Source of the DNA: a virus
Strand: one strand, 5' to 3'
Virus record (IMG/VR): IMGVR_UViG_3300025108_000245
Span: 1 to 30,328 of that record
Length of the DNA: 30,328 nt
This document shows, piece by piece, positions 1 to 30,328 of this stretch. Position numbers and translations under genes: made by a program. Position 1 is the stretch's first letter, and every line of letters begins with the position of its first letter. The notes beneath the pieces were generated by a model, which was given only the letters and a program-made list of their open reading frames with translations, was not told the DNA's origin and did no database searches.

Positions 1-3000
1 AAAGAAAGATGGCTGGAAACCTAAGTAAACAAACGGCGAATTACTGGTGCTGCCGTTGCCGGTGTAGGAACCAGCCTTAGTGGTATCGGTGTTTGCGAAA
101 CAGTAGGCTATCATTCCATCGCCGCTATCATTCACATCGCCTTCAGCACCAACACTAAACACAGATGATGTTGGTGCGGTGCTGTTCCAGTAGTTTGCGC
201 CTGCACTTGCTTGTGCATCTGTGCTGTCAAGCCGCAAATAATGGTCATTAGATGACAGGTCTTTGTGCCACACTGACCAGTTTCTACCGTCAATGCGGTT
301 CTTCACAATAATCATAGAAGGCTCAACGCCCAGAGAGTGTCCAATCGTGGCTGCCGAACCAGAGCCAGTCCAGCCAACGATGCTAAACCCTGCGTCAGTA
401 TTCGCGGAAACTTGTGACGTAATGCTGCCTGCGGTATTGCTGACCGCAGTGCCGCCAGCTTTCCAGTTCCAGCCTACTATTGCAGAACCGTTTTCGTTTG
501 TTTCAGTACGGTTGCCAACAAAAAATCCGTCTGTTTCAAAAGTAAAGTCGGTGCCAACATCAGTTTCAGCATCAGTCTTGTTTGTCTTTAATTTTTTACC
601 ATCCCCACGAATTACATCATATATATTGTGGTCTAAAACGCTTGTTCTGTTTTTAATCCAAACAAAGTCTGGTGCGCTGCCAAACCCAACCCCTGTTATT
701 GTTTGTGTTGTAGAGCCATTACCAGTATAAAGCACCGTATTGAAATACTCAGTGCCAGAAATTATTGAAGGGTCAGGAAGGTTAGCCGTACACAAGGATT
801 TGAAACCCGCCGGTGGCTGGTGCTGGAATGTTCCCAGTTCGCTGTCATCGGTGTACTCACCCATCGGCTTTGCGCCAGCGAAGGTGCTGTCTTGACCGAA
901 GTTGACAACCGCTTGGTCAGCCGTCGGCGGCACAAACAGCATCGGAATAAAGTCGCCGTCTAATGCGTGACTAATTGTTCCTTGTGAAGCACCATTTTTG
1001 AAAAACTCGACTTCATCTCCGTCTATGTCTACAGCAATGCCTATAATATCGTCTGCTGTGTAAGTAGCACCGTAAGATGAATTTGTGCCGTCGATACGTT
1101 TCTGACCATCTTCACGATAATAAACGTCGCTATCACTAGCGCTTCCTGAATTGCTGTAACCGCTGCAAATGCCAACGTGCCAAGCAGATGCGCTATCGCT
1201 ACTAAGAATTAAAACCTCAAAATAATATTTTCCAGTAGCGGGGAATTGTATTGTGCCTTGTGCAGCTTGCGATGCTGTGCCGCTAGTCTGCCCTTGAACT
1301 TTTAAATTGCCTTCGGAAAAAACAGCTTTTTCTGTAACGTCTCCACGAGTTACTAGGGAGTTTATTACAGACCAATTGTTGACAGGACTGTCAGGCAAGG
1401 TATCACGATAGTCTAGGTTGTTAGGTGTCCAGTGGTTGCCCTGCCCAGACACGTCTTTCCAGAAGGCTGCTTCGCGTGTGTCGGCAAAGGCCATATAGAT
1501 GTGTTCGCCGCCAGATTGGTTAATTGTTGAGCCAGTGCCAACCAAAGTAAACCCATCATCATCAAACGTAATTTCAATAGTAGAATTAGACACTTCGGCA
1601 GAAGAATCGTTTGCTTCTAATCGTGTATCAGTAGATGCACCGGGATGCCTTGTACTGTCATAAATGCACCAATCCTTAGTATCGTTGGTTTTCTTAATCA
1701 TAAGCCAAGCAGGCTTGAAGCCTAGACCAGTTACAGAATTGTTAGCCGAACCTGTGCCGCTGTATGACCCGATGGATGAGTAGCCAGCCACCGAATGGAA
1801 ACAATAGGCTATGTGATTTGACCCTGATTTGTTTGATGAATTACCGCTAACCGAAAAAACTGAAGATGTTGGGGCGTTGGCTCCTGAATCGGTTTTAGCA
1901 CCAGTGTTCTCAAGAGTTAAAAAATCAAGAGAACCATCAATAGCAGTTGTATACACTAACCAAGATTGACCCGCCGTAGTCCTGTTTTTAATTATAAATA
2001 ATTCTGGCGTAGAATTTAAACCGTGACCAACAGTTTGTGAAGAACCATCAGTTCCAGCCCAGCCCACGATGCTAAACCCATAGCTAGGATTTGCCTTGAC
2101 CGTGCTGGTGATTGACCCTTGAGTATTGCTGACAGGTGAACCGCTGCCAGCATCCCAGCACCAAGCGACACCGCCATTACCAGCAACATAGTTAGAGTTT
2201 TCTTGATAACCTAATGTAAAGCCATCGGCATCAAAAGACGTTAATGAGTCTGCCTTTGTAGACTCTGCGTTTGTCTGGCTTGATGCCAGCTTTTTAGTAG
2301 AACCTCTAACAGTGTCATAAAGTTCGTGGTGGAAACTATTGTTTCTTGCCTTCGTCCAAACGAAATCTGGACTAAAGCCCAAGCCACTTATGCTTTGCGT
2401 ACCAGCATTTGCACGATAGGTAGCAGTATTGAACCCTTCAGACACAACGTCATCTTCAAAGGTTAGGTGGAAACCGTTTGTACCGTATGTGCCAGCGTAG
2501 TCTTTTGCTTTCCAGTAGCCGTTGACAGTCTCACCAAAGCTACTTGCGTCTAGTGCTTGACCGTCAATGAAGTTGATGTCGGACATATAGCCGTCAAAGT
2601 AGTCTGAGACTTGAGGAGCGTAACCTATATGGTGATCAACAGTATTATTAGTTTGGGTTTCTCTATCTAATTCAATTTTGTTATCGTTATCTAGCTCAAT
2701 CCGAACACCGTTAACATATATTTTTATTCTGTCGATCTCTGTTGCGTTTGTACTGTCGTAAGCCATAACGATATGATACCAAGCCGATGGGTCACGAAAT
2801 AATGCTATAGAATTTTGTTTTGCGTTGGCAACGTTGCTTGCTTCTTGTCTCCAAAATAACTGACCTTCATCGCTTGTCATTCTAAATAGGAGTTGGTCAT
2901 TGTTAGTAGTGCCACCAGCGCCAAATAATACAGAATAACCTGACCCACTAATTTTTCCACGCTTGACCCAGCCACTCCAAGTCCAAGTCTTGCGGTTGCC

Positions 3001-3123
3001 AGCAGATGCAGGCGTCCAGCTTAGATACTGGCTTTCGTCATCGTTGAACTTGAGGGATTGCTGGGTAACTGCCTCTGCGCCAGAAGCGTACATCCATTGT
3101 GAGGAACCTAGTGGGCCTGACAT
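1..3123 (-). CDS. Large tail adhesin with LamG-like and SPRY domains (3' end outside window)
   Basis: An open frame begins with ATG at 3123 and stays open to the left edge (about 1041 codons), so the C-terminus is missing. Translation gives a LamG/concanavalin-like jelly-roll region (about residues 16-205, with phrases such as YLSWTPASAG and WSGWVKRGKI). A repeat unit follows (about 235-550: GLGFSPDFVWTKAR, FSIVGWAG, APTSSVFSVSG), then a SPRY-like domain (about 575-750: YYFEVLI, IIGIAVDIDGDEVEFFKNG), then a second copy of the unit (about 805 onward: GVGFGSAPDFVWIKNR, FSIVGWTG, APTSSVFSVG). Such proteins are common as distal tail or fibre components of marine phages and are expected to bind surface glycans. 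The preceding fibre genes support a host-recognition role. No peptidase or lyase motif was recognised in the visible part. Domain calls are by eye; a tail adhesin is likely, the ligand is unknown. Confidence 0.85.
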   Translation of the reverse strand, partial: MSGPLGSSQWMYASGAEAVTQQSLKFNDDESQYLSWTPASAGNRKTWTWSGWVKRGKISGSGYSVLFGAGGTTNNDQLLFRMTSDEGQLFWRQEASNVANAKQNSIALFRDPSAWYHIVMAYDSTNATEIDRIKIYVNGVRIELDNDNKIELDRETQTNNTVDHHIGYAPQVSDYFDGYMSDINFIDGQALDASSFGETVNGYWKAKDYAGTYGTNGFHLTFEDDVVSEGFNTATYRANAGTQSISGLGFSPDFVWTKARNNSFHHELYDTVRGSTKKLASSQTNAESTKADSLTSFDADGFTLGYQENSNYVAGNGGVAWCWDAGSGSPVSNTQGSITSTVKANPSYGFSIVGWAGTDGSSQTVGHGLNSTPELFIIKNRTTAGQSWLVYTTAIDGSLDFLTLENTGAKTDSGANAPTSSVFSVSGNSSNKSGSNHIAYCFHSVAGYSSIGSYSGTGSANNSVTGLGFKPAWLMIKKTNDTKDWCIYDSTRHPGASTDTRLEANDSSAEVSNSTIEITFDDDGFTLVGTGSTINQSGGEHIYMAFADTREAAFWKDVSGQGNHWTPNNLDYRDTLPDSPVNNWSVINSLVTRGDVTEKAVFSEGNLKVQGQTSGTASQAAQGTIQFPATGKYYFEVLILSSDSASAWHVGICSGYSNSGSASDSDVYYREDGQKRIDGTNSSYGATYTADDIIGIAVDIDGDEVEFFKNGASQGTISHALDGDFIPMLFVPPTADQAVVNFGQDSTFAGAKPMGEYTDDSELGTFQHQPPAGFKSLCTANLPDPSIISGTEYFNTVLYTGNGSTTQTITGVGFGSAPDFVWIKNRTSVLDHNIYDVIRGDGKKLKTNKTDAETDVGTDFTFETDGFFVGNRTETNENGSAIVGWNWKAGGTAVSNTAGSITSQVSANTDAGFSIVGWTGSGSAATIGHSLGVEPSMIIVKNRIDGRNWSVWHKDLSSNDHYLRLDSTDAQASAGANYWNSTAPTSSVFSVGAEGDVNDSGDGMIAYCFANTDTTKAGSYTGNGSTSNSPFVYLGFQPSFF

Positions 3124-3131
3124 AGTAACTC

Positions 3132-3785
3132 CTATGCAAAAGCTAGTTGTGGTGCGCCAAGCAAAATGCGGTTCGATGCAGTGACGATGTAAGGCACAAT
3201 GTCTGTTGTGTCTGCCGTGCTAGATAGTGTCAACCCAGCAGCAGCCGCAGTCTCGTAGTCAGTGTCCAGTGATACTGTATAGCCGCCAGTGCTGTCTTGA
3301 ATAAAGGTAATGAAACCAGTTTGACCGACTGCTTCAGTAGTGGGATTGTCTAAAGTCGTGTTGCCAGTTAGCGTCAAAACAAAGTTCTGATGTTTAGAAA
3401 AGTCTAACGTCACATTGCCTGTGACTGTGGCGTTTACCTCGGTAGTGCCAGCAACAGAATTGCTAAAGTCAACAGGGCCACTAAATGTACCACCAACCAG
3501 CGGCATAGCATCAGCCCCATTGTGTAAGCGGTAGACAGTAACAACCACGCTGTCGCTTGCTGTTAAGGCAGTAAGGCCATCAATAGTGTTCGCTGTGTTT
3601 GTGTCGTAGTCAGTGCCAGCCGTTAGCAATGCGCCGTTAAGATGCACAGTCAGATTTGCGCCAGACGAAAACGCCAGAACTGAACCGCCATTGTCTGCAC
3701 CAGAAATGCTAGTCTCACCGCCAGAAGCCGTGTAGGTGTAAACTTGATTGTTAGCGTTGTTCGCGTCAGCACCAATGTACCTCAT
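3132..3785 (-). CDS. Tail fibre-associated beta-rich protein
   Basis: The 217-residue product begins MRYIGADANNANN. The ATG at 3785 was chosen because it overlaps the upstream stop as TGATG and has a GGAG about 8 bases ahead; an 18-residue upstream extension would run inside the preceding gene. The sequence is rich in Thr, Asn, Gly and Val and lacks Cys. A central segment (FSKHQNFVLTLTGNTTLDN) followed by GFITFIQDSTGGYTVSL is a pattern seen in many marine phage fibre or baseplate-type proteins. It lies between the fibre adaptor and the large adhesin, 8 bases upstream of the latter, so it is probably a structural part of the same appendage. No enzymatic motif was found. The exact role (adaptor, spike cap or fibre trunk) cannot be told from sequence alone. 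Confidence 0.7.
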   Translation of the reverse strand: MRYIGADANNANNQVYTYTASGGETSISGADNGGSVLAFSSGANLTVHLNGALLTAGTDYDTNTANTIDGLTALTASDSVVVTVYRLHNGADAMPLVGGTFSGPVDFSNSVAGTTEVNATVTGNVTLDFSKHQNFVLTLTGNTTLDNPTTEAVGQTGFITFIQDSTGGYTVSLDTDYETAAAAGLTLSSTADTTDIVPYIVTASNRILLGAPQLAFA

Positions 3786-4135
3786 CAGGTTATCTCCGTC
3801 ACACTTAGCGTTGCGTCTATCTTGGCAGACACGCTGCAATCAATCTTGATCACGTCACCAGTCTGCAAAATGTATTTGTTGCCAGACATTAACTCTAATG
3901 ATGACCCAACCAAGATAGGAACGTCTTTAACAACGCTGACTGTCTCGTTGGTTTCAGTATCAACCGTTGTAGAAACGATCTGAACCGTGGCTGTGACTGA
4001 GGTTGTGTGGATGTTTGCCAGTGTCAGCCCAACAACTACCGCAGTAGTTGCAGCCGGAACTGTATAAAGCGTGTCAGGCGTGCCAGAACTAGCTGGCATA
4101 GCCCCATTAGTCTTTAGTTTAAAAGTGTTAGCCAT
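3785..4135 (-). CDS. Small beta-structured tail protein
   Basis: The 116-residue product (MANTFKLKTNGAMP...) has alternating hydrophobic and Thr/Ser stretches typical of a single beta-sandwich. Phrases such as LYTVPAATTAVVVGLTLANI resemble small hypothetical proteins found beside tail fibres in marine phages. It starts 4 bases after the fibre adaptor gene ends and overlaps the next start by one base (TGATG), so the three are translationally coupled. A role as a tail-fibre accessory or capping subunit is inferred from context only. It has no signal peptide, membrane segment or catalytic motif. Confidence 0.65.
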   Translation of the reverse strand: MANTFKLKTNGAMPASSGTPDTLYTVPAATTAVVVGLTLANIHTTSVTATVQIVSTTVDTETNETVSVVKDVPILVGSSLELMSGNKYILQTGDVIKIDCSVSAKIDATLSVTEIT

Positions 4136-4139
4136 TTTA

Positions 4140-4910
4140 CTATCCTAAGATTAGTGAAAATTCTACAGCGGATTGAGACGCTATGCTTTCAATCAGAGCA
4201 GTTTGCGCCGCAGATATGTTTACAAACAAGTCATAGTTTGCGCTGTTTGTGTTTGTGTTTAGAGGAACTGCACCAGCAGATGTGTGCGCTGTATTAACGC
4301 GATAAACATTGTTATCGTCTGGGTCAATAACTAGATCACCAGCAAAATAATCAACGCCCGCTGCCCAAGTGCCTCTAAAGTCGCCAGCCGTAGTTGTGGC
4401 GATTGGGTTGCCGTTGCTGTCAAACGCTAGAAACTTTAGCGCCCGGTCAGCCTTTGCTGGCAATGTCATATCAACAACACCGCCATCCTCAACCAGTGCA
4501 GGGTCATAGACAGGGGCGCGGAGGCCGCGCCTGTTTTCTTCTGCAACCTGTTGATCAAAAATTGTCAGCGCGTCTAGCTGCTCATTAAGGCTCGATGCCA
4601 GCAAGTCACCGGCTGTCACAAAGTCTGTCACGCGCTCAATGTCTCGCGCACCAATCACAACAACTTGATCAGATGCTGTTGGCGTGGCCGGTATGTTGCC
4701 CCCAACATTAACAATCAGTGTAACTGAACCAGTGCCATTAGCGTTTATAGTGACAGTAAAATCTGTGGTCAGTGTCAGTTTGGTTGCGTTAAAATAAACA
4801 ACGATGTCGGTGTTAGCCAATATCTCAAACGAAAACGCATACGGCCCCAGACCGGCTGACCCGGTAAACACGACCCTGCGTGTAATTGCGTTGATGTTAT
4901 AGTCAGCCAT
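4140..4910 (-). CDS. Tail fibre protein with T7-type N-terminal attachment domain
   Basis: The 256-residue protein starts MADYNINAITRRVVFTGSAG. The first 130 or so residues (beta-rich, then DIERVTDFVTAGDLLASSLNEQLD and QQVAEENRRGLRAP) match the general plan of the T7 gp17 N-terminal domain that anchors fibres to the tail. The C-terminal part contains a short motif, FRGTWAAGVDYFAGDLV, resembling chitin/carbohydrate-binding-like modules in phage fibres. At 256 residues it is much shorter than the 553-residue T7 fibre. It is therefore probably an adaptor to which the large downstream adhesin attaches. It lies directly downstream of the large internal virion protein gene, with a 40-base gap. The T7-fibre assignment is fairly sure; the split-fibre architecture is inference. 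Confidence 0.8.
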   Translation of the reverse strand: MADYNINAITRRVVFTGSAGLGPYAFSFEILANTDIVVYFNATKLTLTTDFTVTINANGTGSVTLIVNVGGNIPATPTASDQVVVIGARDIERVTDFVTAGDLLASSLNEQLDALTIFDQQVAEENRRGLRAPVYDPALVEDGGVVDMTLPAKADRALKFLAFDSNGNPIATTTAGDFRGTWAAGVDYFAGDLVIDPDDNNVYRVNTAHTSAGAVPLNTNTNSANYDLFVNISAAQTALIESIASQSAVEFSLILG

Positions 4911-4950
4911 TTTTGTGCCTCATATGGTTGCCGTGATTATAGCCTATTTA

Positions 4951-7900
4951 TTACCTGCCGTATAGATTGACCTTTTGCTGGTTCTTAGCAATTGCCGCTG
5001 CCGTATCTGGGTAAAGAATAGCAGTGCCGTCATCTGTCTCTAATGTGTAATCAACAAGCCCGGTGTCTCTATCTTTGATGGTTTTGCCAAACATAAACTC
5101 TCGCGCTCTAGCCCGATAATCAGACACCACAGTGTTAACGTCATTTTGCAATGAGCCAATCGCCGGGGCAATGCCAAGCAGATCAGCGTCATTGAGGCGC
5201 TGGTTTATAACGTCAACAATAGCCTCATCCATTGTCATCCCGGTGTCAGGGTCTGGGTCTTGCTGCAACTTTAAATACATATTTTGTTGCTCTGCCGTCA
5301 GGCCAACACCATTGATTTCAAAGTTTGGATACGCAATGCCGTGATTAATCGCCGCTAAAATCTCAGACACCTCGTCACGTTTTCCCTTTTGCATAGCCAT
5401 AGGCACCCAAGAATAATCAGGGCTATATTCAATAGGCTTGCCGCGCTCGTCTAACTTTGGCGGCAGTTTGTTTGCCTTTGTTGGAACTCGGCTCATCATT
5501 TTATTATAAGCCTCAAAGAGAGCGCGAACACCAAGCTGCGTTGCGTCAATTCCCAACACATCATCTGCCCACTCTACCTGCGCTTGATTGACTGCTGTGT
5601 TACTTGCAGCCGGGTCTAGTATGCGCTCAATCTTGCCAACAATTGCGCTGTTAGCTAAACCAACCACAGGCGTTCCAGCAATAGCCACGTTGCTCACCTG
5701 ACGCACATAAGCATCAACCGCAGCATAAATCCTGTCACCGCTGTCTGTCTGGCGCTGGTTGGCAATACGCATTAGCTCGTTTACTGACTGCATCGCTGGC
5801 ATATTAGTGGAATACTCAGACAGTGCCGCAGCCATTGCGTCAAACATAATACTAAGCTGCGTGTCGTCTGGATCATAGGCGCGGTATTTAACAGCGTCGG
5901 CATAAGCAGCACCAAGCAGCAATGGTATTGTCACCGGCTCAAGCCTCTTTAATGACATAAACGTGCTGCCCTCCATATTGCCGGTGCCGCGCTGAATTGT
6001 ACCAGCGCCAAGAATTTTATTTATGCGATCAATATTCTCATCCGACATCTCGTCATTGTTTAGGCGCAAGCTAAAATCTTGCCAACCAATGCGCTTTAAA
6101 TTGTTTCTGTCCTCTGTATCTGCCGGGCCTGCGCCAGTGAGCCTGCCGTTGTAAGCTAGATAGTAAGAGCCAAGACCCATAGTGCCGCCGACAACAATAC
6201 GGCTAATGGCTAGGTCACGGTGCCTGCCACCCTTTTCCCACTCACTGTAAAAGCGTGGCGACATAAAGTTTAAAATAGGCACACGAGCCGCGCCCTCAAT
6301 GGCTAGGTTTGTGACTGACTTACTAAACAACATGATCGGTTTGACTAGCGGGTTGTTCATAACCTTGAGCGCGCCGTGATACATACGGCCAAGGTTTGAT
6401 TGCCGGTCAATGTCGGCCATCAGTGTCGCTTGCTTTCTAAAGCTCTGTACACTAGCGTCAACCTCTGCTGGACGCTCAGTCAAAAACTTGTTTACGGCCT
6501 CTTGTGAAACAGACAGCGCCTCATCTGCTGTACCGCCATCGGCCAGCTTCTTGTCATATATTTGCGCGCCGTAACGCCAAGCCTGCTCGTGCAATTCCAT
6601 ACGCTGCGCAATACCACCAAAGAACTGGTCGCCAGCACCAAGGGCGCGCATAGGGATTGAGTAAATCATCCCCAAGCTATCAAGCACTTTCCCAGCCAGC
6701 GTGTTCTTTAACTCTGGCGTTCTAGCCACCTCTTTGCCAAGCAGCATCAGGGGCGTGTTGCTAAAATATGCAGATGATATCGGATTGCGCGCCGCGTCTT
6801 TTGTTGACCCTGTCTTTGCGCCTTGAGACATTAACGACCAACCATCCATAATGCCGTTATAAAATGCAGATGTTCTGGCGTAAATGTCCTGACGGTAATA
6901 CTCATCCGGGCTGTACTCTAGCCCCAGTGTTTTTGCGATGCGCTTTCTTACCTTGCCAATTGGAACAGCAACGGCGCGCTCTGGAACGTCAGCGATTAGC
7001 GTTCCAAAGTTAGCGGCACTGTTGAACAGATGCGTTTCCCAGTTAGTCAGGAACGTAGACTGCGCCGCATAAATGATACTGTCATATGTTTTGCGGATAA
7101 TGCCGACCTCAAGGACTTTGTTTTTGGCAGCGCGGGTTTCTTGTTTCATGTAATTGTCAGCTAGGGCGCGCAATTGATCATCGCCGCCAGCGCCGTCAAG
7201 AACGGCGCGGATGTCGAGCGATGGCAGATTGCGTTCACGCGCACCCTTAAACACATTCATGCTGCGAGCCACGTCACGCTTTGCGCCCTTTAACGTGCCA
7301 AGGATTACCTCATGCTGCGACAAAGCCTCGCGCAACTCAAACTTGCCAAGGTCAGTTAGAAGGCCAGACGCAGCCTGCGTCATAAGCTCATCAACCTTTT
7401 GTGCGCTAACATCATGCAGTGCCTGCAATCCAGCAAGCTGTGTCGCTAACTGGTTGTTGCCAACCTTGCTTTGCATTGGTATGCCGCGAAACATTGCGTC
7501 TAATGTTTTCTTAGGAACGCCAGACATAAAGGCGCGTCTATATAAGCTCTCAACTGTTTGAGCTTGATAGTCAGGTTCAGTATTCCCGGCCACAGCCTTA
7601 GCTGTTGCTGCTAAACTATCGCTATCATAAAAGCTAGTGTTAATTGGGCCAGCCTCAACGCCCTCTGCTAACTGCTTTTTGCTGGGCGATGGCACTGTGC
7701 GCGCACCACCCATAGCCTCTTGACGCTCGGCCATCACCTCTTCGACACGTTCTTCTGTTGATGGCTTTGGCTTTTTTATAGGCGGCACAATTTGCGGCTC
7801 TATTTTTGTTTGCGCCTCAACAGGCGGCTGAATGTCCATAATATCTGTGGCAGTGCCGTCTTGGTCAATAACGTCAACCGGCTTTGTTATTTCTTCTGTT

Positions 7901-8091
7901 ACCTTGTAATCAGGATCAACACGCGCACCGCGCTTTGTTAGAGGCTTGATAATTTCCCCAGCGGCTTGACGGCCTAATGACCGGGCAAAACCAGCAGGCT
8001 GGATGCCGTCATCAGTCAGGTCGGCATCCGGCTCCTGTTTGGAAAGCTGGTCGAGCTTATCTTCTAAATCTCTTGGGCCGCGTATTGCCAT
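4951..8091 (-). CDS. Large internal virion (ejection) protein, gp16-like position
   Basis: This 1046-residue protein has a Pro/Glu/Lys-rich disordered N-terminus (about 1-150) followed by a long helical body. There is a Gly-rich hydrophobic stretch near residues 620-645 (IVVGGTMGLGSYYLAYNG) and another in the following 100 residues (TIPLLLGAAYADAV). In size and in position (end of the internal-protein block, just before the fibres) it corresponds to T7 gp16, the ejected protein that helps DNA cross the envelope. The T7 gp16 N-terminal lytic transglycosylase motif was not recognised, so the resemblance is positional. The hydrophobic stretches are consistent with membrane insertion during ejection, which is an inference. 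It starts 10 bases after the preceding small gene. Confidence 0.75.
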   Translation of the reverse strand: MAIRGPRDLEDKLDQLSKQEPDADLTDDGIQPAGFARSLGRQAAGEIIKPLTKRGARVDPDYKVTEEITKPVDVIDQDGTATDIMDIQPPVEAQTKIEPQIVPPIKKPKPSTEERVEEVMAERQEAMGGARTVPSPSKKQLAEGVEAGPINTSFYDSDSLAATAKAVAGNTEPDYQAQTVESLYRRAFMSGVPKKTLDAMFRGIPMQSKVGNNQLATQLAGLQALHDVSAQKVDELMTQAASGLLTDLGKFELREALSQHEVILGTLKGAKRDVARSMNVFKGARERNLPSLDIRAVLDGAGGDDQLRALADNYMKQETRAAKNKVLEVGIIRKTYDSIIYAAQSTFLTNWETHLFNSAANFGTLIADVPERAVAVPIGKVRKRIAKTLGLEYSPDEYYRQDIYARTSAFYNGIMDGWSLMSQGAKTGSTKDAARNPISSAYFSNTPLMLLGKEVARTPELKNTLAGKVLDSLGMIYSIPMRALGAGDQFFGGIAQRMELHEQAWRYGAQIYDKKLADGGTADEALSVSQEAVNKFLTERPAEVDASVQSFRKQATLMADIDRQSNLGRMYHGALKVMNNPLVKPIMLFSKSVTNLAIEGAARVPILNFMSPRFYSEWEKGGRHRDLAISRIVVGGTMGLGSYYLAYNGRLTGAGPADTEDRNNLKRIGWQDFSLRLNNDEMSDENIDRINKILGAGTIQRGTGNMEGSTFMSLKRLEPVTIPLLLGAAYADAVKYRAYDPDDTQLSIMFDAMAAALSEYSTNMPAMQSVNELMRIANQRQTDSGDRIYAAVDAYVRQVSNVAIAGTPVVGLANSAIVGKIERILDPAASNTAVNQAQVEWADDVLGIDATQLGVRALFEAYNKMMSRVPTKANKLPPKLDERGKPIEYSPDYSWVPMAMQKGKRDEVSEILAAINHGIAYPNFEINGVGLTAEQQNMYLKLQQDPDPDTGMTMDEAIVDVINQRLNDADLLGIAPAIGSLQNDVNTVVSDYRARAREFMFGKTIKDRDTGLVDYTLETDDGTAILYPDTAAAIAKNQQKVNLYGR

Positions 8092-8101
8092 TGTTTATTC
8101 C

Positions 8102-8293
8102 TTAATTTCGTAACTGTTCTGGCAGTTCTAGCTCTTCCTCTGCGCTTAACTCTTCTGGCGGCTCGCCAAGATAAGCCAACTGTAAATAGTTTTCCCTGTT
8201 AACAGGGATGCCATATTCTTTAAGCAACTCAATAACTGGGTTACTGTTTCCAAGTTGGGGGGTTAATTCCCCCTGCGTGTTGTTCGATTGCAT
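8102..8293 (-). CDS. Small acidic protein overlapping the upstream virion gene
   Basis: The 63-residue product starts MQSNNTQGELTPQLGN and ends in a strongly acidic tail (EELSAEEELELPEQLRN). Its ATG lies inside the end of the 739-residue virion gene, giving a 53-base overlap in another frame. A good GAGG sequence about 6 bases ahead supports the start. It sits between two large internal virion protein genes, so a small virion component or assembly factor is plausible. No family was recognised. The overlap is longer than the usual 1-8 bases in this genome. Confidence 0.6.
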   Translation of the reverse strand: MQSNNTQGELTPQLGNSNPVIELLKEYGIPVNRENYLQLAYLGEPPEELSAEEELELPEQLRN

Positions 8294-10460
8294 CTCTTAC
8301 CTCATCTATAGTCATTTCGCCCTTGCGGTACTTTTGCCAAAAACCATCAACTGCTTTAACATTTACAAATTCACCATCTTTTTTGGCGCGTTTATATACA
8401 TCTGTAAACAACCCGCGAGCAGCTTCCCAAGTTATTGACTGCATTTCTCTTGGAAGAATACCACGTTCTTGTGCTGCTCTTCTATATGCTTCTGCATAAA
8501 GACCATAATTCCCTTGAACGCCAGTAACACTAGAGTTCTTTGTTGCGCCTTTCCAGTTCGCGGATCTTTGTGCAATAGATGGGGCGCTGCCAAAGTTGTG
8601 ATGCACTTCTGTTGATTGACCTGACAGGGGCTTTAACAAGCCAGCGGCCACTGCGTGCGTGTCAATTGTTACATCACCATTAGGCCCATTAGGGTCGAGA
8701 ATGTTGTTATAAAAACTTCGCACTTTGTGCTGCGTACCCATCAATGGCGTTAGAACAGCCTTATCCCCACCACTTTCAACAGCCTCAACAGCTTTGGTTA
8801 TTTCAACAAAACTGCCCCAACCTGTTCCAGCTTCAGAACCGTCAGCCCTCTTTACAGTTTCCATCAAATCGCCTTCTGGGCTAATAATATTGTGTGTTCT
8901 TGGATTATTAACCTCATCATACAAACGAACAAATATAGCTCTTTTTAGTGGGCTATCAAGATCGTTTAAGGTTTTGCCAAGCATGTCGTCAACTATTGGC
9001 TGAAACTTTTCGGCCAGTTTTGGTTTTTTTGTTTTAGGGTCGAGTTGTTTAGCAAACGCAATCATCTCTTTACTAGCAGGAACATCACGGTTTGCCATCG
9101 TTGTAATAACACGCTCGGCAAGGCTGACGTTTTTATACCAATCCATTTGCGGAGACAAAGCAGCTAGAGTGCCAGCTATTGATGCGTCAGGTAAATTATA
9201 CTTTGCAGACCATTTGTCAGTTATAGCCCTCGCACCGTCATACCATAGTTTTGATCTTTGCCTTGTTTCATCTGGGATCTTGTCGTGTATCCAAAGCAAA
9301 TTATCTTTAACATGAGTTATGAACTCTTCTGACGCTTGCTCTGGGGGCAACTGTGATTGCGCCTCAGTCATGTTTGGGTAATCTTGGACAATTTTAACAT
9401 TATGTTCAAATTGCACCGGGTCTGCTTTTGATTCAGCTAAACCAATTTGCAAGGGTTCATCTATGGGATTTTCTGTTGCTCTAACTGCTGTTGGCAATCT
9501 TGTTGCTATCCTGTTTGGATGCGCTTCTGTTGATCCACCCCTAGCCAACTTACCAGCCGCAGCTAACGCCGGGTCAATCACTTCCATAGGATCAGCGCCA
9601 GACATAACGCGGTCAGTAATAGGCCCGCGCTCGGCCATCCGCGCTTCGGCTGACTGCCCAGCTTGGCTAATAACGTCACCAATAGCAGGCCCAAGTTCAC
9701 GCGCTAACATCTCGCCGCCCTTGACTAAACCGCCACCCATTGTGCCAGCAACGCCAGCAGTCAACGCAGTGCGCAGTGCGCCTGTTGCTGGGTCAATGTC
9801 TATCCCAGCTTTGCGCTCAACGCCCTGCGTTAGTTGATCGGCAGCCCCAGCTTCAACGCCAGTATATACAGCGGCTGACGTGCCGGGGCGCTTTGCTATC
9901 TCAACTAATAATTTTTTGATGCCAGTAGCCCCAGTCTTGCGAACCAAGAAACCAGCGCCTAATGTACCAAAGCCAGTGTAAACGCTAGGGTCAGCAACCA
10001 TACCGCGTATCATGCGAGCAGTGCCAGCCAGTGTAAAGTTGGGCAATTGATCATAACGATCCATAAGGTAAACAAATGATTTGGCCTGATCTTGTGAGCC
10101 GCTAGTCATTAGCGCTGCTGCCTGACCAATAGTGCCGGGCGAGCTAATACCACTTTCGCCGGGGATACCAGCCGGGCCAGCAAAGTTATAATTAAACTCA
10201 CCGATTGCATCTATGCCGTAGCGCGCCGCCATTTGATCGTCACCCTCAAACGGCTCACCCTCAAACAGCAAATGCACGTCACGCGCCGCTGCTGCAAACT
10301 GCGGGTCAAGCAACAATTGTTTTTCAGTTACCTCTGGTGCCTCTGGCTGCACTGGGTCTGGTGGTGTATCCATTGATGGGATTTGCAGAACAGGCGGCGT
10401 GTCAACCATAACATTAGACGCAAACCTGTCATCAAACGCTCTTGCAAAATCATCAGTCAT
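8241..10460 (-). CDS. Large internal virion protein with a possible HhH-GPD-like C-terminal domain
   Basis: The 739-residue protein starts by ATGA overlap with the gene before it. The N-terminal third is Pro/Asp-rich, then Gly/Ala-rich helical (TAGVAGTMGGGLVKGGEM), typical of ejected phage proteins. From about residue 365 the composition changes to a compact globular domain. Key phrases are ITDKWSAKYNL, GTLAALSPQMDWYKN near residue 437, KVRSFYNNIL near 580, and VTIDTHAVAAGLL near 597-609 with a central Asp600. This order of a Ser-Pro-x-x-x-Trp helix, a KxxxFxxN segment and an Asp in (V/I)DxHA recalls helix-hairpin-helix DNA glycosylase-like modules. That comparison is from memory of patterns, not a search. 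A virion location is inferred from context. Alternative: a purely structural domain. Confidence 0.7.
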   Translation of the reverse strand: MTDDFARAFDDRFASNVMVDTPPVLQIPSMDTPPDPVQPEAPEVTEKQLLLDPQFAAAARDVHLLFEGEPFEGDDQMAARYGIDAIGEFNYNFAGPAGIPGESGISSPGTIGQAAALMTSGSQDQAKSFVYLMDRYDQLPNFTLAGTARMIRGMVADPSVYTGFGTLGAGFLVRKTGATGIKKLLVEIAKRPGTSAAVYTGVEAGAADQLTQGVERKAGIDIDPATGALRTALTAGVAGTMGGGLVKGGEMLARELGPAIGDVISQAGQSAEARMAERGPITDRVMSGADPMEVIDPALAAAGKLARGGSTEAHPNRIATRLPTAVRATENPIDEPLQIGLAESKADPVQFEHNVKIVQDYPNMTEAQSQLPPEQASEEFITHVKDNLLWIHDKIPDETRQRSKLWYDGARAITDKWSAKYNLPDASIAGTLAALSPQMDWYKNVSLAERVITTMANRDVPASKEMIAFAKQLDPKTKKPKLAEKFQPIVDDMLGKTLNDLDSPLKRAIFVRLYDEVNNPRTHNIISPEGDLMETVKRADGSEAGTGWGSFVEITKAVEAVESGGDKAVLTPLMGTQHKVRSFYNNILDPNGPNGDVTIDTHAVAAGLLKPLSGQSTEVHHNFGSAPSIAQRSANWKGATKNSSVTGVQGNYGLYAEAYRRAAQERGILPREMQSITWEAARGLFTDVYKRAKKDGEFVNVKAVDGFWQKYRKGEMTIDEVRDAIEQHAGGINPPTWKQ

Positions 10461-12226
10461 CGTAGAGCATCCCTTCTTTCAACAGCCCGCTGCATAGTGC
10501 TAATCCTAGACTTTACCAAATCCAGTTGCGCAGCTAATTTCCGGCCTTCTACACCTTTAGCGATTAAAGCGTCTTTTATGTCTTGTTCTGTTGTATCTTC
10601 GTCAATTAAAATATTAAGAGGTGTTTGCGCGCCACCTGGCCCAAAGTCTCTGGCAAGGTTTGCAACAGCATTGTTAACATCTTTTTGCTCATCGCTGCGG
10701 CGATACTCTAGGTCAATTTCTTTAGCTGTTTGCAGTTTTGTTGGCATTATACCAACTTTTCCACCTTGCTCCCACTCTTCTATCTTTGCATCATGTCTTT
10801 CGGTCAAAACTCTATCAAACTTAAAATACGCTTTGGATTGTTTTTCGCTTGCATTTGACCCATCAACAATTTTAGCGTTACGCCGAATAATCCGATCAAC
10901 GGCTGTTGCTTCTGCTTTTACGTCTGTTTGCAAGAACGGCACAATTGAATAATAATCTTTTGCGCCAACGCCGAGGTTCGTTGCTTGCTTTTCTAAATCA
11001 TCCATTGTCTGTATTTCGTTGCTTAGAACCCTGCGCTTTAATTCAAACATACCAGCAAAGTTCGACTTGGGGTCTTTGCTGGGATCAAGCGCTTTGTCTA
11101 GCGATGTAATAGATGATTGTGTTACGGCCTCTGGATACAGAATAGCTAACGCCTGCAACTGATCAACAGCAGAATTATAATCTGCGCCTTGGTAAGCAGT
11201 AGGCGCTAAGTCAGCCATCCTTGTTTGTATGCGCTGCACTTCTTTTTTGGCGTTAGCAAGGCCAAGGTCTTTAGCAACTTTATTATCAGCTATACGAGCA
11301 TCGCGCTGTTTTCTAACTAAGTCGCGAACACCAGCCTTTTCTTTATCGTCAAGGATGCCATATAAACTGGTAAACCTGTCACCAAAATTACCTTGCAGGG
11401 CGCTCTTTGTGTTTGCGCTTGATTGCCCAGCCCAGTCGGCTAGGACGTTTTGATATTGCTCAGTTACAATATCCCTAATCTTAGTTCCGGCGCTTTCTAT
11501 AAATGCGGCATCACCAGTCTCAATGATTGCGTTGTTAGCAACTTTTAATTGGGTAGCGATTGTGCCGGTAGTAACACCAATGTCGCCAGCGTGGTTTAAC
11601 AAAACGCGCTTTACAATGTTAGGCAATTTATCAAGCTCTGCATTTGCCCGGTCTTTTGTGAGGGCTTGGGCTATTTTAAAGCTATGTTCAAGTCCTGATT
11701 TATATGTGGCCGCAGATAGTGTGTTTGCGGTCGCGTTGTATTTTAGCGCAGCCTCCGGGTCTACACCCGCGATTATTTCGCTATGACCTGTGATCATAGC
11801 CGTTAAATCGTTGCGCATAGACTGTGGGTCAAAGTTAGGATCGCCGCCCTCAATCATTCCATTATAGATAGCAAGCTTTGATGTTAGTTGTGTTTGTAGC
11901 TCAGTAGATAACTGGGTTGCTGTGGCCGCAGTCGTCACCGCGCCAAACACTGTATCAGGGTCGCCGACAACCTCGCTCATGTCTCGGCCATCAGCGAGGG
12001 CTTGCTCAATTTGTTCAGCGGTTACTGGGTTTTCAAACGCATACTGCATTGCCTCTCGCTGTGTCTGGGCAACTTGTTTTTTGTAAACATAATCGCTCAT
12101 GCTGTTAAGACCTTTGGTAACAGCATCAAGTGCGCGAGCTTTAGCTGCGCCTGTCGCCACAAAGTCAACAGTCGGCACTGACGGTATGCCTACGCCTAAA
12201 GGTCTGTATTTTGGTAGCTCTGCCAT
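10457..12226 (-). CDS. Internal virion protein, gp15-like position
   Basis: The 589-residue protein starts MAELPKYRPLGVGIPSVPTV. It has a short Pro-rich head and then an almost wholly alpha-helical, Ala/Lys/Asp-rich body without cysteines or a catalytic motif. This fits the helical internal core proteins (T7 gp15 class) that are ejected with DNA and stack on the portal. Its ATG overlaps the preceding gene's stop (TAATG), and its own stop overlaps the next start (ATGA), so the internal virion genes form one coupled block. Similar proteins with this N-terminus occur in marine podoviruses. The role is assigned by position, size and composition. Confidence 0.7.
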   Translation of the reverse strand: MAELPKYRPLGVGIPSVPTVDFVATGAAKARALDAVTKGLNSMSDYVYKKQVAQTQREAMQYAFENPVTAEQIEQALADGRDMSEVVGDPDTVFGAVTTAATATQLSTELQTQLTSKLAIYNGMIEGGDPNFDPQSMRNDLTAMITGHSEIIAGVDPEAALKYNATANTLSAATYKSGLEHSFKIAQALTKDRANAELDKLPNIVKRVLLNHAGDIGVTTGTIATQLKVANNAIIETGDAAFIESAGTKIRDIVTEQYQNVLADWAGQSSANTKSALQGNFGDRFTSLYGILDDKEKAGVRDLVRKQRDARIADNKVAKDLGLANAKKEVQRIQTRMADLAPTAYQGADYNSAVDQLQALAILYPEAVTQSSITSLDKALDPSKDPKSNFAGMFELKRRVLSNEIQTMDDLEKQATNLGVGAKDYYSIVPFLQTDVKAEATAVDRIIRRNAKIVDGSNASEKQSKAYFKFDRVLTERHDAKIEEWEQGGKVGIMPTKLQTAKEIDLEYRRSDEQKDVNNAVANLARDFGPGGAQTPLNILIDEDTTEQDIKDALIAKGVEGRKLAAQLDLVKSRISTMQRAVERRDALR

Positions 12227-12750
12227 TACAAGCCCCCACCAGCGCCCATAACGTCATCGGCATTTGTTAGGTAAGAGCCGCCTGTTGAACCACCCGGCGC
12301 ACCGCCTAAAGCCATTTGCCCTGCCACGGCGCTCGTCAGAGTGCCAAGCGCGGCAGTTCTACCAGCCGCCATCGCTGATTTGGCTTGTGACGCATACTGC
12401 ATTGCCTGCGCTTCACCAGTGCCAAATGCAATTTGCTCACCATCACGGCTAATGTAAAGTTCGTTTGCGCCTTTAGCTTCGGCCATAACACCTAAAACTT
12501 TAGCGCTTCCACTAAATGTCTCAAGCCCCCCAGCGGCGATGCGGGCGTTAATTGACGCTTTGGTTTGCAATATGTTGTCCATAACTGCAACGCCCTGCTG
12601 TTTATATTTAAGAGCCTCAGATCTGGCTTGCACTCTTTTAAATGCGGCTTGGCGCATCAGACCTTTAGCTTGCTGTTGCCCCGCCTTTAATTGCGAATAC
12701 ATTTTCGCGGCGGTTAAGCCAGCCATAATAAATGGAAGTGCTTGTGCCAT
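12226..12750 (-). CDS. Internal virion protein, gp14-like
   Basis: The 174-residue product starts MAQALPFIMAGLTAAKMYSQ. It has an N-terminal hydrophobic helix, a basic helical segment (QQAKGLMRQAAFKRVQARSE), then Ala/Gly-rich segments and a Gly-rich tail (GAPGGSTGGS, GAGGGL). This composition, size and position immediately after the tail tubular protein B gene match the T7 gp14 class of small ejected core proteins that form an outer-membrane pore. The start lies one base after the upstream stop. Membrane activity is known for the family; here it is inferred from the hydrophobic N-terminal helix. Confidence 0.75.
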   Translation of the reverse strand: MAQALPFIMAGLTAAKMYSQLKAGQQQAKGLMRQAAFKRVQARSEALKYKQQGVAVMDNILQTKASINARIAAGGLETFSGSAKVLGVMAEAKGANELYISRDGEQIAFGTGEAQAMQYASQAKSAMAAGRTAALGTLTSAVAGQMALGGAPGGSTGGSYLTNADDVMGAGGGL

Positions 12751-12751
12751 A

Positions 12752-14773
12752 TTACTGTCCTACGCTCACTTTATAATCAATGCCTAGCAGTGTCATTTTT
12801 AATGGCACCTCTTGGCCGATTGTTATTTGCCCATCATAAGTATAACCCAAAAGGCCGTGCAATGTCTTGATGCCTGTGTACTCAGGCACCGCGCTGCCAA
12901 ACACATTTGCGCCAAACTGGCGAAACGCGATTAGCTTGCTGTCGATTGTTAAAGACTGCGTTTCAAACAACTCAGCGTTTACCTCAAAGATCCGCTTCTT
13001 AAAGCCCTTTATAGAGCCGCTCGGCAGGTTTGGCTCGACTGGTAGTGTCTTTACCTCTGGCGTAAAGTTAAGGCCGACCTCGTGGCTTGTAGCCGCCGCA
13101 GCGGCAAAGGTAACAGTGAACGGTGACGCCGGAACGGTTTGATCAGGCTCAACGATGCCGTCGCGGATAATCTTAACTGTTTTAGCTTCTAGGTGCGTCA
13201 TGTTCACTGACGCCGCAGCCCCGCCTGTCACCGAACAATCAAGCAACGCAGCAGGATCAAATAACTCAACATAATAAACAGTCGCGCTATTTACCGTGCG
13301 CTTTACCACAACATAAATGTCGTCAACGTCAACACCGATATTGATAAAATCGCCATCGGTTGTCCACTCTGACGGCGCAATGACGTTCTGACTGCGCAGC
13401 AATGTATAACAGGCAATGCTGCCATCTTCGCCGTTTACCAGCATTAGACGGTCGCCCTCATCAGTAGACGTTGCGACACGCACCGCCATTTCCTCTGGCG
13501 TCTTTAGCAGATGCGATGACAGCAAAGATATCTTGGCTGACGTGTACGCTTGCACCGCGTCACTATAAATAAACTCTTGTATCGCTTTTCCTTGCCTTTG
13601 GATAAACAAGGTCGAGCCGTCCACGTTTTGCAATCGTATGCCGGGCTTGCTGCCAAACGCAGTCTGCTGCTTGACGATAAGGTTACTGGGCGTGATTGGC
13701 GTGTCTAATGTCTGCGGCACATAGAACTCTGCGCCAGTCGTAAAGATTTGCAAGTGACGACCAGAAAAGATATCGACAATTGCGTTAAATGTGCCGGTGT
13801 CGAGTGTTGCCTCAACCGCCGCATCATCGAGTGCCTCGCCGGGGTCAAAGTTAAAGAAGGTCGCAACCCTAGACCCAAAGATAGTTGATGGGCGTTGTTT
13901 CGTGCCGCCAAAATATAAACGGCCCTCGTGAAACGTCACGCTGCGCGGATATCCTCTACTACCTGACCACGAATCCTCGTAACCCTCTTCAAGCTCCCAA
14001 TCAGCATCATCAATGTTGCCAGTGTCAAAAAGCGGCACCTCGGCAAAACATTCTAGCTTGGCATCTGATACCTTGCGCACAATCCGCAACCGGCCAAATG
14101 GCGTCACGTTGATATATTGCCCAACATAATCATCGGCGGGGTCAGTAAACTCATTTGCATCTGACCCGCTGTGCTTTGCTGTTAGTGTAAGGTTTCCAGA
14201 TGTAGCTGATGGTTCTAGGTGGTCATGTGGCACACCAGTATTGTAGGAGCTTCCGGCAGTTACAGTTAAAGTGAAAGCATACTTAGGCACAAAATCAAAA
14301 CTAATCGTGCTGGCAGTCCAATTGCTGTCACCAGCCCCACGCACAATCTTTGTCGGTGGCAAATCCTCATGCACGACAATAATTGTGTCGGCAGACTGCA
14401 CCCAATTCATTTCTGGCAATATGGAGCTAGTCAAACTAGCCACAGCTAAAAAATCATTGCCGCTGCTGTTAATGTTGGTAATCAACGAGCCGTCTTTGAA
14501 TACATACATTTTGCCGGGCGTAAACACCAGCATATAGCTGTCAGATATACTGAACTCAAAAGACACCATCCGCACCGCATCACCGGCACCGCTGTCTAGC
14601 TCTGCAATAAACTTAGTACCATCACGCCGCTTTGCCCCGCCTTGCGGTTGGATGCTAACATTCCGCGCAGTTGACAGGCCAGACTTATATTGGCTGATGT
14701 CAGTACGCGACCGCAGTTTTGGGTCAAGCTCACCAGCGGTAAAGTCATTCTGTATTTGAATGATGCGGCTCAT
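12752..14773 (-). CDS. Tail tubular protein B (nozzle), gp12-like
   Basis: The 673-residue protein has the typical start of podoviral nozzle proteins. IIQIQNDFTAGELDPKLRSR near residues 4-23 is followed by YKSGLSTARNVSIQPQGGAK. A further typical segment is VTFHEGRLYFGGTKQRPSTI near residue 285, and beta-propeller-like repeats fill the middle. Length is comparable to T7 gp12 (about 790). The protein forms the tail nozzle below the gp11-like adaptor ring and is closed before ejection. The gene follows the tail tubular A gene with one base between stop and start. Assignment is strong from the N-terminal motif and synteny. Confidence 0.9.
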   Translation of the reverse strand: MSRIIQIQNDFTAGELDPKLRSRTDISQYKSGLSTARNVSIQPQGGAKRRDGTKFIAELDSGAGDAVRMVSFEFSISDSYMLVFTPGKMYVFKDGSLITNINSSGNDFLAVASLTSSILPEMNWVQSADTIIVVHEDLPPTKIVRGAGDSNWTASTISFDFVPKYAFTLTVTAGSSYNTGVPHDHLEPSATSGNLTLTAKHSGSDANEFTDPADDYVGQYINVTPFGRLRIVRKVSDAKLECFAEVPLFDTGNIDDADWELEEGYEDSWSGSRGYPRSVTFHEGRLYFGGTKQRPSTIFGSRVATFFNFDPGEALDDAAVEATLDTGTFNAIVDIFSGRHLQIFTTGAEFYVPQTLDTPITPSNLIVKQQTAFGSKPGIRLQNVDGSTLFIQRQGKAIQEFIYSDAVQAYTSAKISLLSSHLLKTPEEMAVRVATSTDEGDRLMLVNGEDGSIACYTLLRSQNVIAPSEWTTDGDFINIGVDVDDIYVVVKRTVNSATVYYVELFDPAALLDCSVTGGAAASVNMTHLEAKTVKIIRDGIVEPDQTVPASPFTVTFAAAAATSHEVGLNFTPEVKTLPVEPNLPSGSIKGFKKRIFEVNAELFETQSLTIDSKLIAFRQFGANVFGSAVPEYTGIKTLHGLLGYTYDGQITIGQEVPLKMTLLGIDYKVSVGQ

Positions 14774-14774
14774 G

Positions 14775-15389
14775 CTAGAACCTTATATCTGAAATGGGAA
14801 ACTCTTGTATTTGTTGCGCCGGGCGGTCAGCACCGTCAATGTTAATAGATACGCGAACCAAGCCACCGCGCATATTTTCAGACGGCGAACCATATGCTTT
14901 TTGATGGTAATAATCAGCCTTTGTAATCTGATCAGTGATCGGCTCGGCAAACTCAGCCGCCAGCGCCATTTTTAACAACCGCACAAAATACGGCGGGAAA
15001 ATGGCAGGCTCTGGCCGGAACTGGTAATCAATCCAAATGCTCTCGTAGTTTGTATAAAGGCCAAGGTTGTAAACCTCAAAATCGCGAACCGTATTTGCGC
15101 CGACAGAGCTTGTATTAAACACAGCCTTTGGGTTGCCAAGAATGTCGCCCGGCAGCGCATAAGTGTATTTCCATTCGTTGATTGGGGTACTGGCAAGCTG
15201 CGCCAATTGCACTTTTTGCACAGACCAAGAATAGGCATATTGCATTAAAAGGGTGTCGCGAACATCGTCATATAAACGATCCGCAACTTGCGCTTCATCG
15301 GTGCCAGTGGCAAATGATGACAGAGGCGCAGCGCCCAACATAATCAAAGCATCAGAACAGATTGATAGTTTGGTATCACCAGCCGCCAT
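14775..15389 (-). CDS. Tail tubular protein A (head-tail adaptor), gp11-like
   Basis: The 204-residue product begins MAAGDTKLSICSDALIMLGA. It continues with EAQVADRLYDDVRDTLLMQY and a Trp-rich patch (YSWSVQKV), as is typical of the T7 gp11 / phage adaptor family that joins portal to nozzle. A C-terminal helix (ALAAEFAEPITD, then KADYYHQKAYG) is also characteristic of the family. Length matches T7 gp11 (196). It lies between the small head protein and the nozzle gene, as expected for this tail type. Confidence in family is high. Confidence 0.9.
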   Translation of the reverse strand: MAAGDTKLSICSDALIMLGAAPLSSFATGTDEAQVADRLYDDVRDTLLMQYAYSWSVQKVQLAQLASTPINEWKYTYALPGDILGNPKAVFNTSSVGANTVRDFEVYNLGLYTNYESIWIDYQFRPEPAIFPPYFVRLLKMALAAEFAEPITDQITKADYYHQKAYGSPSENMRGGLVRVSINIDGADRPAQQIQEFPISDIRF

Positions 15390-15413
15390 TGCGCTACTCC
15401 AGAATAGGGAAAG

Positions 15414-15433
15414 GGGGCCGGTTGCCCGGCCCC
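15414..15433 (-). terminator. GC-rich hairpin after the small head protein gene
   Basis: On the minus strand an 8-bp perfect stem (GGGGCCGG / CCGGCCCC) closes a GCAA tetraloop just after the stop of the gene at 15441-15713. It is followed by CTTTCCC rather than a long T run. It is probably a leaky intrinsic terminator or an mRNA-stabilising hairpin that lowers tail gene expression relative to capsid. Confidence 0.6.
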
Positions 15434-15440
15434 ACTTAAA

Positions 15441-15713
15441 TTAGTCTGCGTCAGCGACTGATACAGCCGTGCCGTCTGATACGTCAACAACACCAGATGC
15501 GTTTGACAGAACAACAACGATTGACATTGTTGGGGTCGCGCTGTCGTGAACAAAGATCACATCACCAACTGCCACTGTGTCTGACAAGTCGTTGAAATAA
15601 CCTTCGGTGTTCACAGTCGCAATCGCGTCTGCTGATGTGTAGGTGTACATTGATGGTGCGTTGCCAGATTTAGCTGCACCGATAACATTCCATCCTGCTG
15701 AAGAGAAAGCCAT
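15441..15713 (-). CDS. Small head-associated protein
   Basis: The 90-residue product starts MAFSSAGWNVIGAAKSGNAP. It contains YTYTSADAIATVNTEGYFND and VGDVIFVHDS, a pattern recurrent in small proteins encoded next to podoviral and siphoviral capsid genes, often with DVxDGTAV near the end, as here. It is probably a beta-rich decoration or head-stabilising protein. It lies 15 bases downstream of the major capsid gene and upstream of a hairpin, so it should be expressed at capsid level. The virion role is inferred; no enzymatic motif is visible. Confidence 0.7.
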   Translation of the reverse strand: MAFSSAGWNVIGAAKSGNAPSMYTYTSADAIATVNTEGYFNDLSDTVAVGDVIFVHDSATPTMSIVVVLSNASGVVDVSDGTAVSVADAD

Positions 15714-15728
15714 TTTCTAAACTCCTTT

Positions 15729-16562
15729 CTATTCAGTCGCTGAGATTTTGACAATGCCATCGTCATCAATGGCAACCGCGCCTGCGGAGAACATTGAAGA
15801 AACGAGGAATGACGTTTTCTCAGGAACGTAGTTGATTTCTGACTTTTGGTTCATGCCGATACCAAGGCCGATTGCATCGCGATGGAACGCAAAGCAAGTG
15901 CGGGTTGATGGTAGTGGCAGGCCACCTTCATCACGATCACCAAGTGTGATGAACTTAAAGCCGAGGAAAGTGTCGATCTCGCCTGTTGAAAGAGCCTTCA
16001 CAGTAGCAAAATCGCTGCTGGTAAGTTCTGTCTCATCAAGCAATGCTGACAAACCGTTTGCGTGAATGATCATGCAGCGGCCTTCTGCTGGCACGTTCTT
16101 CACATCCAGAGCCTTTTTAGCTGCGAGCAGCTTTGCAAGGTTCATGTTTGTGCCTGCGCCACCAACAGTTGTTGCAACGGTTGACGGTGCGGAAGCTGCA
16201 TTGAGCGCGTCAATAACAAGCTGATCCATACGGCGACCAATAGCTGCACCGACTACTTGCACCAATTCACGGCGCTCGTCAAAATTGACTTTCTGCTGTG
16301 AAAAGATGTCGCTATATTCGGCAGCGATGTAGTCGCTCATTGTTGCTGTGACCTGCGAATAGGTCACGTTAAGAGGGGTTACGTCAGTTTGCGGTACGCG
16401 AACTGTTGCGGTGCCTTTCCCGATCTTCGGGAACTTCACCTGATTGCCTTCGACACTTGTTCTTTCGCGAGTAATGCCAGCCAAAGCACGAGATGCTTGA
16501 TAAGCCTGCTTCACTTCCGCATCGAACAATTGCACAAAAGCATTGGAAATGCCTACAGCCAT
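15729..16562 (-). CDS. Major capsid protein
   Basis: The 277-residue protein starts MAVGISNAFVQLFDAEVKQA. It contains an N-arm and E-loop-like region (GNQVKFPKIGKGTATVRVPQ), a spine-like helix (FDERRELVQVVGAAIGRRMD) and the AEGRCMIIHANGLSALLDET segment of a P-domain. These features are typical of the HK97-fold capsid family found in marine podoviruses; the length is on the short side but normal for that group. It is preceded by the scaffold gene and by its own promoter and leader, as expected for the most abundant virion protein. An AAGGA lies about 8 bases before the ATG. Confidence 0.88.
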   Translation of the reverse strand: MAVGISNAFVQLFDAEVKQAYQASRALAGITRERTSVEGNQVKFPKIGKGTATVRVPQTDVTPLNVTYSQVTATMSDYIAAEYSDIFSQQKVNFDERRELVQVVGAAIGRRMDQLVIDALNAASAPSTVATTVGGAGTNMNLAKLLAAKKALDVKNVPAEGRCMIIHANGLSALLDETELTSSDFATVKALSTGEIDTFLGFKFITLGDRDEGGLPLPSTRTCFAFHRDAIGLGIGMNQKSEINYVPEKTSFLVSSMFSAGAVAIDDDGIVKISATE

Positions 16563-16688
16563 TTTCCTATTCCTTTGTAAAAGTTAAAACACGATTAGCG
16601 CCTAGCAGGTATCCTTTCGGGCTGCGGCTTGGGCATACACGCTACGCCCCCAAGCGTTGGCGACAGGTCGAAAGCCGATTGTCTGTCA
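16563..16688 (-). promoter_or_regulatory. Structured 5' leader of the capsid gene
   Basis: About 126 bases separate the predicted transcription start from the capsid ATG, unusually long for this compact genome. No ORF fills it. On the minus strand it can fold at least one strong helix: a 7-bp GCTTGGG/CCCAAGC stem (16649-16655 with 16627-16633) and a 15-base loop. A GACAG/CTGTC pair near the 5' end is also possible. An A/U-rich stretch then leads to the AAGGA ribosome site. It may stabilise the capsid mRNA or control its translation. No known riboswitch or ribozyme consensus was recognised. Confidence 0.45.
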
Positions 16689-16694
16689 ACAGGT

Positions 16695-16723
16695 ATTATA
16701 TTGAAAAAAGAAGGAACTGTAAA
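16695..16723 (-). promoter_or_regulatory. Sigma70-type promoter for the capsid operon
   Basis: On the minus strand TTTACA (16718-16723) is followed after exactly 17 bases by a perfect TATAAT (16695-16700). It points at the capsid gene. The -35 box lies within the loop and descending arm of the terminator hairpin, so terminator and promoter share bases. Use of the host RNA polymerase is inferred. Confidence 0.65.
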
Positions 16724-16730
16724 CAGTTCC
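16703..16730 (-). terminator. Intrinsic terminator after the scaffold gene
   Basis: On the minus strand GGAACTG-TTTA-CAGTTCC (16713-16730) forms a 7-bp stem and tetraloop, directly followed by TTCTTTTTTC. It begins 11 bases past the scaffold stop. This is a classical rho-independent terminator ending the terminase-portal-scaffold transcript. Confidence 0.85.
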
Positions 16731-16740
16731 CTCTTGACCT

Positions 16741-17517
16741 TTAAGTTGGCGAGTATTCGTCATTGCCAAACGCTTGCTCAAACATTTTTTCAACCTTCAT
16801 TCGATATGTTGGGTCAGTTTGATATTCTGGTTTGCCAACCATAGCCATCAGTTCGTCTTTTGACGGCGCACCGGCCAATGGCGCAACGTCAACAGGAATA
16901 GCCTTGTCGCCATAATAGCTGCGCACTTTCTGCAAAGCCCTCATGCCTTGGGCTGTGCCGCCCATAATTTTGAACTCTTCAAAATCATCCTCAGACCAAA
17001 CACCTTTGCGCACCAGACCAGAAGCCCAGTCAGACATTGATTTAATGATTGCGTCTGCATTGTTGCCCAGCTTTTCATATTCTTCCTTGTATGAAATGTC
17101 TGCGGCCTCAGCCTCTTCACCAGCCATAGAAATAAACTTGCCAGCAAGTTCTTCAAACGCAGACTGGCTAATGCCGTTTTCTTTAGCCCAGTCTTTGTAT
17201 GTTGTGTAAAGCTCGTCATCCTCTGGAATGCCAGCCTCAGCAAACACGCTTTCGTCATACTCTTCTGGGGCTTTGTGCTTTCCTTGGCTAAACTTTTTCT
17301 GCAACTCAGAATAAGCCTTTGCCAAATCTTCGCCGGTATTAAATTTTTCTGGCAACCACTCAGGTTTTCCCTCTTCGGTTGCCGCCTCTGACGCTACTGC
17401 GTCACTAGAAACTGTCTCGCCATCAGGCTTAACGTGTGAGATTGTTTCTTCTGCTTGCTGTTGGTTATCGTCACTCTCAACTTGAGCATCGGCCAACAGA
17501 CCATCAGTTTCGTTCAT
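16741..17517 (-). CDS. Capsid assembly (scaffold) protein, gp9-like
   Basis: The 258-residue, strongly acidic and helical protein has a disordered Glu/Asp/Gln-rich N-terminus (1-50). A WLPEKFNTGEDLAKAYSELQ motif follows near residue 54, typical of T7 gp9-type scaffolds, which open with similar phrases about adding or going on with a segment K(A)YxELExKxG. The C-terminal helical region is the expected capsid-binding part. It lies between portal and capsid genes and overlaps the preceding Bbp19-like gene by 4 bases (ATGA). The terminator follows 11 bases after its stop. The family is clear from composition, motif and synteny. Confidence 0.88.
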   Translation of the reverse strand: MNETDGLLADAQVESDDNQQQAEETISHVKPDGETVSSDAVASEAATEEGKPEWLPEKFNTGEDLAKAYSELQKKFSQGKHKAPEEYDESVFAEAGIPEDDELYTTYKDWAKENGISQSAFEELAGKFISMAGEEAEAADISYKEEYEKLGNNADAIIKSMSDWASGLVRKGVWSEDDFEEFKIMGGTAQGMRALQKVRSYYGDKAIPVDVAPLAGAPSKDELMAMVGKPEYQTDPTYRMKVEKMFEQAFGNDEYSPT

Positions 17518-17783
17518 AGTGATCTCGCTCTTTTCATGCGCCGCTCAATTTCCCTGACCAGACTGTTCTGGCCTTCGCGAGCATAGCCGTGGCTGGCCTC
17601 TTCGCCGGGATACCACGTTGGCTGCTCTATCGTCAGCGCGCGTAGATGGGTGAGCAGCTTTGCCCCATCGTCACTGGCGAATACGCGCAAATAGAGACGA
17701 TCAATATCGTCTTTGTCTACTTGCTGTTTTTCTGCAATCTTAGGGTCCACAGAACGTAGACCATCCCAACCGTCTGGGTTCAT
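17514..17783 (-). CDS. Bbp19-like small phage protein
   Basis: The 89-residue protein contains DDIDRLYLRVFASDDGAKLL followed by a Trp-Tyr segment and REGQNSLVREIERRMKRA. This pattern (LYxxVFxxxxGxxLLxxL ... REGQxxLVxxI) is the signature of the Bbp19-like family encoded beside portal and scaffold genes in many podoviruses. Function is unknown; a role in head assembly is inferred from its fixed position. It starts 2 bases after the portal stop and overlaps the scaffold start, so the three genes are coupled. Confidence 0.75.
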   Translation of the reverse strand: MNPDGWDGLRSVDPKIAEKQQVDKDDIDRLYLRVFASDDGAKLLTHLRALTIEQPTWYPGEEASHGYAREGQNSLVREIERRMKRARSL

Positions 17784-17785
17784 TC

Positions 17786-19348
17786 TTATACCCCTTCTGG
17801 CGGTGCCTCACCTTCTGGCATTTCACCGGCCTCCGCTTGTGCCGCCATCTGGGCGGCTTCCATTGCCTGCTGCATCATCATCTCGCGTTCCTCTGGAGAT
17901 GTGCGCAACTCAGCCGGGATACCCAGCTTGTCAGCAACATAATCTGCAATACTGCCTGTCTTGACAGCCATCTGACCTTCGGGGCCAAGGGCTGACGACA
18001 TTTGCACCCACTGCATAATCTTTTCGATATCACCCATATTTTGCGCTTGTGCAATTGGGCTGACTGGCGTGACCTTAACTTCAAGGCCGTTGACGCGCAG
18101 TGGCATCTCAATCAAGCCGCGCTCATCCATCACATACAAGATACGCGCAATCATTGGCACCATAGTCTCGGTAATCAAACGACCAAAAGCGGAGCCAAGG
18201 TTCTGCGCCAATTCTTTCATGCGCTCGGCAATCTCTGTCGCAGACCTTGCGCTCATATTGTCAGGCGGCAGTGTGTCATCGAGCAAAATCTTTTTGACGT
18301 TCATGCGCAAATCATTGATGACGATCTGCGACACGTTAAAGTCACCAGATCGTGGCATCTGACGCAGGCTCTCACCCTGCGGGCCACCATTACGCGCCAC
18401 CGGGATAATAGCACCCGGCGCAATGCGGATTGCTTGCGGGTTCAACACGCCGTCATCAGCAGCAGTGTAAACACCGGCAATCGACAAGCTGGCATTTTTA
18501 AGCAGCAACTCTAGCGTCTTGTTCAGCGTCTTGATGTCTGGGATAGCAGTGACCAACGGCCCACGACCGTAGACCTCGCCAGCGACCTTCATGTAACGCG
18601 CCACGATCCAAGGACTGGATTTCATGTAACGCTTTAATAGCTCGGCTTTGCCTTCCGGCCAAATGACGTGATAGCAGAACTCACCCATCTCAGGCTCATA
18701 CAGTGTGGCTTCGATAAGCTCGATTTCCTCAGTCGGCTTTTCGTCAATCATGCGCTGCATACGCTCTGGGATTTCGGCATCTTGCCAGTGCTGGCTAATG
18801 GCCTCGCCCTTCATACGCATACGCCGGTAAACATTATCCACCTTGCCGTGTGCGCCCTCTTCAATAGCAACCAAATACTGCGGCACCGCAGTAAATCGGA
18901 TTGGGTTTAGCTCATCGCCGGGCTGGATCAGCATACAAGCTGTGCCGACCGCCAAATCGAGCAAGAACTCGCCCATAGCCAAATCAAAGTTAGATTGGCG
19001 CAGCACACTAAACATTGTGTCGCTGTACATATCCAGCGCCATTTGTGCTTCGATGCGCCGCTCTTCTGGAATTTCTGGCCCCGGCTCTAGGCGGCACCAC
19101 GGTGCATAAGGCGGGAATAGGCCCGACTGGATGCGGTTGGCAAATCGCTGTGTTGCATTGATAGCCGTGCTATCGAACACGCGAGCCATTTTGTTTTGCC
19201 CCGGAGAGCCACCGCCCTCGTAATAGCCATCGTACAGATTGCGCTGTGGCAAGCCGAACTCATAACAATCTTCGTAAATCTGCCGCCAATTATCTTTGCG
19301 GCGCTGCGCAATATCGTGACGCTTTAGGATTTCCTCAACACTACGCAT
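17786..19348 (-). CDS. Portal protein (head-tail connector)
   Basis: The 520-residue product from ATG at 19348 starts MRSVEEILKRHDIAQRRKDN. This start was preferred because it overlaps the upstream stop by a few bases and has GAGG ahead; an upstream start 48 bases earlier lies inside the previous gene. Typical connector-family segments are NWRQIYEDCYEFGLPQRN near residue 20, FDSTAINATQRFANRIQSGL near 70, NKTLELLLKNASLSIAG in the middle and PPDNMSARSATEIAERMKEL near 380. A Gln/Met/Ala/Glu-rich tail ends the protein. T7 gp8 is 536 residues. The dodecameric portal is the channel for packaging and ejection. The call is secure. Confidence 0.93.
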   Translation of the reverse strand: MRSVEEILKRHDIAQRRKDNWRQIYEDCYEFGLPQRNLYDGYYEGGGSPGQNKMARVFDSTAINATQRFANRIQSGLFPPYAPWCRLEPGPEIPEERRIEAQMALDMYSDTMFSVLRQSNFDLAMGEFLLDLAVGTACMLIQPGDELNPIRFTAVPQYLVAIEEGAHGKVDNVYRRMRMKGEAISQHWQDAEIPERMQRMIDEKPTEEIELIEATLYEPEMGEFCYHVIWPEGKAELLKRYMKSSPWIVARYMKVAGEVYGRGPLVTAIPDIKTLNKTLELLLKNASLSIAGVYTAADDGVLNPQAIRIAPGAIIPVARNGGPQGESLRQMPRSGDFNVSQIVINDLRMNVKKILLDDTLPPDNMSARSATEIAERMKELAQNLGSAFGRLITETMVPMIARILYVMDERGLIEMPLRVNGLEVKVTPVSPIAQAQNMGDIEKIMQWVQMSSALGPEGQMAVKTGSIADYVADKLGIPAELRTSPEEREMMMQQAMEAAQMAAQAEAGEMPEGEAPPEGV

Positions 19349-19616
19349 TTTTCTTGTGCCTCTTCGCAAAGTTTCTCGCAGCTTGCTTTGACCCAAAGCC
19401 CCAAGCAGATAGTGCCTTTTTTAACCTAGTGGGCGATCCATCTGGTTTTGTCTCAGGGCCAGCCATACCACCGAACCGGCCAGCAAAAGAAACGCGGCGC
19501 GGCCCAGTGCCAGTTTTGACTGGGCGCTTTAGATTGCCGCCGTCCTTGGCTTCGTGATGCCTGCGACCAGCTTCGTTCAATCCACCGCCCGGAGCCTGAT
19601 GCGCTTTCTTAGTCAC
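19341..19616 (-). CDS. DUF6321-like small basic protein
   Basis: The 91-residue protein from a GTG start contains GGGLNEAGRRHHEAKDGGNL, FAGRFGGMAGPETKPDGSPT and a basic C-terminus (RNFAKRHKKNA). This matches the DUF6321 pattern (GLNExGRxxY... FxxRMxGMxGP...GxxTR) common near terminase and portal genes of marine phages. The GTG overlaps the previous stop by 8 bases and its own end overlaps the portal start. Function is unknown; the strong positive charge suggests nucleic acid contact or a packaging/head role. Confidence 0.75.
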   Translation of the reverse strand: MTKKAHQAPGGGLNEAGRRHHEAKDGGNLKRPVKTGTGPRRVSFAGRFGGMAGPETKPDGSPTRLKKALSAWGFGSKQAARNFAKRHKKNA

Positions 19617-19770
19617 GCGCCGCCCTCATGTTATCGACAAGGTTAGGATATGGACGGCCAGCCTTTGCTGCGGCTCGCTGCGCTTTGCGCTTTTGTGCCG
19701 GGCTTAAACCTTTTGGCTTGCCCAAACCCTTTGGGCGTTTCTTATCCCAAACCTCTTTTTTCTTTTCCAT
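19609..19770 (-). CDS. 53-residue basic protein of the packaging cluster
   Basis: The ORF from ATG at 19770 encodes MEKKKEVWDKKRPKGLGKPK... and ends GRPYPNLVDNMRAARD. About a third of residues are Lys or Arg. The ATG is coupled to the stop of the preceding micro-ORF as TAATG. PKGLSPAQKxKAxxxAxxxGRPYPNLVDNMRAA is a recurring pattern in short marine phage proteins. Function is unknown; the basic nature and location between terminase and portal suggest a virion or packaging-associated nucleic acid-binding peptide. Confidence 0.65.
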   Translation of the reverse strand: MEKKKEVWDKKRPKGLGKPKGLSPAQKRKAQRAAAKAGRPYPNLVDNMRAARD

Positions 19771-19805
19771 TACTTACCGTAACCCTTACCTTTTTTCTTC
19801 GGCAT
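19770..19805 (-). CDS. 11-codon basic micro-ORF (MPKKKGKGYGK)
   Basis: A very strong AGGAG lies 7 bases ahead of an ATG that opens an 11-codon frame, MPKKKGKGYGK, ending in TAATG, which is the start of the next gene. Gly/Lys/Tyr-rich peptides of this flavour are found near terminase and portal genes in marine phages. It could be a real basic peptide or a translational leader that loads ribosomes onto the 53-residue gene. Confidence 0.45.
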   Translation of the reverse strand: MPKKKGKGYGK

Positions 19806-19807
19806 AA

Positions 19808-20083
19808 CTACGCTCCTAATGTTGTCTTGGTTTCTTCTTGCTCACCGCCGCCACCAAGGCGACCAGCCATCATTAACCCACGGCGACCCGCTCTGCGGCC
19901 ACGTCTTTTAGCAGCCGCTGCTCGTTCTGATCTAGCTGCCTTTTGCGCTGTTAATTTACCAGCCATTTCTTCGACACTGGTTCCGGCAGCCGTAGCGGCC
20001 AAATTTGCAACAGCCATACTAGGCGCTTTTTTCTTCGGGCCAATTCCAATTGCGCCGCCAACTTTTTTAACTACATTGCTCAT
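19808..20083 (-). CDS. Small basic Ala/Arg/Gly-rich protein with TTLG tail
   Basis: The 91-residue product starts MSNVVKKVGGAIGIGPKKKA. It has a helical middle (EEMAGKLTAQKAARSERAAA), a block of RRGRRAGRRG near residues 60-69, then MMAGRLGGGG and a C-terminal KTTLGA. The RRxRxGRRxLM...G...TLG plan is shared with the neighbouring 73-residue protein and with small proteins near podoviral terminase genes. Function is unknown; a minor head or DNA-associated virion protein is possible. It starts 5 bases after its neighbour ends. Confidence 0.65.
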   Translation of the reverse strand: MSNVVKKVGGAIGIGPKKKAPSMAVANLAATAAGTSVEEMAGKLTAQKAARSERAAAAKRRGRRAGRRGLMMAGRLGGGGEQEETKTTLGA

Positions 20084-20088
20084 ATCAA

Positions 20089-20310
20089 TTACCCTAAAGT
20101 TGTTTCATCTTCGGCTGTGCCGCCGCGAATAGAAGCCATAAGCATACGCCGACCGCCGTACTGCCTAGCCCTGCGCCGAGCAGCCATTTGACGTGCTTGG
20201 CTTTCTTCTTGCGCTTCAAGGCGCTCTTCTTGCCGTTTTTGCGCTTCTGTCACCTCTGGGGCAACTTGTTGCGGCGTTGGCATTTTAGGGGTTTTAAAAA
20301 GATTGCTCAT
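20089..20310 (-). CDS. Small protein with coiled-coil-like middle, paralogue of its neighbour
   Basis: The 73-residue product starts MSNLFKTPKMPTPQQVAPEV. A Gln/Glu/Arg helix follows (AQKRQEERLEAQEESQARQM), then ARRRARQYGGRRMLMASIRG and the end DETTLG. The RR-x-x-G-RR-x-L-M-x-G-x(n)-TTLG ending mirrors the 91-residue downstream protein, suggesting an old duplication. It overlaps the gp13/GNAT-like gene by 4 bases (ATGA). Function is unknown; a virion or head-completion role is inferred from location only. Confidence 0.65.
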   Translation of the reverse strand: MSNLFKTPKMPTPQQVAPEVTEAQKRQEERLEAQEESQARQMAARRRARQYGGRRMLMASIRGGTAEDETTLG

Positions 20311-20783
20311 TCGTAAACCTTTGCGAACATCATGTGGTCAGAATTGCCCGGCCCATATTTGCGCAGTAATCCTTCTGGCGTGAATTTTAACACCTTTGCC
20401 CACCGCATCGCAAGCTCGTTTTCTGTGTCAACAGTGATCTGCAATCGTTTTAATTGATACTCTATAGAAATCTTATCGAAATATCTAATAGCTGCCCTTG
20501 TCGCTGTAGTAGATATGTTGGGAAATTCTATAGATGTTATCATCCACGCCTCTGCTACACTAGGCCACATAACATTGCAGCCCAAGCAGGCAACAATCCT
20601 GCCGCGCCACAGCGCCGTGATAGCGCCGCCCTCGGCTTGGAACGCCTTTAACATCTCTTGATAGTCAGGAATATGATTAAAAGCCTTCTTGTCATGCTCC
20701 CGCAAATCAGCCGCATAGGGGTGCGTCCAATGAAACGGCACAATCTGGATTTGGCGATTGTTGGTTATTTCGCGCTGCCACAT
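20307..20783 (-). CDS. GNAT-fold protein, T7 gp13-like
   Basis: The 158-residue protein has a GNAT-like order: AITALWRGRIVACLGCNVMW (strands), AEAWMITSIEFPNIS, then an amphipathic helix (RAAIRYFDKISIEYQLKRLQ) and TVDTENELAMRWAKVLKFTP with KYGPGNSDHMMFAKVYE at the end. The last parts recall T7 gp13 (virion assembly factor), which has GNTSHIRFLKTIGA at the same point and shares the fold. It starts in the terL stop codon (TAATG). An acetyl-CoA loop of the RxxGxG/A type was not found, so enzymatic activity is doubtful. Confidence 0.7.
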   Translation of the reverse strand: MWQREITNNRQIQIVPFHWTHPYAADLREHDKKAFNHIPDYQEMLKAFQAEGGAITALWRGRIVACLGCNVMWPSVAEAWMITSIEFPNISTTATRAAIRYFDKISIEYQLKRLQITVDTENELAMRWAKVLKFTPEGLLRKYGPGNSDHMMFAKVYE

Positions 20784-22336
20784 TAAAAAACACTAAAATC
20801 CATATTTGCTGTGGCCTGTTTAAACTGATTGCTAAACTGGCTGTTGCGCGTAATGTTCCGCACCTCGCCAGCGCCAAGCATCAAATAGCCAAATGCGTCA
20901 CCAACGTGCGAGTGCTGGTTTTTATTCGCCACATCGCGGAACCGCTCTTGACCAGCGCCGACTGCCATACGTTTAAAATGATAACCGCCAGCCAAAGACT
21001 TGCGAACCTTAACGCAAGAACGATTAACCAGCAGGCCGGGCTTGCCGTCAATCAACCTATTCATCGGCATAGCACCAGCTTCACGCCGAACCATAAAATC
21101 GTTGGTGCTGGTCGGCCTAGCGTGTAGCCCCATCGTGCGCAGATGCTCAAACGCCGTCACCTCAAATATCTCGTCACGCTTGACACCAGCCGGATCACCC
21201 CAGATCAACACGTCCGACTTTGGAAAGTGCTGTTGTATGTCAGCCAGCAAGTGATGGCAAAACCGCTCAAGCCCCATATCAAACGCAACAAGCTCATGCA
21301 CAACGTGCCACCGGCCGTTCTGCATCTTCTGCCCAAAGACAGCCGCAGGCGTCAAACCAAAGTCAAGCCCAATGTGAACCGGCCAACCCTCTTCGATATG
21401 CACGTCAGCCGACATCATACTGTCAACAAACTCGTGCCAGACCGGCTTGCCGTCCTGCACATAAACATACTTAGCCCCGGCATAACATTGTATCCAGTCA
21501 ATGGTCTTGCCCGCTAACTGCTGCTCGTAATAGCCGGGCGGCAAATTGTTGGTGTTTTCAGCTTGCGGGTTATTGATCCAATATTTATCAGCCGAGAATA
21601 TAGCGCCCTCGTGTTCTTTAGTTCCCTCAATAACGCCGCCGGGCTGTTTGTAAAACTTCCAAGGATACTTTCCGCGAATAGGATTTTTCTCAGCTAACTG
21701 GTGCCACCAGTGGTCACTATCCATTGGGTTGGTACTCATCCACACGCCGCGCCAAGTGCAACCGCCATTAGCCCTAGTCGGGAAACGACCGACACGCGAG
21801 GTCAAACCATCAACCACCGCCTTTGGCAGTTCTCTAGCCTCATCAATAAAACCGCCGGTCAATTCCAAAGACAACAGCTTGCGCACGTCACGCGGCTGAT
21901 CCAACGCCAAAAAGATCACCTCACAATCAAGCCCAGCCACGCCATCGCGTGGCGGCAGCTTGATGTGATGGGTGATTGGCGGCGACCAGCGCATTGGCCC
22001 CCAAACATTCTCAGGGAATAATTCCTGCCACGTCTTAATTGTGGTCGTGCGCAGTTCCGGGTAGCTGTTTCGGATAACTGCAAATCTGGTATATCTGATC
22101 CCATCTATCGGTGATGGCTCCTGCTTCACCGCCCTCAACATCACTTCCGCTAACGAACCGAATGTCTTGCCAGAGCCTACTGGCCCCATCAGACCACGCA
22201 CGAAACTGTCGTCTTGCAAAAATTCCCATACGGTCGGACTTTCCGAAAAATCTAAATTTAACCCCGCCAAAGCCTCAGTGGTCGGTTGCTTCCTACGCCG
22301 GGGTGATCTGTCTGTTGCTGCTCTAGCTCGCGCCAT
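20783..22336 (-). CDS. terL: Terminase large subunit
   Basis: The 517-residue product uses ATG at 22336, chosen because AGAGG precedes it and it overlaps the zinc-ribbon gene's stop by 14 bases. ATPase: Walker A GPVGSGKT (51-58), Walker B-type GGFIDEARE with Asp165-Glu166, and a motif-III-like STNP (201-204). Nuclease: HIGLDFGL with Asp325, IWGDPAG with Asp381 and HSHVGDAFGYL near 487 form the expected RNase H-like acidic triad. It cuts and pumps genome DNA into the prohead through the portal. The length fits the podoviral/T4-like superfamily range. All key residues appear present. Confidence 0.95.
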   Translation of the reverse strand: MARARAATDRSPRRRKQPTTEALAGLNLDFSESPTVWEFLQDDSFVRGLMGPVGSGKTFGSLAEVMLRAVKQEPSPIDGIRYTRFAVIRNSYPELRTTTIKTWQELFPENVWGPMRWSPPITHHIKLPPRDGVAGLDCEVIFLALDQPRDVRKLLSLELTGGFIDEARELPKAVVDGLTSRVGRFPTRANGGCTWRGVWMSTNPMDSDHWWHQLAEKNPIRGKYPWKFYKQPGGVIEGTKEHEGAIFSADKYWINNPQAENTNNLPPGYYEQQLAGKTIDWIQCYAGAKYVYVQDGKPVWHEFVDSMMSADVHIEEGWPVHIGLDFGLTPAAVFGQKMQNGRWHVVHELVAFDMGLERFCHHLLADIQQHFPKSDVLIWGDPAGVKRDEIFEVTAFEHLRTMGLHARPTSTNDFMVRREAGAMPMNRLIDGKPGLLVNRSCVKVRKSLAGGYHFKRMAVGAGQERFRDVANKNQHSHVGDAFGYLMLGAGEVRNITRNSQFSNQFKQATANMDFSVF

Positions 22337-22547
22337 CATAATCCTCTGGGTCAAAAATAATAGTAGTTTCTCCGCAATACTCGTCACTCGTTAACTCAAG
22401 CATAGGCCCGCTGCACACCGTGCAAACAATCGCCTCGCCGCCATCATAAACACGACCCCTAGTCAACTGGTTGCAATAGCCACACAAAATATCGTTCTTA
22501 AAAAATCTGACGCTGATATAATCCTTCATGTCGATGACCTTACCCAT
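22323..22547 (-). CDS. Zinc-ribbon protein between the terminase genes
   Basis: The 74-residue product starts MGKVIDMKDYISVRFFKNDI. The start was chosen so that GAGGG sits 5 bases ahead; an internal Met at 22529 is an alternative. It contains a four-Cys zinc ribbon (CGYC near 22 and CTVC near 42) and an acidic C-terminus (FDPEDYDGAS). It overlaps terS by 8 bases and terL by 14 bases, so it is locked into the packaging operon. Function is unknown; a DNA or terminase-binding accessory is a reasonable guess. Confidence 0.6.
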   Translation of the reverse strand: MGKVIDMKDYISVRFFKNDILCGYCNQLTRGRVYDGGEAIVCTVCSGPMLELTSDEYCGETTIIFDPEDYDGAS

Positions 22548-22941
22548 CATCGCCCTCAATCTCGACAATCTTCGCCGTTGGCCCGGTAATGTTAATGCCA
22601 ATCATGCTCGGCTTGTCGCCGTCACTGTTAGGCTCCAATAACCCGCGATGCTTCGCCAATAGCCGCAACGCCGACAACTTGTCGTGCATCTCCACCTCAA
22701 TCTGATTGCCAAACTGATTGGGCGTAACCTTGACCTTTTTAACCGCCCGGCGGGCGCGATCCGACAACTGATCGCTGGGCGTTAGCGTGACCCTGCCCAT
22801 ATCATCCCACTGGATAACGTCAGTCGCCTCACCGGCACCAATCGCCTCTAGCTCTTGCACAACGGCCTCGCGCCGAGCCTCATCGGAGGAAGCCAGCGCT
22901 GCTCGCTGCTGCCTAATCGTTGGCGATTTTTTTTCTGACAT
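22540..22941 (-). CDS. terS: Probable terminase small subunit
   Basis: The 133-residue protein from ATG at 22941 (GGAG about 8 bases ahead) starts MSEKKSPTIRQQRAALASSD. It has a helical N-terminus, then a middle with VIQWDDMGRVTLTPSDQLSD and IEVEMHDKLSALRLLAKHRG. The DKLxALxLLxKHxGLL segment is characteristic of many phage small terminases, just before the oligomerisation C-terminus. It lies two genes before terL in the right direction. A classical N-terminal HTH was not clearly seen. A small terminase fits best. Confidence 0.75.
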   Translation of the reverse strand: MSEKKSPTIRQQRAALASSDEARREAVVQELEAIGAGEATDVIQWDDMGRVTLTPSDQLSDRARRAVKKVKVTPNQFGNQIEVEMHDKLSALRLLAKHRGLLEPNSDGDKPSMIGINITGPTAKIVEIEGDDG

Positions 22942-23194
22942 CCAGACACTCCGATCCTGTTGCGGCATAGCCAGCCAGATCAACCCAGCTATCCTGATGA
23001 TCAGGCGTGGCCGCTAAACGCGCCAACTTTACCCCAGCCATCATCATAGCCACATGCTCCGGCTCAATCTGTATGCCAATTAGCGCCGTCCATATAATAG
23101 CAATGCGCTCGTGATTTTCCCAAATGCTGCCGTAATCCTCGCCACGATCAGCGACAGTTTCCTTGGCGGCGTCCAATAACTCGTATCTGTTCAT
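22913..23194 (-). CDS. DUF6378-like protein
   Basis: The 93-residue protein contains the signature string of this family: DRGEDYGSIWENHERIA (17-33), then IIWTALIG, MMMAGVKLARLAATPDHQDS and WVDLAGYAATG. The family is widespread in phages, often near replication or packaging genes. Function is unknown; the helical arrangement with conserved E, D and K residues recalls MazG-like NTP pyrophosphohydrolases, which is only a suggestion. The ATG overlaps the upstream stop (ATGA) and the end overlaps terS by 29 bases. Confidence 0.8.
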   Translation of the reverse strand: MNRYELLDAAKETVADRGEDYGSIWENHERIAIIWTALIGIQIEPEHVAMMMAGVKLARLAATPDHQDSWVDLAGYAATGSECLDVRKKIAND

Positions 23195-23358
23195 CCTTCG
23201 GTGTCTCCCTTAACGTCAATAATTTTTAAGTTGCAAACAGTGCAATCGTATTCTCGCTTGTGCGCCTCATCGCGCACAACCCTTATTGCGCTGCGACAGC
23301 GCGGGCATTGCCGGTTATTCAGCTTTCGCTCAAATGAGCCATCGCCCTCGTCAATCAT
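23191..23358 (-). CDS. 55-residue zinc-ribbon protein
   Basis: From ATG at 23358 the product is MIDEGDGSFERKLNNRQCPR... with CPRC near 18-21 and CTVC near 42-45. The Cys-x2-Cys pairs are separated by about 20 residues with basic positions, a zinc-ribbon plan. AGGAGAGG precedes the ATG, and the ATG overlaps the upstream stop by 8 bases. A longer frame to 23574 exists but its N-terminal part lies opposite a better-supported gene in another frame. Function is unknown. Confidence 0.6.
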   Translation of the reverse strand: MIDEGDGSFERKLNNRQCPRCRSAIRVVRDEAHKREYDCTVCNLKIIDVKGDTEG

Positions 23359-23593
23359 TGGCCTCTCCTGTTCCCCCACAAGAATAGCACGATGTCCACT
23401 GGACGCAACCATAGCCATCCGGCTCGCGGATGAAGCCGTTGTCGCAGTCCGGGCAAACGGTGCGAAAATTTTGTGTGACACCCCCATCGATAAGCGGAGA
23501 GAGGCGGGGGGCAAGGGGTCGGTCTTGCTGTGGCCGGGTATCGTCATCGACCGCGCCGTACACCGACAAACCAACGTCTGTTGCCGTGTACAT
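23351..23593 (-). CDS. 80-residue Cys-pair protein with a DnaJ-like zinc motif
   Basis: From ATG at 23593 (TGATG overlap with the gene before) the protein has a variable N-terminus. It then has CPDCDNGFI and CYSCGGTGEA near the C-terminus. CxxCxxGx(n)CxxCGGTG resembles the zinc-binding motif of DnaJ-type proteins. Similar small proteins accompany replication genes in phages. A role as zinc-stabilised adaptor or nucleic acid-binding factor is inferred only from the motif. Confidence 0.6.
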   Translation of the reverse strand: MYTATDVGLSVYGAVDDDTRPQQDRPLAPRLSPLIDGGVTQNFRTVCPDCDNGFIREPDGYGCVQWTSCYSCGGTGEAND

Positions 23594-24252
23594 CACGACA
23601 TCACCTGTGCAACATCGTAGAGCGATGGCACCCCTGCCCTGCGTTCAAGCGCAGCATCGCAGGTGTTCAGTGTTGCTGCCCTCACATCAGCCGCAGTAAA
23701 GCCAGCAGCGGCCAGCCGCCGTGCGTGTGCTATCTCGTTGTCGTACATCCTGACCTGACCTGTCGCCTGCTGCACGGCGCTGATGTAAGTGTGGGTGATG
23801 GCCTCGGCGATCGGGTCATCGGGTGTGTGAGAGACTGATTGTAAATCCCCCAGACCCCCTGTTTCTTTATTGTGTGCATCATCTTGGTCAGCCACAAGCT
23901 GCAACGGTTTGGCGTTGTGTATCTCTTCATACGTTGGCAACGCCTCGTCACCATCCCACAGCACTTGATACCTGTTGCTTTTCCAGCCGCTTGATGTCTC
24001 TTGGTAATCCTTTGGCTGTAGCTGCCGCACATATCGCTTGCGCTTCAACACCTTCATCGCGGCGTGGATCGTCACACGTTCTGCGTAGCCTGTCACGGCG
24101 CACAGCGTTTCCATTGACGGCCAACACACACCAGCCGCATTTGTGTGGATGCACAAAGCGCCCAGCACCCGCAACTCGCGTTCCTTCAATTCACGGTCAT
24201 TGACCGCTCGTGACGGCATCACCGACCATTTCCTAGAAAGGGATTTCATCAT
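23593..24252 (-). CDS. Winged-helix DNA-binding protein
   Basis: The 219-residue protein from ATG at 24252 has AAGGAA about 5 bases ahead. It contains a helix-turn-helix of replication-initiator/HTH_36 type: LKERELRVLGALCIHTNAAG, VCWPSMETLCAVTGYAERVT, HAAMKVLKRKRYVRQLQ (about 22-82), with a wing of basic residues. The C-terminal region (DEALPTYEEI, AEAITHTYISAVQQATG, then a helical part with RAATLNTCDA) is unassigned. Phage proteins with such N-termini act as replication initiators or transcription regulators. It overlaps the SSB-tail gene by 20 bases. The specific role is unknown. Confidence 0.7.
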   Translation of the reverse strand: MMKSLSRKWSVMPSRAVNDRELKERELRVLGALCIHTNAAGVCWPSMETLCAVTGYAERVTIHAAMKVLKRKRYVRQLQPKDYQETSSGWKSNRYQVLWDGDEALPTYEEIHNAKPLQLVADQDDAHNKETGGLGDLQSVSHTPDDPIAEAITHTYISAVQQATGQVRMYDNEIAHARRLAAAGFTAADVRAATLNTCDAALERRAGVPSLYDVAQVMS

Positions 24253-24802
24253 TCAGTTCCTTTTCAGTTCTTGTCTTCACCTTTTCAACAGCGGCACCCG
24301 GCCACATCGCCTTGGCTATGTCAGCCACTTGCCCGGCCTTGTCCTTGCGCCAGCCTGACACGATAGCTGCGATCTCATCAACGCTGTAGACCACCATCTC
24401 TCTATGCTCGCTGGCAACCTTACCTGCCTCATATCCATTGCGCGTGATCGCCAGCACCTTGCCATCATCCATCTGAGCTTCCCAATAATCACCAGTCAGC
24501 GGTTCATGCCCACCAGCGATAGCCGCCTGCTCAAGCGCAGCCAATCCCCGCAACGTCACCGACACCTGATGCTCAACATCGTGCTGGCTTTCTATCGCCT
24601 CATTCAGCTTATCCATCTGCGCTTCAAACCTACCACGCAGCCCCTGCTCACAAAGCCAAGGCAATCTATCTATGCCCCACTTCGCTTCCATTGCTGTTGC
24701 GGCTCGGTCGTATTCATGCAGCGCATCCTGCATCCGGCGCATCGCCATCTGACTAGGCGCATAGAATTGCTTGCTTGGTTTTGGTACTCGTTTGCCCTTC
24801 AT
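24233..24802 (-). CDS. Unknown replication-module protein with an SSB-like C-terminal tail
   Basis: The 189-residue product is mostly helical (MQDALHEYDRAATAMEAKWG, FEAQMDKLNEAIESQHDVEH) and has no recognised family. Its last residues, ELNDEIPF, closely match the conserved acidic tip of bacterial SSB (DDDIPF), by which SSB recruits repair and replication proteins. A small globular region with a WEAQMDDGKVLAITRNGYEA segment sits in the middle. AGGAG and GAGG precede the ATG. It lies between the primase-helicase and winged-helix genes, supporting a replication role. No OB-fold was recognised. Confidence 0.6.
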   Translation of the reverse strand: MKGKRVPKPSKQFYAPSQMAMRRMQDALHEYDRAATAMEAKWGIDRLPWLCEQGLRGRFEAQMDKLNEAIESQHDVEHQVSVTLRGLAALEQAAIAGGHEPLTGDYWEAQMDDGKVLAITRNGYEAGKVASEHREMVVYSVDEIAAIVSGWRKDKAGQVADIAKAMWPGAAVEKVKTRTEKELNDEIPF

Positions 24803-24823
24803 TTTACCTCTCCTAAACGTAGG

Positions 24824-24901
24824 GTGGGATGGTAGGGTGTGATCTAAAGATCATCACACCCCACCCACCTGTGCCGGAACGTGCGATATAAGTGGGATGG
24901 T
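24824..24901. repeat. Inverted and direct repeats in front of the SSB-tail gene
   Basis: The 110-base gap 24803-24912 contains a 9-bp perfect inverted repeat, GGGTGTGAT (24835-24843) with ATCACACCC (24853-24861). It is extended on the outside by GC-rich partly complementary arms, and there is a 4-bp inner GATC/GATC pair. A 10-bp direct repeat GTGGGATGGT (24824-24833 and 24892-24901) flanks it. There is no T run, so a simple terminator is unlikely. It may be an operator, origin-like element or RNA hairpin. Confidence 0.55.
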
Positions 24902-24912
24902 CACCCCACATT

Positions 24913-26712
24913 TTACGCTAACCCCTTGTTAATCCAGACTTTGCCCTCATGCACAGTCACCACACCCTTATCCTGCAACCCTTGCCGCGCATCCTTGCGC
25001 TGTCCGGGCGTTAAATCGGGTGATTTGACCTTGTGCGCCTCATGCCATTGGCTCACTGACAAGGCGTCAGTGCTTAGTTTTATCAGCGTGTTTTGCAGCG
25101 ATTGGAATGCGTGTTGCTGCCTCGCCGACAGGTTTTGCTTTTTGGTTGCACCCTGCGCCTCGATGGGTTTCATCACGATGCTGGTGTCGTCCAGCAACGC
25201 CACTGGCGTCATTTCAAACGTGATTTTGTCCATTGGCTCGGCGTCTTTCTGCTTTTCCATACCAAGCGCCACGATGCTTTCAGCCTTGCCAACCGACAGC
25301 ACAGTGTCAGCCGCACCAGCCAGTGCCGAGCTACCGCGCATAGAATTGATGCCACGGCTCGCATCCTTGCCAGCGTGGTGGATTGCCAACAAGCCACAGC
25401 CGGTGTGATGCTTTACCGCGTCGCAGCCCCTGATGAACGCCGACATATCTGTGGCGCTGTTCTCTTCGCCGGTCATGCTGCGAGCCACTGTGTCAATCAC
25501 CAGACAGCTAAATTCTTCATTGAGGCTGTCAATAGTACGCAGCAGCTTGTCGATGCTTTCCTCGTCCATCATATCAACGGCCATAGGTAGTACGCGCAGC
25601 AAGCCGGTATCCTCGACCTGATTGTGCAGCTTCCAAGCCTTGACGCGCTTGCCCAGCCCGCCAACGCCCTCACCGGCAATGTACAGCACAACGCCTTGCC
25701 GTGTAGCCCTGCCGTGCCACGCCAAGCCGTGCGCCATCGACAATGCCATATCAATGGCGATGAATGACTTGCCGGTGCCGGGTGCGCCATACATCACTGT
25801 GAAGCCGTGCTTGGTTAGTACGCCGTCAATCATCCACTCGACTGGCGGCATCGTCATCAGATACTGCTCATCATACAGCGGGTAAATATCAGGCTTGACC
25901 TCTGGCGCTGTCTCAACCACTGGCGCTTGCTTGGCTAGTTCCAGCAACACCCTCTTGCCATTGCCCGCAATCAGCCAGTCGGCCACGTCACCCTTTGGCG
26001 GCAAGTTTGGCAGGTCGAGGCGCTTGATCTTGCCCACCGTGCCGTGCAGCGCAGCGATCACTGTGTCGGCGTGTGCTTGCCCGGCCTCATCGTTGTCGGG
26101 CAGCACTACGACATTGCGATCAGCGAAATACTGGGCAAGCTCCGGTTTCCAGTTCTTCGACCCGCCGCTGTTTGTTGTTGCGATCAGGCCAAGCTCGATC
26201 AAAGCATCGGCGCATTTCTCGCCCTCAACAATAAACACCGGCGCTTTTGGGTTAGTCACGATGGCCGGTAAGTTATATGGCAGCGGGTCAATGTCTTTGA
26301 TGCTGTTGATCCAGCCGCCCTTGTCATCCGGGCGTCTTTGTCTGAATGTCTTTGGGTTATCGAACCGCAGCACCTGATAGGCCAACACGCCATCGCTGTC
26401 ATAGTAATCATAAGCGCGAGACATCTTCGGCGTCACTGGCAGGCTCTTTTGCTGCTGCTTGCTGATGCCAAACTTGCGCTCCAGCACGTCAGGTATGTTG
26501 CCATTGATAGACGCTGGCTCGTTTGCCTTCACCATATCAATTACACCGCCGCTTTCGCCGGTTTCAAAATTACTCCAAACGCCCTTTCGCGTACAAACCG
26601 ACAGGCTGCCGTGCGTACCCCAGCGCAGCTCTGTGCCTTTCGACAGGCGCGGGTTTGGCTCACCCCAGTAATGGCGGGCAACCTGTTCTATGTATGCTGC
26701 TATATTTGTCAT
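24913..26712 (-). CDS. Primase-helicase with TOPRIM and RecA-like ATPase domains
   Basis: The 599-residue protein has an N-terminal primase-like region without a clear zinc-binding cluster (13-64, RWGTHGSLSV, FETGESGGVIDMV). A TOPRIM domain follows: IVEGEKCADAL with Glu163/Glu165 and LPDNDEAG with Asp206/Asp208. After a linker comes a RepA-type AAA_25 ATPase with Walker A GAPGTGKS (309-316), a GEG motif, VIDTVARS (Walker B) and HHAGKD. The C-terminal 70 residues look like a basic DNA-binding tail with a winged-helix flavour. It unwinds DNA and may synthesise primers. It lies 85 bases downstream of the ssDNA-binding gene. Confidence 0.85.
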   Translation of the reverse strand: MTNIAAYIEQVARHYWGEPNPRLSKGTELRWGTHGSLSVCTRKGVWSNFETGESGGVIDMVKANEPASINGNIPDVLERKFGISKQQQKSLPVTPKMSRAYDYYDSDGVLAYQVLRFDNPKTFRQRRPDDKGGWINSIKDIDPLPYNLPAIVTNPKAPVFIVEGEKCADALIELGLIATTNSGGSKNWKPELAQYFADRNVVVLPDNDEAGQAHADTVIAALHGTVGKIKRLDLPNLPPKGDVADWLIAGNGKRVLLELAKQAPVVETAPEVKPDIYPLYDEQYLMTMPPVEWMIDGVLTKHGFTVMYGAPGTGKSFIAIDMALSMAHGLAWHGRATRQGVVLYIAGEGVGGLGKRVKAWKLHNQVEDTGLLRVLPMAVDMMDEESIDKLLRTIDSLNEEFSCLVIDTVARSMTGEENSATDMSAFIRGCDAVKHHTGCGLLAIHHAGKDASRGINSMRGSSALAGAADTVLSVGKAESIVALGMEKQKDAEPMDKITFEMTPVALLDDTSIVMKPIEAQGATKKQNLSARQQHAFQSLQNTLIKLSTDALSVSQWHEAHKVKSPDLTPGQRKDARQGLQDKGVVTVHEGKVWINKGLA

Positions 26713-26747
26713 CTCTTCATCCCTATCCCCCTTTGCCCCTTAAACAT

Positions 26748-26785
26748 GACCGGCGATGGGAAGGGAGGGTCACCCACCGCCGGTC
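26748..26785 (-). other. GC-rich hairpin between the ssDNA-binding and primase-helicase genes
   Basis: GACCGGCG (26748-26755) pairs with CGCCGGTC (26778-26785). TGGG/CCCA extends the stem inside a single mismatch, closing a 12-base loop. No T run follows on the minus strand, so it is more likely an mRNA stability or attenuation hairpin that sets the ratio of the two products. It fills most of the 85-base gap. Confidence 0.55.
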
Positions 26786-26797
26786 ACTACCACCGCA

Positions 26798-27427
26798 TTA
26801 GAACAGGTCAGCGCCTTCAACAACTGAAGGGGTAACAGCAGCGGGCGCTACTGCTGCGGCGGGTTCTGGGGCAGGTTCTGCCTTATCTAAGCCAGCCGGG
26901 CGTTCAACCCAGCCAGCGATTGCCCATTTAGGCGAGCGGAACGTCTGCGTTCCTTGAGCCTTGGTTTCGATCTGGATGCGATCAGAGCCGGTGATCTCGA
27001 TGACTGGCACCTTGCCGGGGTTGTCAGCCTTGCCAGCCAGATACGCATCGTGCAGATCGTTCATCTGATTGCGCACGATCTTGCTTGATGATGACATCTC
27101 ACGCAGGCCGATCTCTTTGTTGTACATCCTGATGCGAAAGCCTTCTTTGTGTTCATCACTAGGTTTGACCGGCATTGGCTCGCCAACCTTAACGAAGCGA
27201 AAGTCTGGGCCAGTCGTGGTAAAGGCGATAAAGCCAACCTCGATTGCGTCCATATCCATCACGACCTTGAAAGGCAAATCCATTTCGGTTTCGCTCTTTT
27301 CCCAGTGGCCGTCTGCCCCTTGGTGCCGGTCTTGCCTCACAAATGAGCCATCCTTTGCACTGAATTTCATGATAGGCAGAAAATCCCCGCCGCCTGATGA
27401 TGTAGTCTCTGTAAAACCTAAAGCCAT
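26798..27427 (-). CDS. Probable phage ssDNA-binding protein
   Basis: The 209-residue product starts MALGFTETTSSGGGDFLPIM. It has a beta-rich, Lys/Asp/Phe-containing core (FIAFTTTGPDFRFVKVGEPM, FRSPKWAIAGWVERP). After it comes a low-complexity Pro/Ala/Glu linker (EPAPEPAAAVAPAAV) and an acidic-hydrophobic tip (VVEGADLF). This core-linker-acidic tail plan is that of phage SSB proteins, and the neighbours are a helicase and nucleases. AGGAG lies 5 bases ahead of the ATG. A direct OB-fold match cannot be proved here. A tail ending in Leu-Phe would fit interaction with the helicase. Confidence 0.65.
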   Translation of the reverse strand: MALGFTETTSSGGGDFLPIMKFSAKDGSFVRQDRHQGADGHWEKSETEMDLPFKVVMDMDAIEVGFIAFTTTGPDFRFVKVGEPMPVKPSDEHKEGFRIRMYNKEIGLREMSSSSKIVRNQMNDLHDAYLAGKADNPGKVPVIEITGSDRIQIETKAQGTQTFRSPKWAIAGWVERPAGLDKAEPAPEPAAAVAPAAVTPSVVEGADLF

Positions 27428-27436
27428 TTTTAACTC

Positions 27437-27862
27437 CTAAACTTTAGAACTACGCAAAACGGTTGCGCCACCGATTGGAAAATAGGCGCAGATATCCGCG
27501 TCTTGGGCATCGCCCCTGTCGCTTCTGCCACCCTTACCAATTTCGTAATCACCCGCAAAATCAAACCGGGCGATGTTATCCTTATAAACATTCAGCAAAT
27601 ACGCTGGCAAGCCGGTGTGCTGCGTCAGCAGCCGGGCTTGTATTACTTTAGACAGGCTCACCATCGCTGTGTCGTACTGCAACAGCCGCACGTTGCGATG
27701 CTTCACCTCAATAAATGCCTTGGCCTCGCTGTCCTTAAACACCACAAAGTCGAGGCGATACTGTATTGGCAGCTTGTAGAAATCATAGCCGTGCGCGGCA
27801 AAGGCATCAGCTAGTGCCTGCTCTTTTGCTCTGTCGGCTGCGGTTTCGTACTGTTTACGCAT
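27437..27862 (-). CDS. PD-(D/E)XK-fold nuclease-like protein
   Basis: The 141-residue protein has IQYRLDFVVFKDSEAKAFIE followed by VKHR. Asp then Glu-x-Lys with a Tyr/Phe-rich strand between is the PD-(D/E)XK core (D58, then E74 and K76 by rough count). A helix (LSKVIQARLLTQHTG) and LPAYLLNVYKDNIARFDF follow, as in endonuclease-like folds. It overlaps the resolvase-like gene by 8 bases and ends 9 bases ahead of the ssDNA-binding gene, suggesting DNA processing in replication or recombination. Substrate is unknown; it may be a structure-specific or nicking nuclease. Confidence 0.6.
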   Translation of the reverse strand: MRKQYETAADRAKEQALADAFAAHGYDFYKLPIQYRLDFVVFKDSEAKAFIEVKHRNVRLLQYDTAMVSLSKVIQARLLTQHTGLPAYLLNVYKDNIARFDFAGDYEIGKGGRSDRGDAQDADICAYFPIGGATVLRSSKV

Positions 27863-28289
27863 CAGCCAGATGCTCCCTGATGATCATCATCGCCGTTAGC
27901 TGGTCGCACTCGACCGCGTAACGCCAGTCGTACTGCTCGTGTATGTCACCCGCTGGCAGGTAGTTGTCCATCCCAGCAACCGCAGCAACCGGGAAGCGCC
28001 AGCGAATAGGCAAGCGGTCATATTTATAAACCAGCAAGGGCAGCTTGTGTGTCGCCAATGCACTGGCGCAGCACTGATCCCACCAAGCGGGCTGGATGCC
28101 GTACCCAGCGCGATACCGCTTTGCCTCAATGCTGAAGGGAAAGTCAGGCATCTCAACGCAGATCAGGTCGCCGTGGTCGGCAGCGCGATACTGTTCTATG
28201 TCGCGCTTGAACGTCAGGCCAAGCTCTTCAAACAACAGCTTGGCAAGCTCGCGCTCGAAGCTGGCACCCTTGTTGCGGCTGTTAACCAT
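27855..28289 (-). CDS. Holliday junction resolvase-like nuclease
   Basis: The 144-residue protein begins MVNSRNKGASFERELAKLLF. Its motifs are Glu in FERELA, Asp in HGDLICVE and Glu-x-Lys in FSIEAKR (about 53-55). This NxxxKGxxxEREl...D...ExK order is typical of phage Holliday junction resolvase-like PD-(D/E)XK enzymes that resolve branched DNA before packaging. The ATG overlaps the regulator stop (ATGGTTAA), and the gene overlaps the next nuclease by 8 bases. Catalytic residues appear intact. Confidence 0.75.
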   Translation of the reverse strand: MVNSRNKGASFERELAKLLFEELGLTFKRDIEQYRAADHGDLICVEMPDFPFSIEAKRYRAGYGIQPAWWDQCCASALATHKLPLLVYKYDRLPIRWRFPVAAVAGMDNYLPAGDIHEQYDWRYAVECDQLTAMMIIREHLADA

Positions 28290-28485
28290 TGCGGTTTGCC
28301 AGCGAGCGCATAGTCTCAGCCGCCTTGCCGCTGTCTTGGTCGCGGATCATCTTGGTCAACCCGGCATCGAGTATTTCATCGGCCAGCGTTGACATAGAAC
28401 GATGCGGCGACACGTCCAGCATTGCCCGCAACTTGTCAACTGTGTCGCTGCGGAGCCTCAGCATTTGGTTTTTTATCCCGGCCAT
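28282..28485 (-). CDS. Ribbon-helix-helix regulator
   Basis: The 67-residue product from ATG at 28485 (AAGGAA about 8 bases ahead) starts MAGIKNQMLRLRSDTVDKLR. A short basic strand (NQMLRLR) is followed by two helices (TVDKLRAMLD and MSTLADEILDAGL), the ribbon-helix-helix plan of Arc/MetJ-type repressors. A longer frame back to 28563 runs through the promoter region and is not favoured. As the first gene leftward from the divergent region it likely regulates it. Confidence 0.65.
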   Translation of the reverse strand: MAGIKNQMLRLRSDTVDKLRAMLDVSPHRSMSTLADEILDAGLTKMIRDQDSGKAAETMRSLANRNG

Positions 28486-28498
28486 CTGTTTGATTTCC

Positions 28499-28544
28499 TT
28501 ACATTTGTAAAATAATTTGCCTATACCACTTGTAACACATTGTG
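28499..28544. promoter_or_regulatory. Operator-like palindromes in the divergent control region
   Basis: Between the regulator and the rightward operon are TTACA-TT-TGTAA (28499-28510) and CACATTGTG (28536-28544). TTGTAA occurs twice, 25 bases apart (28505 and 28530). These short palindromes lie within or next to the rightward promoter and in the regulator's 5' leader, as expected for repressor sites. Binding is inference. Confidence 0.4.
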
Positions 28545-28560
28545 ATATAGAATATATAAT
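28530..28560 (+). promoter_or_regulatory. Rightward promoter for the recombinase operon
   Basis: TTGTAA (28530-28535) is followed by 17 bases and TATATA (28553-28558). TATAAT at 28555-28560 gives a 19-base spacing as an alternative. It points at the gene starting at 28596, leaving a leader of about 30 bases with AGGGAG ahead of the ATG. Confidence 0.5.
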
Positions 28561-28595
28561 CATTATTGGCTACTAACCAAAAGGGAGACAGACAG

Positions 28596-28814
28596 ATGGC
28601 TAAACTTACTAAAAAGCAGGCAAACGCAATCGAAATGATTGCAATCTATTATTCAATGGCAGTTACAGAATTGGACACCAACGGCGTCACTGAAAAATAT
28701 GACGAACACGTTTGGATGTACGTTCATCATCGTGATCAGCTTGGCTTAAAAGTTTCGGCATATCAACGCGCAGCCGCAGATCGGTTTTGGGCAACAACTA
28801 AGGCGGCGGCATAA
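28596..28814 (+). CDS. Small unknown protein leading the rightward operon
   Basis: The 72-residue product starts MAKLTKKQANAIEMIAIYYS and ends in Ala. It is Lys/Ala/Tyr-rich with helical character. ATG at 28596 with AGGGAG 6-9 bases ahead was chosen over a TTG at 28566. Its stop overlaps the recombinase ATG (TAATG). No family was recognised; position suggests an early phage protein, perhaps a regulator or host-takeover factor. Confidence 0.55.
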   Translation: MAKLTKKQANAIEMIAIYYSMAVTELDTNGVTEKYDEHVWMYVHHRDQLGLKVSAYQRAAADRFWATTKAAA

Positions 28815-29443
28815 TGACCACATACATCGCTTATTACCGTGTATCAACTCAGCGTCAGGGCCAGTCCGGTCTTGGCCTTGAGGCACAACGCAGCGCCGTT
28901 GCCGGTTACAACATCGCCGCTGAGTACACTGAGGTGGAAAGCGGCAAGAAGAGCCAGCGCCCGGAACTAGCCGCTGCACTGGCCGAGGCCAAGCGCACTG
29001 GCGCAACGCTTCTCATCGCCAAGCTCGACCGCCTAGCGCGTAACGTGCATTTCATCACTGGCTTGCTTGAGGCTAACGTGCCAATCGTCTGCGCTGACAT
29101 GCCAGAGGCCGACCGTACCTTCTTGCAGATGGCTGCTGTCTTTGCTGAATGGGAAGGCCGCAAGATCAGCGAGCGCACCAAGGCTGCACTGGCTGCTGCC
29201 AAGGCTCGCGGCGTTAAGCTCGGCTCGCCCAACCCTGCCGCTGCTGGCCGTGCGTCAGCAGCCAAGCGCGTTGCGCGTACTAATGTTGTTGCCAAGCAGG
29301 CAATGCCTATCGTCTCGGTGCTGCGTGAGGCTGGTGCCTCACTACGCACCATCGCCGCCAAGCTTAATGAAGCTGGCATCCCCACCGCACTCGGTGGCAA
29401 CTGGCACGCATCCAGCGTGCGCAATCTAATGGGAGCAAACTAA
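28814..29443 (+). CDS. Small serine recombinase (resolvase/invertase family)
   Basis: The 209-residue protein has the catalytic serine in YYRVSTQRQG (Ser11, Arg9), LEAQR (22-26), AKLDRLARN with Asp72, Arg73 and Arg76, and a long E-helix region (QMAAVFAEWEGRKISERTKA). A C-terminal HTH (GASLRTIAAKLNEAGIPT) ends the protein. It is the usual size for resolvase/invertase enzymes, not for the large phage integrases (450 or more). It may resolve multimers, invert a segment or integrate. All catalytic positions look present. It starts in the stop of the previous gene and ends overlapping the next one. Confidence 0.88.
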   Translation: MTTYIAYYRVSTQRQGQSGLGLEAQRSAVAGYNIAAEYTEVESGKKSQRPELAAALAEAKRTGATLLIAKLDRLARNVHFITGLLEANVPIVCADMPEADRTFLQMAAVFAEWEGRKISERTKAALAAAKARGVKLGSPNPAAAGRASAAKRVARTNVVAKQAMPIVSVLREAGASLRTIAAKLNEAGIPTALGGNWHASSVRNLMGAN

Positions 29444-29559
29444 TGGTTAAAGACACTATCGGTATGCTGTTTGTAACAGCATTTGTAATTACTTTTTTCA
29501 CCAACGCCATCACAGACTGGAACTTCTGGTATTTGATGGCTCGCTTTGGGGGGCAATAA
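29443..29559 (+). CDS. 38-residue single-TM micropeptide
   Basis: Directly coupled by TAATG to the recombinase stop, this frame encodes MVKDTIGMLFVTAFVITFFT... The hydrophobic stretch covers about residues 7-22, flanked by Lys/Asp and a Trp-rich segment (DWNFWYLMARFGG). It is followed one base later by the exonuclease ATG. Such peptides in phage early operons may act at the inner membrane. Function is unknown; reality is supported by tight coupling on both sides. Confidence 0.45.
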   Translation: MVKDTIGMLFVTAFVITFFTNAITDWNFWYLMARFGGQ

Positions 29560-29560
29560 A

Positions 29561-30328
29561 ATGGTTGGAAAATTAACTAGCGATTTCGAGTTGAGCGCAA
29601 GCCGTACCCCGGTTTTGCTGAACGCATCACCATATCAGACCCGGAACGAATTGCTGGCTGAGATGGTCAAGCTGGATGAGGGCGGCGAAAAGGAATGGTT
29701 TGATCAGAACCAAGCGATGTATTGGGGAGATACCTTAGAGCCAGTTATATTGCGGGAAGCCGCCAAGCGTCTCAACCTGACCAATGTTGAGATCGACATT
29801 GACAAGCCCTATCATCACGACCACCTGCCATTCGCCGCCAGCCTTGATGGCACTGGCGTAGGCAATAAGCCGGTCAAGGCTGATTGGGCTAATGGCATTT
29901 ATGTGCCGCAGGGCGGGATTGTTGAGATGGCAGGTCAAGGCGTCCTTGAGGCCAAGCTGACTAGCGCACGGCCAGAGGAAATACCAGCACCGCATCGAGG
30001 CCCATTGCAATTGCAGGCGCAGATGATGTGTACTGGCCTGTCGTATGGATGTGTCGCGGTCTTGTACCAAGGCACAGAATTGCGGCTGTTTGTTTACCGC
30101 GCTGATGAGGTCGTGCAGCGCCGCATCCGCGAGGCCATTGTTGATTTTGAAAATCGCCGAAAAAATATTGACTGGTATCCTGTGACCTCTCCGGCTGACG
30201 GTGCTGTTGCCTACAGTCGCACAAACGATGACGCACCGCCGCTAGAGCTTGAGGGTGATGACGCAATGTGGGTTGATCACCTGATGACGGCCAAGGCCAA
30301 CAAGGCAATGGCAGAGCGAGAGATCGAC
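29561..30328 (+). CDS. YqaJ-type viral recombinase exonuclease (3' end outside window)
   Basis: The visible 256 residues show the conserved motifs of the YqaJ/lambda-exonuclease family: MYWGDTLEPV with the motif Glu, PFAASLDG with the metal-binding Asp, VLEAKLTS with Glu-x-Lys, and LQLQAQMMCTGL. The enzyme degrades one DNA strand to give single-stranded tails for annealing, normally with a RecT/Red-beta partner that is not seen here and may follow downstream. The ATG lies one base after the micropeptide stop. The frame runs off the right edge. Confidence 0.85.
   Translation, partial: MVGKLTSDFELSASRTPVLLNASPYQTRNELLAEMVKLDEGGEKEWFDQNQAMYWGDTLEPVILREAAKRLNLTNVEIDIDKPYHHDHLPFAASLDGTGVGNKPVKADWANGIYVPQGGIVEMAGQGVLEAKLTSARPEEIPAPHRGPLQLQAQMMCTGLSYGCVAVLYQGTELRLFVYRADEVVQRRIREAIVDFENRRKNIDWYPVTSPADGAVAYSRTNDDAPPLELEGDDAMWVDHLMTAKANKAMAEREID

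Follow-up and report, generated by a model that had tools for sequence, protein, structure and literature searches.

An overlapping terminator and promoter, and a conserved structured leader RNA, before the major capsid gene of marine podovirus-like phages

The DNA analysed here is an IMG/VR virus record of 30,328 bases, the whole of which we refer to as the window. Its minus strand carries, in order, the genes for the small and large terminase subunits, the head-tail adaptor (portal) and the scaffold protein, then the junction described below, and beyond it the capsid gene and the tail and internal-virion genes. The scaffold and capsid genes and the features lying between them are as follows.

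16741-17517, minus strand: gene for a T7-type capsid assembly (scaffold) protein, 258 amino acids (Pfam PF05396, E 5.5e-35; phrog_1052)
16708-16735, minus strand: intrinsic terminator hairpin of 12 pairs with loop TTTA, 3' of the scaffold gene (from sequence and fold; other stems at the same place in relatives)
16718-16723, minus strand: -35 box TTTACA, within the terminator loop and 3' arm (from sequence; conserved in relatives)
16695-16700, minus strand: -10 box TATAAT, 17 nt past the -35 box (from sequence; conserved in relatives)
16687-16689, minus strand: predicted start of transcription, flush with the base where P1 begins to pair (by the position rule of about 7 nt after the -10 box)
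16598-16692, minus strand: structured capsid leader RNA (match to covariance model R1, 90.4 bits)
16662-16687, minus strand: P1 hairpin, GACAG[ACAA]UCG...CGA[C]CUGUC, with a 4x1 internal loop (from alignment and covariation)
16631-16657, minus strand: H-type pseudoknot, ACGCU/AGCGU interleaved with GGGCGU/AUGCCC (from covariation of helices 3 and 4)
16606-16624, minus strand: P3 hairpin, CAG[C]CC...GG[AUAC]CUG, a mirror (1x4) copy of the P1 loop (from alignment and covariation)
16571-16576, minus strand: Shine-Dalgarno-like AAAGGA of the capsid gene (from sequence)
15729-16562, minus strand: major capsid protein (MCP) gene, 277 amino acids (phrog_3437, E 1.8e-55; Pfam PF19821, E 1.5e-73)

No RNA polymerase is recognised among the window open reading frames (ORFs) that were scanned, some long ones of which match no family in a contig that may itself be a fragment, and a T7-type capsid promoter read by a phage-encoded polymerase was therefore set aside as a candidate. 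As the cultured relative MEP301 is likewise reported without an RNA polymerase (PMC8024684), the host enzyme is expected to transcribe these genes. Elsewhere in the window, a serine recombinase with a Pfam Resolvase domain and a partial Recombinase domain (28814-29443, plus strand) is encoded on the other strand from the rest of the phage genes; a resolvase-domain protein has also been reported for MEP301. A 93-residue ORF that overlaps that of the terminase small subunit (22913-23194, minus strand) matches phrog_474 (E 6.6e-27), for which the PHROG families give the annotation phosphofructokinase, an assignment that looks doubtful. The reading frame at 1-3123 on the minus strand, of at least 1041 residues, with internal repeats and open at the left contig end, is probably a tail fibre, and the record looks truncated there.

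At the junction itself, the hairpin reads AAGAGGGAACTG-TTTA-CAGTTCCTTCTT and is followed by TTTTTTCAATAT (TTTTTT), with a T tract running on to about 16702, giving the G+C-bearing stem and T tract of an intrinsic terminator. An earlier, sequence-only reading of this DNA had proposed a strong terminator with a 7-bp stem; the terminator is there, with a stem of 12 pairs (5 of them G-C) in which the 7 bp are the inner part, and it folds at -16.7 kcal/mol (z -4.9), a stability equalled by none of 200 shuffles. The near-consensus sigma70 promoter that the same reading had placed across this hairpin on the minus strand, TTTACA-17-TATAAT (16723-16695), is also present, its spacing of 17 nt falling within the 16-18 nt typical of sigma70 hexamers; it scores 11 of 12 and is the only such match in the window, with no other site above 10. 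The -35 box does lie in the loop and arm, as had been noted, and its last two bases (CA) begin the 3' stem arm, so that the spacer, previously equated with the T tract, also holds the rest of that arm. Terminator and promoter thus share about 40 bases. Each signal taken alone is as canonical as in ordinary intrinsic terminators and sigma70 promoters; it is the sharing of bases, with a -35 box inside a hairpin loop and arm and the arrangement kept across a clade, that is unusual. We hold with high confidence that the promoter is active, and with good confidence that the terminator is.

For comparison with related phages, 437 capsid loci were gathered and reduced to 244 distinct upstream regions and then to 115 clusters, from which a near set of 29 cluster representatives was taken at an MCP identity to the window of at least 79%. 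A stem of at least 8 pairs (at least 4 G-C) spans the -35 box in 23 of these 29, where shuffling the letters of flank and spacer gives an expectation of 1.8; all 23 have a T-rich spacer. In nearly all of the near set, -35-like and -10-like hexamers stand 17 nt apart, the distance being 18 nt in the four that lack the tight nest. The stems themselves vary widely in sequence (GCGGCAGTTG/ATTGCCGC, GCGGGGGTC/GCCCCCGC, ACTGGGGTG/CGCCCCAGT, ATCGCGCCC/GGGCGCGAT and others) and shift register around the -35 box, which dilutes a fixed-register covariation test; a per-sequence stem test was therefore used in its place. These comparisons indicate that the overlap is kept by selection. The earlier reading had looked to related phages for joint conservation of stem and hexamers, and the two are indeed kept together, in register, in most of the clade, which lends partial support to its claim that the overlap ends the scaffold transcript and restarts transcription for capsid. 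That capsid and scaffold dosage would thereby be uncoupled is a plausible conjecture.

A blind classifier applied to all clades called 'nested' 19 of 109 clusters; among 2,180 shuffled regions it called essentially none. It undercounts weak promoters. L069 and L074, with weaker -35 boxes, look nested by eye and were not called. In L027 an automatic promoter pick is wrong, the nested promoter being TTGCGG-17-TAAAAT. In the capsid tree, a single clade of 29 rows (support 100/95) takes in 18 of the 19 nested cases, and the phages with the overlap are a marine podovirus-like group. The same clade also contains members with a separate or weak terminator. The terminator is shifted upstream in relatives such as L039, L054 and L340, and L031 and L047 keep the promoter with no G+C-rich stem. 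In the group of Dunaliella viridis virus SI2 a G+C-rich terminator abuts the -35 box (for example in L361), and at this junction clade B (L062-L081) has a promoter-like sequence and no terminator, as does MEP301, where the promoter is kept. Relatives with one element only, which the sequence-only reading had said would count against it, thus do occur, in clade B and MEP301. Since the terminator may be moved, absent or merely abutting, the overlap is best regarded as a compaction at the level of the clade rather than something that the junction requires.

Three further observations concern these relatives. L071 and L360 are arranged differently, with TTGACA upstream and, immediately ahead of P1, a strong hairpin that covers the spacer and the -10 region. 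SI2 (L198; group L361-L408), deposited as an algal virus, belongs by classification to Caudoviricetes; IMG/VR contains relatives of its capsid protein at 79-82% identity. The SI2 leader has a distinct layout of repeated GGCCC/GGCACCC.

Absent from the earlier reading was a conserved structured leader that begins at the predicted +1. About 95 nt long, it runs from there to about 40 nt before the capsid ATG in the order P1, pseudoknot, P3. In relatives, 5-7 nt separate the -10 box from the base where P1 pairing starts, which puts that base at the expected +1. Covariation was assessed over 23 pairs in an alignment (A1) of 29 cluster representatives. Cells of the leader pairs are paired in 91% of cases, compared with 82% after shuffling; both sides change in 14 of the 23 pairs (8.2 shuffled), and double-change cells number 69 (19.2 shuffled). 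None of 500 shuffles reaches the observed value on any of these measures, and sliding the partner by one column lowers pairing to 31-40%. The pseudoknot helix also varies in a compensating way, its inner pair changing from U-A to C-G in 9 sequences. The exact figures favour the structure, as it was drawn from the alignment on which it was tested and the shuffles keep relatedness; neither the size of the effect nor its recurrence in independent clades depends on this. The minimum-free-energy fold of the window leader alone, by a model that does not cover pseudoknots, is no more stable than shuffles, and the case for the leader therefore rests on covariation, from which we regard it as almost certainly a functional RNA. 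A known family for it was sought and rejected: of 4,227 Rfam families none matches the window at the gathering cut-off, none at E<=10 lies over the leader except for a single hit below threshold that touches its first two bases, and none matches the leaders of 13 distant relatives. The motif was likewise not found in two structured-RNA surveys, part of a literature covered incompletely, so that an earlier description is possible.

The two hairpins of the leader carry related internal loops. P1 has an outer stem, 4 nt, an inner stem and 1 nt on the return strand, and in P3 the sides are exchanged. Of 14 internal-loop geometries scored over 124 leaders, 4x1 and 1x4 are the sole clear enrichments, with 52% and 23% above the shuffle 95th percentile; the other twelve lie at 5-15%. 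Near the window, an ACAA or AUAA loop in P1 is paired with AUAC in P3, while both loops read CUAA in clade B, CAUA in the MEP301 clade, AUAC in L451 and GUAG, with U opposite, in L453. The first letter is common to both loops in 42 of 43 cases chosen as canonical (19 on permutation), a concordance to which ancestry contributes; shared ancestry inflates this test and the pair-shuffle test alike. Mirror-order 4x1 loops are visible even in relatives whose capsid protein is only about 28-30% identical. As a sign of a protein operator site, such a repeated identical loop is only suggestive.

The leader is tied closely to one gene. At least 119 stretches match a DNA pattern drawn up for the P3 region, and 150 of 153 pattern matches are directly followed by a capsid-protein ORF; two of the remaining three end at a contig edge and one runs into a capsid-like start. 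In 644 kb, covariance model R1 gave 41 matches at E<=1; each lies immediately 5' of a capsid gene, with one per contig. In a second set, of genome-collection contigs, it gave six at E<=10, again all just 5' of a capsid gene: L440 (4e-18), L442 (3e-7) and L441 (8e-5) match well, and the weaker L449, L451 and L450 precede capsid genes of about 30% identity. Vibrio phages (L199) and Pelagibacter phage EXVC031P (L200) have no recognisable leader of this type. A twin-hairpin leader does occur in L453 and L454, short contigs binned as Methanotrichaceae and Woesearchaeota (host assignment unsure) with a capsid identity of about 28%; the loops of these two archaeal-binned loci are GUAG/U (or GGAG/U). 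Overall, the leader is kept before the capsid gene in related phages, probably of bacteria and possibly of archaea. It is present without the terminator in the MEP301 clade and in clade B, and the two are thus not mechanically tied.

From what is observed, namely the sequence, the co-conservation, the RNA covariation and the exclusive linkage of leader and capsid gene, we infer a scheme of termination, initiation, mRNA protection and protein binding in which the junction would act as a reset point for host RNA polymerase. With terminator and promoter kept in register between the scaffold and MCP genes, the ending and restarting of a transcript is the natural reading. Polymerase arriving through terminase, portal and scaffold would halt at the hairpin and T tract, and a strong sigma70-type promoter in the same DNA would start a new transcript about 20 bp past the hairpin. 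The new capsid message would begin flush with P1 and so have a base-paired 5' end, which may shield it from decay that depends on the 5' end; part of the reason for keeping the terminator may be that it gives capsid messages this clean start. The leader would act in cis on the capsid mRNA, and we favour an action on its stability or translation. Its twin 4x1 loops would probably form a double receptor for a protein, for which a phage head protein feeding back on capsid synthesis is the best candidate, and an economical one because leader and capsid protein are kept together; such feedback is nonetheless a tentative proposal. Taken as a whole, the reset point with a cis-acting leader is the explanation that we lean towards.

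Other explanations bear on the overlap and on the leader separately. The overlap might be an accident of compact intergenic space in which only the promoter functions, as relatives such as L031 and L047, which keep a promoter with no G+C-rich stem, could suggest, but the excess of strong stems in the near clusters, differing in sequence and always with a T-rich spacer, leaves this disfavoured and extremely improbable. Alternatively, polymerase could stay on the DNA after termination and re-initiate at the overlapping capsid promoter, which would couple the transcripts instead of uncoupling them; E. coli polymerase reinitiates at nearby promoters in 37% of intrinsic terminations, or 55% with added sigma70 (PMC6978380), and the capsid promoter could hardly be closer to the terminator. 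Such recycling is unlikely, however: clades that lack the terminator, or have it apart from the promoter, do well, and polymerase in the act of terminating sits on the promoter too and might block it.

As to the leader, the put RNA of phage HK022 binds the zinc-binding domain of the RNA polymerase beta' subunit and suppresses termination, and a cis-acting antiterminator of this type would bind its own polymerase and carry it through the late operon of about 15 kb. Like putL, the leader lies just past a sigma70 promoter and has two stem-loops with unpaired residues (PMC9378689); it too is structured, of similar size and predicted to open the phage transcript that carries it, and a long tail and internal-virion region lies downstream of the capsid promoter. 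Yet R1 finds nothing in the HK022 genome (NC_002166) at E<=10, so that homology to put was rejected for want of a model match, and the window has no strong minus-strand terminator downstream. Unlike put, of which HK022 has two sites, the leader is single in each contig, precedes the capsid gene only, and has an extra pseudoknot and mirror-image 4x1 loops, and the archaeal-binned loci would need a different polymerase target; we judge the put-type reading quite unlikely. A small-molecule riboswitch that sequesters the ribosome binding site and so controls capsid translation would account for an aptamer-like pseudoknot and conserved internal loops before a single gene, and an AACYYT-type motif is enriched before the Shine-Dalgarno sequence (57% of clusters versus 13% in shuffles). 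Complementarity to that sequence is, however, not enriched upstream of it (22% versus 27% shuffled), on which ground its sequestration was rejected; no terminator-type switch lies between leader and ATG, and a capsid protein would be an odd target for a metabolite, all of which makes a riboswitch very unlikely. No pairing with the Shine-Dalgarno sequence is seen for the AACYYT-type motif, which lies at 16571-16600 on the minus strand of the window and at the equivalent position in relatives.

Parts of the favoured reset-point scheme have counterparts in known systems. In LUZ100, of the T7 group, capsid is described as being under a local promoter with a terminator just downstream (PMC10134795), and the capsid gene here would likewise have its own transcript. 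Unlike in the T7 group and LUZ100, the promoter here is of host type and is nested in the terminator that precedes the gene, a structured leader is present and no phage-encoded RNA polymerase is recognised. Stem-loops of the ompA type at the 5' terminus stabilise bacterial mRNAs, and here too a hairpin is predicted flush with the 5' end, although the conserved loops and pseudoknot go beyond the needs of a plain stabiliser. The coat-protein operators of the RNA phages MS2 and PP7 are, like this leader, capsid-linked RNA structures with a conserved unpaired element; the leader, as a putative operator, differs in having its loops twice, at a long distance 5' of the start codon, and in belonging to a double-stranded DNA phage.

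How double-stranded DNA phages produce hundreds of capsid subunits for each set of portal and scaffold is a fundamental problem in the stoichiometry of assembly. As a natural part by which one transcript could be ended and another begun, a terminator with the next promoter inside it is compact, and it offers a ready test of polymerase recycling. The leader is the stronger finding and matters more than the overlap. We put forward, as a conjecture that may well prove wrong, that it belongs to an undescribed and ancient family of structured RNAs in tailed phages, in which two mirror 4x1-loop copies flank a pseudoknot or other variable element; the family would be tied to the major capsid gene in bacterial and perhaps archaeal phages, bound by a head protein that balances capsid synthesis with assembly, and coupled in one clade to the overlap that resets the 5' end. 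The leader is a defined, mutable element for testing, with a related leader in the clade of the cultured MEP301, and the presence of a capsid-specific structured RNA across diverse phages points to control of capsid synthesis at the level of RNA.
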